64,000 nt of DNA from Lentisphaerota bacterium (lineage in GTDB: Bacteria > Verrucomicrobiota > Lentisphaeria > Oligosphaerales > JABHEG01), in the NCBI GenBank assembly GCA_018676675.1, contig JABHEG010000073.1:1-64000 (forward strand), written 5' to 3'. Every line of letters begins with the position of its first letter. Positions within the stretch are counted from its first letter, which is position 1. Both the position numbers and the translations under genes were made by a program. Below the pieces are notes generated by a model. The model was given only the letters and a program-made list of their open reading frames with translations, did not search any database and was not told the DNA's origin. Positions 1-64,000 of this stretch are shown here, piece after piece.

Positions 1-125
1 CCGCTTGTACGGCGAGCGGCCCTCCGATCGCCAAGAGGAGATGCCGCCCGGGGGGCCGTGCGGCGTACGAAACAGAGTGGAAGGCGCCTCTGTGCGGCGA
101 CCGATCCCCTGTTTCCTCACCTCCC

Positions 126-174
126 TTGCATACCTCGGATTCCTATGCTACACTTAATACATCGGATCCCGAGG
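126..174 (+). promoter_or_regulatory. Promoter and putative PadR operator upstream of the PadR gene
   Basis: A sigma70-like promoter reads TTGCAT (126-131), a 17-base spacer, and TACACT (149-154). An imperfect inverted repeat brackets the -10 box: CCTCGGATTCC at 133-143 and GGATCCCGAGG at 164-174, with 9 of 11 positions complementary. PadR proteins commonly repress their own promoter through such a palindrome. Autoregulation is inferred from position only. Bases 1-125 show no gene. Confidence 0.5.
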
Positions 175-226
175 CATAAGTTTGAGTGAGCCCGCAGCCT
201 TGCGCGGCAGGAAAGAGGAGAATGCC

Positions 227-562
227 ATGGAAATCTCGAACGAGATGATCAAAGGGACGGTGGTCCCCATCATTCTGAAGCTCCTGGTCGAGCGCCCCAT
301 GTACGGCTACGAGATCATCAAGGTAGTGAACGAGCGTACCCACAACGCATTTGAGTGGAAGGAAGGGACACTCTACCCCTGGCTCCACCGCCTGGAAGGC
401 GACGGCATCATTCGGAGCGAATGGAGCACAGGAGAGACCGGACGGCGCCGGAAGTACTACCATGTTACGCGGGCTGGGACGGCCATGCTCAGGGAGAAAG
501 TCGCGGAGTGGTCCGCGTTTTCAACGGCAGTCAACGCCGTTCTCCTGGGAAGTGCCGTTTGA
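227..562 (+). CDS. PadR family transcriptional regulator
   Basis: This is a small winged-helix DNA-binding repressor of the PadR family (111 residues). The family signatures are visible: an N-terminal stretch with LLVERPMYGYEI near residues 20-31, the EGTLYPWLHRLE recognition-helix and wing region near 45-57, and a GRRRKYY wing followed by a helical dimerisation tail. The ATG at 227 is preferred over the upstream TTG because GAAAGAGGAG lies 6 bases before it. It sits 72 bases upstream of a HAAS-domain membrane protein on the same strand. PadR genes are very often paired with HAAS or DUF1700-type membrane genes, so the two are probably co-transcribed and the membrane protein may be the regulated target. 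Its ligand is unknown. Confidence 0.93.
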   Translation: MEISNEMIKGTVVPIILKLLVERPMYGYEIIKVVNERTHNAFEWKEGTLYPWLHRLEGDGIIRSEWSTGETGRRRKYYHVTRAGTAMLREKVAEWSAFSTAVNAVLLGSAV

Positions 563-634
563 GCAAGAACACCCCACAGTGGCCACATACGCCACCCTCT
601 CTCTGAGACGTCTCCTTCCCGGAGGACGATGTGC

Positions 635-2860
635 ATGAACACACCCGACCAACTCCGTGAGTTCCTCGAAACCGCCACGGCCGGCCTGCGTGATGACCAC
701 GAATTGCAGCTGGATATCCGAGCCGAACTCCTGTCCCATCTGGAAGACCGGAGCGCCGAACTTGAGGAGTCCGGAAAGACTCCCGAGGAGGCCCAGCAGC
801 TGGCCCGGAACTCCTTCGGGTCTCCCGTCGACGTGGCCGCCGACTTGACCGCCGCGAACCAGCGCCGCATGCGGTGGCGCAGCCGTGCGCGATTGGCATG
901 TCGTATCCTCCTCGTACCGGGCGCCGTGCTCATCGCCCTGATCTTCAGTGATCTCCCGCAGATTGCAGCTATGAGTCAAAGCATGCGCCGGTTGGGAGAT
1001 GCCACCCGGCGTCTCCCCTTCGAGTCACTGTTTGCCCGCTTCCACCGCGGAAGCAGGAGGCTGAGCCAGACCGAAAACCTGATCCTCCACGGGGACCCGG
1101 AACGCAAGACGCAAGCCGAACGGCAGCGCGCGATCTGGGAAACCTTCCCTCAAAACAGCGTCTTCCTGAACAACTACATCACTCAGCTGGCCTGTGGACT
1201 GGGAGCGGATGGCCCTCAGCTCAAACAGGCCCTGGCTGCCCTCGAGGAGATCCTCCCCAAAGCACGGGAAATCGATCCGGGCAACGCTCGTCAGTCATAC
1301 CTTCACCTCGCCGCTCGCGTGGCCCTGGCCTGCGACGTAAACGAGAAGCTGTCGGCAAAAACGGCCACGGGGAAATCGCTGTGGCTCGGCGAACTGATCA
1401 TCAAGGACCGACAGGCCCTCGACGAGGCGATGGATGAGTTGACCACTGTCCTCAAGATGCCCGTCTACCGCCGCTACCACGAGGAGATGTTACAGGAGCG
1501 TTTGGCGATACTCGGCCGCCCGCAAACAGCCATCGAGAGGGTGCGCCAAATCGCGATGGCCGCCTCAGTGCTCCTCCCCGATCTGCAACTGAGCCGGTCT
1601 CTGGTGCGTGTCTCAATCCTCTACGGTGAATGCCTTGCCCACGAAGGCGATCTTGCCCGAGCTACCCCATTCCTGGACGCCTGGGAGCCCCTCGCAATCC
1701 ACCTGAACAACGACTCATGGACGCTTATCGACTGCCTGGTGGTGCGAGCTCTGATCGAACACGGCCGCGAATCAAGCGCAGAGATCTATGAACGCTTCGG
1801 TGACCACGCATCCGCGGAACGGACGCGCAAGAGAGCCGACATCCTCGGTCAGCCAATCAGGAACTGGCACACCACGGTCGAGAATTCAGCGAACGGAACA
1901 TCTGAGGGTCAGGATGGGGTTAAAGAGCGCGCCGGAACACTCGCGGCGAGCATGCTCGCCTTTGGTGGCATGTGGAAGGACAACAATGTCTCCCCTGACA
2001 TGCTCACCTACGGTCGGCTGGCCGACTATGTTCTGGCCGAGAAAGCCCTCATTTCACTCACGAGCGCGCTCCTGCTTATCGCGATCTTCGCAAGCCTCGG
2101 AATCGGCTGGTGGTGGCGGTTGGTGCTGCCTCCTGGAGAACAGGTTGATTCGGTTCTCTTGATGCCTGATTGGCGGAAGGTAGGACGCGTCCTGGTCCTG
2201 GGAGTTCTGGCCCCCGTCATGCTGTACGCGATCTACACACGATGGTTGCCATTCGGGGCACAGCAATACGCCATCGGGCACGCCTGGTCCCGGGCCGTGT
2301 CCGAAATGGGCCTCCTCCTGTTCGTGATCCTCGCGACAACGACAACCATGGCCGGCAACGCGGTTCGTGAGCGCTGCCTGCCCCTTGGGTTGGCTGTCCC
2401 AACACCAGAACACAGCCGTCTCCGGACAGCTGCGTTCGTGTGCCTCCTCCTGATCCCCGGTGCAACCGCTCTCCTCTACGGCCATGGCTGGCCGAAAGGG
2501 ACACCGTCCCGAGTCGCCGCAATCGTGCTCGTGGTCACCCTCGGGCAATGGCTCGCCCTCTCCGGGCTCAGATGGCTTTGGAGGGCCTGTCGGGCGAGGA
2601 AAGACTACGGGGCCTATTACTCGACGGCCAGCCGTTCCGTCATCCCGTTTCTGGCCGCTGCCATCGCCCTGCTGAGCCTCCTGACCGATCCATACCTCAA
2701 GCGCCGCGAGGCGTTCCTCGTGCAAAACGACCCGGTCATGGCCATCTCCCCGGAGCTTCCCAGCTGCACTCGGATCGAGGCCGAACTCGCCCAACGTCTG
2801 CGCCGGGAAACCGCAGCAGCAGCCGAGAGACTCGAAGAGCCAGTGTCCGCCACCCCGTAG
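635..2860 (+). CDS. HAAS/permease-prefix-domain multi-pass membrane protein
   Basis: This 741-residue membrane protein is of unknown activity. Residues about 1-75 form a helical HAAS or permease prefix domain (conserved LRDDHELQLDIRAELLSHLED-type pattern with a PEEA motif), typical of proteins encoded beside PadR regulators. A first membrane segment lies near 86-105. It is followed by roughly 340 mostly helical, TPR-like soluble residues and then about six hydrophobic segments in the C-terminal 250 residues. The usual ABC-permease domain that follows such prefixes is not recognisable, so this is an atypical member. The ATG at 635 is chosen because GGAGG at 621-625 is 9 bases upstream; the ATG at 629 would be too close. 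A sensor or envelope-stress role with PadR is inference. Confidence 0.75.
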   Translation: MNTPDQLREFLETATAGLRDDHELQLDIRAELLSHLEDRSAELEESGKTPEEAQQLARNSFGSPVDVAADLTAANQRRMRWRSRARLACRILLVPGAVLIALIFSDLPQIAAMSQSMRRLGDATRRLPFESLFARFHRGSRRLSQTENLILHGDPERKTQAERQRAIWETFPQNSVFLNNYITQLACGLGADGPQLKQALAALEEILPKAREIDPGNARQSYLHLAARVALACDVNEKLSAKTATGKSLWLGELIIKDRQALDEAMDELTTVLKMPVYRRYHEEMLQERLAILGRPQTAIERVRQIAMAASVLLPDLQLSRSLVRVSILYGECLAHEGDLARATPFLDAWEPLAIHLNNDSWTLIDCLVVRALIEHGRESSAEIYERFGDHASAERTRKRADILGQPIRNWHTTVENSANGTSEGQDGVKERAGTLAASMLAFGGMWKDNNVSPDMLTYGRLADYVLAEKALISLTSALLLIAIFASLGIGWWWRLVLPPGEQVDSVLLMPDWRKVGRVLVLGVLAPVMLYAIYTRWLPFGAQQYAIGHAWSRAVSEMGLLLFVILATTTTMAGNAVRERCLPLGLAVPTPEHSRLRTAAFVCLLLIPGATALLYGHGWPKGTPSRVAAIVLVVTLGQWLALSGLRWLWRACRARKDYGAYYSTASRSVIPFLAAAIALLSLLTDPYLKRREAFLVQNDPVMAISPELPSCTRIEAELAQRLRRETAAAAERLEEPVSATP

Positions 2861-3001
2861 TGATGGACGCCAGCCGTGAAGGTGGCAGACCCCGTTCGTA
2901 GTCAGCAACGTAGGCCTTGCCGGAGTTGCGTTGGTCCGGTGGAGACACCGGACTCCCCAGTCCCTATCCTGGCGCCATTCCCCCGTAGCTGTCGCGCGGA
3001 C

Positions 3002-3844
3002 TCACTCAGCCCGAGTATACACACGCACCCAGTCGACCTCCATACCAGCCGGATAATGGGAAGGGTTAGTCGCTCCTTTCCCATTCACCCACTTGCCGCC
3101 GATCTGCATGGAGAGAATGAAGTAGAAAGGCTGATCAAAGGGCCACTGTTTCCCGCCAGGTTCCACCACCCGTGGGTAAGTGAGGCTCGGCTTGCCGTTC
3201 ACGGTGAAAACGATCTTGTCAGCATCCCATTCGCAGCCATACGTGTTCCAGTCATCCCTGTTGATCTTGGCGGTCCCCCCTTTTCTCGGGGTATTTGTTT
3301 TGTCAATCTTCACCGTGTACTCAGAATGCACCGTTTGGTAGACTTTGCTGTCGAAGTTCAGGTGCTCCATGAGATCGATCTCGCCGTTGGCAGGCCACCC
3401 CTTCTCAGCCCCGAGCATCCAGAGCGCCGGCCACGCTCCCTGAGCAGACTTGAAGCGTGCCCGAATCTGTACCTTGCCGTACTTGAACGTGTACTTCCCC
3501 CGGGTGGTCACACCAGCCGTCAGGTAGGGGGCCGGATCGTCCTCGGTCCGGTCGTTGGCGATCCCGCGGAGGTGCAGCATGCCAGCCTCGATCCTGAGGA
3601 GCCGCGGGTCATCCGACATCGTGTTCTTCCAGTCGGGTTTGCCACGTTTGCAGCGCGTCCACTTCGCCTCATCGAGCCGGTCTCCGGAGAAGTCGTCCTG
3701 CCAAACGAGCTTCCACGTAGCCTGATCCGGGAGCTGCTGGGGGAGGGTCACAGGGCCTTCTCCTGCGTTGACGCCTATCGGCATGCTTGATACCAGCACG
3801 AACGAGGCCGCCAGTACGGCGGCTTCCTTGAGTCTTCCAGCCAT
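3002..3844 (-). CDS. Secreted glycoside hydrolase family 16 (beta-glucanase/laminarinase type)
   Basis: This 280-residue retaining endo-glycosidase has the GH16 beta-jelly-roll fold. The catalytic signature ExDxxE is intact at residues 155-160 (EIDLME), giving E155 as predicted nucleophile and E160 as acid/base. Upstream VWQDDFSG and WPALWMLG, and downstream VDWVRVY, are typical of the family. An N-terminal signal peptide (about residues 1-27, ending VNAGEG) predicts export. The start has AGGAGA just upstream and lies 12 bases after the stop of the preceding gene, so the two are co-transcribed. Beta-1,3-glucan, porphyran, agarose and carrageenan enzymes all share this motif, so the substrate cannot be set from sequence alone. 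The surrounding enzymes suggest a complex polysaccharide. Confidence 0.93.
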   Translation of the reverse strand: MAGRLKEAAVLAASFVLVSSMPIGVNAGEGPVTLPQQLPDQATWKLVWQDDFSGDRLDEAKWTRCKRGKPDWKNTMSDDPRLLRIEAGMLHLRGIANDRTEDDPAPYLTAGVTTRGKYTFKYGKVQIRARFKSAQGAWPALWMLGAEKGWPANGEIDLMEHLNFDSKVYQTVHSEYTVKIDKTNTPRKGGTAKINRDDWNTYGCEWDADKIVFTVNGKPSLTYPRVVEPGGKQWPFDQPFYFILSMQIGGKWVNGKGATNPSHYPAGMEVDWVRVYTRAE

Positions 3845-3856
3845 CGTCTTCTCCTG

Positions 3857-4816
3857 TCACTTCAGACCGCCAATTGGTTCGGCCGAGATCACCACGTCAT
3901 CGACGTAGAGTGAGACGGCATCGGAGCCACCATTGTAGGCACTCAAGCCGATCTCAAGATCATTATACACTGCTTCGGCGAACGGGAGCGTCTTCCCGCG
4001 TTGATCAACAAGCAAGTCCCCATCCTGCCAAAGCTGAATGATGCCGTCGTCCAGCTCCGAGAGCCCCAGCCGAGCTTGAATGTGCACCCACTGGCCAATC
4101 GGGACGAGACGTCTGTCTTCGCTGGATTGCCTGTACACCCGCTTCGGGGGCCACTTCAGCTCCATATCCAGGCATCCCTGGTTGACCCGGATCCGCATGC
4201 CGGGCCAGCCGCGTACAAACGTGGTCTCCAAGTCCATCAGGGTAATGAACTCTCCAGCTCTTTCGAAGTAGTACCAAGCCGAGAACCACACATCATCCCC
4301 CTTCGTGAAGTGCAGCAGCATCGTGTCCAGAGATGCCTTGGAGCAAACCATGCCGGAAGTCGGCGCCACAGCCAGTGTCCTCAAGCACTGGAGACCAGAG
4401 CGAGCGCGTCTGCGGCTCGGCTCCACGACGTTCTCCACAAAGCCGCTTTCACCGCCCAGAATGCGCTTCCGCAGCTTGACGTAATCTCCTATTCCCGGCG
4501 CCCCTGGCGACTGGAGGGTGAAACTCGTCCATCCCCGGTCAAGGCCGATGAGATCACGAACACTCGATGCATCCTCAAAACCTTCACTGAAGAACCGCTT
4601 GACCGGATAGCGTTCCCCCGCTTCTGAATCCAGGATGTAGATCTGGCCGCCCTCAACCTGGTAGTTCTTGCTGTAAAAGTTCTTGTCATATGGTTTCCAA
4701 ATGACATTCACCACACGGAATACCCACTGCCGACAGGTGAGCATCAGGACGATGGCCACCACGAAGAAGCCGACGACAGTAACCACCTTCATGATGCTGC
4801 GGGGACGACTCTTCAC
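3857..4816 (-). CDS. Membrane-anchored concanavalin-fold protein (polysaccharide-lyase-like)
   Basis: This protein of about 319 residues has a basic N-terminus and one membrane segment (VVTVVGFFVVAIVLML), then an extracytoplasmic domain. The periplasmic part has features of LamG or polysaccharide-lyase jelly rolls: DDVWFSAWYYFER, IGQWVHIQARLG, IQLWQDGDLL and a terminal SLYVDDVVIS strand. Such domains bind or cleave glycans. I cannot identify catalytic residues, so a binding role is as likely as lyase activity. It directly precedes the GH16 gene by 12 bases. The start is uncertain: GTG at 4816 has GAGGAG 11 bases upstream, while GTG at 4858 and ATG at 4792 are alternatives. All retain the membrane segment. 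Confidence 0.6.
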   Translation of the reverse strand: MKSRPRSIMKVVTVVGFFVVAIVLMLTCRQWVFRVVNVIWKPYDKNFYSKNYQVEGGQIYILDSEAGERYPVKRFFSEGFEDASSVRDLIGLDRGWTSFTLQSPGAPGIGDYVKLRKRILGGESGFVENVVEPSRRRARSGLQCLRTLAVAPTSGMVCSKASLDTMLLHFTKGDDVWFSAWYYFERAGEFITLMDLETTFVRGWPGMRIRVNQGCLDMELKWPPKRVYRQSSEDRRLVPIGQWVHIQARLGLSELDDGIIQLWQDGDLLVDQRGKTLPFAEAVYNDLEIGLSAYNGGSDAVSLYVDDVVISAEPIGGLK

Positions 4817-4908
4817 GGGCTGGGTTGCTCCTCGGCTGACGACGAAACTACGCGACACGAAGAGCAGTGAGACGTGGTCAAGCGGGGCTGAATACTCAGT
4901 TTTTCACC

Positions 4909-7419
4909 CTACTCCCCGATGACCTCGTAGAAGCCGCTTCCTGTTCCGGAGAACGTCACGCAGGTGGTCGAGACATTGACTGGGGGGGCTTGGAGGCCGT
5001 CGCGACAGAGCACGATTGGCCGGGCCCGAAAAGGAGCCGAGAAGGTGATCGTTTCGCCGGCCGTGGCCTGGCCGATGAGGCGGCGTTCGTTGGCGTGATT
5101 GGGACGGCTGTCATAGGCGAAAAGCCCCAGGATAGGCACGGAGCCATCGACGGCCTCCAAACGAACGGTATGCGTGCCGAAGCCGAGTCCCAGGATGCCC
5201 TTCCGGTTCTCCATGAAGTGCTCTGCTTCCTCCACATCCACAAAGGGCAGATTGGCAGGCTGTACCAGCTTCTCCACGCCATCCACAAGCACTCGTAGCG
5301 TGCCGCCTCCCGCGGTATCGACGTAGGCGAGGGAGAGATCTGTAGCGATCACATCCAGCTCGAACACCGCCCCCGGAGTCAACACGGCCTGTTTTGCCCC
5401 GTAGGGTGCCCCCCACTCAGATGCGAACTCCGCAACGGGGACGTCCCCACGCCGCCAAAGCGCATTCTCGATGCCGACGAAACGTCGGTTCGGGCACACC
5501 TTTGCGTCCACATGTGTCAGCTTGGCCGCAGGGCCTTTAATCTCAAGTACGTGGCGATCGCCAAGACGGCAACGTCCGTGCCGGAACATGGAATTGCGGA
5601 CATCGCGACGTGGCGAACTCCGCCTCGACCCCAACTTGACTCCATCCACGTGAGGAACGGGTTTCGCATCGCCCTCAACGGCGCCCCAGCAGTTTACAGC
5701 CGTGTCGTCCAGCACGAACTTTCCGCCTATGATGCGCGGGCTGGTGGCATCATACCGGACCATCTCCCCCTCCCAACCGTAGGTATTGGCATGGCTACGT
5801 CCGGGCAAGTGCAATTGCGCTTGCCCGGTAGCCGTTGGGCTCCAGCATTCGAAGGCGCGTTCGAGGGTCTTGAACCAAAGATAGTGTGAGGCGGCCTGAG
5901 GGTGCCCGTCGCGCGGAACGAAGGCATAGCGATTGCACCACCGCGTCACATCATCCCCAGCTTTCCCGTAGTCCAGGAACGGGATCTGGTAGCGCAGCGC
6001 CAAAGCCTGAAGATCCCCGGGATTCGGCGTGTAGCCGCCGCGATTCTGGAACTGGCAGAAGACGAACTCAGTGTCGGGGTAGTGGCTCTGGATCCAACGA
6101 ATCGTCCCCTCGAAAACAGCGACCTCATCAGGCGTATCCGTCTTCTCATTTGCCCCGCTGCCGAAGATGACCAGATCCGGGCGCGGACCTTCGGGGCGAC
6201 TGAACAACTCGGGGTGGAGCTCTTCCCAACGTGTGCCGATTTTGTAGCCGTTTGTGTTCTCCTCCGGAGGCAAGGACAGGGAGCAGTACTCCGAAAGACC
6301 GGAGTGTGCTTCGCCAACACACGAGCCGTCGCAAGCCATGTAGTTGAGGAGGATTTTGTCGACAGGCAGATTGAACTTCCTCATCAGCTCAAGGCGCAGC
6401 CGTCCGGTGTAGCTCCAGTAGTGCTGCCACCAGCCGACATAGCCATCCAGATCCGGCCGGTTGACCTTATCTGCCTCAAAGGCACGATCCGAGAGGGGTT
6501 GTTTGAACGTGGCAGATTCGGGGTCCTCATCGTAGGGATACATCGGTGGGTTGGCGCTGCCTCGGTCGATACTGGAACCCATCGCCAGAATGTGCAGGGC
6601 TTCCCCTTTCCACAGCTTCTGCATGGTGCGAGGCAAGTGGCGGTAGATCGGCTGCATCGTCCGGGCCGCAGGGAGCTGCGGCAGGGCCTGGGGCGATCGG
6701 CTCAGACACGGCCACCACACCCATGCGTCCGCTTTCTCGGAAACGTTGGCCAACTCGACCCGCAAGGCGATGGTGTTGATGTCCGTCGAACGGGACTCAT
6801 TCTTGTTGAGATCCTGGACTTTTCCCACGATCTCTGCACCATCAATCCGCAGTTCCACAGCGCCGGTCTGGTCTGAAGAGGAGCTGTAACGCTCGGCAAC
6901 CACCAACTCCCCCCGCGAGTGCCTCGGAAATGTGCGCTTGTCACCACAGCCGAAGTCACTGGGCGTCCAGGTGCCGTCCTCACTGTCCAACTTCAGTACC
7001 GCAATCCGGACCTCAAGTGCGCGTGCCTCGGACTGATGCCCGTACGCAAACAGACTCACCTGCTCACCGTGACCCAATCCCAACTCAGGCAAGGTGGCAA
7101 ACTGCCAGAACACCTTGCCCGGCGCGATCGAGACCATGTTCTGTGTGCTGAAACTCGGACGAATGGCAGCAGGAACGTGCGCCTCACGCTTGACCTCAAT
7201 GTCTCCCCACTCCGCGCAATTCCAAAACGCCACGTTGCGAGAGGCATAGGCATCAGCCTTCCCGTGCCGGTGATTCGTGAACGCGTGGAACTCGAAGTGT
7301 GGGTTCTGAAGAAGGTTCATCGAAGACGCCTCACCTTGGCCAAAGGAATAGCTGCCGACCAAAGCGGCAACTCCCAGGAACGTCCGAGTGACCACCGTTC
7401 TACACAAACGTCTACCCAA
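4909..7419 (-). CDS. Secreted SGNH/GDSL hydrolase with accessory carbohydrate-binding regions
   Basis: This 836-residue secreted protein has a central SGNH hydrolase domain. Block I is GSSIDRG with a predicted catalytic Ser near residue 283. Block III reads FGSGANE, where the family usually has GxND. Block V is RDGHPQAASHY, supplying the Asp-His pair. This suggests an esterase that removes acetyl or similar groups from polysaccharide. The N-terminal 260 residues and the C-terminal 250 residues look like beta-sandwich binding modules; the terminus contains LRVLVDGVEKL and a TVRLEAVDG strand. TTG at 7419 is chosen because AAAGGA lies 9 bases upstream and a signal peptide then starts immediately; the longest reading begins at TTG 7461. 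It lies upstream of the concanavalin-fold and GH16 genes in one strand run. The acyl substrate is unknown. Confidence 0.8.
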   Translation of the reverse strand: MGRRLCRTVVTRTFLGVAALVGSYSFGQGEASSMNLLQNPHFEFHAFTNHRHGKADAYASRNVAFWNCAEWGDIEVKREAHVPAAIRPSFSTQNMVSIAPGKVFWQFATLPELGLGHGEQVSLFAYGHQSEARALEVRIAVLKLDSEDGTWTPSDFGCGDKRTFPRHSRGELVVAERYSSSSDQTGAVELRIDGAEIVGKVQDLNKNESRSTDINTIALRVELANVSEKADAWVWWPCLSRSPQALPQLPAARTMQPIYRHLPRTMQKLWKGEALHILAMGSSIDRGSANPPMYPYDEDPESATFKQPLSDRAFEADKVNRPDLDGYVGWWQHYWSYTGRLRLELMRKFNLPVDKILLNYMACDGSCVGEAHSGLSEYCSLSLPPEENTNGYKIGTRWEELHPELFSRPEGPRPDLVIFGSGANEKTDTPDEVAVFEGTIRWIQSHYPDTEFVFCQFQNRGGYTPNPGDLQALALRYQIPFLDYGKAGDDVTRWCNRYAFVPRDGHPQAASHYLWFKTLERAFECWSPTATGQAQLHLPGRSHANTYGWEGEMVRYDATSPRIIGGKFVLDDTAVNCWGAVEGDAKPVPHVDGVKLGSRRSSPRRDVRNSMFRHGRCRLGDRHVLEIKGPAAKLTHVDAKVCPNRRFVGIENALWRRGDVPVAEFASEWGAPYGAKQAVLTPGAVFELDVIATDLSLAYVDTAGGGTLRVLVDGVEKLVQPANLPFVDVEEAEHFMENRKGILGLGFGTHTVRLEAVDGSVPILGLFAYDSRPNHANERRLIGQATAGETITFSAPFRARPIVLCRDGLQAPPVNVSTTCVTFSGTGSGFYEVIGE

Positions 7420-7580
7420 AACACACCGTCCTTTCGTGAATCGTGGACACGCCCGGTACAATCACGCCCGAAGGCGTCAAGGGCAACCACCCGATTGCCG
7501 GAAGCTGTCGGCACGGAGCAGCAGCGCCCATAGCTCTTTGAGCATAGGCGGCTCCGGACGCACGCCGCACGGGGCCCCGG

Positions 7581-10500
7581 CTACTGCTTGACACGGTTCG
7601 GGGCGAGACCGAGGGCGTAGACCGTGCCATCCCAGGAAGCGGCGATGGCTTCGGGGCGGCCATCGCCGTTGAGGTCAGCGAGGCGGAGTTGGTTAACCGG
7701 GCCGCCGGTCTGGTAGTGTCCGAGGATGGCACCCGTGCGGTCCAGGACGACGACTCGGCCATCTGCGCAGCCAGCCACGATCTCAGGCCCCACCTGGCCG
7801 TTCAGTTCACCCGTTTCCAGCTGAAGCACTTCGTCACCCAGATTCCTCGTCCAAAGCAGCTCCCCATCCGCTTTCAGGGCGTAGACGCAGAAGCTGGATG
7901 AACCGGCCAGGATGTCGGGTTTACCGTCGCCATCAAGATCAGCCGTGGTCACTGCGTTAACGGTTGCTCCAGTGTCGTGTCGAACGCGACTCTTCCCAGC
8001 ATCATCCCAGCGAATCACGCACTGGTTCTTGCTGCCCGCCAGAACGTCCAGCGTGCCGTCCCCGTCCAGGTCGGCGCAGGCCACATCTCCGTAGAACTTG
8101 CCTCCGGCTGAACGCCGCCAGAAGTTGCTCCCATCCGCACGCTTGATGTCAACGCATGAATAGCTGGTTCCGAAGACGCACTCCTTACTGCCATCTCCAT
8201 CGATGTCAGCGATATCAAGAGACTTGGTCCAGTGATGGTACACCTGCGCGTCCCAGAGCACCTTGCCGGTCGCGCTCAGAGCGTGGACCATCGAGTTGAA
8301 CGTCCCAACAACGACCTCTTTGATGCCATCCCCGTCCAGATCAGCCGGACGCAGCACGGTCACGTGCCCAGGCCTGAAGTAGAAGCGGAACGAGGTCTCC
8401 CATTTCTCTTTGCCGGCCGGATCGAAACAGCGAGTGGTGGCATCTTCACTGCCGGTGAGCATCTCAAATGAACCATCGCCTTCCAGATCAGCTAAGGCGA
8501 CGTCATTGATCGGCGCGGTGAACGTCTTGTCCAGGATAGGAACCCCTTTGGCGTTCAGCAGCACGAGTCGGCCTTTCTGGGTCCCCAGCAACACTTCAGC
8601 CGCACCATCCGCGTTGGTGTCGCGAGCATCCAGTCCGGCGATCTGTACGCCACCGGTGGCCTCCGATGCCGGGGCCACACCCTTGGGGTCGACCCCGAGC
8701 ACCGTGATCTCCCGAATCATCAGCGCAGCGCCGGTGCGAGGCTCGCACCTGATCATGAGTCTTGCCGTGGTCACATCCCTGGTCTTGATCAGATAGACCA
8801 GATCGCTCTTCCCATCCAACGCTTTCTCCTGGACAGCCTCGCCCAAGACACGCCCATCCGCGGCCATGGCTGTGAAGCGCAGCGGCTGCACGGGTAAATC
8901 GTGATCTGACACGTGGCTCCAGTACCCCTTGATCGTGATCTCGTTGACGTGGACCTCATGCCCGAAGTCAAAGGTCAGCGTCGGGCTCACATCCCGCGGC
9001 CAGATGGCGAAATCCTTGGTCTCGTCTGTAATGTGGGACAGACGGACGGGGTGCGTCGCGACCCACGGACTGCTCGTGCATGGCGGGACATCGCTGCTGA
9101 GGTGCGTTGCTGCAGAGCGAGAGAGTACGCCCTTCTTCTCGAAGGTCGATGCGGCAAAGCGCCAGAGCTCGACCAGCTGCGGCGTGGGCGCATCTGTTGT
9201 TGAGACGGCGCTGTCCTCGCCGCCAGCTCGTGTCCAGAGCTTCTTCAGCTGCCGCCCCCGGGAAGAGCGACTGCCCGGAATCCGGCCAATACCAATGGTG
9301 TGGCGGCCCGGCGGAACCGAGAACACGTTGCCGACCTCCCGGCCATCGAGCGTGGCGACCCGCGACGTGGTGACATCAGTCTCCGTACCGACCTCAATGA
9401 CTCCCTCACACGTGCTCAGATCAATCTCGATGCTGATCGGTGCCGAGGCCGTGAAGATCTGCTTCGGCCAGGCGAGGCTTGTGGCCCCGGCCAACGCAAC
9501 CCGGTCGGGTCCAAGCCAAAGCATCTCGGCCTGTACGGACAGATCACCAAACTCGCGGCCTTCGCCAGCCAGTCCAGCCAGAGCAAGCGTTCCCGCACGC
9601 CGAACCAGAGCAACCTGACGAGCCACCTTCCGAATCTCGGTTGGAATCGCCTGCCCAGGGGCATCGGTGTGCAGCAAGTTGAGAAACGTGTGGTTCTCCC
9701 CGGCGCCGAGCCGTACGCTGGCGATCTGGTGCAGCTTGGTGACCTCACCCCGGCCTCGTTCAACGTCGATCCCGAACACATCATGAGACAGCCGCAGCCG
9801 GTCTGCGGAGTCCGCATTCCGGACATGGAACACGGCTCCCTCACGGCTCCGATTGAGCATCTGCGAATCCTGGAGTACAGCTTGCCCCAAGGTGCGCCAC
9901 AAGCATTGGAAGCTGTACTCACCGTCCTCCTTTGTGCGCAACTCATCAGCGACCAAAAAGTACTCACCTTTCAGCCACAGGATGTTCCGGTACCAACCCA
10001 CACCGTTGTACTTATCGAGCAGGCTCTGTACGAATCCGGTCGTGGGAAGATCGGCAGTAACCAGTTTCTGAGCGAACAGCGGGAACGTGGCCCCCTGGCC
10101 ATCGCGGACAACGGTCACAGAATTGTGGTAAAGCGGGCTGCGGTTCGTGTAATGCGCGTCCAGCAGGCAGATCATGCCCTTGTCAGTCATGCGAATGATG
10201 GAATTTGCGTCTTCATGATGGTGGTATCCACGGCCCAGCCCGTCCAGAAGCAGGTACTCATCCCCAGCTTCAAGCCCACCGCGCAGGGACAGCTTGTGGT
10301 ACGTGTAGGCCACGGGTACGTCACTCAGTTCACGTGGGACACCGGTGAAAGCGCGAGCGTAGTCATAGAAACCCGGGGTCAAGTCCACGCTGCGGACGCC
10401 GCAGATGTCGGGCGGCCGAGCATCGGTGAACGTGCTCGCATAGCGGCCTCCGGCGCGCTGGTGTTTGTCCGGCAACCAGGCAAGCGAGGGCGTGTTCGTT

Positions 10501-13499
10501 GCCAGGGCCACGGTCCGGAGCAGATTCGCCTGCATGGGTGTGCGTGCCCCGCCGGCATCGCCGAACTGGGATTCGCAGCCAAGGTTGTCGGTCACGGTCA
10601 GGCTCAGCCGCGCGAAATCGAGCGCACTGCCGCTCTCGAATACAGCATGCTGTCCGGAGGCCAATGCCCAGTGCATGGCGTGTTCCGGCACATGCCGCAG
10701 GTAGCCCCCGGCATCTTCCTGCGGTTGTGCTGACAGGACCTGACGCCCGAACACGACATCAGTCACCCACATCCACTCCCGGGCCGCGCTGTCGCCATAG
10801 TGATCCACAAAGTAACGCCCCCCAACCCAGCTTGAGAGCAGCGGGAAGGACATGTGATTGTGGATCACCGGTACCGGCTTCCCCGGCCAGGTGGTGCACA
10901 TGCTCCCGCAGTAGTGCGAAATCGAGTAAACCAGATTGGTCACAAACCGACGGTCCTCTTCACTGAGCACCCCGGCATCTTCGACATTGTCCAGGCCAAC
11001 AGGCATCCACCAGGCTGTCGAGTCGATGAAGTCATCCGTGTCGCCGTGTGCATGCCCTTCCTTGGCCAGATACTCGAGGTAACGTCGCGCCGCGCCGCCA
11101 AGACGCGCAACGTTCCCCGGGGCCCCCGACTGATGGAAACGAAAACCATGCCTCCCCACCGCGGCGGTCACCCCGCGTCCCCCACGCTTGGAGACCATGG
11201 CAGCGATGTCCTTCGCCCCGCTTTCAACCATTAGCTCGAGCGCTTCGGGAGACGTGTCGAACGGCTTCGGCTCCACGGACCCAACATGCAGGATCGGGAG
11301 CACAATATCCGGCCCGGGAGGGAGCAAGCCGATGAACCTCTCAACAGCGGCCCGGGCAGTCTCGACGCCAGCGGCTGCGAGCACGATGCTGCTGTGCTCT
11401 CCCCCGAACGGAGTGGCAACCGTATGAACCATGTAGCTGCCCGCCAAAGTGGCCGAATCCGCACTCACCAGGTAGTTGGCGTGTAGCAGGAGCGTGGCTG
11501 GATTGTTCGTGATGTTGCCGAGGAGGATGAGGTTACGAGTGCGGAACGTCTCCGCGCTGACCGACGCGGCTTTCAGGAACGGGATATCTGCGCCGCAGCG
11601 CTCGCGAATCGCCGCCTGCAACCGTGTGCCGAGGTCTCGGTACGCCGGGCTGTCTGGCAATACCAAGGCCGTCCGGACCTTGCCGCCACTGACCAAAGCG
11701 GTGTTCCTGACGATTGGTTTGAGCATGCGGGCAGGCAAAGGCTGAATGGTCGAGGCCGGGGCGCGCTGGCCCGGTTGCACCGGCCCCTCTCTAGGAGCGG
11801 CAAGGGTCAGAACGCCACAATCCTCTGGATGCCATTGATTGATCGCCTCGTAGATGCCGCCGGGGGCAAGGGTTGCTGTCCGCCAGTTGACCGCATACGG
11901 TCGTTCGGACTTGACTGGATGACCAGGGTCTCGATCAAGGAGAAGGACTTCGAGCCCGACCTCCATGCCCGGTACAGCTTTGGCCCCACCAAGCGCAAGG
12001 CCGAAGGGAATGAACGCCTCGATGACATAGCCGCCAGTGCAGGGCTGCGCCGCTGCCTTCACCTCGGGAATGGGCTGGACCTCGTCCGTCACCTCCGTCA
12101 CAAGTCGGTATGGTGTCACCTCCCCTTCAGCCCCCTTCGGCAAGGGCAACTCGATCCACGGACGATACCAACGACGTAGCTTGTGCTTTCCTTCCCGCGT
12201 CAGACCGATCCGGACGCCATCGGACGTGCCGACCTCACCCCAGGCCAACTCGTCGTCACTGACCCTGACTGCAACACTCAATCCCTCCGGTCGCCAAGCT
12301 ACATAGGCCAGACCGCTGATGTCGGCGGTCGGCGGTGTGGGGGCGATGAACGAAATCCAGTCCGTGATGTTCGGGAACTCATTGACTGGGATTCCGCCGA
12401 TCTGCAGTTCGCAAACGGCCGGCACTGTCGGCCAATCGCTAAGATCGCCATCGACGGTGATGGGAGCGGCAAGCTGTGCAGCAGAGGCATGCCTGGGTTT
12501 TCGAGCAACCGGACGCAAGGAGAGATCATCAATCCGCAGCCGCGTGCGCCCCTCAACCTGGGCCGCCACCACTCGTGCAGAGTGCGCACCGGGCGGAGAC
12601 CATGCCCGCAGCACGAGCCGCTGCCACTCACGCGTCGCGCACACGGGCATCGCATATTCCTGGATGCCGCTGCCCTGAGGCGTGAACACCAGCTTTGCCA
12701 ACGCGGGCCACTCCGGCCACTCGCCCTCAACTTTGACCCACAGACTCAGCTCATACTGCACGAAGGGCTCCACCTCGACCGAGAGGGTCAACGAGGCCTT
12801 TCCCCTATCATGGGAGGCCAGCAAAGCAGTTGCACCGCGACGCCGTTCCCCCGGGGCCATTCTGATACTGTCAAGCGTACTGGTCCAGTTGTCCGGCAAA
12901 CCGTCGTCATCCTCATCCGCTTCGAGGACGACATCGGTCAAGGGCACTTTGGGGAGAACGACCTCACGGATCGTAATGTCGTCGAAGAACGCTTCGCCGG
13001 TGTTCTGGTTCCCAAAGGCAGCGGCCTCCAGGTCGAGCCTAACACCATCTGCTCCCTTGACGAGGCGGAATGCCGCCGTGCCTCGCTGCCACTCCTGGTT
13101 CCCCGCATCGAAGTGGTGCTGGACAAACAGAATGCCGCCGCCGGCCGGCTTGAACAGCGTGGTGCCTCTCGTCTGAATCGCGGTGAAGCGGATCGTCGAC
13201 GTCGTCTGCCTGGGCCTGCACCAGACTGAGATCAGGTATTCCTTCCCGGCCTCGAGCGGAATCGGCGCGCGCTGCGCCTGTTCATAGCGCGTCGCGCTCT
13301 CATCGCGCACACGTAGACACGCCTCGCCCGACCTGGCGCTTCCCGAGTCCACACCGAACCCAATCCCCTGCCATCCCGTCGGCGGTTCCTCGAATCCCTC
13401 GGAGAAGACAAGTCCCTCGCCCCCCCATGCGGACACTGCAAACGCAATCGTCAGCAGACTGGCACGCAACGCCGTTCGCGTCCCCAAATGCAACACCAT
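7581..13499 (-). CDS. Giant secreted multidomain protein: CBM-like, DOMON/CBM9-like, heparinase-like toroid, discoidin-like and VCBS propeller
   Basis: This 1972-residue exported protein carries several glycan-associated modules in order. Residues about 25-330 hold two CBM4/9-like beta-sandwiches. About 335-575 is a DOMON/CBM9-like domain (ITVDGDLSDWP start). About 600-740 resembles the N-terminal domain of alpha-glucuronidase-type proteins. About 750-1340 is an alpha-toroid plus beta-sandwich like heparinase II/III or alginate lyases, with HNHMSFPLL and YHHHEDANSI. About 1370-1540 looks like an F5/8 type C (discoidin) module. About 1550-1960 is a propeller with repeated DLDGDG motifs, as in VCBS/FG-GAP repeats, which bind calcium. 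The start at ATG 13499 has AGGAGG 7 bases upstream; 13523 is the longest alternative. Polysaccharide lyase activity is inferred from fold only, as I cannot prove the catalytic Tyr/His set. Confidence 0.75.
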   Translation of the reverse strand: MVLHLGTRTALRASLLTIAFAVSAWGGEGLVFSEGFEEPPTGWQGIGFGVDSGSARSGEACLRVRDESATRYEQAQRAPIPLEAGKEYLISVWCRPRQTTSTIRFTAIQTRGTTLFKPAGGGILFVQHHFDAGNQEWQRGTAAFRLVKGADGVRLDLEAAAFGNQNTGEAFFDDITIREVVLPKVPLTDVVLEADEDDDGLPDNWTSTLDSIRMAPGERRRGATALLASHDRGKASLTLSVEVEPFVQYELSLWVKVEGEWPEWPALAKLVFTPQGSGIQEYAMPVCATREWQRLVLRAWSPPGAHSARVVAAQVEGRTRLRIDDLSLRPVARKPRHASAAQLAAPITVDGDLSDWPTVPAVCELQIGGIPVNEFPNITDWISFIAPTPPTADISGLAYVAWRPEGLSVAVRVSDDELAWGEVGTSDGVRIGLTREGKHKLRRWYRPWIELPLPKGAEGEVTPYRLVTEVTDEVQPIPEVKAAAQPCTGGYVIEAFIPFGLALGGAKAVPGMEVGLEVLLLDRDPGHPVKSERPYAVNWRTATLAPGGIYEAINQWHPEDCGVLTLAAPREGPVQPGQRAPASTIQPLPARMLKPIVRNTALVSGGKVRTALVLPDSPAYRDLGTRLQAAIRERCGADIPFLKAASVSAETFRTRNLILLGNITNNPATLLLHANYLVSADSATLAGSYMVHTVATPFGGEHSSIVLAAAGVETARAAVERFIGLLPPGPDIVLPILHVGSVEPKPFDTSPEALELMVESGAKDIAAMVSKRGGRGVTAAVGRHGFRFHQSGAPGNVARLGGAARRYLEYLAKEGHAHGDTDDFIDSTAWWMPVGLDNVEDAGVLSEEDRRFVTNLVYSISHYCGSMCTTWPGKPVPVIHNHMSFPLLSSWVGGRYFVDHYGDSAAREWMWVTDVVFGRQVLSAQPQEDAGGYLRHVPEHAMHWALASGQHAVFESGSALDFARLSLTVTDNLGCESQFGDAGGARTPMQANLLRTVALATNTPSLAWLPDKHQRAGGRYASTFTDARPPDICGVRSVDLTPGFYDYARAFTGVPRELSDVPVAYTYHKLSLRGGLEAGDEYLLLDGLGRGYHHHEDANSIIRMTDKGMICLLDAHYTNRSPLYHNSVTVVRDGQGATFPLFAQKLVTADLPTTGFVQSLLDKYNGVGWYRNILWLKGEYFLVADELRTKEDGEYSFQCLWRTLGQAVLQDSQMLNRSREGAVFHVRNADSADRLRLSHDVFGIDVERGRGEVTKLHQIASVRLGAGENHTFLNLLHTDAPGQAIPTEIRKVARQVALVRRAGTLALAGLAGEGREFGDLSVQAEMLWLGPDRVALAGATSLAWPKQIFTASAPISIEIDLSTCEGVIEVGTETDVTTSRVATLDGREVGNVFSVPPGRHTIGIGRIPGSRSSRGRQLKKLWTRAGGEDSAVSTTDAPTPQLVELWRFAASTFEKKGVLSRSAATHLSSDVPPCTSSPWVATHPVRLSHITDETKDFAIWPRDVSPTLTFDFGHEVHVNEITIKGYWSHVSDHDLPVQPLRFTAMAADGRVLGEAVQEKALDGKSDLVYLIKTRDVTTARLMIRCEPRTGAALMIREITVLGVDPKGVAPASEATGGVQIAGLDARDTNADGAAEVLLGTQKGRLVLLNAKGVPILDKTFTAPINDVALADLEGDGSFEMLTGSEDATTRCFDPAGKEKWETSFRFYFRPGHVTVLRPADLDGDGIKEVVVGTFNSMVHALSATGKVLWDAQVYHHWTKSLDIADIDGDGSKECVFGTSYSCVDIKRADGSNFWRRSAGGKFYGDVACADLDGDGTLDVLAGSKNQCVIRWDDAGKSRVRHDTGATVNAVTTADLDGDGKPDILAGSSSFCVYALKADGELLWTRNLGDEVLQLETGELNGQVGPEIVAGCADGRVVVLDRTGAILGHYQTGGPVNQLRLADLNGDGRPEAIAASWDGTVYALGLAPNRVKQ

Positions 13500-13820
13500 C
13501 AGCGGTCCTCCTGCATACACCACTTCCTAGGTGCACTGTAGCCCGGAACAGTCCCTTGGTGTCACGAATGCGGTGGCTACAGCATCATCACCAGCCAGGG
13601 AACAGTCAGACTGCGCGTTGCTGCTGACAAGGAACGCCTCTTCCTTTCGGAAGGACAATCGCTCCTGCCGTTGCTCCATGTTGCGGGAACGGCTCTCCGT
13701 GAACCAGAACTGCCCTGCCTCCGTACGCCGCACGGCCCTCCGGGCGGCATCTAGGGGATGACGGTCGGGGGCCGCCCGCCCTACAAGAGCAGACCATACT
13801 CCCAACCCGCCGTCACCCGA
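13500..13820. other. Intergenic stretch, no gene seen
   Basis: About 320 bases lie between the PepSY-like gene and the giant multidomain gene. Short frames here lack ribosome binding sites and protein-like composition. The AGGAGG of the downstream gene is at its left edge. I see no strong terminator or RNA gene. Confidence 0.5.
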
Positions 13821-14702
13821 CTACTCCTCGCGTTCACGGCTCTTGTGCCCGCCCTCACGCTCACGGCTCTTGTGCCCGCCTTCACGTTCACGATCGCCTT
13901 CACGTTCCCTGCCGCCGCCTTCACGATCGCCTTCACGCTCGCCCTCGCGTTCACGGCCTCTCCGGTCTCCCTCACGTTCACCGTCGCTCTCCCGGTCGCC
14001 GTCACGTTCACGGCGGCCTCGCCCTCTCTCTCGGTCACCCTCGCGTTCACGGCGTTCGTCACCATCCCGGTCGCCGTCACGACGGTGGTGTCGGTCGTCA
14101 TCATCATCGCTGTCTCGATCGTCCCGGTCGTCATCGTCGTCCCGACCGCCTCTGCGGTGGTGCCGGTCGTCATCGTCATCGTCATCGTCCCAGTCGTCAT
14201 CGTCGTCGTCCCGGATGACCTTGCCGTCTCCACTCCGCATGTTGACCTCACGAGACCTTCCTCGTTTGTCCTTGTAGTTGATCTCATAGATCACTTGTGG
14301 GGTCGCCAACGGGGTCAGTTTCCCCGCCACCGGAACACTGCGGATCTCCTCCCGGACGACGCGCGAAACGCGCCCGCCGCCGGACGCTCGACGAATATGC
14401 TTCAGATCGCCTTCCGAAAGCTCACTTGCCTTCACCGAAGATTCAACGCTGGCGATCGTTCCATCAGCACTGACCTCGAGCTCCACGCGCCGCCCCTTGG
14501 CCGCGGCCTCGATCTCAAACAGATCCATGCCGTCTTCACGTTCTCTTTCGACCTCGAGAATGCTTGCCCCCGGGAAGGCCTTCTGTACTGCCCGGGACAC
14601 GGCTTCAGGAAGCCGTGTTTCGCCCTCCCAATCCTGGGCCCATGTCCCGCTGAGCGCGATGGCGATGCAGAGCAGCGCAATTCGAGCCGTCCATTCTGTC
14701 AT
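13821..14702 (-). CDS. Secreted PepSY-like protein with extreme charged low-complexity tail
   Basis: This 293-residue protein begins with a signal peptide (MTEWTARIALLCIAIALSG) and a PepSY-like alpha/beta region: LPEAVSRAVQKAFPGASI, then ELEVSADGTIASVE. A second region includes VIYEINYKDK. From about residue 166 the sequence becomes a run of Asp with His/Arg (DDDDDDWDDDDDDDD, DDRHHRR twice), then about 90 residues built almost only of R, E, D and G, ending with a repeated GGHKSRERE. The tail may chelate metal ions or form a stable single helix; both are inference. PepSY domains often act as inhibitors or metal-related modules in the envelope. ATG 14702 is chosen over 14792 because GAAAGGAG lies 7 bases upstream and the signal peptide then begins at residue 1. 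Confidence 0.75.
   Translation of the reverse strand: MTEWTARIALLCIAIALSGTWAQDWEGETRLPEAVSRAVQKAFPGASILEVEREREDGMDLFEIEAAAKGRRVELEVSADGTIASVESSVKASELSEGDLKHIRRASGGGRVSRVVREEIRSVPVAGKLTPLATPQVIYEINYKDKRGRSREVNMRSGDGKVIRDDDDDDWDDDDDDDDRHHRRGGRDDDDDRDDRDSDDDDDRHHRRDGDRDGDERREREGDRERGRGRRERDGDRESDGEREGDRRGREREGEREGDREGGGREREGDREREGGHKSREREGGHKSREREE
13825..14220 (-). repeat. Degenerate simple-sequence repeat encoding the charged tail
   Basis: The DNA is dominated by iterated short units related to TTCACG and GTCGTC on the plus strand. They encode R/E/D/G-rich and Asp-rich peptide on the minus strand. Near-identical segments (CACGGCTCTTGTGCCCGCC, twice) indicate expansion by slippage or unequal exchange. 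Confidence 0.7.
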
Positions 14703-14863
14703 GACCAGTCTCCTTTCGGTATCCCGAATGTCCATAGAGAGTTCCGGCAGTCTGATTCCACACAACGATACCGGTTCCCGGATCTTGCGCAAGTGTCAAG
14801 CGTCGGCCGGTGATGAGTCTGACATCCCCTGTTGGCACCTTGAGGAAGCAGTTGCCGGGCGGC

Positions 14864-15676
14864 TCAGTTCGCCGCGATGAAGTCCCGGACCCAACGAGCC
14901 TGTTCTTCGTGCAGATCGATCAGGAATCCCCCGAGGATCGAGTATCCGGCGATCACACCATTGCGCGTGTACTCCAGCACTTTGTTCCACTGGAACTCCA
15001 GCCGATCCATGGGCATGCCCTCAAGGATAGTGAAATCACGTAGATAGCATCCGAGGATGATCGGCTTCCCGGGGAAAATCGCGCGACACGTCTCCACGGT
15101 CGCGTCGAGTTCGAACACACCGGCCGAATCCCAGACCCACAGGCTGACGACATCAATGCAGTCCTGGAAGCCGTCCCAGCTCGCCGGTTCCAGTTCACTC
15201 GCGTAGACAACAGCCCATAGTTTCAGGTCCGGGTTGTGCTTACGGGCTGCCTCTCGGACTCGCGCATACTCCCGGGGAGTGATCTTCTCGTTCTTGATCT
15301 TGCCCAGCAAGTCATCGTCGTAGACCGCCGTGACGTTAGGGTAGGCCAAGGAAAGGCGCCCCACCTTGTCGGCCTCTGCAATCTTCCGCGCCATCTGCCC
15401 ATCGTGCACCATCCGCAGGGGTGCACCCAGTCCGGGGTAATCGGGATGCTCAACCCGCTCGTTGTCCCACTTGGAGATTTCGCAGACGACCTCGTCCAGG
15501 TCCGCGAGCTTCTCCATGGCAAGGGCGTTATTGCGGTGGAACATATGGCAACAGCGTCGAAGCCCAAACCAGCGCGTGCCTTCACCTGCGCCGAAAATGG
15601 AGAGACTCCATTGGCCGTTGATTGCCTGCCCGTCCCACACCCAGCCGGTGTCTGCCAGCCGTCTGCCGTCGGTCAT
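14864..15676 (-). CDS. Uncharacterised TIM-barrel-like protein encoded beside GH42
   Basis: I do not recognise a named family in this 270-residue protein, which has no signal peptide. Alternating hydrophobic strands and helices suggest a TIM-barrel: VVCEISKW, VTAVYDDDL, LKLWAVVY, IDVVSLWVWD, KPIILGCYLRDF and IAGYSILGGF could be successive beta-strands. Acidic residues at strand ends (E in CEISKW, DDD in YDDD, D in VWD) would suit a glycosidase-like active site, but none can be assigned. The start has GAGGAG 8 bases upstream and lies 12 bases after the GH42 stop, so translation is probably coupled. A function in processing the same glycan is inferred from context. Confidence 0.6.
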   Translation of the reverse strand: MTDGRRLADTGWVWDGQAINGQWSLSIFGAGEGTRWFGLRRCCHMFHRNNALAMEKLADLDEVVCEISKWDNERVEHPDYPGLGAPLRMVHDGQMARKIAEADKVGRLSLAYPNVTAVYDDDLLGKIKNEKITPREYARVREAARKHNPDLKLWAVVYASELEPASWDGFQDCIDVVSLWVWDSAGVFELDATVETCRAIFPGKPIILGCYLRDFTILEGMPMDRLEFQWNKVLEYTRNGVIAGYSILGGFLIDLHEEQARWVRDFIAAN

Positions 15677-15688
15677 CTGTCAATCTCC

Positions 15689-17776
15689 TCAGCTAAGGGC
15701 CATCTCGACCACGAGAGCAGCTCCCGGCCCGAGGGTGAACGCCTTGGGTTTGCGTTCCGTGGCATTGCAGGCGTGCCATATGCTGACCGGCGGGGCAGGG
15801 AGCGAAACGACGCGTTCTGCGTCGGCCACGTTGAAGATGAACCACACCTCGCCGGATTCGCCACGACGGCGGCGAATCCAGACATCCCGAGCCCGACCGT
15901 CCTGCGGATGAGGCACTCCCACGTCGTGGAGCAACCATTCGAACACGCCAAAGGCAGGATCCTGCCACTCCCCGGAGAAAGAAAGGGAGACGTTCACCCC
16001 CAGAGCATACACACTTCCCTTCCCCAGTTTCCGGCGGGTTGCGGCAACGCTGCCGTCGTTCCAATAGGCAATGGGATCGGCGTCTTCCGGGGCCAGGCGG
16101 ATGCGCCACCCCTGAGCACGGATCTGTCGCCCCTGGGGGAAGGTCGCGATGTCCGGCGGATCACTGACCGTCACCTCACGGCTCAGCTCGCGACACCCCG
16201 TCAGCTCGTGTAGCCCGTACCCAGGACGAAGTGTGTGGATCCAGGTCCGTTCGTCACGGGCGGCGAACGGGAACTCCGCAACCAGCACGCCTCCTGCCAT
16301 GACATACGCCCGAAGACTCTCAGCCGTCTTCTCATCGATCAGTTCACAGCAGGTTACGTGCAGAACACCGATTCCCGATAGATCCCCCCCCCCAGAGACA
16401 AAATCGACATCCTGCCCGGCTCCGGTGTAGAGCAGGTGGGCTCCGCGAAGGGCGTGCTTGTAGCCATAGTCAACATCCGGACGCATCCCCTCGGCATCCC
16501 CCATCCAGGTCTTCATCTTGGTGAGTCGCTGAAGCAGGTCAGAGTCTTTGCTGAACAGCAGGGCGATCTTGGCCGGCACACGCTGGGCGGACGCGAGCAT
16601 TGCACTGTGGTCTCGCACGACGCCGGCGATGGCATCGCAGACCTCGCTACGCTCAGTCGGTCCCCCGTCGATTTCCCGGATACCAAAACCATTTGCCCGA
16701 ATTCCCATGCGGACGGACCGGTACTCCCAGAACGTCAACGCGCTGCAGCCTCCCGCAATCGCCATCCAGATGTGTCGCGCGAGGGTCGAGGGCTTGGTTG
16801 ATCGGCACCAGTCAGACGAGTTCGGGTAGAGCTCGTGACACCAGTAGAAGGGATCCACCGACCGCAGCCAGGCGGCCTGGAACTCCGCCGAGTCATGGTG
16901 GTGTGGGTCTGTCGGCCAATGCAGGAGGTTGCAGGAGAATCCGTAGCGATCGGCGTGCCGGGCGTTGAGTGGATCGTCACACGAGTCACACGCGGGGTCC
17001 CGGAGCACATCGCAGCAACCAGCGTGGACCAGAACGGGGGCTTTGGGATCCTCCTCGCGAATGATGTCGCAGACGAAGCGAACTTGCTCAGAGACGGCCC
17101 AACCAGCCCACTTACGCCACAGAAACATCTCCACAATGTCATTGTTTGACGCGGTCGGGATGAGCGTATCGTAGGACGCCCAACGCTTGTGGAGAGCCGC
17201 ATTGAGCTCGTCGATCGTCCCATAGGCCTCCCGCAACCAGTTGCGGTAGGAGACAACAGAGTGGTCACACAGGCACTGGGCCATCGGGCGACTGCGCGGT
17301 TCGTTCCAGGCATCGTAGTACCACAGGGCAGGGTGCTCACGGTACCGCTGGATCAGGAGGCGGAGGAAAACCCCGGCCGCTTCGAGCACATCCGGGTTGT
17401 CAAAACACGGCATGAACCCGCCGACGTAGTACGCCGAATTCATGGCAAAGCGCGTAATCGGCACACCATGAAAACCGATCCGTGTCCCATCGAGTTCGGT
17501 GAAGACGTAGTCCGGAGCATTCTCCAACATGGGCTTCAGGACAACCCGCAGGCCGTGCTTGTGGGCCAGGTCAAAGATGCGATCCAGATCGTCCCAAACG
17601 AACTCGCCTCGTCGGCATTCGTGCCAACGCCAGAGCGTCCGGAACTGGACGTGGGTGTAGCCGGCCGCCGACAGCTCACCAAAATCATACTCCCAGTCTT
17701 CCGGCAGCGGAGTAGGTGGGCAGTAATAGTGCGTCCCGTACGGGAAGAAATCGTAGTCCTTCGACAAGAGGGTCAT
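15689..17776 (-). CDS. Glycoside hydrolase family 42-like beta-galactosidase
   Basis: This 695-residue enzyme has GH42 architecture: a TIM barrel (residues about 1-380), a class I glutamine-amidotransferase-like trimerisation domain (about 400-600) and a short C-terminal beta domain. The predicted acid/base is E159 in AWNEPRS and the predicted nucleophile is E315 in WCHELYP, close to the positions known in Thermus A4 beta-galactosidase (E141/E312). A Cys-rich stretch (AGCCDVLRDPACDSCDD) resembles the zinc-binding cluster of some GH42 enzymes. No signal peptide is seen, so it is likely intracellular and acts on imported oligosaccharides. ATG 17776 is chosen over longer readings because AGGAG is about 7 bases upstream. 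It is 22 bases downstream of the toroid-type gene. The physiological sugar may differ from galactose. Confidence 0.85.
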   Translation of the reverse strand: MTLLSKDYDFFPYGTHYYCPPTPLPEDWEYDFGELSAAGYTHVQFRTLWRWHECRRGEFVWDDLDRIFDLAHKHGLRVVLKPMLENAPDYVFTELDGTRIGFHGVPITRFAMNSAYYVGGFMPCFDNPDVLEAAGVFLRLLIQRYREHPALWYYDAWNEPRSRPMAQCLCDHSVVSYRNWLREAYGTIDELNAALHKRWASYDTLIPTASNNDIVEMFLWRKWAGWAVSEQVRFVCDIIREEDPKAPVLVHAGCCDVLRDPACDSCDDPLNARHADRYGFSCNLLHWPTDPHHHDSAEFQAAWLRSVDPFYWCHELYPNSSDWCRSTKPSTLARHIWMAIAGGCSALTFWEYRSVRMGIRANGFGIREIDGGPTERSEVCDAIAGVVRDHSAMLASAQRVPAKIALLFSKDSDLLQRLTKMKTWMGDAEGMRPDVDYGYKHALRGAHLLYTGAGQDVDFVSGGGDLSGIGVLHVTCCELIDEKTAESLRAYVMAGGVLVAEFPFAARDERTWIHTLRPGYGLHELTGCRELSREVTVSDPPDIATFPQGRQIRAQGWRIRLAPEDADPIAYWNDGSVAATRRKLGKGSVYALGVNVSLSFSGEWQDPAFGVFEWLLHDVGVPHPQDGRARDVWIRRRRGESGEVWFIFNVADAERVVSLPAPPVSIWHACNATERKPKAFTLGPGAALVVEMALS

Positions 17777-17798
17777 GCCATCACTCCTCATAGCCAGG

Positions 17799-20700
17799 CT
17801 ATTCGCTGACCTCGAAGACCGTCTTCGCTTCGGGGCGCCGCGCCTTGGCGGACAAGTCCTTGCCGTCAAGGATCAGGTTGTCACCATCGATGATCACAGC
17901 GGGGCGAACACGATCTCTGCGATCACGCGTCACCAGAGCCAGGCGAGCGTCCCCGGCGAAGCCTTCAGCTGAGACGGCGGCTCCCTGCTCCTGCAGCAAG
18001 AGCCAGTGCGTGCTCTGGAAGTGATGCACATTGTCGAACTCGGTCCTGACTCGAACGAGGGTGGTGTCATCATTGTCCACCAGGAACTCAATCCAGTCGG
18101 CGTAGGGCCTCACGTCGAAAGCAGGGCCGTGCGGAAGCAGGACTGACGTGAAGGTGAATGTCTGCCCAGGGGTGGCAATGCCTGTCCAGCTTTGGCGTAG
18201 CTGAGTCGGGCTGGGGCGATAGGGATTGTCTCCAAAACGATCGGAAACACTCAGCTCACAGTCCTCCCGAGGAGCGAACCTGACGAGTAGATCCCAGGCA
18301 GGATTGCGGTAGGCATGGACCCCTTTCCCCAGGCCCAGCCCGGTGAAGTAGATGTATTCATAGTACGTATTGAACCAGTCAGCGCCGCACTGGGGGCCAA
18401 GGTCGCGTGTCTGCCAGCAAGGGCCAAACCGAACGCGCATTGTAGCTCGGAAGGTGACACGGTCTTTGACCAACACGAACGCATTCTTGACGAACACGAT
18501 CTCGCGTTCGTAATCAACCGGCATCTGGTTGTAGCGTTGGGCCCGGATTCGGGCGTAAGTCAGAGCCGAATCCTCCACAAAACGCGGGACCTCAGTTCGC
18601 ATGGGGCGAGGATCCGCGGCGATGCCGTCCATGTCTTCGATCCACAGGGTGTTGTTGAAGTCAGCCGATCGCTCGTAGTACCCCTGACCAGCCAGGAGCG
18701 CAGCGTCATGCTGAGTCAACGCCGCAATGTGACCGGGCAGGCGTCCACAGTGTCCGCCCTTGTCGATGAGCTCAACGAGCCCCCACAGGTGCGACGGGTC
18801 TTTCCCGCTTGAGAGGACCAGCTTGTCCGGGACCTGCTCCTCGATCATCTTGGTGGGGCAGAGCCCCGGTTGGGCAGTGCGCTCTGCCTCGGTCGTGCTC
18901 ACGCAGCGCGTCCGGAATGTAATCGCGCTCTTTGTCTTCCTGGGAACAGGCGCAACCGAGTCATCAGAAAACAGCCAGGCTCGACAGAATCCGCCCGCGA
19001 TGAAATCACGAGGGCCATGGTACTGGTCATGCCGTGGCCAGAAGTGGTTATAGAGGTACTCGGCGATGCGGTGCGCCTGCCAGCGGAACCGTCCGTCCCG
19101 GGTGACCCGCCCCATCATCTCATAGTAGGCCATGGCCTGTCCGGCTCCAGTGCCCCAGCCGCTGGTATCACCGAAATTCGGCAGCGCCCCGGAGGGGGAG
19201 CTGTAGAGACGCCACCGTTGCAGGGCATCAACCCACCCTTTGTTGTCGGCGAGAGACTCCAAATCGTCTACCGCCTGAGCGAAGTAGGCGGGATAGCGGA
19301 AGCCGACCCAGTGATACCCCGACGAGTTGTCCGTGGCAGCACCAAACGCATCCAGGATTGGGTCGTGGAACGCCATGTACTTCTCGGCCTCGGCCGTCAC
19401 AGGTTTGCCCAGTTGACGGGCAAAATGAGAGGCGATCTTGAGTAGGTAATGGCGGTGGTAGCAGCGATTGTGATATCCCCATTCAGCGAACATCCAACCT
19501 TTGTCATACTCACTGGCGGCCCGGGCCCAGAGGGTCTGGAAGCGCTCCTCCGCATCGGGCGGCGCCAGCCCGCCGTCCGGATCGTGAAGCCAGGCATGGT
19601 AACGAACCTGAGTCAGCCCGAACAGACGATCCGCTTTGAGCGTCTTCTCCTGCAGGTCAAGGGCCAGCTCGATCGCGTCACGAGCCCAGTTCATGTACCG
19701 TTCGTCTTTGGTCAGTCGGTACAGCGTGACGCATTTGAGCGCGTACCCGCTGATGTGAGGGGTCTTGCGCTTGAGGGCCCCCTCCATCTGGGCGTCGACG
19801 TACGCTTTGACATGGGTCAACAGGTAACGCTCGTAGCCGGACCGATCAGTCACGAAGTCGTGGCGAACAATCCCGCGCCGGTGATCCTCGTAGGCTGAGT
19901 GGGCGACCCGGTCCGGCCGGTGGTGGTGGAGTTCCCCGGGAGGATTGGACACCAGCGGCGCGGGGGGACGTCCGGGAGCGACCTCCAACGCCTCGGAGCA
20001 AAGCGGCACGGACTCCTGCCCAATCGCCGCAACCAGGCGGACCTCCGCCGGGCCGATTTCGAGGCTTACCTTGTCGACAACAACCACGTCTTTCGCGGTC
20101 TGTCCTTTGGGCACGGACACATTGATCGGGAACCGCTGCTCGCCCCCATCGCTTCCCTTCACCACGAGCGCCCTGGCCGTCACGTCGGCCGTCCTCGCAT
20201 CGATCTGCCAACTGACCGACCAGCGTCTGCCGCTCTCCGGGCGACGACTCGACAGGGATAGCGTGCCAGTCGCTTCCGGACGCCGAACCAGGCGGAATGT
20301 TGCCGTCGCCTTTGTTTCGCCGCTGAACCAACGCCCAAGCTGATTCAGCTTCTCCCCCTCGTCAATATCAGCCAACAGGAACCCACAGAAGAGCGGCTCA
20401 CCCGCCTGCGGGCGGAACGCGAGAGAAGCCCATGGGACAGCCGCCTCGACGTGATAGCCGTCAGTCGTCTCCCGAGAGGCAAGAATGGAGCCTTCGGGCA
20501 GCTTCCAGTACGTTGTGGTCTTCTCAAGCTGCCCTTTGGCGTTGTTGACCAGGTTGCCGCGGCCGTCGGCAGGCTTTTCGTAGCGTAAGGCCATGAACGG
20601 GGTCGGCGTGAATGGGCTGTTTGTCTTGAGGGGTTGGCGGAAGCTGTGGATACGGAACATCACACTGTCGCAGGCCCAGCCTGAAGGACCGACATTGTGC

Positions 20701-21056
20701 GGAGTGTCGGGCTTGATTCCGCGCAGATCGTCATCGCGCACGATCCCCGCGATGTAGAGGTTCTGGTCGTCCCAAGTCACGGCGACGTGCGCGCTCAGGT
20801 CGGCTGCGCCCTTGAACGCATTGGCGGGATCGTTCAGATGGAGACTGATAGTCGGGTCCTTCCCCGCCTTCTCGGGGTCGATGGTCGCAAGCGCTGCCTG
20901 GGGCAGCCCCCAGTCGGCGAGGTCGCCGTCAATCGTCCGGCTTGCGAACGGGACGGGGACCTCCCATGGCGAAGGGCCAAGCTCCAGGCCAGTGGCAAGT
21001 GTGGTGATACATGCCAGGCAAAGGACAGGAAAACGGGTGATCTGCTGTTGGGTCAT
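17799..21056 (-). CDS. Secreted DOMON/CBM9-like protein with alpha-toroid and beta-sandwich (lyase-like)
   Basis: This is a 1085-residue exported protein whose signal peptide ends near ATGLEL. Residues about 35-260 form a CBM9/DOMON-like carbohydrate-binding domain (TIDGDLADWG, then VTWDDQNLYIAGIVRDDD). About 370-750 is a helical domain with alternating aromatic and His motifs (GYALKCVTLYRLT, WGYHNRCYHRHYLLK), characteristic of (alpha/alpha)n toroids in polysaccharide lyases and unsaturated uronyl hydrolases. The C-terminal 300 residues are a beta-sandwich, as in heparinase II/III or alginate lyases. Candidate catalytic residues are the H/Y/N cluster in YHNRCYHRHY, but assignment is inference. 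The start has GAAAGG upstream. The DOMON-plus-toroid layout is shared with the 1972-residue protein nearby, suggesting related substrates. Confidence 0.7.
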   Translation of the reverse strand: MTQQQITRFPVLCLACITTLATGLELGPSPWEVPVPFASRTIDGDLADWGLPQAALATIDPEKAGKDPTISLHLNDPANAFKGAADLSAHVAVTWDDQNLYIAGIVRDDDLRGIKPDTPHNVGPSGWACDSVMFRIHSFRQPLKTNSPFTPTPFMALRYEKPADGRGNLVNNAKGQLEKTTTYWKLPEGSILASRETTDGYHVEAAVPWASLAFRPQAGEPLFCGFLLADIDEGEKLNQLGRWFSGETKATATFRLVRRPEATGTLSLSSRRPESGRRWSVSWQIDARTADVTARALVVKGSDGGEQRFPINVSVPKGQTAKDVVVVDKVSLEIGPAEVRLVAAIGQESVPLCSEALEVAPGRPPAPLVSNPPGELHHHRPDRVAHSAYEDHRRGIVRHDFVTDRSGYERYLLTHVKAYVDAQMEGALKRKTPHISGYALKCVTLYRLTKDERYMNWARDAIELALDLQEKTLKADRLFGLTQVRYHAWLHDPDGGLAPPDAEERFQTLWARAASEYDKGWMFAEWGYHNRCYHRHYLLKIASHFARQLGKPVTAEAEKYMAFHDPILDAFGAATDNSSGYHWVGFRYPAYFAQAVDDLESLADNKGWVDALQRWRLYSSPSGALPNFGDTSGWGTGAGQAMAYYEMMGRVTRDGRFRWQAHRIAEYLYNHFWPRHDQYHGPRDFIAGGFCRAWLFSDDSVAPVPRKTKSAITFRTRCVSTTEAERTAQPGLCPTKMIEEQVPDKLVLSSGKDPSHLWGLVELIDKGGHCGRLPGHIAALTQHDAALLAGQGYYERSADFNNTLWIEDMDGIAADPRPMRTEVPRFVEDSALTYARIRAQRYNQMPVDYEREIVFVKNAFVLVKDRVTFRATMRVRFGPCWQTRDLGPQCGADWFNTYYEYIYFTGLGLGKGVHAYRNPAWDLLVRFAPREDCELSVSDRFGDNPYRPSPTQLRQSWTGIATPGQTFTFTSVLLPHGPAFDVRPYADWIEFLVDNDDTTLVRVRTEFDNVHHFQSTHWLLLQEQGAAVSAEGFAGDARLALVTRDRRDRVRPAVIIDGDNLILDGKDLSAKARRPEAKTVFEVSE

Positions 21057-21152
21057 GGGCTTAGCGCCTTTCTCTTGGTCGCCGCAGCAAGTTTGCCCAC
21101 ACCCCGAGGTGGCGGACGTTCCTGCCGGTTGCCTATCCTGGTTGCGGGCATC

Positions 21153-23771
21153 TCAGTCCACTGCGTGGCGCCAGGCGTTGAGTAACAGACTCCCTCGCCT
21201 GGACTGACAACGCGCGGTAACGCGCAGTGGCACGTCATCACTCTCCGGGCCCAGCGGCACGGTCCATTCGCTCGGTTTCCCTGCGGGTCCTGGAGTCAAC
21301 GGTGTCATCGCTCCCGCCCCCGCGGTTACACACCAGCTCCCGGACTCTATCGCGCCGCGAAGAACAACGGCGTTTCCGGCGCCGGGGTGATCGGGGGTGA
21401 ACAGAAGGAACGTACTCTCGCTCTCTGCCGTCGTCGCGGCCAGTTGCAGGCCCCCCCAACTATGAAAATCCGGTCGACCGGACGGCATTGGGATGACCTG
21501 AAGCGTCCGGCGATCCCCGGCCTCCTTCACTCCCTCCCAGCTGTTCCATCCGGGTGGAACGACCGGCGCGGCGTCTATCCCGAGCTGATCGATGGCCAGC
21601 AGGTACCCACGGCTGTTGCCGGGCTTGCTGGCACAGACGAAACGCAGCCGGCCACGCGTTCCAGGGGCAGGGTTGTGCATGATCGGCATCTGGAAACGGT
21701 AGGCTTGCCGGTGCGGCCAAACGCCGTGGCAGTCGATAGATGCCCGCCCTGCCCGCAGCCCGAGAACGCGCGTTCTGAAATCTGTGGGAGACCTGGCCAG
21801 TTCAAGTTCGGGAACAGGCTCGTCCATTGCTGCGAGTTGGATCTTGAACACACCGCCAGCCGGGAACTGAAGGCGGTGGTACCAGAGGCGCACGTACCGG
21901 GTGGGCGGCAGATCCACCAACAGATCCAGCGTGTCGCCCGGTTCAACGGCGTTCCAAGCCAGGTAGGCCCCGGCAGAGGCGAAGGCGTCCGCCGCCCCAA
22001 CGGTCTCGGCACGTGCGTGTCCGACGGTTGCCTCTGCGGAGTCCGCGAACGTCTCCGCCTCCGCCCACCAGCCATCTGGATTCGATGGCACGCGCGGCTG
22101 TCCATGGTGCGGTGGGGGAAGCTCTCCGGCCCGCGGTCTGATCTCGTCGAGCGCCTCGGGAGGCGGCTGATCTCCCATATGGTACCAGAGCACACTGGCC
22201 GTCCCACGGTCCGGCGCGTCTGCGCCCGAGAGAGAGAGGACAAGGTGCTCACGACCGGCCACTGGCAGAGGATCGAGCCAGAAGTGTCGACCAGCTCCAC
22301 ATCGGTTGACCGGCTCCAGGCTGTTGTGATTCCAGGTCATGGCCCCGAAAACGATATTCCCACTTACCCCCTGGAGAGCGAAGGGAAGCAATCCGGGCCC
22401 CGAGAAGATGGTGTTCCCGACAGAACTGGCCAACCGGACGTGGCTGTTCCGGCGCCAAGCCCAGTCCCGACCATGGCCCGTCGTAAAGAGGCCGGTCCCT
22501 ACCAAACGCCCCGAGCTCGCGGGAAACGTGTGCAGAACGTTTCGGCCATCCTGCAGGGCGACGCGGTGGCTCGCGCCGCACAGGACCGCCAGGGGAGCTC
22601 GAGTATCCTGCAGCGGCGCCAGCACAAACTGTCCACGGACGATGATCGGCAACTGGTCGGATCGGTTGGTGAGGGAGACGCGCAGCTCTGAGGCGAAGGG
22701 GATGGGCAGTTTGGCATAGACAACCACCTGGCGCTGCACGCGGCCGCCGCTTCGCCGGTAGGGGTGAATGATGCCCGCCGCCCAGTCACCCGCCATGGGT
22801 GCCCAGGCATGCGGCCACGGGTGACTGGCACCAACAAAATCCACCAGAGGCATGCGGATCGTGGACACGCCGTCGATTGTCACGCCGATGACCAACTCAC
22901 GGAGCAGGTTCAGAGCCCCGGGGTAGACGTGCAGGCGCATCGCCACCAACTCACCGGGTCCGGCAAACTCCGCAATGAGCTCCGTGGATTCCGTGCGACA
23001 CTCGACGGTGGATTCATGGGTCTCAGCGTCCGCGATCACCGGGAGTGTGTCCTTGCGTCTGAGCAGACCAGCCTGAACAGCCCGCAGACCGACAACATAC
23101 GCGCTCACCGGGTCCGTTGAGAACACTGTCTCCGGGGCCTGAGCCGGGCGTTGGGCCATGAGCCAGACGCCCTTCCTCCCCTTCGGTCGTTCAACGACAA
23201 GTCTGCTCTTGAACGGGATCGGCAGAAGGCAGTGTGCAAAGAGCCCGGCCTGATGGACAAGCGGGAACGCAAACGGGAGGACGCCGCGTTCGTCGGGCTT
23301 TGGGGCGACATAGACGCGTGGCCAACTCTGGTGCGGATCGCCGCGGAACACCTCTGCGCCGTCAACCCTGATCCGCAGTTCAGGGCCCGGAGCACACATC
23401 AGGTGCTGCAGAACACCGGGGCCGGTGATATCGGCCACCACGCCTCCAGCCTCGACGCGGTCCGGTCCATCCGGGAACGTGTCGACCACAATGGTCTGTC
23501 CGGAAGGAGGACGGGCAAGCCATCGCAGATCGGTCAGTCGCCGCGGATCACCCGGAGCAGGGATGCCAGTGCCCGAAAAACAGTGAAGCGGGACGCTCAG
23601 GAGAATGCTGAGGAAGAAAACGGGACGGGAGAGAAGAACGCGATGCGAGCGGCACAGGAAGAGAAAGAGCGAGTGGCAGCGTGACGATGGGCGCACGTCG
23701 ACGTTTCCCTCTCTGAGCTGGATGGACTCCCTGGCGGAGAGCCGAGAGTCGCGTTGGGCCACACCAACCAA
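21153..23771 (-). CDS. Secreted DUF2961/GH172-like tandem jelly-roll protein, divergent
   Basis: This protein of up to 872 residues matches the general pattern of DUF2961 (now glycoside hydrolase family 172). There is a GPGVLQHLM strand early, then LPFAFPLVHQAGLFAHCLLPIPF, a PLVDFVGASHPWPHAW segment where the family has PLGDFFG, and a second jelly roll ending SVLWYH. The family's GTGTEDYF motif is not recognisable; GTGLFTTGHGRDW occupies the equivalent area. Catalysis may therefore be altered or lost. The C-terminal 300 residues look like further beta-sandwich modules. A hydrophobic export segment (VFFLSILLSVPLHCF) is at residues 51-65 of the longest reading, so a start such as GTG 23693 is possible. 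The TTG used here follows the stop of the preceding small gene by 3 bases. Confidence 0.55.
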   Translation of the reverse strand: MVGVAQRDSRLSARESIQLREGNVDVRPSSRCHSLFLFLCRSHRVLLSRPVFFLSILLSVPLHCFSGTGIPAPGDPRRLTDLRWLARPPSGQTIVVDTFPDGPDRVEAGGVVADITGPGVLQHLMCAPGPELRIRVDGAEVFRGDPHQSWPRVYVAPKPDERGVLPFAFPLVHQAGLFAHCLLPIPFKSRLVVERPKGRKGVWLMAQRPAQAPETVFSTDPVSAYVVGLRAVQAGLLRRKDTLPVIADAETHESTVECRTESTELIAEFAGPGELVAMRLHVYPGALNLLRELVIGVTIDGVSTIRMPLVDFVGASHPWPHAWAPMAGDWAAGIIHPYRRSGGRVQRQVVVYAKLPIPFASELRVSLTNRSDQLPIIVRGQFVLAPLQDTRAPLAVLCGASHRVALQDGRNVLHTFPASSGRLVGTGLFTTGHGRDWAWRRNSHVRLASSVGNTIFSGPGLLPFALQGVSGNIVFGAMTWNHNSLEPVNRCGAGRHFWLDPLPVAGREHLVLSLSGADAPDRGTASVLWYHMGDQPPPEALDEIRPRAGELPPPHHGQPRVPSNPDGWWAEAETFADSAEATVGHARAETVGAADAFASAGAYLAWNAVEPGDTLDLLVDLPPTRYVRLWYHRLQFPAGGVFKIQLAAMDEPVPELELARSPTDFRTRVLGLRAGRASIDCHGVWPHRQAYRFQMPIMHNPAPGTRGRLRFVCASKPGNSRGYLLAIDQLGIDAAPVVPPGWNSWEGVKEAGDRRTLQVIPMPSGRPDFHSWGGLQLAATTAESESTFLLFTPDHPGAGNAVVLRGAIESGSWCVTAGAGAMTPLTPGPAGKPSEWTVPLGPESDDVPLRVTARCQSRRGSLLLNAWRHAVD

Positions 23772-23774
23772 GAA

Positions 23775-24083
23775 TCAATGCTTCTCGATATCCTTGTTAT
23801 GGCCGGTGGTTATCTTGTCCAGCTTCTTCTTGCTGTGCTGCTTCGCTTTGAACTGGGTATAGCCTACACCGTACTCCATCACCGACTGAACGGCCCCCTT
23901 CTCTTCCCGGGGAGCCGGCTTCTGCGTCGTGCTTGAACGCATCTCAGGGGGACGCTTTGTCGGAGCCTTCCGGGTCCGCTTGACCGGCTCTGGAGGCGGC
24001 GCGCCAGTGTCAATGATCCCCAGTTTCGCCAAGACGACCAGAACGACCAGGAACAGGAAGCCGAATATCAGGAACTTCTTCAT
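23775..24083 (-). CDS. Small membrane-anchored hypothetical protein
   Basis: This 102-residue protein is of unknown function. Residues 5-21 (FLIFGFLFLVVLVVLAK) form one membrane segment or signal anchor, followed by a Pro/Lys/Arg-rich linker (PPPEPVKRTRKAPTKR) and a basic tail ending KKKLDKITTGHNK. A periplasmic tether or scaffold is possible. ATG 24083 is preferred over 24098 and 24092 because GGAG lies 9 bases upstream. It is the first gene after a good minus-strand promoter (24163-24191) and its stop nearly touches the start of the DUF2961-like gene, so it probably leads that operon. No homologous family is recognised by eye. Confidence 0.65.
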   Translation of the reverse strand: MKKFLIFGFLFLVVLVVLAKLGIIDTGAPPPEPVKRTRKAPTKRPPEMRSSTTQKPAPREEKGAVQSVMEYGVGYTQFKAKQHSKKKLDKITTGHNKDIEKH

Positions 24084-24162
24084 GGGAGCCATCTCCATGC
24101 GAACGAATCAAATCTGTCTGTTGACGGGCGGTTGCCACGCTTCGCCTGTCCGTTCTAATGGA

Positions 24163-24191
24163 ATACTAGCCTGAGGGTTAGGATATTGCAA
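24163..24191 (-). promoter_or_regulatory. Sigma70-like promoter for the minus-strand glycan operon
   Basis: On the minus strand, TTGCAA (24191-24186) is separated by exactly 17 bases from TAGTAT (24168-24163). This is about 80 bases upstream of the small membrane protein. It would drive the small gene and, by read-through, the DUF2961-like, toroid, GH42 and TIM-barrel genes. No operator is obvious. Confidence 0.55.
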
Positions 24192-24329
24192 GATGGATCT
24201 GAGGGGTAGGTAGCCACGACGCAGTTGGGGGCGGGGGCTGGAAGGAAGTGAGGGCCCAGCTATTGTGATGGACTACAAATGTGGTGCGGGCAAATGTCCC
24301 CGCTTGACGTCAGTTCGGGAGATAAGCGT

Positions 24330-26384
24330 ATGGAACCGCGGGCGCGGTGTTCTGTCTGGGTTTGGCGATGGCTGGTGGTGAGCCTGTGGCTCGTACCACT
24401 GGCCTGCCTGGCCCTGCGCCCCCCCGAACGGATCATTCGCGGCGTGAACTGCCATCCAGAGGGAACCCTGGACAACGCGGAACGTGACGCCTTCTTCGCG
24501 AAGCTCGCCGCCCTGAAGTGCAATGCGTTCCAGTTCAGCCAACGTGCCGCGTGGGACGTGACAATGCTGGATCCCTCCCTCCAGCAACAGCAGACGGAGC
24601 GGGAGAAGCTCACGCGCGATTTCGTTCAGGCCGCGCACAAAAAGGGCCTCAAGGCGTGGCTGACAGTGGGTGAAGCCATGCCGCCATTGCGGGATGCGAA
24701 CGACCCGGAATTCCCTTTCTATGGGTGCGTGAACAACCGCTGGGGCAAAGCTTACACCAAAGCGGTAGCCCGCTTTGCCCAAACCACCGGTGTGGACGCG
24801 ATTGGTGTTGCTCCGGACGAGTGGGTCTACACGAACGGCAGGGTGAGGCACCACTACGAACGCAGAACGGATCCTGAGCTAGCCACGTTCTACAAGGAAC
24901 TGTCCGACTACTGCGACTGCGATGTCTGCCGCCGAGAGTTCGTGGATAACTATGGTGTGCCATACCCCGAAGTGACGGATCTCTGGTCCAGCGACCACCC
25001 CATGTGGGGATTCTTCGTGCAGTTCCGTATCGAATCGACATCACGCTGGATGCAACGGACGATCGAGGCAGTCAAGAGCGTGGCTCCGACAACGCTGACC
25101 AAAACCGTAGTTTCGGGGCTCCCAATCTGCAGTGACGGGCGCCTTCAGACGGGAACGGCCTGGGACGATATCGGGCGAAAAACAGACCTTGACTGTCTCC
25201 AGACAGCCCCCTCTCTGCTGCTACACAACGACCTCGGAGACTCAACCCACTACTGTGCAAGCGAAACAGCCCTGCACCTCGCTGCAGCCAACTGGGATGG
25301 CTGGGCCGGGATTAGGCTGGAAGCCTGCCGCCCGCGAGACACCTACCGCAGCAAAGACCCGGCCGAAGTCTACGGAACTGCCCTCTCCTGCCTCATGCAC
25401 GGGGCCCGCGAGTTCTTCTGGTGGAACCTGAGCTACCTACAGGGGAAGCACGCGTTCGTTGATCCGACCCCCCCCTCGCAACGCGTGGCTGCAGCGCACA
25501 GCGTCATGAAGGCGATGGAGCCATATGTGCTGGACGCTGCCCCCCCCGGCGATGTGGCAGTGCTCTATTCACGGCGTTCGGAAGACGCCTGGGACTGGCT
25601 GGGCCGCAAAGGGAACCTCCCAAAGAACGTGCTTGAAGGAGCAAACCCAAAGCAAGGATTCATCGCTCACCGAGACGTGTTGTACTACCTGATGCGTCGC
25701 GGAATCCCGTTTGGCATGACGTTCTTGGAGAACCCGGATCCGGCGGTGTTGGAAGCTGCCCGTGTGTTGATAGCGCCCTTCCCTTTCTCATTGTCCAAAG
25801 ACGAGGCCAGACTGTTCTTTGACCTGGTCGATGAAGGTAAGACAATTCTGCTCATGTCGCAGATGGGAGCGGTGGATGAGTTCGGACAGTATCTGGAGGA
25901 ACGACGGTTGCGGGACCTCTTCCGCCGCGGACGCTCCCGGCGAGGCTACCGTAGTAGTGGGCGGGTAGTCTGGGTCAACAATGATGCGGCAGCAGACCTG
26001 TTCGCCGAACAGCAGCCGGTCAAGACACCGACAGAACGAGTCCCCCTGCCGCCGTTTGGAGAGGAGGGAGGCGAATTGCTCGGGCGTTATCTGCAGTCGT
26101 ACCTGCGGAGAGCCCCATCTCTCTTTGCCACCCAACCCCAACAGGATATTGAAGTGGTCGCCGCAGACGGCTCCAAGGGACGCGTCCTGCTCGTGATCAA
26201 CTGGGACGTGGAACACACCGCGACTGTACGACTGGCGCCGCGGAACATCGGCCGTTTCACTGCGGCAAAGGGGTACGCGATTATGGCGGATGCAACGGTC
26301 AAAAGCCTGAATCTGCCCCCTGCAGACGTATTCACGATGCGCCTGGCGCCACAAGAGGCCCGCCTGCTGCATCTTCAGAAGTAG
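24330..26384 (+). CDS. Secreted glycosidase-like TIM-barrel protein, family unassigned
   Basis: This 684-residue exported protein has a signal peptide ending near PLACLA. Residues about 30-380 have the layout of a glycoside hydrolase TIM barrel: IRGVNCHPEG, LAALKCNAFQFSQ, LKAWLTVGEAMP, VDAIGVAPDEWVYTNG (a possible catalytic Asp-Glu), then LEACRPRD and REFFWWNLSY. A Cys-rich motif (CDCDVCRREF) may bind a metal. Residues about 400-560 resemble the amidotransferase-like domain of GH42-type enzymes (VLIAPFPFSLSKDEARLF). The C-terminus is a small beta domain. ATG 24330 has GGGAG 8 bases upstream; 24279 is the longest reading. The beta-helix gene starts 33 bases downstream, so they form an operon. 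No GH family can be assigned with confidence. Confidence 0.65.
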   Translation: MEPRARCSVWVWRWLVVSLWLVPLACLALRPPERIIRGVNCHPEGTLDNAERDAFFAKLAALKCNAFQFSQRAAWDVTMLDPSLQQQQTEREKLTRDFVQAAHKKGLKAWLTVGEAMPPLRDANDPEFPFYGCVNNRWGKAYTKAVARFAQTTGVDAIGVAPDEWVYTNGRVRHHYERRTDPELATFYKELSDYCDCDVCRREFVDNYGVPYPEVTDLWSSDHPMWGFFVQFRIESTSRWMQRTIEAVKSVAPTTLTKTVVSGLPICSDGRLQTGTAWDDIGRKTDLDCLQTAPSLLLHNDLGDSTHYCASETALHLAAANWDGWAGIRLEACRPRDTYRSKDPAEVYGTALSCLMHGAREFFWWNLSYLQGKHAFVDPTPPSQRVAAAHSVMKAMEPYVLDAAPPGDVAVLYSRRSEDAWDWLGRKGNLPKNVLEGANPKQGFIAHRDVLYYLMRRGIPFGMTFLENPDPAVLEAARVLIAPFPFSLSKDEARLFFDLVDEGKTILLMSQMGAVDEFGQYLEERRLRDLFRRGRSRRGYRSSGRVVWVNNDAAADLFAEQQPVKTPTERVPLPPFGEEGGELLGRYLQSYLRRAPSLFATQPQQDIEVVAADGSKGRVLLVINWDVEHTATVRLAPRNIGRFTAAKGYAIMADATVKSLNLPPADVFTMRLAPQEARLLHLQK

Positions 26385-26416
26385 TGTCCGGCTCAGCAAC
26401 AGGGAAGGAAGAGACG

Positions 26417-28540
26417 ATGGACATGCCCTATCCTGGGAAGGTAATGGAGTTCTTCGTTTCCCCACTTGGACGGGACACGTGGTCGGGGACTCTCAAAGAG
26501 CCCAGTGCTGACGAGACAGACGGCCCGTTTGCCTCAATCAAGGGGGCACAGACGCGCCTTCGCTACCTGAAGACGCGTCCACCCCAGTTGGCCACTCCAC
26601 ATACGGTAGGCGGCATTGCCGGACCGATTGTCGTCTGGCTCCGCGGGGGGCGCTACCCGGTCCAGGAACCTGTCGTCTTCGGACCGGAAGACTCCTTACC
26701 GGTAACCTATGCAGCCTACCCGGGCGAGACGCCGATCATCGACGGGGGAGTGAGAATCACAGGCTGGGAAACCACTGAAGTCAACGGCAGAACGGCCTGG
26801 GTAGCGGCACTCCCCGAGGTTGCGGAAGGGACGTGGCACTTCAGACAGCTCTTTGTGGACGGGAAACGGCGATCACGCCCGCGCTTTCCCCGTGAAGGAC
26901 TCTTCCGCATGGCAGATGTCCCGGGCATGCCGCTTCCGGCGGGATGGCAAGGCGGCGGATACACCCAATTCGCCTGCGCGGACGGTGACGTGGCTCCTTA
27001 CCGAAACCTCTCAGACATCGAAGTGGTGTACGTGCATTTCTGGATTGAGGAACGCTCCCCGATCGCCTCATTTGAGGCCGAGACAAACATGGTCACGATG
27101 GCTCGGGAGAGCCGAACCTGCCTGGTGGGATCCCATGGCAGCCAGTTGGCCGACTACTATCTCGACAATGTCTTCGAAGCGATGACCGAACCGGGAGATT
27201 GGTACCTGGACCGGGAGAAAGGCGACCTCTACTACCTGCCGCTTCCGGGCGAAACCCCGGAGACAACCGAGGTGTTTGCCCCGCGCGCCCTGCAGCTTCT
27301 GCGCCTCTCAGGGCGACCGGAACGCGATGAGTTCGTGGAGCATGTGCGTTTCCATGGATTGACCTTCCAGCACACAGATTGGCGACATCCCGGCGAGAAC
27401 GAAGCCGCCAGCTTGGACGCCTTTACGCTTCCTTCGGGCATGCGCCTGAGTCGAGGAAACCACGCGGCAGCGGGACAAGCCGCCTCCGATGTGCCCGGAA
27501 TCGTGAATCTCCGCGGGGGGCGGAACTGTGCGTTCGAGGATTGCGTGGTCCGCAACGGTGGTTGGTACGGAGTCGTGATCAGTGAAGGGTGTTCGGGTAT
27601 TCGAGTTGTGGGGAACGAACTGGTTGATCTGGGTGCAGGAGGCGTCAAGATGAACGGCGCGGCAGCCGGTGAACCCGATGTGCTGCGGACCCGACTCAAC
27701 CGCGTCACCGACAACCATATCCACAAGGCCGGGCGTGTATTCCACAGCGCCGTCGGTGTGCTGGCCATGAACACAGCAGAGAATGTAATCGCGCACAATC
27801 ACATCCATGATCTCTACTACAGCGGCATCTCGAGTGGATGGGTGTGGGGATATGCGGCCAGCACCAGCCACGATAACATCATCGAGAAGAATCACATCCA
27901 CCACATCGGGCAGGGACTGCTCTCCGACATGGGTGGCGTCTATCTCCTCAGTGTCCAACCAGGCACAGTCGTCCGGGGCAATCTCATCCACGACGTCGAG
28001 AAGGCTCACTACGGCGGCTGGGCCCTGTACACGGACGAGGGATCAAGCCATATCATCCTGGAGAACAACGTCTGCTACAACACGAACGGGCACCTGTTCC
28101 ATCAGCATTACGGACGAGAGAATGTCGTCCGCAACAACATTCTGGTGTTTGGCGACGAAGCGATGGCAGCCTACACACGCATCGAGCCCCACATCGGCTT
28201 GACCTACATGAGGAACATCGTGGTGAGTCGAGGAGCGCCCATGTTTCACCATGGCTATGGAGAGAACGAGCGCCGAATTCTTAGCGACCTCAACCTCTAC
28301 TGGGACGTGTCCCGGACCAGCCCGGTGCTGAACGCCGACGGCAAGGGAGAGAATGCTCGGGACCTGGCGTCCTGGAGGGCGCTCGGGCATGACCCGAACT
28401 CTGTGGTGGCTGACCCCAAATTCGCAGATCTGGAGAACCGGGACTTCACGCTCGCAGAAGACTCCCCTGCACTCGCTCTCGGCTTCGTTCCCATCGACCT
28501 GTCAGATGTCGGTCCACGGCCACCCGAAGACCGGGAGTGA
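26417..28540 (+). CDS. Right-handed parallel beta-helix protein (polysaccharide lyase/epimerase-like)
   Basis: This 707-residue protein starts with EFFVSPLGRDTWSGT, the usual opening of pectate-lyase-like right-handed beta-helix proteins of glycan loci. After an inserted beta-rich region come repeated coils of about 22-25 residues with the pattern of NVIAHNHIHDL, NIIEKNHIHHIGQG, VVRGNLIHDVEK, ILENNVCYNTNG and VVRNNILVFGD (residues about 440-600). Such stacks usually carry lyase, hydrolase or epimerase sites; the active site is not identifiable by eye. No signal peptide is visible from ATG 26417, which is odd for an extracellular polysaccharide enzyme. ATG 26423 is an alternative start; GGAAGGAAG lies upstream. 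It follows the glycosidase-like gene. Confidence 0.8.
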   Translation: MDMPYPGKVMEFFVSPLGRDTWSGTLKEPSADETDGPFASIKGAQTRLRYLKTRPPQLATPHTVGGIAGPIVVWLRGGRYPVQEPVVFGPEDSLPVTYAAYPGETPIIDGGVRITGWETTEVNGRTAWVAALPEVAEGTWHFRQLFVDGKRRSRPRFPREGLFRMADVPGMPLPAGWQGGGYTQFACADGDVAPYRNLSDIEVVYVHFWIEERSPIASFEAETNMVTMARESRTCLVGSHGSQLADYYLDNVFEAMTEPGDWYLDREKGDLYYLPLPGETPETTEVFAPRALQLLRLSGRPERDEFVEHVRFHGLTFQHTDWRHPGENEAASLDAFTLPSGMRLSRGNHAAAGQAASDVPGIVNLRGGRNCAFEDCVVRNGGWYGVVISEGCSGIRVVGNELVDLGAGGVKMNGAAAGEPDVLRTRLNRVTDNHIHKAGRVFHSAVGVLAMNTAENVIAHNHIHDLYYSGISSGWVWGYAASTSHDNIIEKNHIHHIGQGLLSDMGGVYLLSVQPGTVVRGNLIHDVEKAHYGGWALYTDEGSSHIILENNVCYNTNGHLFHQHYGRENVVRNNILVFGDEAMAAYTRIEPHIGLTYMRNIVVSRGAPMFHHGYGENERRILSDLNLYWDVSRTSPVLNADGKGENARDLASWRALGHDPNSVVADPKFADLENRDFTLAEDSPALALGFVPIDLSDVGPRPPEDRE

Positions 28541-28556
28541 TCGCTAACGATGCCCT

Positions 28557-28593
28557 GCCCCTCCCTTCCGCCCCCTGACCAACGGGAGGGGGC
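28557..28593. terminator. GC-rich hairpin between convergent genes, containing the repeat core
   Basis: GCCCCTCCC (28557-28565) pairs with GGGAGGGGGC (28584-28593) around an 18-base loop, between the stops of the beta-helix gene and btuC. It lacks a T-tract, so it is at best a weak bidirectional terminator. Its loop and right arm hold ccctgaccaacgggagggg, the core of the tandem repeats at 31.9 and 48.9 kb. Confidence 0.4.
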
Positions 28594-28693
28594 CTCACAA
28601 CGTGGGAGAGCCGCCGTGCTCCGATTGACCCCATGTTCAGGATTGCTCAGGAGATCGGCGGATGGCACTGCCTCCCAGTCGCCCCCATTCCTT

Positions 28694-29698
28694 CTACCCT
28701 CGACGCTGTCCCGTCCCCCGGATCAGGAGCCAAAGGAAGAAAGGCCCCCCGAGCAGCGAGGTGATGACGCCGACGGGGATCTCCGCCGGAGCGATAACCG
28801 TCCGGGCAAGCGTGTCACAGAGGGTCAGGAACGTTCCCCCGAACAGGAACGATGCGGGCAGCAGATAACGGTGATCCGGCCCCACAAGCAGACGGCAAAT
28901 GTGGGGGACCATCATGCCAACGAAGCCGATTGGCCCGCACACGGCAACCACGCCGCCGACCGTCAGTGAAGAGGCAAAGAAGAGCGCTCTCTTGGTGCGC
29001 CGAACATCAACTCCCCGGCTCATGGCCAAATCATCTCCTGTGCTCAACAGATTGAGCTCATGCGTGGTCGCGAAGAGGATCAGTGCCCCAATCCCCGTGA
29101 GTGGGAGGAGGCTCAGGACACTCTCGTACCCCATCACTTCGACGCCCCCCATCAACCAGCGCACGATCCGGAAAGAATCGGTGAAGTCGCTCAAGTACTG
29201 AATGGTCAGGATCAAGCTGGAGAAGAAGAGGCTCACAGCCACCCCGGCCAGAAGCATGGTTGACGTCGAGAAGCCCTGGCGCAGGCGGGTCAGGCCGTAA
29301 ACGAGGCAGACGGAGCCGAGAGCCCCGACAAAGGCGGCCAAACTCACGCCGTGGATGCCAAGGAACACGAAGGTCAAGCCCAGGCGTACAGCGATCGCCG
29401 CCCCCAGGGAAGCGCCACTCGCCACGCCCAGCGTGAATGGCGTTGCCAGCGGATTCCTGAACATGGCCTGGAACGCCATACCACACACCGCCAGCCCCGC
29501 ACCAGCCAGGAAACCGGCCAGGACACGCGGAACGCGAATCTGCCAGAAAATCGTGTGTGGCGCGGTGTCGGCCGCCTGACTGAGGACGTCGGTGAAGGCC
29601 AGGCGTTGCATGCCGATCCACGGGCAGACGCACAGTGCCGCCAAAGCCCCCAGAAAAAAGACCACCAGGCAAACCTGTTTGCGCCGTTTCCCGTTCAT
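28694..29698 (-). CDS. btuC: Cobalamin ABC transporter permease (FecCD/BtuC family)
   Basis: This 334-residue inner-membrane permease of the FecCD/BtuC family has about ten hydrophobic segments. Family hallmarks are present: RVPRVLAGFLAGAGLAVCG, then FRNPLATPFTLGVASGASLGA, and near the C-terminus GPIGFVGMMVPHICRLLVGPDHR, the cytoplasmic loop that contacts the ATPase. It imports vitamin B12 or another chelate with the ATPase encoded just upstream; its start overlaps that gene's stop by 4 bases (ATGA). Siderophore permeases share the fold, but the cobalamin riboswitch ahead of the operon strongly favours corrinoid uptake. Confidence 0.93.
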   Translation of the reverse strand: MNGKRRKQVCLVVFFLGALAALCVCPWIGMQRLAFTDVLSQAADTAPHTIFWQIRVPRVLAGFLAGAGLAVCGMAFQAMFRNPLATPFTLGVASGASLGAAIAVRLGLTFVFLGIHGVSLAAFVGALGSVCLVYGLTRLRQGFSTSTMLLAGVAVSLFFSSLILTIQYLSDFTDSFRIVRWLMGGVEVMGYESVLSLLPLTGIGALILFATTHELNLLSTGDDLAMSRGVDVRRTKRALFFASSLTVGGVVAVCGPIGFVGMMVPHICRLLVGPDHRYLLPASFLFGGTFLTLCDTLARTVIAPAEIPVGVITSLLGGPFFLWLLIRGTGQRRG

Positions 29699-30510
29699 TC
29701 CCCCTCCCTCTTCCCCTGCCCTGCATTCAGAGCATCGGGTAGAACCATGCGTTGCTGGGTGACCGGATGGTGGGTAAAGGTGAACGGCTTGCCAAAGATA
29801 CTCTGAAGCGTTCCGGGCTCCATCAACTCGCCGGGAGCGCCGGCAAAGACGATCTCCCCCATGCGAAGTGCGATCACTCTGTCACTTGTCAGCACGGCAC
29901 TGTTGATGTCGTGAGTCACGGACAAGACCGCGACCCCTTCCTCCTGGTGAACACGGTGGAGAATGTCCAGGATCTCCTGCTCATGATAGGGGTCCAGGAA
30001 AGTCGTTGCTTCATCCAGGAGGAGCAGCGGAGCGCGCTGGGCAATGGCAGCAGCGATGAAGACTTTCTGCCGTTCGCCGCCGCTCAGCGTCCCGTGGATC
30101 CTCTCGGAAAAGCCGCGTATTCCGGTGGTCTCGAGCGCGTGCCAGACGACTGCCACATCGTCCGGCTTGACGGCTGAGAAGGGGCTCAGGTACGGGTAAC
30201 GGGCCATGAGAACGAACTCGAAAACGGTGAAATCGAAGTGGCGCCCTTCTGCCTGTGGAACGTAGGCCATCTCCTGGGCGAGCTCAGCCTGCGAACAGTC
30301 CTTCAGGGGGCGCCCTCGGACGGCGATCTCACCCCGCCCGCCCGGCAAGATGCGGTTCAGGCACTTGAGGAGAGTAGTCTTGCCCGCACCATTGGGGCCA
30401 ATCACAGAAACATAGTCGCCGGCAGCCACGCTGAAGGAAACATCGCGCAGGATGGGAGTGGCCCCGATATCGTAAGAAAGGCCTCTGACATCAAGTACGG
30501 GCGTACTCAT
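29695..30510 (-). CDS. btuD: Cobalamin ABC transporter ATP-binding protein
   Basis: This 271-residue ABC ATPase of the FecE/BtuD type powers the BtuC-like permease. Walker A is GPNGAGKTT at residues 38-46. The signature LSGGERQK, Walker B LLLLDEATTFLD and the switch histidine in SVTHDINSA are intact, so it should be active. The gene overlaps both neighbours by ATGA, so btuF, btuD and btuC are translationally coupled. The family also serves heme and ferric siderophores; the riboswitch about 140 bases upstream of btuF indicates cobalamin. Confidence 0.93.
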   Translation of the reverse strand: MSTPVLDVRGLSYDIGATPILRDVSFSVAAGDYVSVIGPNGAGKTTLLKCLNRILPGGRGEIAVRGRPLKDCSQAELAQEMAYVPQAEGRHFDFTVFEFVLMARYPYLSPFSAVKPDDVAVVWHALETTGIRGFSERIHGTLSGGERQKVFIAAAIAQRAPLLLLDEATTFLDPYHEQEILDILHRVHQEEGVAVLSVTHDINSAVLTSDRVIALRMGEIVFAGAPGELMEPGTLQSIFGKPFTFTHHPVTQQRMVLPDALNAGQGKREGE

Positions 30511-31430
30511 GGGGCATTCCAGTCGGCCTCCGGATGCAGGGCTCGTGCCAGAGCTTCGAGGAGCAGATGGAACCGCGGACCGGGAAGCGAGGCGAAGCTC
30601 TCCGAAAACACATGGACGCGTTTGGCCTTGACGGCCCCAACGTCACCAAGCGGCTCCCAGTCCTTCGTCACAGCGTCCACGGTGAGGCCGCGTTCCTCCA
30701 GAGATGCAATGACCTCAATGACGACATCCGGATTCATACTCAATATGCCCTCCGCGGACACACACGGGAAGGCGACATCCCCCTCATACGCGTTGGCGCC
30801 CCCCGCGAGTTGAACAAGTCGGCTGAAGTAGCCGTCAGCCCCGGCAATATAGGCCTTGTCGACCTTGCCGGCACCAAGTGTCCGGTCAACCACGATCAGG
30901 GCACGGACAGCCGGGGCTCCCTCGAGGAGGGAATTGATGCGCTCAAGAGCAGCACGAATGTCGGCCACGAGTTCCTTCCCTGCTTCCTCCGCCCCGCACC
31001 GTTGCCCGAGGGCACCGATCGATGCAAGGATGTCTTCGGGCGTCTTGTGCTTGACCGTGAGAAACGCGCAGCCGGAGCCGCCCAGTTTCTCACGCAACGC
31101 ACCGTGTTCCGGAAACGTCAGAATGAGATCTGGTTTGAGCGCGGCAATGGCCTCGTAATTGGGATCGAGGAAGCCCCCGATTTGGGGTTTGCTCTGAGCT
31201 TCATCCGGGTACTTGCAGTAGCGCGTCACCCCAACGAGACGGCTCTCCAGCCCAAGAGCAAACAAGGTCTCAGTCAGACTGGGGGCCATCGAGATGACCC
31301 GTTCTGGGAAGACTGGAGACGGGGAGGCAACGGGCGCCGGAGTAGCCTGTCGTCGGTTCAGACGATGGCCGGCGTAGCTGATGATCAGCAGTCCCAGGGC
31401 TGCGCTCGCGATAAACAGCGGGCGTTTCAT
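30507..31430 (-). CDS. btuF: Cobalamin ABC transporter substrate-binding protein
   Basis: This 307-residue periplasmic corrinoid-binding protein of the BtuF/FepB class has the typical bilobed pattern: ERVISMAPSLTETLFALGL near the start, VGVTRYCKYP, IGGFLDPNYEAIAALKPDLIL, and a C-terminal lobe with LVQLAGGANAYEGD and ILSMNPDVVIEV. The N-terminus (PLFIASAALGLLIISYAG) is a signal peptide or membrane anchor; there is no lipobox. It is the first gene of the operon and lies about 130 bases downstream of a cobalamin riboswitch, which is direct evidence for corrinoid specificity. No outer-membrane BtuB receptor is in this window. Confidence 0.9.
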   Translation of the reverse strand: MKRPLFIASAALGLLIISYAGHRLNRRQATPAPVASPSPVFPERVISMAPSLTETLFALGLESRLVGVTRYCKYPDEAQSKPQIGGFLDPNYEAIAALKPDLILTFPEHGALREKLGGSGCAFLTVKHKTPEDILASIGALGQRCGAEEAGKELVADIRAALERINSLLEGAPAVRALIVVDRTLGAGKVDKAYIAGADGYFSRLVQLAGGANAYEGDVAFPCVSAEGILSMNPDVVIEVIASLEERGLTVDAVTKDWEPLGDVGAVKAKRVHVFSESFASLPGPRFHLLLEALARALHPEADWNAP

Positions 31431-31561
31431 GCTTGGCTCCAGAATCAGACAACAGAAAACCGACGTTCCCCCGATTCAGAGGAGACGCCGGCCAAAGATC
31501 GATCACCCGTCCCAACGGCGATCATCGGCCGGCCATCCCGAACGCGAGGAGGACCGTATGT

Positions 31562-31773
31562 CAGGGTGTTCTGACTTGCGGGCAATTGCTGCCTACTTCC
31601 CGGCCTTCCCGCTCATACCGAGCGAACTCGGGATGCGTGGTGGCATGTCGGGGTTCGTTCCCGCTTACAGCGGCGCGACCGTTCCGGACTCTCACCGGAT
31701 TCCCCTGGCTGCGATGGCGTTTACTGTAGTCGGGCAAGGGTCGGACGCAAGCCTCCGGGCAGACACGTCCTGG
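31562..31773 (-). promoter_or_regulatory. Cobalamin (B12) riboswitch aptamer
   Basis: Read on the minus strand, the sequence carries the conserved cobalamin elements in order: GGGGAATCCGGTGAGAGTCC, then CGCCGCTGTAAGCGG, GAACCCCGACATGCCAC, a variable hairpin, GAGCGGGAAGGCCGGGAAGTAG, and a B12-box-like GCAAGTCAGAACACCCTGA. A P1 stem can be drawn between CAGGacGTGT at the 5' end and ACACcCTG at the 3' end. It precedes btuF by about 130 bases, so corrinoid binding should repress btuFDC. The expression platform is not clear; the platform may act on translation, since no T-rich terminator follows. Confidence 0.9.
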
Positions 31774-31940
31774 CCAGCCGAGCCATGGCGCAAAGGAGAG
31801 TAAGATCGATTGCGCTGTGCGCGGCTCGGAACCGACACGCACCCTTCTTTCAGAGCCGTGACTATCGGGAGCGGTTTCGGTGTGTTCGGCTTCGTGGTGT
31901 GTGTCCGCTCCCGTAAGTCGCGGCTCGGCCGGGCAGGAAT

Positions 31941-32119
31941 ACCGCTTACGCTGTGCGCGGCTCGGCTCAGGCAGCGCCCTGACCAACGGGAGGGGGAGAA
32001 GACCGCTTACGCTGTGCGCGGCTCGGCTCCGGCAGAGCCCTGACCAACGGGAGGGGGAGAATACCGCTTACGCTGTGCGCGGCTCGGCTCAGGCAGCGCC
32101 CTGACCAACGGGAGGGGAC
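31941..32119 (+). repeat. Tandem repeat, three copies with 61-base period
   Basis: Units begin at 31941, 32002 and 32063. Each contains accgcttacgctgtgcgcgg, then ctcgg, ggcag, and the core ccctgaccaacgggagggg. Copies 1 and 3 share ggctcaggcagcgcc, while copy 2 has ggctccggcagagcc. Degenerate half-copies are visible at 31811-31829 and 31911-31929. A period of 61 is not a multiple of three, so the array is not coding. The same unit with period 55 occurs at 48944-49135. Confidence 0.9.
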
Positions 32120-32133
32120 TCCTACACCGACCG

Positions 32134-32175
32134 AAAAAAGAGCGGCCCCCTGTCGCGTCCATGCGACAGGGGGCC
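32134..32175 (-). terminator. Rho-independent terminator of the groESL operon
   Basis: On the minus strand a perfect 13-base-pair stem, GGCCCCCTGTCGC with its complement, encloses a 6-base loop and is followed closely by TTTTTT. It starts 66 bases after the groEL stop. This is the strongest terminator in the window. Confidence 0.93.
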
Positions 32176-32241
32176 GTCAGAGTCTGTGTCCCAGGCAACT
32201 GGTCCCGATGGGGAAGGCTGCCTGCGTGTGACACATCAGAC

Positions 32242-33873
<1,632 letters not shown>

Positions 33874-33908
33874 CTATGTCCTCTGTGGTTCGCGTAAGGT
33901 TGTCTGTG

Positions 33909-34205
33909 TTACCCGACGATCGCGAGTATGTCACTGGAATTGAGAATCTTGTACTCTTTGTCGTTGACCTTGACTTCCGTCCCGCCGTACTTGCTCATCA
34001 AGACGGTGTCACCAACGCTGACCTCGAACGGGACGTCATTGCCGTCATCGTCCTTTTTGCCCGTACCCAAGGCCACCACGGTCGCTTCCTGCGGCTTCTC
34101 TTTCGCGCTGTCGGGAATGACGATTCCGCCCTTGACGACTTCTGTCTCTTCGACCGCTTCCACGAGGACACGATCTCCCAGGGGCCTGATTCCAAGTGCT
34201 GCCAT
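33909..34205 (-). CDS. groES: Co-chaperonin GroES (10 kDa)
   Basis: This 98-residue co-chaperonin caps GroEL rings. Family motifs are evident: [12 protein letters not shown] at the start, a mobile loop around [17 protein letters not shown], and the ending [14 protein letters not shown]. Length and order (groES then groEL) are typical. GGAGG lies 8 bases before the ATG. It follows htpG by 62 bases on the same strand, so the three chaperone genes probably form one heat-inducible unit, although groESL may also have its own promoter in that gap; none was clearly identified. Confidence 0.97.
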
Positions 34206-34267
34206 TGCTCAATCCTCCATTGGTTCTAACGAACGTACGTTTCTTCTGATACGGGGCTTCCGGCGGG

Positions 34268-36202
34268 TCACTTCGCCGCAGAAGCCATGAGATCACTGAT
34301 CCGTCTCGTAAAGGCGACGGGATCCTCAATGGGCAGGCCGGCGGTCAGCAACGCCTGATCATGGAGGAGTTCTGCGTATTCTTTGATCGTGGGATTCTCG
34401 CCATCGGCTTCGACGAGTTCCTGCATCTTCTCAATAAGGGGATGGGTTGGGTTGAGCTCAAGGATCCGTTTGGTGGTCGGCATCTCCTGGTTCATGGCCT
34501 TCATGATGCGCTCCATGTGCACACCCATCGCATGTTCCTCTGAAACCAGGCAGCAGGCACTTTCGGTCAAGCGCTGTGACAAGCGGACATCTTTGAGCTT
34601 GTCGCCCAATGCCTCACGCACGGCGTCGACCACCTCTTTGCGCTCCTCCTCAAGCTTCTCGCGCTCTTCCTTGCTCTCGTCTTCGTCGCCTTCAGACAAG
34701 TCTACATCCCCTTTGGAGATGGACTTCAGCGGTTTGTCCTTGTAGGTGGTGATTCCCTGGACGACCCACTCGTCGATGGGGTCAGTCAGGAAGAGGACCT
34801 CAATGTCCCGGCTCCGGAACGCCTCGAGGTGCGGAGAGGACTCGAGCGTCTTGCGGTCATCGCCGGTGAGGTAGTAAATTGCTTTCTGCTCTTCGGGCAT
34901 CCGCTCGGCGTACTCCTCCAGAGCCGAGTAGGCCCCCGCATCCGTCTTCGTGGTTTCGCAGAGGATGAGTTCCTGGAGTTTCTCGCGGTTCTCGAAGTCG
35001 ATGTGGACCCCTTCCTTGAGAACGGAACCAAACTCCTCCCAGAACTCCACATACTTCTCGCGGTTCTTTGCCTTCATATCCGCGAAGGTGTCCAGGACCT
35101 TCTTGACCAGATTCCGTCTGATAAGCCGGATCAGACGATCTTCCTGGAGCATCTCCCGGGAGATATTGAGCGGCAGGTCGGAGGAGTCCACGACTCCTTT
35201 GACGAATCTCAGATAGGGGGGGAGCAGATCTTCGCAGTCGTCGGTAATGAACACGCGTTTGACGTACAGATGCACACCGCGCTTGCGTCCCTCAGGCATG
35301 TAGAAGTCCATGGGGGCCTTCTGCGGGATGTACAACAGGGCCCGGAACTCAGTCGTTCCTTCAACGTTCCAGTGGATGACCTCGTTCGGATCCTGGAAGT
35401 CATGGCTGATGTGCTTGTAGAACTCGTTGTACTCCTCGTCCGTGACATCCTCTTTCGGACGCTGCCACAGAGCCTTCTGGGAGTTCAGGGTTTCTTCCTC
35501 GACGCTAATCGTGGTCTCGGCACCCTCAATGGCCTTGCCTTCCTCGTCGCGGGGCGTCTCCTCGCGGGTGATGTCCATGGTGACGGGATGCTCAACGAAG
35601 TCGGAGAACTGTTTGACGATCTTGCGGATCTTCCACTCCTCCAGATACTCGGCCATGTCCTCCTTGAGGTGGAGCGTCACATCCGTCCCGCGTCGCTCTT
35701 TGGTGACCTGCTCGAGAGTGTAACTGCCGGCCCCCGCGGACAGCCAGCGTGTCCCCTCATCAACCGGGCCCGCTGTCCGGGTCACCACCGTCACTTTGTC
35801 GGCGACCATGAATGCGGCGTAGAAACCAACCCCGAACTGGCCAATGAGCTCCGGGGGAAGCGAACCCTTCTGCTCCTGCAGCTGCTCAAGGAACTTCCGC
35901 GTACCGGAGTTGGCGATCGTGCCGATGTTCCGGTCGACCTCCTCGGCGGTCATGCCCACGCCGTTGTCCGAGACCGTGATCGTCATCTCGTCCTTGTCAA
36001 CGTAGAGCTTGACCTTCCAGTCGGGATCGTCTTCAAGCACATCCTCGTCCGACAGCGACAGGAATCGGGCACGATCGATCGCGTCGGACGCGTTGGAAAT
36101 GAGCTCCCGCAGGAAGATGTCTTTGTTTGAGTAGAGGGAATGGATGACCAGGTCCAGGAGTTGCTGTACCTCGGTCTTGAACTTGCGCCGTTTCACTGCC
36201 AT
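34268..36202 (-). CDS. htpG: Molecular chaperone HtpG (Hsp90)
   Basis: This 644-residue cytosolic Hsp90 homologue is an ATP-dependent chaperone. The GHKL ATP-binding motifs are intact: ELISNASDAIDRAR at about residues 33-46, DNGVGMT near 80, and GQFGVGFYAAFMV near 120. The middle domain contains LNISREMLQEDRLIR, carrying the arginine that contacts ATP. An acidic charged segment (about residues 490-515) divides middle and C-terminal domains. Length fits the family. GAGGA is about 8 bases ahead of the ATG. It leads an htpG-groES-groEL cluster, an arrangement less common than groESL alone. Confidence 0.97.
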   Translation of the reverse strand: MAVKRRKFKTEVQQLLDLVIHSLYSNKDIFLRELISNASDAIDRARFLSLSDEDVLEDDPDWKVKLYVDKDEMTITVSDNGVGMTAEEVDRNIGTIANSGTRKFLEQLQEQKGSLPPELIGQFGVGFYAAFMVADKVTVVTRTAGPVDEGTRWLSAGAGSYTLEQVTKERRGTDVTLHLKEDMAEYLEEWKIRKIVKQFSDFVEHPVTMDITREETPRDEEGKAIEGAETTISVEEETLNSQKALWQRPKEDVTDEEYNEFYKHISHDFQDPNEVIHWNVEGTTEFRALLYIPQKAPMDFYMPEGRKRGVHLYVKRVFITDDCEDLLPPYLRFVKGVVDSSDLPLNISREMLQEDRLIRLIRRNLVKKVLDTFADMKAKNREKYVEFWEEFGSVLKEGVHIDFENREKLQELILCETTKTDAGAYSALEEYAERMPEEQKAIYYLTGDDRKTLESSPHLEAFRSRDIEVLFLTDPIDEWVVQGITTYKDKPLKSISKGDVDLSEGDEDESKEEREKLEEERKEVVDAVREALGDKLKDVRLSQRLTESACCLVSEEHAMGVHMERIMKAMNQEMPTTKRILELNPTHPLIEKMQELVEADGENPTIKEYAELLHDQALLTAGLPIEDPVAFTRRISDLMASAAK

Positions 36203-36458
36203 TGAGTCGTTCCTCTAGATTCCTGCGCCGGCCGATTCCCTGCCCGGGAGCCTTGCTCCGCCGCCATACGGCATGGTGCCGCAATGTCATGATTCATTCC
36301 TGAAGTGTGACGGCGTCGAGCCCTGTCACACCAACCCATAGTGACCCACAAAGACCTGCCAAGCACATGGAGTGCCGATGGCAGCCTCGCCAATCGTAAC
36401 ATGCTGCCCACAAGCAGCCTAGACGCGTACTGACTCGATCGACTCACGGGGGGAAAAC

Positions 36459-36505
36459 TGTGCCTCTGACAGGGCCGTCGCGGCACACTGTGCCAAACTG
36501 GCACA
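36459..36505. promoter_or_regulatory. Cluster of four TGTGCC half-sites between iclR-type gene and htpG
   Basis: The sequence holds TGTGCC (36459), GGCACA (36482), and the palindrome TGTGCCAAACTGGCACA (36489-36505), giving four half-sites in alternating orientation within 47 bases. It lies in the 340-base gap upstream of htpG and just after the IclR stop. It may be an operator for the chaperone operon or a folded 3' end; there is no T-tract. A second inverted repeat, TGTGAC with GTCACA, is at 36306-36330. No other feature was seen in 36203-36541. Confidence 0.45.
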
Positions 36506-36541
36506 ACGACGAAGAGGACAAGGGAGAAAGGGGCGGCAGCG

Positions 36542-37294
36542 TCAGGCCACGCCCCGGTCTATCGAACACGTATCTGATGTTGCCTTAGCTTCCTCTTGAA
36601 GCAGGTCCAACACCTCCCGGCGACGGCGACCGGCGCAGCGGAGCTTCGGAAGGTACACGCCAAGAGCTGCGATAGTCCGACCGTCAGGAACGCGGACCGG
36701 GGCGGCCAGTGACTGGATTTCCCCGTCGTCCGAGAGACGCTCAGCCCACCCTTGTTGACGAATCGCCGCACATTGGGCCTCCAAATCCTCGAGCGAGCGA
36801 ACCTGCGACCAGCGCTCCTCTGGAAGTCCAAGCCGATCGACCAGACGGGAACGCCGAGCGGAGGAAGCAAAGGCAACCAGCAATCGACCAGTTGCCCACT
36901 CAAAGGGACAGGCAGAACGAACAACGGTGTCACCCACTAGAAGCCCCCGCTCAGGCTTTGCCGAGGCGATGACCCGGACGCATGTATCAGCCAGATTGGC
37001 CGCAATCACCGGCTCACAGAGCGCGGAAGACAGACGCTCCACATGCGGCAGAACCAGCTTGGTCAGGCGCTCAACATCAGGCTCGTTTGACGCAAGCCGC
37101 GCAAGTTGCGGCCCAAGTTCGTAGAAGCCGCCTCGACTGCCAGTCAAGACGCCCAGGTTCTCAAGGGTCTTGAGGATATTGCATAGCGTGGTCTTTCGCA
37201 GCCCTGTGCGAAGAGCAATCTCACGAAGCGGCAGCGGCTGCTCCTCATGGAGCACGGCTAGGACACTGAATGTACGCTTGACAACCTGAATCAT
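36542..37294 (-). CDS. IclR family transcriptional regulator
   Basis: This 250-residue regulator has an N-terminal winged helix (VKRTFSVLAVLHE, then PLREIALRTGLRKTTLCNILKTLENLGVL, residues about 5-50) and a C-terminal IclR effector-binding domain (about 75-240). The latter contains CPFEWATGRLLVAFASS and SLAAPVRVPDGRTIAALGVYLP. IclR proteins sense small organic acids or aromatic compounds and often repress divergent catabolic genes. Here the divergent neighbour is a QueG-like iron-sulfur protein. A palindrome overlaps the regulator's own -10 box (see 37324-37361), indicating likely autoregulation. The effector is unknown. Confidence 0.93.
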   Translation of the reverse strand: MIQVVKRTFSVLAVLHEEQPLPLREIALRTGLRKTTLCNILKTLENLGVLTGSRGGFYELGPQLARLASNEPDVERLTKLVLPHVERLSSALCEPVIAANLADTCVRVIASAKPERGLLVGDTVVRSACPFEWATGRLLVAFASSARRSRLVDRLGLPEERWSQVRSLEDLEAQCAAIRQQGWAERLSDDGEIQSLAAPVRVPDGRTIAALGVYLPKLRCAGRRRREVLDLLQEEAKATSDTCSIDRGVA

Positions 37295-37323
37295 ATGCTG
37301 TATCCTTGAACGGTCAAATACTC

Positions 37324-37361
37324 GCGTCCATTATTATGGAACGCGCAACCCGGACTGTCAA
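37324..37361 (-). promoter_or_regulatory. IclR-gene promoter overlapped by a palindromic operator
   Basis: The minus strand reads TTGACA (37361-37356), 17 bases, then CATAAT (37338-37333), close to the sigma70 ideal and about 40 bases from the start codon. The -10 box lies inside the near-palindrome GCGTCCATTATTATGGAACGC (37324-37344), with perfect CCAT/ATGG arms. A plus-strand TTGAAC (37307-37312) with an A/T-rich -10 in the same palindrome could drive the divergent gene. One operator may control both directions. Confidence 0.65.
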
Positions 37362-37448
37362 GCAGGAACCTGGTCTCTGTGCCGCCTCCGGCAACTGACC
37401 GGATTGCTTCCCCTTCCCCCCCTCAAAGCTGATATGGAGGACAAACCG

Positions 37449-38423
37449 ATGTCTCTGACCAGTGAACAGGTGAAGAGAGCCGCGAAAGAACTGGGTGCTG
37501 ACTTGTGCGGAATCGCCTCGATGGATCGCTTCGAGGGAGCCCCCAAGCAGCAGGATCCGCGATACATCTTCCCGGCTGCGCAAGCATGTATCGTGTTGGG
37601 GTTCCGGATTCCCCGAGGTTACTTTCGTGGCATTGAGGAAGGGACATACTTCGCGGCCTACACGGCCTTGGGATATGGTGGAATGAACTTGGTCTACATG
37701 CCGATTGTGCAACGGGAATTGACGTGTTTCATCGAGGACCACGAGTACGAAGCCGCCCCCATCCCGAACATCTACGCGGGTGCAACAATCTCCTTCGACA
37801 CGCAGGAGCACAATCCGGATCGCAGCCGTCCCGTTCGCGAGGGTCTTCCGAGCCCGGACGTCATGGTGGACTTCCGGATCGCTGCTTTTGCTGCAGGATT
37901 GGGTGAGTTCGGCTACAGCAAAGTCTTCCTCAATCCCGAATATGGCCCAGCCGTGCGCTATGTCGCCATTCTGACGGATGCTCCGCTTGAGCCGGACCCC
38001 CTGTTCGACGGCGAGATCTGTGACCATTGTATGGCCTGCGTGAAAGAGTGCAGTGCCGGCGCGATTTCAGCGACCGAGACCGAAAGCATCACGATCGCTG
38101 GAAAACGCGTGGAATGGGCCAAACTGGACACCCAGAAGTGTTCCATCGGCTATTGCGGCGGCAGCCCGGAAACGAACCCCTTCATGCGACCCGGAGCGGA
38201 TCCTGCGGACTACGAAGGCAAGTACTGCGGTGGCAGCGAACTGAGCAAGGTCGTGGGCTACCCCAGAGTATACCAGCACAACGCCGCACTGGAGGGAGCC
38301 AAGGGGTGCATCCGAGCCTGCATGGCTCACCTTCAGGACAAAGGTGCTTTGGAGAAGCGGTTCAAGAACAAGTTCCGCACGGGGCGCCCCTGGAAGATGG
38401 CATTCGCCCCCCCGGAGGCGTAG
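37449..38423 (+). CDS. Epoxyqueuosine-reductase-like (QueG-like) 4Fe-4S protein
   Basis: This 324-residue cytosolic iron-sulfur protein resembles the QueG/reductive-dehalogenase-like family. An N-terminal SEQVKRAAKELGADLCGIAS leads into a nitroreductase-like core with FAAGLGEFGYSKVFLNPEYGP. A single ferredoxin motif CDHCMACVKEC follows near residues 200-210 and precedes AGAIS. The second ferredoxin motif of true QueG is replaced by scattered cysteines (CSIGYCGG, KYCGGSEL, GCIRACMAHL). It is thus probably not QueG itself but a paralogue that may bind a corrinoid; the nearby B12 transporter fits but does not prove this. ATG 37449 is supported by GGAGG 9-10 bases upstream. It is divergent from the IclR regulator. 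Confidence 0.75.
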   Translation: MSLTSEQVKRAAKELGADLCGIASMDRFEGAPKQQDPRYIFPAAQACIVLGFRIPRGYFRGIEEGTYFAAYTALGYGGMNLVYMPIVQRELTCFIEDHEYEAAPIPNIYAGATISFDTQEHNPDRSRPVREGLPSPDVMVDFRIAAFAAGLGEFGYSKVFLNPEYGPAVRYVAILTDAPLEPDPLFDGEICDHCMACVKECSAGAISATETESITIAGKRVEWAKLDTQKCSIGYCGGSPETNPFMRPGADPADYEGKYCGGSELSKVVGYPRVYQHNAALEGAKGCIRACMAHLQDKGALEKRFKNKFRTGRPWKMAFAPPEA

Positions 38424-38519
38424 CACTGCTGATCCGGCAGCTGTTCGGCTTGCGTCTGTAGAGGCGAAGCCCAAGTATCGAGTTCCAGGCTCGGATTTCT
38501 GGCACCTGCCGCCCTACCC

Positions 38520-39320
38520 TCAGCTCCCCTTGCCGAGCTCAATAGACCGGTCCCTGGCCGCCCGGATGACATCCGCAATCATCCCGCGGAAGTTCGCTTC
38601 CTCCAACACGGCCAGCCCTGCAGCCGTCGTCCCACCGGGTGAGGTTACGGCAATGCGCAAGTCCTCCGGAGTTCCGAGCCGGCGCTGGACCATCTCCGCC
38701 GCGCCGGCAACGGTCTGTGCGGCCAACTCCAAGGCTATGTCCGCCGGCAGGTCCACCGCGACTGCGGCATCAATCAGCGCCTGGATCATCTCGAAAACAT
38801 AGGCCGGGCCACTGCCGCTGAGAGCCGTAACAGCGTCGATCGCCTGCTCAGGCAGTTCGTGGGCAATGCCCAGCGTGCCGAAGATGGTCTGGACGAATGC
38901 CTTGTCCTCGTCACTGACATCGGCAGCGCAGGCATAGACGCTGGCCCCCTTCTCCACCATCAGGGGGGTGTTCGGCATTACCCGGACAACACGTTGGGAG
39001 CCGAACCAATCGCCAAGGCGAGCCAAAGGCAGCCCCGCGGCTATCGAGACAATGAGTTTGTCGGCGCACGTTGCAGCAATTGAAGAAACCGCACCGGCGG
39101 CGTACTGCGGCTTGACAGCCAGTAATACAACATCTGACTGCAGGAGTGCTTCCGAGGCGTCTTTGGAGCAAGCAACTCCGGTTGCTGCAGTGAATGCAGC
39201 TCGGGCATCCGGGGAGATGTCCACCGCCCGCATCTCATCGACGGCCAGGACGCCCCGGTTCACCAAGCCCGCGGCCATGGCCGTAGCCATCTTGCCTGCC
39301 CCAACAAAACACATCTTCAT
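38520..39320 (-). CDS. proC: Pyrroline-5-carboxylate reductase
   Basis: This 266-residue cytosolic enzyme reduces 1-pyrroline-5-carboxylate to proline with NAD(P)H, the last step of proline synthesis. The Rossmann motif FVGAGKMATAMAAGL opens the protein. Conserved AVKPQ (residues about 70-74), VRVMPNTP and the signature ALSGSGPAYVFEMIQALIDAA are intact, as is the C-terminal VTSPGGTTAAGL. ATG 39320 has AAGGAG 7 bases upstream; the longer reading from 39377 adds 19 unlikely residues. It is monocistronic, with no co-directional neighbour. Confidence 0.97.
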   Translation of the reverse strand: MKMCFVGAGKMATAMAAGLVNRGVLAVDEMRAVDISPDARAAFTAATGVACSKDASEALLQSDVVLLAVKPQYAAGAVSSIAATCADKLIVSIAAGLPLARLGDWFGSQRVVRVMPNTPLMVEKGASVYACAADVSDEDKAFVQTIFGTLGIAHELPEQAIDAVTALSGSGPAYVFEMIQALIDAAVAVDLPADIALELAAQTVAGAAEMVQRRLGTPEDLRIAVTSPGGTTAAGLAVLEEANFRGMIADVIRAARDRSIELGKGS

Positions 39321-39484
39321 CGGTCGACTCCTTGGTCGTCCCAACCCTCCGGCCGGGCTTCTGTACGTCTCGCTCACATCAGATCACATGGTAAAACGCA
39401 GTCACGCACCTGTCAACGCAGCGCGGAAGGGAAACGTCTCCCACGCTGTAGGGTGGAGATCAGCGGAGGAGCGCTGAACGCGGC

Positions 39485-39830
39485 CCAGTGGCGTCGGGCG
39501 CGAATAGCGAGCCCACCCCCGGGTCAGTCTTCGATGAGGCTTCGTCCGGACCGGCGAAAGGCGATGCCGAGTATCGTCGTTGGCGGCCCGGCCGGAGAAT
39601 CGCGAAGAATGGTCCGCCCGTAGGGGTTGCCAGGAAACAGAAAGGCCTCATTCGTCGAGTGATGAACGCCGAGCCAAGAAACAGTGCCCGGCCTACGGCT
39701 TACCGATCCCTGGCGCGGGAGCATTCCGGTCTCCTCGGTACGTACGTCTGTACGCACCAAGGTGCCCGAAACACTTCCACATCCAGGCATCAGCAAGGGG
39801 TGGGCCCGCTATTCGCGCCCGCGCCACCAG
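39485..39830. mobile_element. Short element bounded by long terminal inverted repeats (MITE-like)
   Basis: A 35-base left end (39485-39519) and a 34-base right end (39797-39830) are inverted copies. The shared core reads cgggcgcgaatagcg then cccacccc, with about three differences including one indel. The interior of about 277 bases carries no recognisable transposase; short frames on both strands look non-coding. It sits between proC and dapA. The structure suggests a non-autonomous element or an intergenic repeat pair. No target-site duplication is obvious. The remainder of the 39321-40058 gap shows no gene. Confidence 0.5.
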
Positions 39831-40058
39831 GCTCTCAGCCGTTTCCGAACACGACCTGCCCTGTGGCGTCACCGTTTGCCCCGGGCGTGACCTTGATCTT
39901 TGTGGGGCGGGAGTTAGTTTCTCTGTTGCAGACACTTCAACCTAGCACGACTGCGTTCGGGGCGGAGCGCTTGCACCACTGGTGCCCGGGAGACATTTCG
40001 CGACGAATCACCGCACCGCAGTCGTTTGAAGACAGATTCGCAGGAGCTTTGCTGACCC

Positions 40059-40934
40059 ATGGAACTCGCAGGCTGTTTTACCGCCATCGTCACGCCATTC
40101 CGGGAAGGGCGTGTCGATTTCACCGCCCTGGGCACGCTGCTGGATGAGCAGCTGGCCGCCGGGATCGACGGCATTGTCCCAGTGGGGACAACCGGTGAGT
40201 CACCGACGCTGGATTTCTCCGAGCACAAAAAGGTCGTCGAGTTCGTGGCTGAACGCGTTGCCGGGCAATGCAAGATCATCGCCGGGACAGGCGGAAATGC
40301 AACGCGTGAGGCAATCTACCTGACCCAGCATGCGGCAAGCGTGGGCGTCGATGCTACGCTCCAGGTCACACCGTATTACAACAAGCCCATGCCTGAGGGC
40401 CTCTATCGCCACTTCGCGACTGTCGCCGATGAGGGCGGACTCCCTATCGTCATCTACAACGTCCCGGGGCGAACCAGCCGGGAAGTCGACATCCCGACCA
40501 TCGCACGACTGGCAGAGCACCCGGGAGTGGTTGCAGTCAAGGAAGCTGGTGGAAGTGTTGAGCGCGTGAGCGCGATCCTGGATGCGTGCGACATTGCCGT
40601 TTTGAGTGGGGATGACTCACTCACACTGCCCATGATGGTCGTGGGTGCCGTGGGAGTCATCAGCGTCGCCTCCAACGTCCTGCCCGGGGCGATGTGCAGC
40701 CTCGTCCACGCGGCCCTGGACGGGCGCTGGGCGGAAGCGCAGGAGTTGCACCGCAAGCTCTATCCCCTCTTCCGTGATCTTTTCGTCGAGACGAATCCCA
40801 TCCCGGTCAAAGCAGGTCTCGCCATGCTCGGGAAAATCGAGGAAGAGTACCGATTGCCGCTCACAGCAATCGCCGACGGGAGCCGGGACGTCCTTCGCGC
40901 AAGTATGGCAGCGGCAGGGCTGGACCTCGGCTGA
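40059..40934 (+). CDS. dapA: 4-hydroxy-tetrahydrodipicolinate synthase
   Basis: This 291-residue cytosolic class I aldolase condenses pyruvate with aspartate semialdehyde, the committed step to lysine and diaminopimelate. Active-site residues match E. coli numbering: T44 and T45 in VGTTGES, Y107 in TPYYNKP, Y133 in IYNVPGRT, R138, and the Schiff-base K161 in VAVKEAGG. Length is normal. AGGAG lies about 12 bases before the ATG. It stands alone on the plus strand and runs convergently into the TonB-operon TPR gene, with only 17 bases between stops. Related N-acetylneuraminate lyases differ at these motifs, so DapA is preferred. Confidence 0.97.
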   Translation: MELAGCFTAIVTPFREGRVDFTALGTLLDEQLAAGIDGIVPVGTTGESPTLDFSEHKKVVEFVAERVAGQCKIIAGTGGNATREAIYLTQHAASVGVDATLQVTPYYNKPMPEGLYRHFATVADEGGLPIVIYNVPGRTSREVDIPTIARLAEHPGVVAVKEAGGSVERVSAILDACDIAVLSGDDSLTLPMMVVGAVGVISVASNVLPGAMCSLVHAALDGRWAEAQELHRKLYPLFRDLFVETNPIPVKAGLAMLGKIEEEYRLPLTAIADGSRDVLRASMAAAGLDLG

Positions 40935-40951
40935 GTCGTCCGCAAGGCGGG

Positions 40952-43012
40952 TCAGTCCAGCATCCGCCGGACTTGAGACAGGTAACGCTCGACGTACGGA
41001 CGACGACGGATCTCCAGGGACTGCTCAAGAAGCATCACCGCCCGTTCGTACTGCTCCTGGTCGACCGCAATCTGGGCTTGACGCACCAACGCCGGTGCCT
41101 GGAACTCCCTGTTCGCCCGCCCCGCCCGCTCGTAGCAGTGCAACGCCTCGCCCGTATCCCCTGCCCGTTGGTGAAGCCGGCCCATGGCCATGAGTACGCG
41201 TCCGTCCAGAGGCGCTTCGCCGAGCAGCGTCGTGTAGAGTGCCAGTGCCTGTTGGTCATCGCCGGTCACCCCCAAGACTTGCGCCTTGGCCAACGTCATG
41301 CGTGTCCGCTGGTCGTCGGTTAGAGTGCCACCTGACTCCTCAATGCGGGCCAGGAGGGACTGTGCCTCATCGGTCTGCCCGAGTACGACAAAACTCTCGA
41401 TTGCCCTGAGCAACCTGCTGACCGCTCCGGGACCATCGGTCTCGGCAGCCAGGTAGCGCTTCAACGCGGTCGCCGGCAGCCCCTGCTCGACCATGAGGTC
41501 CCCCAGGGTGAGCAGTGATTCATCATCGCTCACCCCGATTCTCCTGGCCGATTCCAGCCCCACAACCGCCTCCTCCTCACGCTCTGCAATGAGGTCAACA
41601 TTGACCAGAAGACGCCAGAGCTCGGGACGGAACGGGTCGTGCTCAATCAACCGGCGGATGATCGGCCTGGCCCGTTGCTGCTCCCCCTGATCCATCATGG
41701 CCTTCACCAGCCCGAGGCGGAGCTCTTCTGAGTCGGGGCTATAGCGCAGAGCCTGGCGGTAGGCGTATTCGGCCATGTCAGGGTGACTCAGGCATCGGAA
41801 GGCAAAGGCGAGAACCGCCCACGCCTCGCCTTTGCGGTCACCTGCACCATCGATCCAGGCGTTCAGTTCAGGGATAGCGTCAGCGTACTGTTGCTGTTGC
41901 ATCAGAGCGTTCGCGAGATTCCGCCTGGCGTCGTGTCGATCCGGAGCTCGTCTGAGGAGATCCCGGAGCTCGCGCATCGCGGCTTCTTCCTCCCCCCGCT
42001 GCATATACAGCCCTGCCAGGCTCTCACGGGCATCGTGTTGGTTCGGGTCCAATGTCGTGAGTGTGGACAGCTGCTGAACGGCCATATCCAGGTCCTCCAG
42101 CTGGATATGGATGTTCGCCAGGGTCAAGCGAACGTCGTGCAGATCGGGTTGGTCTCTGAGCAGCGCCTCAAGTTCGCGAACGGCTTCGGGATAACGCTCG
42201 GCGTCTATGTGGAGACCGGCCAGCGTTCGGCGTGAAGCATGGTCGTCTGGAGCATGCTTGAGCAAGAGCCCGAGCTCAACAGCTGCCGCTTCCCGCTTCT
42301 CCTGCAGGATGAGGATCCCCGCGAGGTTCCGTCGCGCCTGTACGTTGGCGGGATGACGGGCCAACAGGGCGCGAAACGCCCGGATCGCACCGTCGTGATC
42401 CTCCTGCAACAGGTGAGTATTGGCCATCAGCGACCGTACCGCTTCAGAGTCGTGGCCAGCCCGAAGAAGCTCCTTCAGTTCAGAGATCGCCTCCTCGTGC
42501 CTGCCGGACCTTGCCAGGACGCCTGCCAGCCCCAGCCGCACGGGGTGCCTGTCAGGGGCTTGGGCGAGCACGGCCCGCATCTCCCGGGCCGCGTCGGTGT
42601 ACTTCTCCTGCTGAGCCAGGACACTGGCCAAATTCTGGCGAGCCCGCAGGAAGTTCGGCCCGTGAGCCAGCGCCTCAGCGAACATGCCTTCGGCTGCGGC
42701 CAATTGTCCGGTCTTGGCGTGCAGGGCACCCAAGGCAAAGAGGAGAGCGGGGGATGCCTCAGGGCGTAACCCCTGCCGGATCCTCCCGATGGCGGCCTGC
42801 GGGTCCGTCTCAGCCAGGGCTCTGACCTCTTCCAGCAAGGCTGCCTGTTCTGCGGTCACCCGAGGCTCACCGTGATCCGGGGGGGCCTCCTGGCCCCGAA
42901 CAGAGCTCACGAGAACAAGGACGGCGACCGCGGACCACAGCACATGGGCAGGCCTCCGAGTTTCAGAAAACCGCTTTGTCAGCCATGAGGTGTGGCGCAT
43001 GAGGTGTCTCAT
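40952..43012 (-). CDS. Tetratricopeptide-repeat protein of the TonB operon
   Basis: This 686-residue exported protein consists of about fifteen to eighteen TPR-type helix pairs after a signal or anchor segment (WSAVAVLVLVSSVRG). Repeats recur every 34 residues with the pattern ARRNLAGILILQEKREAAAVEL, ARRTLAGLHIDAERYPEAV, VRLTLANIHIQLEDLDMAV and others. ATG 43012 overlaps the tonB stop by 4 bases, so translation is coupled; longer starts up to 43090 lie inside tonB. In Vibrio TonB2 operons a TPR gene also follows tonB. It is probably a periplasmic protein that supports transport, but its partner is unknown. Confidence 0.85.
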   Translation of the reverse strand: MRHLMRHTSWLTKRFSETRRPAHVLWSAVAVLVLVSSVRGQEAPPDHGEPRVTAEQAALLEEVRALAETDPQAAIGRIRQGLRPEASPALLFALGALHAKTGQLAAAEGMFAEALAHGPNFLRARQNLASVLAQQEKYTDAAREMRAVLAQAPDRHPVRLGLAGVLARSGRHEEAISELKELLRAGHDSEAVRSLMANTHLLQEDHDGAIRAFRALLARHPANVQARRNLAGILILQEKREAAAVELGLLLKHAPDDHASRRTLAGLHIDAERYPEAVRELEALLRDQPDLHDVRLTLANIHIQLEDLDMAVQQLSTLTTLDPNQHDARESLAGLYMQRGEEEAAMRELRDLLRRAPDRHDARRNLANALMQQQQYADAIPELNAWIDGAGDRKGEAWAVLAFAFRCLSHPDMAEYAYRQALRYSPDSEELRLGLVKAMMDQGEQQRARPIIRRLIEHDPFRPELWRLLVNVDLIAEREEEAVVGLESARRIGVSDDESLLTLGDLMVEQGLPATALKRYLAAETDGPGAVSRLLRAIESFVVLGQTDEAQSLLARIEESGGTLTDDQRTRMTLAKAQVLGVTGDDQQALALYTTLLGEAPLDGRVLMAMGRLHQRAGDTGEALHCYERAGRANREFQAPALVRQAQIAVDQEQYERAVMLLEQSLEIRRRPYVERYLSQVRRMLD

Positions 43013-43833
43013 TTGAGCTTGAACCTGAGTTTGACCTGCATCCTGACCGCAACAGGTTCGCCCTTGCGGATTCCGGGCTCGAAACGCCACCGGGACACCG
43101 CTCGGCGAGCCGCATCGACAAATGTCTCTCCCGGGACGGCTTCGACGATCTCAATGTCGATAACCGTCCCCTCGCGGGTCAGGGTAAAGCCGACGTCGAC
43201 ATGGCCCTCGATGTTGCGGGCTCTGGCCCGGTAGGGATAGACAGGCGGCACCTGAAGGCTCGGCCGTGGGGGGCGATCCAGATCGGCGACACCGAAGATC
43301 GACCGCGTGTCTTCCGGCATGGCAACCACATCATCCGGCGGCGGCTCGGGTTCCAGGGCGAAATCAAGCGCCAGGTCAGTTCCGAATCCGGTCTCAAGGG
43401 GGCCGGTCGCGACCAGGCCGCCCTGCGGTGCCAAATAACCGCCCAGACTGACCGCGAAGTCGCCTTTGAAGTCGGCCCGCGGCACATCCAGCGTTACCGG
43501 GAGTTGCAGTCGAGGGCGCTGGGGGCGCTGCGGTGTTTCGAGCTTCGGCTTCGGCCGATTGCGTGGCTTCGGCTTCTCATTCCGCACGGGGGAAGGCGGT
43601 GTGATGGGGATGATCCTGGGAGCTTCAAGCGGCGGAGGGGTGACGTCCACCTGGCGCAAACCAAGCGTCTTGGGAGCAGGGGTCTTGAGGATCTCGGTGA
43701 ACGGCAGCAGGACGAACATGCCAATGGTGAACGCGCTGGCCGCAAGCACAGAACGCCAGCCGTTGCGGGTCTCGCCGCGTCCGCTATAAACGGCGATCTC
43801 ACCGGCCAATTGGTTGCTGTCCGTCTGGCTCAT
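43009..43833 (-). CDS. tonB: TonB-family energy transducer
   Basis: This 274-residue protein links the ExbB-ExbD motor to outer-membrane receptors. A short cytoplasmic N-terminus precedes one membrane segment (SVLAASAFTIGMFVLLPFTEIL, residues about 28-49), a Pro/Lys/Arg-rich periplasmic spacer (PKPRNRPKPKLETPQRPQRP) and a C-terminal TonB domain. The latter begins QVPPVYPYRARARNIEGHVDVGFTL and ends near WRFEPGIRKGEPVAVR. These are diagnostic of TonB. It overlaps exbD upstream and the TPR gene downstream by 4 bases each. No TonB-dependent receptor lies in the window. Confidence 0.93.
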   Translation of the reverse strand: MSQTDSNQLAGEIAVYSGRGETRNGWRSVLAASAFTIGMFVLLPFTEILKTPAPKTLGLRQVDVTPPPLEAPRIIPITPPSPVRNEKPKPRNRPKPKLETPQRPQRPRLQLPVTLDVPRADFKGDFAVSLGGYLAPQGGLVATGPLETGFGTDLALDFALEPEPPPDDVVAMPEDTRSIFGVADLDRPPRPSLQVPPVYPYRARARNIEGHVDVGFTLTREGTVIDIEIVEAVPGETFVDAARRAVSRWRFEPGIRKGEPVAVRMQVKLRFKLK

Positions 43834-44237
43834 TCGCGCTGTGCCGCAATACTCACGTTACCCGCCCCGCCCAACTTGCACTCGTCGATGACGTCAACGA
43901 CGACGCCTGCCAAGGCAGCCTGGTCAGTAAGCAAAATGACGGGCAGGTCATGCTCCTTGAGAAGTCGGGCGACCAGGCCCCGGACGCCGTTGACGCCGAT
44001 CTGGCGCCCTCCATAGACGACCTTCCCTTCCTCGGTGATGGCGATCAGGATGCTGTTCTTCTCAAGCTGCTGGGCACTCGCAGCTGACGGTTTCTGGACC
44101 TCAACCCCCGTTTCCTCGACAAACACCGTGGTAACCATAAAGAAGATCAGCAACAGGAAAACCATGTCGATCAGGGGGGACAAATTTATGTCCGCCCCTT
44201 CGTTGGCCTCAACCGGGATGTTAGCAAGGGAACGCAT
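43830..44237 (-). CDS. exbD: Biopolymer transport protein ExbD
   Basis: This 135-residue inner-membrane protein of the ExbD/TolR family works with ExbB and TonB to use proton motive force. The single transmembrane helix carries the essential Asp in NLSPLIDMVFLLLIFFMV (residues about 18-35), followed by a periplasmic domain with GRQIGVNGVRGLVARL and VILLTDQAA. The gene is 26 bases downstream of exbB and overlaps tonB. Small size and position fit the second ExbD of TonB2-type systems. Confidence 0.95.
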   Translation of the reverse strand: MRSLANIPVEANEGADINLSPLIDMVFLLLIFFMVTTVFVEETGVEVQKPSAASAQQLEKNSILIAITEEGKVVYGGRQIGVNGVRGLVARLLKEHDLPVILLTDQAALAGVVVDVIDECKLGGAGNVSIAAQRE

Positions 44238-44263
44238 GTGGTTTGCAGATCCGTCCGGGGACG

Positions 44264-44929
44264 CTACTCCATTCGTTCTACGACCATGAACAGATGGCTC
44301 TGGCAGCGGTCGATCTCGTTCGTCAGACGCTGATAAAGGCGGTGTAGGTGAGCCAGTCCGAATGTTCCCGGAAGCGCGGCGACCAAGCCGACCTGTGTCG
44401 TGATCAGCGCCTGACTTATGCCTCCGGCAACAAGGTCGGTGGTCTGCCCGGAGCGCAGTGCGACGCCGTGGAACGTATCAATCATGCCGAAAACCGTTCC
44501 GAGCAATCCCAACAGTGGAGCCGCCGCGACGAGCGCACCCATCACGTAGAACGCATGCTGATACTGCCCCATCTCGCCAGCTCGACACTGCCGGAACGCT
44601 TCGTGGAAACTGAGTCCGGCTTCCATGCGTGCAAGAACATGGCGGGCGATGCGCGGGACGGCGCCCGGAAGTGTGGCCAGCCAGTCGTGAACAGAACCAA
44701 TGGCGTTCCCGGTCGACAGACGGTTCTCAAGTGCATCCACACACTCTTCCGGTGCGGAGAGAGCCGTCTGGAGCCGCCGGTGCAGGGAGAAGTAGCGTTG
44801 CAGAATAAGAAACGCGACAGCGGCCAGGGGGACCATCAGCCATCCCCCGGCTCGCCAATAGCGCCAGATGACCTCCAGGCTCTGTCGGAGGCGTTCGGGA
44901 TCGCTCAGTTTGCGCAGAAATGGAGGCAT
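44264..44929 (-). CDS. exbB: MotA/TolQ/ExbB proton channel family protein (ExbB)
   Basis: This 221-residue inner-membrane protein has three hydrophobic segments: MVPLAAVAFLILQRYF near residue 32, VMGALVAAAPLLGLLGTVFGMIDTF near 130, and ITTQVGLVAALPGTFGLA near 175. The middle one holds the family signature APLLGLLGTVFGM, with the polar face that lines the ion path. With ExbD it forms the energising complex for TonB. It is preceded by a larger paralogue (45001-46509), as in the TtpC/ExbB2 pair of Vibrio. The gap of 71 bases from that gene is the longest within the operon. Confidence 0.94.
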   Translation of the reverse strand: MPPFLRKLSDPERLRQSLEVIWRYWRAGGWLMVPLAAVAFLILQRYFSLHRRLQTALSAPEECVDALENRLSTGNAIGSVHDWLATLPGAVPRIARHVLARMEAGLSFHEAFRQCRAGEMGQYQHAFYVMGALVAAAPLLGLLGTVFGMIDTFHGVALRSGQTTDLVAGGISQALITTQVGLVAALPGTFGLAHLHRLYQRLTNEIDRCQSHLFMVVERME

Positions 44930-45000
44930 GTGGTGCGTCGTGTGTTAAAAGAATGGCGGCTGTGCGGAAGGGGCTTGCGCTGTGCGCCACCACTCCTTCG

Positions 45001-46509
45001 TTACTCGGCCGGCCGGCCGGCTTCCGGATGCTGCTTGAGTTTGAGGCCGTTGACGAACATGATGGCGGCCTGCTGAGTTGCCGCGATAGTTTTCCGAACA
45101 CGGCGAGACAAATAGGCATGCACCAATAGCGTCGGGATCGCGATGATGAGCCCGAATTCAGTGGTAATGAGGGCCTCTGAGATGCCGGCCGAGAGGAGCT
45201 TGGCATCTCCCGTGCCAAACACGGTGATCAGGTGGAACGTGTGGATCATGCCGGTGACCGTCCCGAGAAGCCCGAGAAGCGGGGCAGCACTGGCGCAGAC
45301 TGCCAGCGGGGCAAGAAAACGCTCAAGAGCCGGCAGTTGGTACAGGACGCGTTCGTACATGATCTCTTCGATGTGCTCTTTGGGGGCATCACAGTGCGTG
45401 ATCCCCTCGTGGATCACCGGGCCGAGAGGAGGGCGTAGTCGGTCGGCATCGGCCAGTGCCTCTTGCACGTGCCCTGCCTGGAGAGCAGCGACGATGGCGC
45501 TGATCCGCGCTTCCGTCCCCCGGTAGCTCACCCGGGACAGGGATAGCAGCTTGTAGAGCGCGATGAAGGCACAAGTCGCGGCGAGCGCAAGCAAAGGGAT
45601 CATGACGATTCCGCCCTTCCGCATGTGCTCAAGAAGCGAGTCCTTCGTCTGCCGGAGCTTGATAGCAGACCCGAGGGTTACATCCAGGGGAACAGCCCCA
45701 CGCCCCGTCTGGCAGAGAGCGTGGATCTGCGGGAAGGCTTCGGGTGCTGCGAAATCCGTAAAGAGACCGGGGCTGGCGCTGTTCAGGCGCTGAACGACGA
45801 GTCCCGAGACGCTGGCATCGGCAGCCGCGAAGTAGCTGATCGGGCCTATTTCGGCAAACGTCCCGTCGACAACGACACCATCCGGATCAACCACGGTTCC
45901 GCCAAATGAGGTCCCCCCGAGCTGGTCCGAAAGCTGCTCCTCAATCAGTTTCAGGAGGGTGGGAGAAGCCTCCAGGCGGTCAGTCGGTGTTGAACCGTCC
46001 AAGGCACTGTCGATGGCGACAAGAGCAGCATCACGCCGCTGTCGCTCAGGCGTGCTGATCCGCGTCTCAAAGGCGCGCCTGGACTCCGCGACCACTGAGT
46101 CTGCGAAGGCGATCACGCTCTCGAGGTGAGCGATATCAGCCTGGATTTCGCCCATCTGCCTCTCTGCTTCTCCGGCCTTCCCAGCCTGTGTCTCGAACGT
46201 CTTCTCCAGGGAAACCACATCCCGGCGACATGCCCCCAAGTCGCGGGCCATGGCCACGCGCTTTGCCCGGGTCGCCTCCTGGAATGCTGCCAACTCCTTA
46301 CGGACAGCAGCAAGGTCAGCATTCAAACGCTCCCGCGCAGACTCTACTCGCGCAGACGGCTTACCGTTGGAAGCTGTCTCCGTCTGAGCGAGAACCGCTG
46401 GGAAGATGGCAGACAAGACAAGCGCCGCCATTGCGACCTTCGCCAATGGCCCGCGCATGGCAGGTGAGAACATTCGTCGCGTGGTCCGGTCGTGAGCGAA
46501 CCCGTTCAT
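45001..46509 (-). CDS. TtpC-like large MotA/TolQ/ExbB protein with coiled-coil N-terminus
   Basis: This 502-residue protein has a signal or anchor segment (AMAALVLSAIFPAVLAQ), then a periplasmic coiled-coil of about residues 45-150 rich in Ala, Glu, Arg and Lys, and a beta-rich periplasmic part. Three membrane segments follow: VMIPLLALAATCAFIALYKL near 305, then CASAAPLLGLLGTVTGMIHTF and TTEFGLIIAIPTLLVHAYL, carrying the TolQ signature. This architecture is that of TtpC, the fourth core subunit of the Vibrio TonB2 system. It overlaps the DUF3450 gene by ATGA. The role in energising a subset of outer-membrane receptors is inferred from the Vibrio case. Confidence 0.88.
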   Translation of the reverse strand: MNGFAHDRTTRRMFSPAMRGPLAKVAMAALVLSAIFPAVLAQTETASNGKPSARVESARERLNADLAAVRKELAAFQEATRAKRVAMARDLGACRRDVVSLEKTFETQAGKAGEAERQMGEIQADIAHLESVIAFADSVVAESRRAFETRISTPERQRRDAALVAIDSALDGSTPTDRLEASPTLLKLIEEQLSDQLGGTSFGGTVVDPDGVVVDGTFAEIGPISYFAAADASVSGLVVQRLNSASPGLFTDFAAPEAFPQIHALCQTGRGAVPLDVTLGSAIKLRQTKDSLLEHMRKGGIVMIPLLALAATCAFIALYKLLSLSRVSYRGTEARISAIVAALQAGHVQEALADADRLRPPLGPVIHEGITHCDAPKEHIEEIMYERVLYQLPALERFLAPLAVCASAAPLLGLLGTVTGMIHTFHLITVFGTGDAKLLSAGISEALITTEFGLIIAIPTLLVHAYLSRRVRKTIAATQQAAIMFVNGLKLKQHPEAGRPAE

Positions 46510-47294
46510 GGCGTCTCCCCGTTCAACCGAATGGGGACACTGACGAAGGCGGCAGGGCTCTCCTTACGGTAACAGGCAAAAAGCTGTCGAACGGCGGGGG
46601 CCACTCCATTCTGCCACTCCCACGACCAGCCCTCCCTGCCCGAACGGCCTACGGCTGCCTGGGAGTCGTCCGCCGACACCGCATAGGCTGCCCCCAGGCC
46701 GATGAACATGACGTCCATCTCAATCTGCCGACCATCCGGCGCGGCCAGGACCATTCGCCCGACATGAACACTGCGCGTGAGCTGCTGCAGTTGAGCGTAA
46801 ATCCCGAACACCAGCTGCAGGCGCTCGGCTAGAGCTGCGGGAGCCGCCGAAGCCCCATCCGGCAAGGGCAGCTTACGGAAGGAGTCTTGGAGGGGCCCCA
46901 CGAGGAGGGGGGGAAGTCTTTCGCTCCACGCCCGGAGGTCTTTCTCAGCGGCCTCTACCACACCAGACAAAGAGGCTACTGTCTTACTCAAGGCCCGGCG
47001 GCGCCCCTGCAAGCCGGCAAACCCCTTTCCTGAGCCTTTGGCCAGTTCATCCTGCCTGGCGAGCCGCTTCTTGAGCACATCCCTTCGCTTCTCGAGAAGA
47101 CGCATCTCATCAGTGAGGAGAGCTTGGTGTTCCTGCCACTCGGTTTGGCTGCGAGCAAGCTCCTGCTTCAACGCGATCCACTGACGCACCATGGTCTGGA
47201 TCTCTTCGACATCAGAGCCTTCGCCACGAGCCCAGATGAACGAGATGCAGATGCCGATGAGGAAGCACCTGGCTATCCCCTTCGCAACCCGCAT
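46506..47294 (-). CDS. DUF3450-like periplasmic coiled-coil protein of the TonB operon
   Basis: This 262-residue protein starts with a signal peptide (IARCFLIGICISFIWA). Residues about 30-130 are a long coiled-coil (VRQWIALKQELARSQTEW, then LLEKRRDVLKKRLARQDE), and a C-terminal globular part ends in SVPIRLNG. The layout matches DUF3450, a periplasmic protein encoded ahead of ttpC in gammaproteobacterial TonB2 operons. It has no assigned biochemical role and probably bridges the motor and the envelope. ATG 47294 has AGGAA 8 bases upstream; readings from 47447, 47318 or 47315 would lack the signal peptide at the N-terminus. It is the first gene of the operon. Confidence 0.8.
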   Translation of the reverse strand: MRVAKGIARCFLIGICISFIWARGEGSDVEEIQTMVRQWIALKQELARSQTEWQEHQALLTDEMRLLEKRRDVLKKRLARQDELAKGSGKGFAGLQGRRRALSKTVASLSGVVEAAEKDLRAWSERLPPLLVGPLQDSFRKLPLPDGASAAPAALAERLQLVFGIYAQLQQLTRSVHVGRMVLAAPDGRQIEMDVMFIGLGAAYAVSADDSQAAVGRSGREGWSWEWQNGVAPAVRQLFACYRKESPAAFVSVPIRLNGETP

Positions 47295-47575
47295 GTTGTG
47301 TGTTCCTGTATACATCATCAGCTTTGCGGAAGAGCGCCCCTGCCGGTGAAGGGGATGAAGCGATCCGCCCCTTCGGTGAATCTCAATCGGATGAGACTTG
47401 AGAAACACAGGCCTTGCCTGCATCCCAATTCGTTCTGTGTCGTGCAAGCTGTTACTTTAGTGCTGAGTTGGTCCGCGGACCAATGGCACGCGTGAGAGCC
47501 CGGGAAGTCAATCCCGAATGGCCCAACTGCCGAATCAACGAATCGACGAACTACCGACCGAAGGGAGAACGCACC

Positions 47576-48880
47576 GTGGCTCTTCGAGCTGGCAGCGCGA
47601 GTACCGACATCACCCCTGCATTGGGGTGTCATCTCTGCGGCTACTTCACCGATCGGGTTGCCGATCACATCCACGACCCGTTGAGTGCCAAAGCTCTTGT
47701 ACTCGGCAACGACGAGAAGACGATCGGGATTGTCGTCTGCGATGTCATTGATGTCCCGACCGAGGTCGTGACCGGGGCAAAGGAACGGATCCAGGCCCAG
47801 ACAGGTGTGCCACCCGAATGCATCATGATTTCGGCTACCCACACGCATACGGGACCGAGTATCGTGGGAGGATTGGGAACACCAAAAGACGACGCCTACG
47901 GGGCTGCCATCATCCCGAAAATAGCAGATGCCTTCACGCTGGCCTACAACGCCCTCCAACCTGCCGAACTCGCCGTGACCTCCGGGCTGTGTGCTGAAGA
48001 GGTGCACAATCGCCGCTGGCATATGCGCGACGGGAGCGTTCGCATGAATCCCGGGCATGACAATCCGGATCGGGCGCGCCCTGCCGGCCCAAGCGATCCT
48101 GAACTGGGGCTCGTCGTGGTGCGGACACCGCAACGCCAGCCGATTGCCGTGTTGGCCAACCTGCCGCTGCACTATGTGGGGTCCCCGAAAGGCACATGGG
48201 TGTCAGCCGATTACTTCGCAGAATTCGGACGAGCCCTCCAGCGCTGCGCCGGCTCGGAGTTTGTGGCCATCATGTCCAACGGGTGCCAGGGCAACATCAA
48301 CAATCTCGATTTCACCCGGGCTCCCCGTGAGCACCCGGATCCCTACTTCCAGATCCGGCGTGTGGCCAATGTGGTGGCTGCAGAAGCATGGAAGCAGTGG
48401 AGCCTCCTTCGGGAAGACGACTTCACGGCGAATGCGGTTCTGGATTCTCGGCTCGAGCACGTCCCATTCAGAGCCCGCACAGCTACAGCCGACGAACTGG
48501 CGGATGCGCGCCGTCTGCTCGCAGGCGATGAGAATCCAACGGATCAGGAGTGGGTGTATGCACGCGAAGTCGTCTTGCTGAGCGAGGGTCCGTCGGACTG
48601 GGAGGTGGTTCTGCAGGCTCTGCGCATTGGTGATGCCGGTATCGCCTCACTCCCCGGTGAGGTCTTCTGCGAAATAGGCCTGGATATCAAGGCCGGTTCC
48701 CCATTTGAGCGTACCTTTGTAGTTGGTATTGCCAACGGTTCCGTCGGCTACATTGCCACTGACGAGGCCCTCGCCCAAGGCAGCTACGAAACGCGCCTCT
48801 GCCGCCACGTCCGAGCCCCGGCAGGCACCGCCGGCCTGTGGACCAACGCCGCCGTCAGCCTGCTGAAAGAGATGGCCTGA
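47576..48880 (+). CDS. Neutral/alkaline ceramidase-fold protein, divergent subfamily
   Basis: This 434-residue protein matches the N-terminal catalytic region of neutral ceramidases: LRAGSASTDITPALG at the start, then ISATHTHTGP, which supplies zinc ligands, and LPLHYVG. The segment that in true ceramidases is NxGDVSPN, with the catalytic serine, reads SNGCQGNINN here, so Asp and Ser are replaced by Asn. There is also no C-terminal immunoglobulin-like domain and no signal peptide. It therefore probably hydrolyses or binds something other than ceramide. GTG 47576 is chosen because AAGGGAG is 8 bases upstream and homology starts there; the frame is open back to 47414. Confidence 0.8.
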   Translation: MALRAGSASTDITPALGCHLCGYFTDRVADHIHDPLSAKALVLGNDEKTIGIVVCDVIDVPTEVVTGAKERIQAQTGVPPECIMISATHTHTGPSIVGGLGTPKDDAYGAAIIPKIADAFTLAYNALQPAELAVTSGLCAEEVHNRRWHMRDGSVRMNPGHDNPDRARPAGPSDPELGLVVVRTPQRQPIAVLANLPLHYVGSPKGTWVSADYFAEFGRALQRCAGSEFVAIMSNGCQGNINNLDFTRAPREHPDPYFQIRRVANVVAAEAWKQWSLLREDDFTANAVLDSRLEHVPFRARTATADELADARRLLAGDENPTDQEWVYAREVVLLSEGPSDWEVVLQALRIGDAGIASLPGEVFCEIGLDIKAGSPFERTFVVGIANGSVGYIATDEALAQGSYETRLCRHVRAPAGTAGLWTNAAVSLLKEMA

Positions 48881-48943
48881 AGGCATGGCGGAATGCTGGG
48901 AAGGGGAGGGGCTCTTCAGGGCCGCAACTTCTTCCCGGAGGGG

Positions 48944-49135
48944 ACCGCTTACGCTGTGCGCGGCTCGGTTCCGGCAGAGCCCTGACCAACGGGAGGAGAC
49001 CGCTTACGCTGTGCGCGGCTCGGTTCCGGCAGAGCCCTGACCAACGGGAGGGGACCGCTTACGCTGTGCGCGGCTCGGTTCCGGCAGAGCCCTGACCAAC
49101 GGGAGGGGACCGCTTACGCTGTGCGCGGCTCGGTT
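48944..49135 (+). repeat. Tandem repeat, three and a half copies with 55-base period
   Basis: Units start at 48944, 48999, 49054 and 49109, the last ending near 49135. Each holds accgcttacgctgtgcgcgg, ctcggttccggcagag and ccctgaccaacgggagg. Copies are nearly identical, so amplification is recent or actively homogenised. The unit is the 6-bases-shorter relative of that at 31941-32119. It lies between the ceramidase-fold gene and the convergent metallo-hydrolase gene. No coding content is supported. Confidence 0.92.
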
Positions 49136-49168
49136 AAGAACGCAGCTGCGGGAAGAAGAGCTGAACCC

Positions 49169-49969
49169 TTACAGATCCCCGGCAGTGACGGCAGCGATCA
49201 CCTTCTCGAGGGTATCTTGGTGCTTCCATTGGCGGAAGCGCCACCACTCGCTCATATCATCCGGTGGCGGAAGCTCTGCGAGGATCGCAGCCGGGGCAAG
49301 CCCGTTCGTGCACAGACGCCGTACACTCCCGATGAGTTCGTCGAAGTAGACCACCCAACGTCGAAGCTCGGCGCTCGAACAGACTGGACCGTGACCAGGG
49401 ACAACGCAGTCTGCCTCGAAGGCGATGAGCCGCTCGTAGGACGCCTTCAGGCACTCCGCCTTCGCCCTATTCAGGCCCTTCTCCCACGGAATCAGGCCCC
49501 ATCCGAAAATGTCCCCGGTGAACAGGACTCTGTCCTCGGGACACCAGACAACGCAGTCTTCCGACGTGTGGCAATCAGGCATCGGCAGGAAGAGGGCACG
49601 CCGGTCCTGGCCTTCGAACCAGAGCCCCTCAGCGGGGACGGCCGTGGTGCGGGCGTTGACGATCGTGGCCCCGAACCGCTCCTCAAAGACAGGATTCAGT
49701 ACGATGTGGTCGTAGTGTGTGTGCGTGTTGAGCACCGTTCTGACGGGTTTGGCCTGCGTGGTCTCGTGAATGGCCGCCAAAACACTCGCCTCGTTCTCGG
49801 CTTGCTCGAGCGCATCGACGATGAGAACATGGTCGCCCATGTCGACCCAACCCATGTTGTCGATTTCCTGGCGCACCGTCACGGCCGGGGTGGGGTGCAG
49901 CAGCTTCGGAGCATCGGGATTCTCAGGCAGCGAAAATGGTGACATGGGGTCGCTCAGGGGTAGCTTCAT
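49169..49969 (-). CDS. Metallo-beta-lactamase-fold hydrolase
   Basis: This 266-residue protein has the binuclear zinc motif HTHYDH at residues 83-88, then a DCHTSED His region near residue 131, FTGDIFG with the bridging Asp, and VVPGHGP with the last His. These are the family signatures, so it should be an active hydrolase. The substrate is open: glyoxalase II-, flavoprotein- and lactonase-like enzymes share them. No signal peptide is visible. Its start overlaps the ispF stop (ATGA), so it is the last gene of the BamD-LptE-IspF operon; no functional link to isoprenoids is evident. Confidence 0.9.
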   Translation of the reverse strand: MKLPLSDPMSPFSLPENPDAPKLLHPTPAVTVRQEIDNMGWVDMGDHVLIVDALEQAENEASVLAAIHETTQAKPVRTVLNTHTHYDHIVLNPVFEERFGATIVNARTTAVPAEGLWFEGQDRRALFLPMPDCHTSEDCVVWCPEDRVLFTGDIFGWGLIPWEKGLNRAKAECLKASYERLIAFEADCVVPGHGPVCSSAELRRWVVYFDELIGSVRRLCTNGLAPAAILAELPPPDDMSEWWRFRQWKHQDTLEKVIAAVTAGDL

Positions 49970-50481
49970 CCATCCTCGCTCAACGAGCTTTGGCGGACGA
50001 GTGGCGGTTCACGGTTCAACAAGACGACGGCATGGGCGGCAATTGCTTCGCTCTGTCCGATCTCGCCGATTCCTTCCATGGTCGTCGCTTTGACCGAAAC
50101 ACGGTCGGCGGGAATGCTCAGGATCCGGGCGATGGACTCCCGCATGGTTGGGATGTGAGGCGCGAGCTTCGGACGTTCAGCCAGAATAGTAGCGTCAAGA
50201 TTGGCGACGTCCCAGCCCTGCAAGCGTGGATCACGCATGACAGCCCTGAGCAGGGCAGCGCTGTCGGCCCCACGGAAGCGTTCATCGGTATCAGGGAACC
50301 ACTGACCAATGTCGCCCAGAGCCAACGCTCCGAGGATGCCGTCAATTGCAGCGTGCAGGAGGACATCGGCGTCGGAATGGCCCAGCAGCCCCGTATCCCA
50401 GGGAATGATGACACCGCCAAGTACGAGCACTCGCTCCGGAGCAAGCCGGTGGATGTCGAAGCCATGGCCTATTCGAATCAT
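49966..50481 (-). CDS. ispF: 2-C-methyl-D-erythritol 2,4-cyclodiphosphate synthase
   Basis: This 171-residue cytosolic enzyme of the MEP isoprenoid pathway cyclises CDP-methylerythritol phosphate. Metal ligands are intact: D9 and H11 in GFDIHRL and H43 in GHSDADVLLHA. The conserved KATTMEGIG and the GRGE-like segment (EIGQSEAIAAHAV) are also present. The length is typical of the trimeric enzyme. ATG 50481 has GAGGAT about 5 bases upstream, so it is preferred over 50487. It lies 22 bases after the LptE-like stop and overlaps the metallo-hydrolase gene downstream. No ispD is in the window. Confidence 0.96.
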   Translation of the reverse strand: MIRIGHGFDIHRLAPERVLVLGGVIIPWDTGLLGHSDADVLLHAAIDGILGALALGDIGQWFPDTDERFRGADSAALLRAVMRDPRLQGWDVANLDATILAERPKLAPHIPTMRESIARILSIPADRVSVKATTMEGIGEIGQSEAIAAHAVVLLNREPPLVRQSSLSEDG

Positions 50482-50503
50482 GGCCATCCTCAGCCATTCG
50501 CTG

Positions 50504-51112
50504 TTACCAGGCTTCGGTCACTGAAGCAGTCATGCGGATAGCGGCGTCATTGGCCGCCATCTGCAGGCCTTCCTGGCGGGACACGTTGAGGTCGGGAAAA
50601 CGCGACAGATCAGCATAGCCCGTAGTCCGGCGTGCCGTGAGCACTGGATCCTCGCTACCGGGACGAGTCAACTGGAATTCAACGGTCACGCGTGCGCGCC
50701 AAATAGCAGGTTGATAGGCGTCCGAATCTCTGTCCCGGTTCGCCTTCGCTCTGATCTTGGACGACGCCAGCTGGTTGATCTGGTAAGAAACGATCTTCCC
50801 TTGCAGGATGGCATCCGCGCTGTTGCCCACGACGAGCTTGACCGACCCGTCCACCATGAGGTGTTCGGCAGCTTTCGCTTGAATGAGTGGCCCAAGACGC
50901 GGCTCATCGGTGTCATTGGCGAAACGACCAACTGCAATCGAGTTGATCTGGGGATGCATCAGGCTCCCCATCTGGTAACACCGGCATCCAACACTGCCGA
51001 CAAGCAGGGCCACCGCAAGCAGGGCCACGCCTGAGCGGCTCGTCCTAGACAGGTTGCAGGCAACCGACGGGCGCGTGGCGGGATCGAGAAACTCGCCTTT
51101 GCGAATGGTCAT
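50504..51112 (-). CDS. LptE-like lipopolysaccharide-assembly lipoprotein
   Basis: This 202-residue protein has a hydrophobic signal (VALLAVALLVGSVGC) with a lipobox-like ending and a candidate lipidated Cys at residue 43. The mature part follows the LptE pattern: INSIAVGRFANDTDEPRLGPLIQ, then ADAILQGKIVSYQI and VTVEFQL. LptE is the outer-membrane plug of the LptD translocon, so this points to LPS. The lipobox has Ser at -3 rather than Leu, which lowers confidence in processing. The ATG overlaps the stop of the BamD-like gene by 4 bases. No lptD is present in the window. Confidence 0.72.
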   Translation of the reverse strand: MTIRKGEFLDPATRPSVACNLSRTSRSGVALLAVALLVGSVGCRCYQMGSLMHPQINSIAVGRFANDTDEPRLGPLIQAKAAEHLMVDGSVKLVVGNSADAILQGKIVSYQINQLASSKIRAKANRDRDSDAYQPAIWRARVTVEFQLTRPGSEDPVLTARRTTGYADLSRFPDLNVSRQEGLQMAANDAAIRMTASVTEAW

Positions 51113-52239
51113 TTGGCGTCATCTCCCGTTACAGGCTGGTTCAGGTCGCTGAGAGGCACAAGCCACTTCTTTGGGTTCTGGCTCTCGCCTAGAGGCTTAT
51201 AGGTTTTCGGTGCCGACCGCCGCTCCGGCGTCATGTCCTCGGGCCGAGGAAGAACTGTCCTCGAACGGGGCGCCTTCGGTCCTGAAGCCTTCGGCCGAGC
51301 AACGAGCGGGGCCGGGGCTTCCTCCTCAGACTGATCCACCTGTTCAAGGAGCAGCCGGGCCAGGACGGCGTATGTGGTATCCGGGTACTCGTGCAGCACG
51401 TCATGGAGGTACTTGCGAGATGCAGGTGCTCTGCGGTGGGCGTCGCGCTGGTAGAACTCGCCAAGCTCGTAGAGCGACCGGGCCTGTCTTTCAGAGATAA
51501 TCGCCAACAGGAGGTCTGCCTCGCCCCGCCGTTCATGCTTCGGGTTGTGGCGAATGAAGGCTTCCAGCTGACTCCGGGCCTGCCGGGCAAGGGTGCCATC
51601 GCCGTCACCACGGCCGGAGACTTCCAGCAGGAGACGTCCCAGTGCCAGTCGTGCGTCGGCGACCTCTTTGGCCCGGGGGAATGCTTTGAGGAGCTGCCGG
51701 TAGGTGAACACGGCATCGTCGGGGGTCCCCATCGCGGTTTGAAGCTCAGCCAGCCGCAACGTGTCACCGGCCGCCCGCTGCCCAGTCGGGGCCCGCTCTA
51801 GGATCCCTTCATAGATATCCGCGGCCAAGGCTCTGTTCCGTACGGCCAGGAACGTTCCTTCGCCACGGGCAAACCGTTCCGCCAGATCCCGGAGCCGCTG
51901 AAGGATGTCGGCGAAGGGAGCATGGAGCGGGTGCTTCTCGAGCAACTCTTCGTACACTTCGTAGGCGTCATGAAGTTCTCCGGCCCGGAAGAGGCATTCG
52001 GCCTGCCTGAACGTGAACTGGGCGGCATCGCCCCTGCTCTCGACCTCACTTGCCAATACGCCGAATCTCTTAGCTGCCGCCTTGAACCGTCCGAGGCGTT
52101 CAAGGCTTTCGGCACGTTCAAGCTGAGCTGCCGGCGTCCGCGGGCGGGCTGTCGCCTCAACAGCCACCAGTCCGGTTACCAAGCCCCAGAGCACGACGGC
52201 CTGAGCTGCACGTCTGATTGGCACTCGCTTCGTCATCAT
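51109..52239 (-). CDS. BamD-like TPR outer-membrane assembly protein
   Basis: This 376-residue exported protein has a signal peptide (VVLWGLVTGLVAVEATA) and about five TPR-like helix pairs, e.g. RAESLERLGRFKAAAKRF and AECLFRAGELHDAYEVYEELL, then YRQLLKAFPRAKEVADARLALG. The latter resembles BamD/YfiO, which assembles outer-membrane proteins. A Pro-rich basic tail (VARPKASGPKAPRSR) follows the repeats. No lipobox Cys is seen, so it is not a classical lipoprotein. ATG 52239 follows an A/G-rich stretch (GGGAATGGGG). It heads an operon with the LptE-like, ispF and metallo-hydrolase genes. Confidence 0.7.
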   Translation of the reverse strand: MMTKRVPIRRAAQAVVLWGLVTGLVAVEATARPRTPAAQLERAESLERLGRFKAAAKRFGVLASEVESRGDAAQFTFRQAECLFRAGELHDAYEVYEELLEKHPLHAPFADILQRLRDLAERFARGEGTFLAVRNRALAADIYEGILERAPTGQRAAGDTLRLAELQTAMGTPDDAVFTYRQLLKAFPRAKEVADARLALGRLLLEVSGRGDGDGTLARQARSQLEAFIRHNPKHERRGEADLLLAIISERQARSLYELGEFYQRDAHRRAPASRKYLHDVLHEYPDTTYAVLARLLLEQVDQSEEEAPAPLVARPKASGPKAPRSRTVLPRPEDMTPERRSAPKTYKPLGESQNPKKWLVPLSDLNQPVTGDDAK

Positions 52240-52580
52240 TGCCCCATTCCCTATTTGGTTGCACGGGCACACGGCCCTGTCACCCGTCTGGTCATCGGAA
52301 TTCCGCTCCCGTCCCTTGCCGGCCCGGCTCGGCCGAAGAAAGCAAAAGGACAGAGTGCCTTAAGTTACCCGCTTGTCGGTGGCTCTGCCAGCGGGTTTTC
52401 GCCCAGTGAGAGCACCAAGCGATCAAGTCAGGGATGTAAGATGGGGAGAGCTCCTCTTGATAAGGCTGGTTGACAGGGCTTCCCGGAGGCCCAAACCGGG
52501 CCGAATCCCAGGCCTTCCAACGCCTCATCTGGGCAGGGGAACTGTGCCCCCGAAAATCCTGCCCCCCAGTTGTAAACGAT
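52240..52580. other. Intergenic stretch with no gene seen
   Basis: This is the non-coding gap of about 340 bases between divergent operons (BamD-like on the minus strand, nusA on the plus strand). Frames are short and lack ribosome binding sites. I see no RNA gene, and no promoter of high quality for the minus-strand operon. Confidence 0.5.
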
Positions 52581-52608
52581 TTGCTCAGAACTATAGTGAG
52601 TGTACTAT
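52581..52608 (+). promoter_or_regulatory. Promoter of the nusA operon
   Basis: TTGCTC (52581-52586), a 16-base spacer and TACTAT (52603-52608) form a sigma70-like promoter about 165 bases upstream of the nusA ATG. The A/T-rich context contrasts with the GC-rich surroundings. Transcription would start near 52615, giving a leader with two terminator-like hairpins. Confidence 0.55.
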
Positions 52609-52630
52609 TTTAGTCATGCCGATTATCTGA

Positions 52631-52652
52631 AGTGGGCACGGCCCGCTTTTTT
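52631..52652 (+). terminator. Leader terminator/attenuator 1 ahead of nusA
   Basis: AGTGGGC (52631-52637) pairs with GCCCGCT (52641-52647), with one G-T wobble and a 3-base loop, followed by TTTTTT. It lies just downstream of the predicted start of transcription, so it can act as an attenuator. Confidence 0.7.
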
Positions 52653-52665
52653 CGTTTAGGGGCTA

Positions 52666-52709
52666 GACGCCGTTGGCGGCACCGCGTTGGTGGTGCTTCC
52701 CGGCGTTTT
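52666..52709 (+). terminator. Leader terminator/attenuator 2 ahead of nusA
   Basis: The outer arms ACGCCG (52667-52672) and CGGCGT (52701-52706), with an inner GCACC/GGTGGTGC hairpin, are followed by TTTT. It is weaker than the first hairpin because the U-run is short. Together they form two tandem hairpins in the leader. Confidence 0.45.
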
Positions 52710-52774
52710 CTGCTGCCTTGTGACCGATCCGAGCGGGCATTTTTGCCTGGCATGTAGTTGGGAACGCACGGTCC

Positions 52775-54022
52775 ATGAACAACGAACTCATTGCAGTTCT
52801 CGAATACTTGGAGCACGAACGCGGCATCGACCGTGAGACTCTGATGGAGCTGGTGGAAGAGTCTCTGGTTTCGGCGGCTCACAAAGCCGTTCGGTCGGCC
52901 CAGGACGTGAGCGTCAAGATCAACCGCGAGACGGGCGACATCCAAGCATGGGCTCGACTAACCGTAGTGGACGAGGTCGAGAACTCCGAGCTTGAGATCC
53001 TCGTTGAGGACGCCCGGGATCGAATGCCGGACGTGTCTGTCGGGGATGTGGTTGAATGGGAAGTGACACCGGCCAATTTCGGCCGTATCGCAGCTCAGAC
53101 TGCCAAGCAAGCGATCATGTACCGTCTGCGTCAGGCAGAGAAGGTGCAGATCTGCGAAGCCTTCCAGGACCAACTCGACCAACTGGTCACCGGCGTCGTT
53201 CGCCGGGTGGAACGCGGCGAAGTCTATATCGATTTTTCTCGGGCTGAAGGCGCGATGCGCTATCCGGACCGGATCCCCGGCGAGGATTACCAGTCGGGCG
53301 ATCATATCACCGCTCTTCTGGTGGAAATCAATGCTGACCGTCCTGGCCCCAGCCTGTATGTATCCCGGTCCAACCCGGGTCTGGTCAAGCGCCTCTTCGA
53401 GCGTGAAGTCACCGAGATCGCTGAAGGTCTCGTGGAGATCAAGGCCGTTGCCCGCGAAGCCGGATACCGGACTAAGATCGCGGTCACCTCGAACGATTCA
53501 CGCGTTGACCCTGTCGGGGCCTGCGTCGGGCTGCGAGGCAACCGAGTGAAGACAGTGGTCCGCGAACTGGGCGGCGAGAAAGTGGACATTATCCGTTGGG
53601 ATGGTGACGTCCGCACCTATGTGGGGAACGCGCTGCAGCCGGCAAAACTGTCCGGTGTGGAGATCGATGAGGAAGCCCACTGTGTCCAAGTTACCGTTCC
53701 TGAAGATCAGCTTTCCCTGGCTATCGGCAAGAAGGGGCAGAATGCCCGCCTGGCTGCCAAGCTGACTGAATGGCGAATTGATATCAACAAGCATGAGCAG
53801 CAGGACAAGCTCGTCTTTGAGAGCAAGGTTCAGCAGGCCATCAAGGCGCTTGCGCTGATTCCTGGCGTCGATGAGGCTGCTCCTCTTCTGGTCCAGCACG
53901 GTTTCCTCTCCCTTGAGGGAGTTCTGGCCGCTGATGTTGAGGACCTTGCAGCTATCGAAGGACTGGGTCCGGACCGAGCTGCTGCGATTATGAAGGCTGC
54001 CCGGGAACAAATGGGCGGGTAA
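52775..54022 (+). CDS. nusA: Transcription termination/antitermination factor NusA
   Basis: This 415-residue cytosolic protein binds RNA polymerase and nascent RNA. Domains in order are the N-terminal RNAP-binding domain (about 1-130, ITVDEVEN-like ARLTVVDEVEN region), S1 (about 135-200, containing VTGVVRRVERGEVYIDF), two KH domains (about 200-345, GACVGLRGNRVKTVVREL and AIGKKGQNARLAAKLTEW) and a C-terminal helix-hairpin-helix (ALIPGVDEAAPLL). Length fits non-enterobacterial NusA, with only one C-terminal helical repeat. The leader carries two terminator-like hairpins. It starts the nusA-infB-rbfA-nrnA-truB-ribF operon; rimP, usually ahead of it, is absent. Confidence 0.97.
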   Translation: MNNELIAVLEYLEHERGIDRETLMELVEESLVSAAHKAVRSAQDVSVKINRETGDIQAWARLTVVDEVENSELEILVEDARDRMPDVSVGDVVEWEVTPANFGRIAAQTAKQAIMYRLRQAEKVQICEAFQDQLDQLVTGVVRRVERGEVYIDFSRAEGAMRYPDRIPGEDYQSGDHITALLVEINADRPGPSLYVSRSNPGLVKRLFEREVTEIAEGLVEIKAVAREAGYRTKIAVTSNDSRVDPVGACVGLRGNRVKTVVRELGGEKVDIIRWDGDVRTYVGNALQPAKLSGVEIDEEAHCVQVTVPEDQLSLAIGKKGQNARLAAKLTEWRIDINKHEQQDKLVFESKVQQAIKALALIPGVDEAAPLLVQHGFLSLEGVLAADVEDLAAIEGLGPDRAAAIMKAAREQMGG

Positions 54023-54061
54023 ACGCCGGGATCTGAGCAGCATGTGGGAGATAGGACACGT

Positions 54062-56143
54062 ATGAGCGGTCGGATAAGAGTTTATGATCTGGCCAGAGAG
54101 CTGGGTCTGACGAGTAAAGAGCTGATTGCTCTGCTCAAAGAAGAAGGACTCGACGTATCGAGCCACGCCAGCGCGATCGACGACGACTTCGCCGATCTCG
54201 TGCGGGAGCACGTGATCGCTGAGCGTGAGGGCAAGACAGCCTCAGTCGAAGCCGAGCAAGCCGAGCTGTCCGCGCAGCTGGATCCGGACGACGACGACGA
54301 CGAAGAGTACGACGACGACGAAGACGAAGAGTACGATGACGACGAAGAGGGGGGCGAGACGCCGGACGAGATCCACCTCAAGCCCCCCATCATCGTGAGA
54401 GACTTGGCCGTAGCATTGGGTAAGAAGCCCAATGAGCTCATCGGTGAGTTGATGACGATGAACGTCTTCGCCGCGATCAACCAGGTTCTTGACGTCGAGT
54501 TGGTTGAGCAGGTCTGCGAGCGCCATGATGTTACGTTCGTGCGGACACGTCGCGAACGGGCCGCAAAGGGCAAGGCCCAGGGCGGGAAGCCAACGGCGCC
54601 TGAGCCCGAGCCGCAGGTCGTTTCCGGGAAGTCTCTTCCCCGACCCCCCGTTGTCGCATTCCTTGGGCATGTGGATCATGGCAAGACATCCCTCCAGGAT
54701 TACATCCGGGATTCCCGCGTGGCTGCCGGTGAGGCCGGCGGAATCACTCAGCACATTGGTGCGAGTGTAATCGAGCACGAAGGACAGCGGATCACCTTCC
54801 TCGACACGCCCGGCCACGAAGCCTTCACTGCAATGCGTGCACGCGGAGCCAACGCGACCGATATCGTTGTTCTCGTCGTGGCCGCGGATGACGGCGTGAT
54901 GCCGCAGACGGTCGAGGCCATCAACCATGCCCGGGCTGCGGGAACGCCGATCGTTGTGGCGATGAACAAGATGGATCTCCCCGGGGCGAATCCCGACAAG
55001 CTTCTGCTGCAACTCCAACAGAACGAAGTCGCGACCGAAGACTGGGGAGGCGATGTGGGCGTGGCGCGCGTCTCGGCCATAACCGGCGAGGGAATCGACG
55101 GCTTGCTCGAACGCCTTCTCCTCGAATCGGAGATGATGGAGCTCAAGGGCAATCCGGACATGGCCTGTGACGGCATTGTCATTGAGGCCCAGCTGGAAAG
55201 CGGCATGGGCTCTACAGCTCACGTTCTGGTTCGGAATGGTACACTGAAGGTCGGTGACGCGATTCTGAGCGGATCATGCCATGGTCGGGCCAAGGCCCTC
55301 ATTGATGACCGTGGCAAGCGGATCAAATCAGCCGGCCCCAGCACGCCGGTCAAGGTGCTTGGACTTTCGGGAGTTCCCGAAGCCGGTGAGCGGTTCATGG
55401 CGTGCCGGAACGAGCGCGAAGCCAAGTCAATTGCCGAGGCCCGAGCGGTTGAGGCCCGGAACGACGACCTGTCGGTCGCCCGTGACACGAGCATCGAGGA
55501 GATGTTCTCGCGGCTTGCGGCCGACTCGCTGACAGACCTGAAAGTCGTTCTCAAAGCTGATGTGCAGGGCTCCTTGGAAGCCATCAGTGAATCACTCGAC
55601 AAGATCGAGTCAGAGAAGATCACCCTCAAGGTCATCCATAGCGCTGTGGGCGAGATCACTGAAAATGATGTGTCTCTCGCGGCGGCCTCAGAGGCGCTGA
55701 TCATCGGCTTCAACGTTCGCGCGATGCCCAAGATCAACAAGGTCGCCCGACAGAAGGGCGTAGATGTGCGCCTGTACAGTGTCATCTACGAGCTCTTCTC
55801 CGAAGTCGAGGATGTCATGCGCGGTCGTCTCCAGCCGGAGTACCGTGAGACACCGATTGGCGAAGCTCAGATCCTGCAGGTGTTCGAGACGAGTCAGGCC
55901 GGACGGATATGCGGCTGCAATGTTATGGGCGGAATCATCCGAGTCGGAGCCACCGCGAAAGTGACGCGCGACGATGAGGTCATCTACCGAGGGCTGATAC
56001 AGTCGCTGCGTCGTTTCAAGGACGATGTTCGGGAAGTCCGTGCCGGACTGGAGTGCGGCATTCGCTTGTCCAACTTCCAGGAGTTCGAGGTCAGCGACCT
56101 GATCGAGGTCTCTGAGCTGACCCAGATAACCGCCGAGCTCTGA
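54062..56143 (+). CDS. infB: Translation initiation factor IF-2
   Basis: This 693-residue GTPase brings initiator tRNA to the ribosome. An N-terminal IF2_N domain (RIRVYDLARELGLTSKEL) is followed by an Asp/Glu run at residues about 75-98, a second IF2_N-like segment (IIVRDLAVALGKKPNELI) and the GTPase domain. G-motifs are GHVDHGKT (202-209), DTPGHEAF and NKMDLP. C-terminal domains II to IV follow. The protein is shorter than the E. coli form (890) because of the brief linker. ATG 54062 is used; the frame also opens at GTG 54044. Codon-rich acidic repeats (GAC/GAA) are visible in the linker. Confidence 0.97.
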   Translation: MSGRIRVYDLARELGLTSKELIALLKEEGLDVSSHASAIDDDFADLVREHVIAEREGKTASVEAEQAELSAQLDPDDDDDEEYDDDEDEEYDDDEEGGETPDEIHLKPPIIVRDLAVALGKKPNELIGELMTMNVFAAINQVLDVELVEQVCERHDVTFVRTRRERAAKGKAQGGKPTAPEPEPQVVSGKSLPRPPVVAFLGHVDHGKTSLQDYIRDSRVAAGEAGGITQHIGASVIEHEGQRITFLDTPGHEAFTAMRARGANATDIVVLVVAADDGVMPQTVEAINHARAAGTPIVVAMNKMDLPGANPDKLLLQLQQNEVATEDWGGDVGVARVSAITGEGIDGLLERLLLESEMMELKGNPDMACDGIVIEAQLESGMGSTAHVLVRNGTLKVGDAILSGSCHGRAKALIDDRGKRIKSAGPSTPVKVLGLSGVPEAGERFMACRNEREAKSIAEARAVEARNDDLSVARDTSIEEMFSRLAADSLTDLKVVLKADVQGSLEAISESLDKIESEKITLKVIHSAVGEITENDVSLAAASEALIIGFNVRAMPKINKVARQKGVDVRLYSVIYELFSEVEDVMRGRLQPEYRETPIGEAQILQVFETSQAGRICGCNVMGGIIRVGATAKVTRDDEVIYRGLIQSLRRFKDDVREVRAGLECGIRLSNFQEFEVSDLIEVSELTQITAEL

Positions 56144-56270
56144 TAGCTTCCCAGCTGTCGCCCCTGCCGCCACCGGAACCCGTTCGTCCGGGACCTCCGA
56201 CGCGTTGTCGGAGGTCGTTCCGAGCAGATTCGCTTCCACTCCATTCCCCGCAGCGAAGGGAATCCCTGCA

Positions 56271-56702
56271 ATGCCCACGAACCGGATGCTTCGAGTCAAC
56301 GAACTGATCCATCGCGAAGTCAGCAATCTCATTGAGCGAGAGCTCGGCGGCTTGGTGGATGGCTTGGTGACCGTCACCCGAGTTGAGACCTCCAGCGACC
56401 TGCGCCACGCACGCGTCCACGTTAGTGTGTATGGGGAGGAATCAGCAAAGAGCGAAGCCATGCGTATGCTCGCCCGTCTGCGTAAACGCTTCCAAGGCGA
56501 AATCGGCCGCAGAATCGAGCTGAAGTATACGCCTGTCCTGACTTTTAAGCTGGACGAAAGTCTTGAAGCTGCCGACAGAGTCCTCTCACTCATGAATGAT
56601 CTGGATCTGGACGGCGAGCCGGACGAGGCCCCCATGGACGCCATGCTGGAGGATGGGCTTCCCGATGACGCGTCGCTGGATGGACTTGAGGAGGGTGTAT
56701 GA
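56271..56702 (+). CDS. rbfA: Ribosome-binding factor A
   Basis: This 143-residue protein is a 30S maturation factor with a KH-like fold. Motifs are RVNELIHREVSNLIERE at the start, VTVTRVETSSDLRHARVHVSVYG, and LKYTPVLTFKLDESLEAADRV. The C-terminus (about 25 residues) is acidic and poorly conserved. ATG 56271 lies 10 bases after GAAGGGA, and nothing in the long upstream frame to 56205 looks conserved. The stop overlaps the next gene by 4 bases, coupling translation to nrnA. Confidence 0.95.
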   Translation: MPTNRMLRVNELIHREVSNLIERELGGLVDGLVTVTRVETSSDLRHARVHVSVYGEESAKSEAMRMLARLRKRFQGEIGRRIELKYTPVLTFKLDESLEAADRVLSLMNDLDLDGEPDEAPMDAMLEDGLPDDASLDGLEEGV

Positions 56703-57694
56703 ACGCCGGTCAGACCGCCGGGGAAGACGTGCTGGCCTGGCTGCGGGCCCACCCACGTGTGCTGCTGACCGCGCATGAGCGACCCGATGGCGACGCCTTC
56801 GGAACGCTGTTCGGGTTGCAGGCCGCTCTCGCAGGCCTGGGCCGGGAAGCAGCTGTTTACATACGCGGTTCCGTTCCGCGCAAGTACGAACGCCTTCTGC
56901 CCAGCAACGCCAAAGTGTGGCAAGGCCCTGGGCAGGACGACGACAGCTTCGATGGAGTCGTCTGCCTGGATGTGACCGAGGAAGCTCGGGTCGATCTGCC
57001 CGACGACACCAGGCTTGAGCAGATTTCAGACAGCATCTGCGTTGTCGACCATCACCCTGACAACCAACGTTTTGGGGCCGTCAACTGGATTGGCCCGGAC
57101 ATGGCTGCAACGGCCCAGATGGTCGCGATGATGTGGCGGACGTCCGGGCAGCCCATTTGTCCCCCCGCCGCGACGGCCCTGTTGACCGGTCTTGTGGCCG
57201 ACACTGGCGGATTCCGGTTCCAGAACACCACCCCTGATGCCCTGAAGACCGCGGCATGGCTGGTCGAATCGGGAGCCGACTACCGCGGAATCATGGACGC
57301 GCTTTTCATGTCCGAGCCCCGCGCCCGCCGTGTGCTTGAGGCACGCCTCCTGGAACACGCCGTGTTCTGCTTTAACGACTCCCTCGTTTACAGTGTCCTC
57401 ACTGACGAACTTCTGGATGAAATCGGTGTCGATAAAGAGGATACAGAGGGGCTGATCGACACCTTGAAAGTGATCGAGGGAGTTGATGTGGCTTGCTTGT
57501 TGCAGCCCGGGGATGGGCGTGTGCGCGTCTCCATGCGCTCACGACGAGGGGAGTTTCCCGTGAACGAACTGGCCCATGTCCTGGGCGGAGGCGGTCATCC
57601 GTTGGCCGCCGGGGCCTGGATTGAGAACGCAACACTCTCCGAAGCAGTCGAGACGCTGCTGACGACGACCCAAAGGATGTTCTACGATGGTTGA
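56699..57694 (+). CDS. nrnA: DHH/DHHA1 phosphoesterase (NrnA-like oligoribonuclease/pAp phosphatase)
   Basis: This 331-residue enzyme degrades nanoRNA and dephosphorylates pAp in relatives. The N-terminal DHH domain has HERPDGDAFGTLFGL near residue 27, CLDVTEE and the DHHPDN motif near 120. The DHHA1 domain has the C-terminal GGGGHPLAAGA signature. All metal-binding motifs are intact. Position between rbfA and truB is a common arrangement in many bacteria. ATGA overlaps rbfA, and its 3' end overlaps truB by 8 bases. Confidence 0.9.
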   Translation: MNAGQTAGEDVLAWLRAHPRVLLTAHERPDGDAFGTLFGLQAALAGLGREAAVYIRGSVPRKYERLLPSNAKVWQGPGQDDDSFDGVVCLDVTEEARVDLPDDTRLEQISDSICVVDHHPDNQRFGAVNWIGPDMAATAQMVAMMWRTSGQPICPPAATALLTGLVADTGGFRFQNTTPDALKTAAWLVESGADYRGIMDALFMSEPRARRVLEARLLEHAVFCFNDSLVYSVLTDELLDEIGVDKEDTEGLIDTLKVIEGVDVACLLQPGDGRVRVSMRSRRGEFPVNELAHVLGGGGHPLAAGAWIENATLSEAVETLLTTTQRMFYDG

Positions 57695-58412
57695 CCCGAA
57701 GGACGCAGCAGAGAGCGGCATTCTGCTGGTCGACAAGCCCACCGACTGGACCAGTCATGATGTGGTAAACCTGGTGCGACGACGCTTCAAAGTGCGCAAG
57801 GTTGGTCACTGTGGAACGCTGGACCCCGCGGCAACCGGATTGCTCATTCTCGTGCTTGGGCGAGCAACCAAAATCTCATCGCGACTGATGACACAGGACA
57901 AGGTCTACGCCGGGACGATGCGTCTTGGGGCTGAGACCAACACGGAAGACAGCGCGGGCGAGATCACGGCGACAGCCGACCCGTCGGGAGTGACCGAAAA
58001 AGCCGTGCGACGCGTTGCAGAGACCTTTGTCGGTGACATCATGCAAATCCCACCAATGGTGTCGGCGATCAAGAAGGATGGCCAGCCGCTCTACAAGCTG
58101 GCTCGTAAAGGGAAGGAAGTCGAGCGGGATCCCCGGCCAATCACGATCCACTCCCTTGAAATCGGGAAGGTCGCCGTGCCTGATGTCGATTTTGAGGTCC
58201 AATGCTCAAAGGGAACGTATGTTCGGACCCTCTGTGCTGATATGGGGCGTGAGCTTGGTTGCGGAGGACACCTCTTGGCCTTGCGCCGTCTGAACAGTGG
58301 AAGATTCTCGGTCGAAGACTCCTACGATATTGAGACAATCAAGTCCTGGGAACGGGACCAACTGCTGGACGCAATCACCCCATTAGGGCAGGTTCTGGTC
58401 GAGCTTCTATGA
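57687..58412 (+). CDS. truB: tRNA pseudouridine(55) synthase TruB
   Basis: This 241-residue enzyme makes pseudouridine at position 55 of tRNA. The N-terminal GILLVDKPTDWTSHDVV and the catalytic GTLDPAATG motif, with catalytic D46, are intact, as are VYAGTMRLGAETNTEDS and SKGTYVRTLCADMG. The protein is short compared with E. coli (314) because the C-terminal PUA domain is missing or reduced, which is usual outside Proteobacteria. Overlaps with nrnA and ribF indicate tight coupling. Confidence 0.96.
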   Translation: MVDPKDAAESGILLVDKPTDWTSHDVVNLVRRRFKVRKVGHCGTLDPAATGLLILVLGRATKISSRLMTQDKVYAGTMRLGAETNTEDSAGEITATADPSGVTEKAVRRVAETFVGDIMQIPPMVSAIKKDGQPLYKLARKGKEVERDPRPITIHSLEIGKVAVPDVDFEVQCSKGTYVRTLCADMGRELGCGGHLLALRRLNSGRFSVEDSYDIETIKSWERDQLLDAITPLGQVLVELL

Positions 58413-59383
58413 AGACGGTTTCGCATCTTGCTGAACTGCGGCAGCGGGGCTTTGGCCACGTGGTCGTTGCCTGTGGCGTCTTTGACGGTGTACACCGCGG
58501 ACACCAGAGCATCCTGTCCTCGTTGGGCGAACTGGCCGAGGAGTGTGGCTGTGATCCCGTGGTGGTGACATTCCATCCTCACCCGCGCTCCCTCCTCCAG
58601 CCGGGGTGCGCTCCTGCGTTGCTGACGACCTCCGAGCAGAAGACTGAGCAACTGCTGAAGCATGGTGCGGCCGCCGTAGTTGCGCTCCCGTTCTCACGCG
58701 AACTGGCTTCTCTCTCTCCTCGCGCTTTCCTGACCGGGCACCTTCTCTCGGATGCCGTCCGTGTTGCCGGGGTCTGTGTCGGTGCTGCGTGGCGGTTCGG
58801 CGCCCGTGGCTCGGGCACTACAACAACGCTGCGCGAACTGGGACAGGAGCTTGGCTTCCGGGTCGTCAGCGTGTCGGAAGGCCAGTTCTACGGGAAAGCG
58901 ATCAGCAGCACGCGCATCCGCCGGGCGCTCGATTCGGGCAGGGTCCACTTTGCTCGGCGTCTGCTCGGCCGCCCGCACACAGTCCGGGGAGTCGTCGAAC
59001 ACGGCAAGGGAATCGGGGGGACGCGCCTGAACTACCCCACAGCCAATCTCCAGATTGGTGAGCAGATCCTTCTACCCCGCGATGGCGTGTACGCCGCGAG
59101 AGCCCGCTTTGGCAGAGACAGCGCAGACAAAAAGGCCGCGGGGGGTATCGCCTACGTAGGGACAGCCCCGACCGTCCCCACGGGGCTTGGCGAAGGAGAA
59201 CGGCGGCGTGTGTTCGAATTCCACCGGTTCGACTTCGATGGCAATCTCTATGGGCGAAGCCTCGACGTGGAGTTGATCGATTTCATCCGAGGCGATGAGA
59301 CGTTTGCCGACCTGGAAGCCCTGCGAGAGCAGATTAGTCAGGACGTCATCCAGGCCAAGTCCATCCTCAAGCACCTGCCGTAG
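58409..59383 (+). CDS. ribF: Bifunctional riboflavin kinase/FAD synthetase
   Basis: This 324-residue enzyme converts riboflavin to FMN and then FAD. The N-terminal adenylyltransferase domain has the nucleotide-binding motif ACGVFDGVHRGHQ near residues 21-33 and ends around SSTRIRRALDSGRV. The C-terminal flavokinase domain has GKGIGGTRLNYPTANLQI near 205, DGVYAARA and YVGTAPTV. Both are intact. It overlaps truB by 4 bases and ends the operon; the next gene is convergent. Confidence 0.96.
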   Translation: MKTVSHLAELRQRGFGHVVVACGVFDGVHRGHQSILSSLGELAEECGCDPVVVTFHPHPRSLLQPGCAPALLTTSEQKTEQLLKHGAAAVVALPFSRELASLSPRAFLTGHLLSDAVRVAGVCVGAAWRFGARGSGTTTTLRELGQELGFRVVSVSEGQFYGKAISSTRIRRALDSGRVHFARRLLGRPHTVRGVVEHGKGIGGTRLNYPTANLQIGEQILLPRDGVYAARARFGRDSADKKAAGGIAYVGTAPTVPTGLGEGERRRVFEFHRFDFDGNLYGRSLDVELIDFIRGDETFADLEALREQISQDVIQAKSILKHLP

Positions 59384-59449
59384 GGCGACGCTGGACCGAG
59401 CCGGTCCGCTCGTGACAGTCGCGGCTCTGCCGGACAAAGTTACTGTTGA

Positions 59450-62400
59450 TCAGGGGACAACGTCCTTGCCGCATCTCAGCGTCACCTCCCCCACACTCAG
59501 TGCGCTGGCAAGGGTCGACGCAGGAGAGTACTTGCCGAGGTAAACGGCCTGAGCCTTGACCGACTCCGTGTAGGCTGGATTGAGAGCCATAACGGGGTTC
59601 CCTCGCCACCTGATCGCCCCCCAATCCATGCCCTCCCTTCGAACCCGACACCCCACGTTGGCGTGCGGTCCGCGGGAGGCATCGTAGAGCACCTGGAGAT
59701 CCCATACCGCACCGGGAACAAGGTCGAGCCCCGGGAACGGTGTGTTGGCCTTTGCGGCGGTCTTTCCGTCCGAATCGATCCCCCACAGGACGAGCGAAAC
59801 AGTCCCTGCCCCAAGTGTAGGATTGGCTTGGGCGGACACAAAGAACAGGCTTCCGGGCCCGAAGCCGTTCTCGATCGACCCCGCAACGATGTGGTTTCGG
59901 GGCCGATCAAAGCGGAGGCCCGCGAACGTCCAGGCGAATGCTGTCGCCCCGCTGAGCTCAGTGATCTTCCCGAACTCCACGAAGCTGTCGTCCTTCACCC
60001 CCGCCGGTTTGCCGATCGTTCCCCCATCCGTGACCACAACCCGTCCGTCTCTGGCAATCGCCCCGCCCCGCGCGACCGCGTCGCAGGTCCCCGGTTTTAC
60101 CCGGTTTTGCAGCGGATCGGGACCGCTCCACGTCCACCGGGCCAAAGGCCGTTCCTCAAGGACATCGGCCGTGTCCGAACGTGAATTGAGCGGCGACACC
60201 CGAGTCACTTCTACTCCATTGAGCACGGGGGCACTCGCAGCCGTCATCGCAGTGCTGTCGGGCCGGAGTTCGACGGTCAGCAGGTCCGACGCCACAACCC
60301 CTTTCAGGACGTGGCGACGTCCACTCTGAGAACTACCTGCCTGGCCGGCAAGCGTCAGTCGGCTGCAGACAACGTTGCTCTGGACGACAACATCGAATAC
60401 CCGCGTGCGGGCCACAGCTGGCGCGGGGGAGGCAAAGTGAAGAACCACATCAAAACGACCTGGTGCACTTCCTTTGGCCTGGAGCGGGATGGAGAGCTTC
60501 CGCAGGCCTGTGCAGCCTGAGGAGTAGACCCACGCCAGACCGCCCTCGAAGGGATGTCCGTCCGGAGCTCCTCTGTAGAAGCCCATTCCCTCATTGAACT
60601 CGCAGTCAAGACTGAACCGGAAACCACGTGGATGGAAGGGGCGTGGGTAGCCAAACCACAGCTTACCGGTCTCATCACGACGGTCCCCGGGAGCCCCCAG
60701 GTTGACCGCCAGGTGCTTCACAGGGGTTGGCGGCCCGCTCAGGGAGATGAACGACCAATGGCGTTCCCGAGCTGACGGTCGCAAGGCAAGGGAGGCCTTG
60801 ATCGGGTATGGGCACGTGCAGCCGCGGGTCTGGTCAGGCGCCACGAGTAGACCGTTGGCCGGAATTACGTTGATCCAGCATCCGGGCCGAACACCCCCGA
60901 AGTTAGTGATCCCCTGATCGGAGTCCAGATCAAAATAGGACAGTACACTCGAACGGAAGAAGAGCGCTCGGGCGCTGGCGGAGGAACCGCCGCAGCCGTA
61001 GGAACGATTGTAGGTCCAGTTCCCCATCTCGCCCGTGATCGGGTGTTTCCTCTGGAGCGGCTTCCCACTGTGCAGGTCATAGGCAAACCTATCTGTGTAG
61101 ACTGCCTGTCCGACGACCATGCTGCGCCGCCGGTAGTAGTAGTTGTACCGGACTGGATGAGACCACAGCAGGGCGCCGTCGGCCGCAGAGAGCGCGAACA
61201 GATTCTGCCCGCCCCACACTTCGCCCAGCACGACCACGCCGTCACGGTAGGCGAGTGAGAGGCACTCAGCACTGTCCACCAGCACGCGATGAGGAGGACG
61301 ATGCAGGATCGGGCCTGGCTTACAGTACGTGGTCAGATCGACATCAGTGGCCCAGAGCCTGGTGCCGGTCTCCGCATCGAGGGCGACGAGATGCTTGGTG
61401 GTCTTCCCGTCCGGCGCCTCCCGACCTTCGACAACAAACACATTGCCGTCGCCTATCGCCACGGAAGCGTGGCAGATGTAGCGCCCGGGCCCAGGCACGA
61501 ACACCCAGCGAGGAGTACCGGACGTGCGCTCAAGGGCATGAAGGGAACGACTCGAGACTCCGGCCAACTGCCGCAGGATGCGTCCCTTGTACACAGCGAG
61601 TCTGTCGGGGGGGATCGCTTCGCCCGGCCCGCCCTCAAGTTCTTCCAGCCATGTGTCCATCTGCCGAATCAACCAATGCGGCGAGCTGTGCAAGGCCACC
61701 CGCCCTCTGGCCTGGGTCAGCTTGCGCGTGATTGCGAGTTGCGCAAAGTCCTCTTTCAGCGGAGCGTCCGCCGACTCGAGACGGAACTGAGAGAGGGCCG
61801 TCCCAAAAACCGTGTCCCCTTCCACCGCCAGGATTCCCCAGAGGTCCGCGGTGCCGAGAGAGGCGGATTCCGGGAGTCTGAACGTACCCGTGGTCTCTCC
61901 GCTTGCTGCCGACACTCGAGTACACTCGCTCCCGTTCTGGCGGGTGACGTACAGGCTGTCGCCTCCAGCCGCGACGAAAGAGGCATCGCGGATCGCGGAT
62001 TCCCAGAGAGGGGTCCCGTTGTAGGCATCGTAAGCTTGCAGTGGGCTGCGAGCAATGAGTAGACGGCCGTCGACCACTAAGGGACTGACCGAGCCTTTGA
62101 TACTCTTGGTCGGCCCCGGCTCACCGAACCACAGCAGTTCAAACGGCCCGTGCGCAAGCTGGTCCTCCGAACAGGCCGTCGCTGCTGCGGATCCATACTG
62201 GTGGCTCCAATCCGCGGTGCCGGGGAGAGCGCCTCGGACGGCCCGCAACCATCTGCCGTTCTCGCCAGCGCGTTCGAGAACGACGCCCGTTGAGCCCCGG
62301 GCCCAGGCTTCCAGCACCTCAATACCAGGAGTCGGCTCCCCCTCCCTCCGGACCAGAACCGTTCCTCCACAGGGGCGCAGGATCCGCGAGATTTCCTGCA

Positions 62401-64000
62401 TGGTGGCTGGTCCTGCCGCGAATGCGACAGAAATATCGTGGACGATCAGGTTCGCACAGAGGTCAGGTACGGGCCACGAACGGCTCCCTGAAGACGGGTG
62501 GTCGACCGTCAATCGCGTGCCATACACCGACGTCCGGCTCAGGACGCGCCGCAACGCCACCGTCTCTGCGGCGTTCGCCGTGAGACAAAGAACCCTGAGC
62601 TCGCTCCGTTCAGCAAGCTGGTGGGCCAGCCTGCCGTTGCCTCCGCTGAGGACGACGCAATACCCCTTTCTCACGCCCGAAAGCCGGAGGAGTTCGTCAG
62701 CTTCGACGTCGTAACGCAGAGACACGTCGTCTGGTGGGAAGGGCTTTTGCACGGCGGTCACAGTCTGCTCAACGCACTCCACTTTGCGCGTGCCGAAGCA
62801 ATGAATGGACCCCGTGTCTGTGCTCACGAAAAGGTACCCATTCGCGACCGCAAGGCCGCCAACCACCCCCTCGACAGCGCCCTCCCATGTCTGCGTACCC
62901 GAGTGCGTGTCCACGGCGATTACCCGGCCGACCCCGCCGGCGAAGAGCGTGGTGTCTGCTAGAACCATCGTGTGCAGGCCCTCGGAATCCAGCCGCCATT
63001 TCGCCCCCGCTTCCCCCTTGCGGTGTCGAGCCAGATGCCCGCGAAGATCGCTCAGCTTGGTCTCCTCATGGGGAGTGCGCTTCTTGTACCAGGATTCGAG
63101 CCCGTTGATTTCGACCTGCAGATCCATCTCGCCGCGAAACGCTTTCCTTTCCACAGCCCGGATTCCTGACGTGGAAAGGAGGAAGTACGTATCGAGGGTG
63201 GCCACGGCCTGCTTCTCGCGGAAACGCATGACCACCTTCCCTGTTTCCGGATCATAGGCGGTAGCATACGCGCTGACGGAGGGGTTCCCGGGGCTGGCGA
63301 CGAGAGCGCCATCAAGAAGCGACAGGGCCGCACCCCCGAACTTGAGAGCCGCGCCCTGCCAGGACTCGGCATGCTGCCAGTAAAGCAACTCCCCGGAGTC
63401 TTTGGCGAAGGCGGCGGGGACCGATCTGCCCGCCGGAATGAACAGACGGTCGCGGTCCACCACCATGGGCCCTTGAGGGGGAACGCCGCTGAACCCATCA
63501 CAGCCCGGATGCGGGTGCTGAGTGTAAGCGGAGCCGGAACTGTCGTTCGTCCAGATTGGCCTCCCGGTGTCAGCATCCAGTGCATGGATGTAGACTCCTT
63601 CCGCAGGGAAAAGCCCGGCGGCCACATAGGCCACACCGGCATCCACCAACACACCGGTCCGGACGGGCCAGAGAGAGATGACCTTCCCGTGGCCAATCAC
63701 GCGAGTGTCCTGAGGGGCAACGCGAGCAGCCCAGATTTCATTGCCCTCGCGAGCGTCCAGACAACGTACCCAGCCATCATCAGCGCCCACGTAGAGCTTG
63801 CCTTCCCGGTAGGCTGGAGCCACTCGCACGGCCGCCCCGCCGCAGAACGTCCATCGTGTGGCTCCGGTGTCCGCTTCCAGCGCGGTAACAGTGCCATCGG
63901 CTGAGGAGGGGACGAAAACCAGGCCTTGCGTAGCGATAGCATGATTGGCCACGTCGAACGTGGCCTTGGCTTCGTTCCACTGGTCTTTTGGCCACGAGGG
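59450..64000 (-). CDS. PQQ-type beta-propeller giant with inserted methyltransferase-like domain and malectin/LamG tail (partial)
   Basis: At least 1516 residues are visible; the frame is open across the right edge, so the true start lies outside. The last codons before the GTG at 63952 read on as QWNEAKATFD, confirming this. Residues about 1-400 (from the GTG) are PQQ-like blades with YVGADDGWVRCLDAREGNEIW-type repeats. About 420-560 resembles a class I SAM methyltransferase (VLSGGNGRLAHQLAE motif I, EISRILRPCGGTVLVRR). About 600-1060 holds more blades. About 1120-1255 is malectin-like, and about 1330-1500 is LamG/concanavalin-like. The methyltransferase lacks a perfect GxGxG motif and may be non-catalytic. 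Function is unknown; localisation is probably extracytoplasmic. Confidence 0.75.
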   Translation of the reverse strand, partial: PSWPKDQWNEAKATFDVANHAIATQGLVFVPSSADGTVTALEADTGATRWTFCGGAAVRVAPAYREGKLYVGADDGWVRCLDAREGNEIWAARVAPQDTRVIGHGKVISLWPVRTGVLVDAGVAYVAAGLFPAEGVYIHALDADTGRPIWTNDSSGSAYTQHPHPGCDGFSGVPPQGPMVVDRDRLFIPAGRSVPAAFAKDSGELLYWQHAESWQGAALKFGGAALSLLDGALVASPGNPSVSAYATAYDPETGKVVMRFREKQAVATLDTYFLLSTSGIRAVERKAFRGEMDLQVEINGLESWYKKRTPHEETKLSDLRGHLARHRKGEAGAKWRLDSEGLHTMVLADTTLFAGGVGRVIAVDTHSGTQTWEGAVEGVVGGLAVANGYLFVSTDTGSIHCFGTRKVECVEQTVTAVQKPFPPDDVSLRYDVEADELLRLSGVRKGYCVVLSGGNGRLAHQLAERSELRVLCLTANAAETVALRRVLSRTSVYGTRLTVDHPSSGSRSWPVPDLCANLIVHDISVAFAAGPATMQEISRILRPCGGTVLVRREGEPTPGIEVLEAWARGSTGVVLERAGENGRWLRAVRGALPGTADWSHQYGSAAATACSEDQLAHGPFELLWFGEPGPTKSIKGSVSPLVVDGRLLIARSPLQAYDAYNGTPLWESAIRDASFVAAGGDSLYVTRQNGSECTRVSAASGETTGTFRLPESASLGTADLWGILAVEGDTVFGTALSQFRLESADAPLKEDFAQLAITRKLTQARGRVALHSSPHWLIRQMDTWLEELEGGPGEAIPPDRLAVYKGRILRQLAGVSSRSLHALERTSGTPRWVFVPGPGRYICHASVAIGDGNVFVVEGREAPDGKTTKHLVALDAETGTRLWATDVDLTTYCKPGPILHRPPHRVLVDSAECLSLAYRDGVVVLGEVWGGQNLFALSAADGALLWSHPVRYNYYYRRRSMVVGQAVYTDRFAYDLHSGKPLQRKHPITGEMGNWTYNRSYGCGGSSASARALFFRSSVLSYFDLDSDQGITNFGGVRPGCWINVIPANGLLVAPDQTRGCTCPYPIKASLALRPSARERHWSFISLSGPPTPVKHLAVNLGAPGDRRDETGKLWFGYPRPFHPRGFRFSLDCEFNEGMGFYRGAPDGHPFEGGLAWVYSSGCTGLRKLSIPLQAKGSAPGRFDVVLHFASPAPAVARTRVFDVVVQSNVVCSRLTLAGQAGSSQSGRRHVLKGVVASDLLTVELRPDSTAMTAASAPVLNGVEVTRVSPLNSRSDTADVLEERPLARWTWSGPDPLQNRVKPGTCDAVARGGAIARDGRVVVTDGGTIGKPAGVKDDSFVEFGKITELSGATAFAWTFAGLRFDRPRNHIVAGSIENGFGPGSLFFVSAQANPTLGAGTVSLVLWGIDSDGKTAAKANTPFPGLDLVPGAVWDLQVLYDASRGPHANVGCRVRREGMDWGAIRWRGNPVMALNPAYTESVKAQAVYLGKYSPASTLASALSVGEVTLRCGKDVVP

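Follow-up and report, generated by a model that had tools for sequence, protein, structure and literature searches.

A methyltransferase-fold domain joins two propellers in a predicted secreted protein family of a Lentisphaerota bacterium

Why should an apparently exported protein carry a methyltransferase fold among PQQ-type propeller repeats? This question is raised by an open reading frame at the end of the window, i.e., the whole 64,000-nucleotide stretch of DNA analysed (positions 1 to 64,000 of contig JABHEG010000073.1). The original prediction described its product as a likely extracytoplasmic propeller interrupted by a methyltransferase-like domain and ending in a malectin and LamG tail. 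The open reading frame, the flanking propeller repeats and the methyltransferase-like middle of this description hold, while the "halves" of an "interrupted" propeller and, in this copy, the LamG domain are not supported, and the malectin assignment is weak.

The gene, its export signal and its two propellers

The gene is genuine. In the ORF listing, the minus-strand frame at 59450-64000 has no internal stop and is still open at the window edge; the rest of the gene lies on the same contig (79 kb; C363), with the ATG at contig position 64189, past the end of the window. The probable full-length protein, reconstructed from this contig, comprises 1579 amino acids and has the N-terminus MSSNVPYSRLRMAVLWIVACTFPVEA|ADWPTYRHD. 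The source genome assembly amounts to 14.1 Mb in 390 contigs, with 8% contamination. The features of the gene are as follows (residues are those of the full-length protein):

59450..64000, minus strand: in-window part of the gene, residues 64-1579 of 1579 plus the stop codon, from the ORF listing; the signal peptide lies beyond the window
62792..64000, minus strand: propeller 1, residues 27-466 (64-466 in the window), about eight PQQ/BamB-type repeats by reading, PF13360; a separate secreted ORF at locus L062
62237..62725, minus strand: class I methyltransferase-fold domain, residues about 489-651; Methyltransf_25 in the family, profile match to 3dlc, low-confidence model
62633..62653, minus strand: degenerate SAM motif I, VLSGGNG, residues 513-519, from the translation and the family alignment
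60755..62221, minus strand: propeller 2, residues 657-1145, about eight repeats by reading, PF13360 and PF01011; also found after the methyltransferase domain in group II
60812..60994, minus strand: four-cysteine stretch of propeller 2 (C1066, C1104, C1124, C1126), from the family alignment
about 63000-63200 and 61560-61740: predicted helical inserts, residues 334-391 and 815-875, from a low-confidence model
60281..60460, minus strand: malectin-like stretch, PF11721, E = 0.004, 17.6 bits against a cut-off of 23
59453..60112, minus strand: end of the tail, named LamG in the original prediction, without a Pfam match at E <= 1

The relatives of this protein form two sister groups, I and II, which are parted by a single change on a FastTree tree of the region after the methyltransferase core. 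Propeller 1 is confined to group I, and group II proteins consist of a signal peptide, the methyltransferase domain and propeller 2.

The predicted extracytoplasmic location is borne out by the recovered upstream sequence, which contains a Sec-type signal peptide, judged by eye, with the cleavage region FPVEA|ADWP; also by eye, this site lacks the lipobox Cys after the signal peptide. A signal-peptide-like hydrophobic stretch before the mature start, defined by a heuristic threshold of our own choosing, occurs in 32 of 40 proteins of group I and 62 of 69 of group II versus 0 of 17 control ORFs. On inspection, the eight group I proteins without it proved mostly to be truncated, masked or with a mislocated start, and one of them (L045_4280) is a split or frameshifted copy.

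PQQ-type repeats are present on either side of the middle domain (PF13360, E = 9e-36), as had been proposed. Each propeller opens with a similar start motif, ADWPTYRHD... in propeller 1 and ADWSHQYGS... in propeller 2 (DWPTYRHDNARSG; DWSHQYGSAAATA). At L062, an intact ORF of 461 codons encodes propeller 1 behind a signal peptide of its own, and the adjoining gene encodes a signal peptide, a LamG-like segment (by reading), the methyltransferase domain and propeller 2; a similar split with the reversed gene order is present at L036. These split genes, together with group II, indicate that the constant unit is the methyltransferase domain plus propeller 2, and the tails vary among loci. By sequence comparison, the methyltransferase domain links two apparently complete propellers, of which the second has it as a constant partner on the N-terminal side.

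The idea of "propeller halves" within a single interrupted propeller is rejected, since either part opens with a start motif of its own and has about eight repeats, and both parts are known as separate secreted genes. A mis-assembled fusion is unlikely because the same order occurs in about 30 paralogs and in relatives from other genomes. As BLAST of propeller 1 against propeller 2 detects only repeat-level similarity (E = 0.003), we do not claim an origin of the two propellers by duplication.

An AlphaFold model of the propeller–methyltransferase–propeller part, built with three sequences, has a mean pLDDT of 42.8, too poor for conclusions, and a fold search with it returned only generic propellers, e.g., BamB and tetrathionate hydrolase. 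In the low-confidence model, both propellers have a predicted charge-rich helical insert, at window-ORF residues 271-328 and 752-812, respectively. At L045:2959-6907, propeller 1 and the methyltransferase–propeller 2 part lie in overlapping different frames and the second signal peptide is absent, which may be a genuine split or may come from a frameshift or an assembly error.

The malectin part of the predicted tail falls under the Pfam cut-off, and Malectin is carried by 10 of 29 relatives. The LamG part found no counterpart in the window protein by Pfam search at E <= 1, though Laminin_G_3 occurs in 5 of 29 relatives; CBM9, CBM96, NPCBM and other domains are also present in relatives' tails. 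The AlphaFold model of the tail alone (pLDDT 38.9) is unusable.

The methyltransferase fold and its SAM site

The assignment of the middle domain (about residues 426-588 in window-ORF numbering) comes from its family, as the copy in the window, searched alone, has no Pfam match. In an alignment of 31 copies of the domain, 20 members match Methyltransf_25 (best 1.8e-12), and the profile of the domain family finds solved class I methyltransferases (3dlc, E = 3.3e-13; 3bus, 6.7e-7). In addition, the P and G of an RxLRPxGG motif are near-invariant across the family. By these profile comparisons, the middle domain is a true class I SAM-methyltransferase homologue, in agreement with the methyltransferase-like fold proposed from the sequence. 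The original prediction placed a Rossmann-like domain at residues 420-560, and strands alternate with helices over window-ORF residues 427-589 in the AlphaFold model, which is of low confidence and adds little; the profile evidence is stronger.

The SAM-binding residues, suspected to be degenerate, were checked on the family alignment. The window copy departs from SAM motif I, (D/E)xGxGxG, at the acid (Val513) and at the first Gly (Ser515), and the acid at the end of beta2 is replaced by Thr537. A motif-I D/E is found in only about 6 of 63 group I and in none of 70 group II copies versus 23 of 26 methyltransferases from this genome that lack propellers, counted by hand from the sequences. Group I retains a GxGxG-like motif in 22 of 63 copies and group II in 35 of 70; the strict GxGxG pattern is present in just 16 of the 26 control methyltransferases, so the glycines alone discriminate the family from the controls poorly, while the acid does it well. 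From its substitutions, the window copy probably no longer methylates.

The two groups differ in how the motif state is distributed on a fast tree, for which the sample was picked by search rank, so that the counts are indicative and gain is not separable from loss: 16 changes in group I (shuffled mean 18.2, minimum 12) versus 10 in group II (shuffled mean 23.8, minimum 18). The scattered state in group I is in line with absent constraint, and the figures for group II indicate that a coherent part of this group retains the glycine loop. At the motif-I acid position, group II mostly has His (39 of 70), next to the conserved glycine loop; this combination possibly represents a different ligand site.

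A multi-copy family and its neighbourhood

The two-propeller architecture is represented by about 30 paralogs in its own 14.1-Mb genome, which also has at least 11 single-propeller copies of group II, of which one (L044:15896-19312) lies about 12 kb upstream of the gene and shares its contig. The domain profile matches 25 of 99 related genomes, a few of these matches being stand-alone methyltransferases; it also has 18 matches in an Armatimonadetes MAG and 22 in the complete Phycisphaerales MAG CP070806.1. In the window's phylum, at least 24 of 388 genomes have a match to the group II composite profile; the figures are at least 42 of 294 for the phylum of CP070806.1, at least 15 of 201 for that of the Armatimonadetes record and at least 2 of 64 for that of a Gemmatimonadota record, although the phyla of those three records may not all differ from the window's phylum. 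These counts are lower bounds, as most of the surveys scored only a few candidates in each genome. Relatives were not found in the viral contigs searched, and a literature search, judged by titles, yielded no report of such a propeller–methyltransferase–propeller architecture. The architecture is apparently undescribed, assembled from known parts and more general than was first noticed.

Directly upstream of the gene, on the same strand, lies a gene for a GH116-family glycosidase. The 46 near neighbours of the paralogs include three sulfatases, three DUF4838, three beta-helix and two GH116 genes as well as RGL11, GH4 and NPCBM, in a genome that may be rich in such genes anyway. These neighbours, pectinolytic genes among them, and the carbohydrate-binding tails of the relatives support a role in polysaccharide use and do not prove it. 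Upstream of the GH116 gene, also on the same strand, L044:9456-10967 encodes a PRK13663-family protein of unknown function (E = 3.6e-226).

Possible function and relation to known systems

We give somewhat better than even chances to the reading that the protein is secreted, does not methylate and takes part in polysaccharide use, with the methyltransferase fold as a structural or binding module beside the four-cysteine propeller 2. Its history probably began with the capture of a class I methyltransferase fold by a secreted propeller protein, after which the pressure for SAM binding would have relaxed in most copies. The domain would then have stayed on the N-terminal side of propeller 2 as its fixed cap or binding partner; capping is a guess since the structure models are of low confidence, and the "repurposing for binding" suggested by the original prediction is possible. 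Contacts with the substrate, presumably a carbohydrate, or with the wall would be supplied by propeller 1 and the C-terminal lectin-like tail.

The four cysteines of propeller 2, conserved in 29, 29, 29 and 25 of 29 aligned family members, would mark a functional or stabilising site. Disulfides are likely because the protein is secreted, and metal binding is possible. The cysteines might also belong to the active site of an enzyme, a quinoprotein-like oxidoreductase or hydrolase, for which the methyltransferase fold only shapes the entrance. This is suggested by their universality in the aligned family, by weak similarity to PQQ dehydrogenase profiles and by the propeller enzyme tetrathionate hydrolase heading the fold search with the low-confidence model. 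However, TIGR03075 scores 35 bits against an NCBIfam cut-off of 480, far below PQQ dehydrogenases, and conserved cysteines in a secreted protein can be plain disulfides; we consider an enzymatic propeller 2 unlikely, and the non-methylating protein of polysaccharide use with a structural or binding module is preferred.

Retention of the glycine loop by a coherent part of group II means that some members may still bind a ligand. One can suggest that in the family at large the domain still binds or converts a small ligand such as a nucleoside or SAM outside the cytoplasm, the window copy being a decayed paralog. The core group II proteins retain VHLGCGDGxLTAAL, often with an acid after beta2, and the loop state tracks the group II tree; nevertheless, the motif-I acid is missing in 70 of 70 group II copies, every intact member is apparently exported and SAM is not known outside the cytoplasm, all of which makes an active domain quite unlikely. 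The specific version, in which the loop-keeping group II proteins would be extracytoplasmic nucleoside- or SAM-binding enzymes acting on sugars or envelope polymers, the family a broad class of extracytoplasmic methyltransferase-fold enzymes and the window protein a decayed branch, has in our estimate a very slim chance. It is improbable that the protein serves outer-membrane or envelope assembly as a scaffold like BamB, instead of sugar use. Among NCBIfam families BamB (TIGR03300) scores best, and its structures rank high in the fold search with the low-confidence model, but its 73 bits are about a quarter of the 285-bit family cut-off, the lipobox Cys is lacking and the about 30 copies have varied carbohydrate-binding tails.

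Read as a secreted non-methylating protein, this family, exported, propeller-fused and present in dozens of copies, would be a clear case of an enzyme fold retained where its cofactor is unexpected. It apparently spans several phyla, with many copies in some genomes, and once its function is known, a block of secreted proteins now lacking an assignment would be accounted for. The most interesting point is whether the loop-keeping group II members have any ligand outside the cytoplasm; copies with kept SAM loops and copies with decayed ones offer natural pairs for asking whether this site still binds anything.

Among known systems, the PSCyt (Planctomycete-specific cytochrome c) proteins of freshwater Verrucomicrobia are also multi-copy, of unproven function and located near sulfatase and glycoside hydrolase genes (PMC5615132). 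The likeness is one of genomic style only, and the Pfam scans performed here reported no cytochrome domain. With the PQQ/BamB-type propellers (PF13360, PF01011, TIGR03300), both propellers of our protein share the repeat type; unlike BamB and PQQ dehydrogenases, it scores far under the cut-offs, has two propellers per chain and carries four conserved cysteines in propeller 2. With the class I SAM methyltransferases (PF13649/PF08241; best solved match 3dlc), the middle domain shares the fold and strand order, homologous by profile, and the C-terminal RxLRPxGG motif. In contrast to these enzymes, the family appears to be exported and is propeller-fused, the motif-I acid is gone family-wide, and the window copy is short of further SAM residues.
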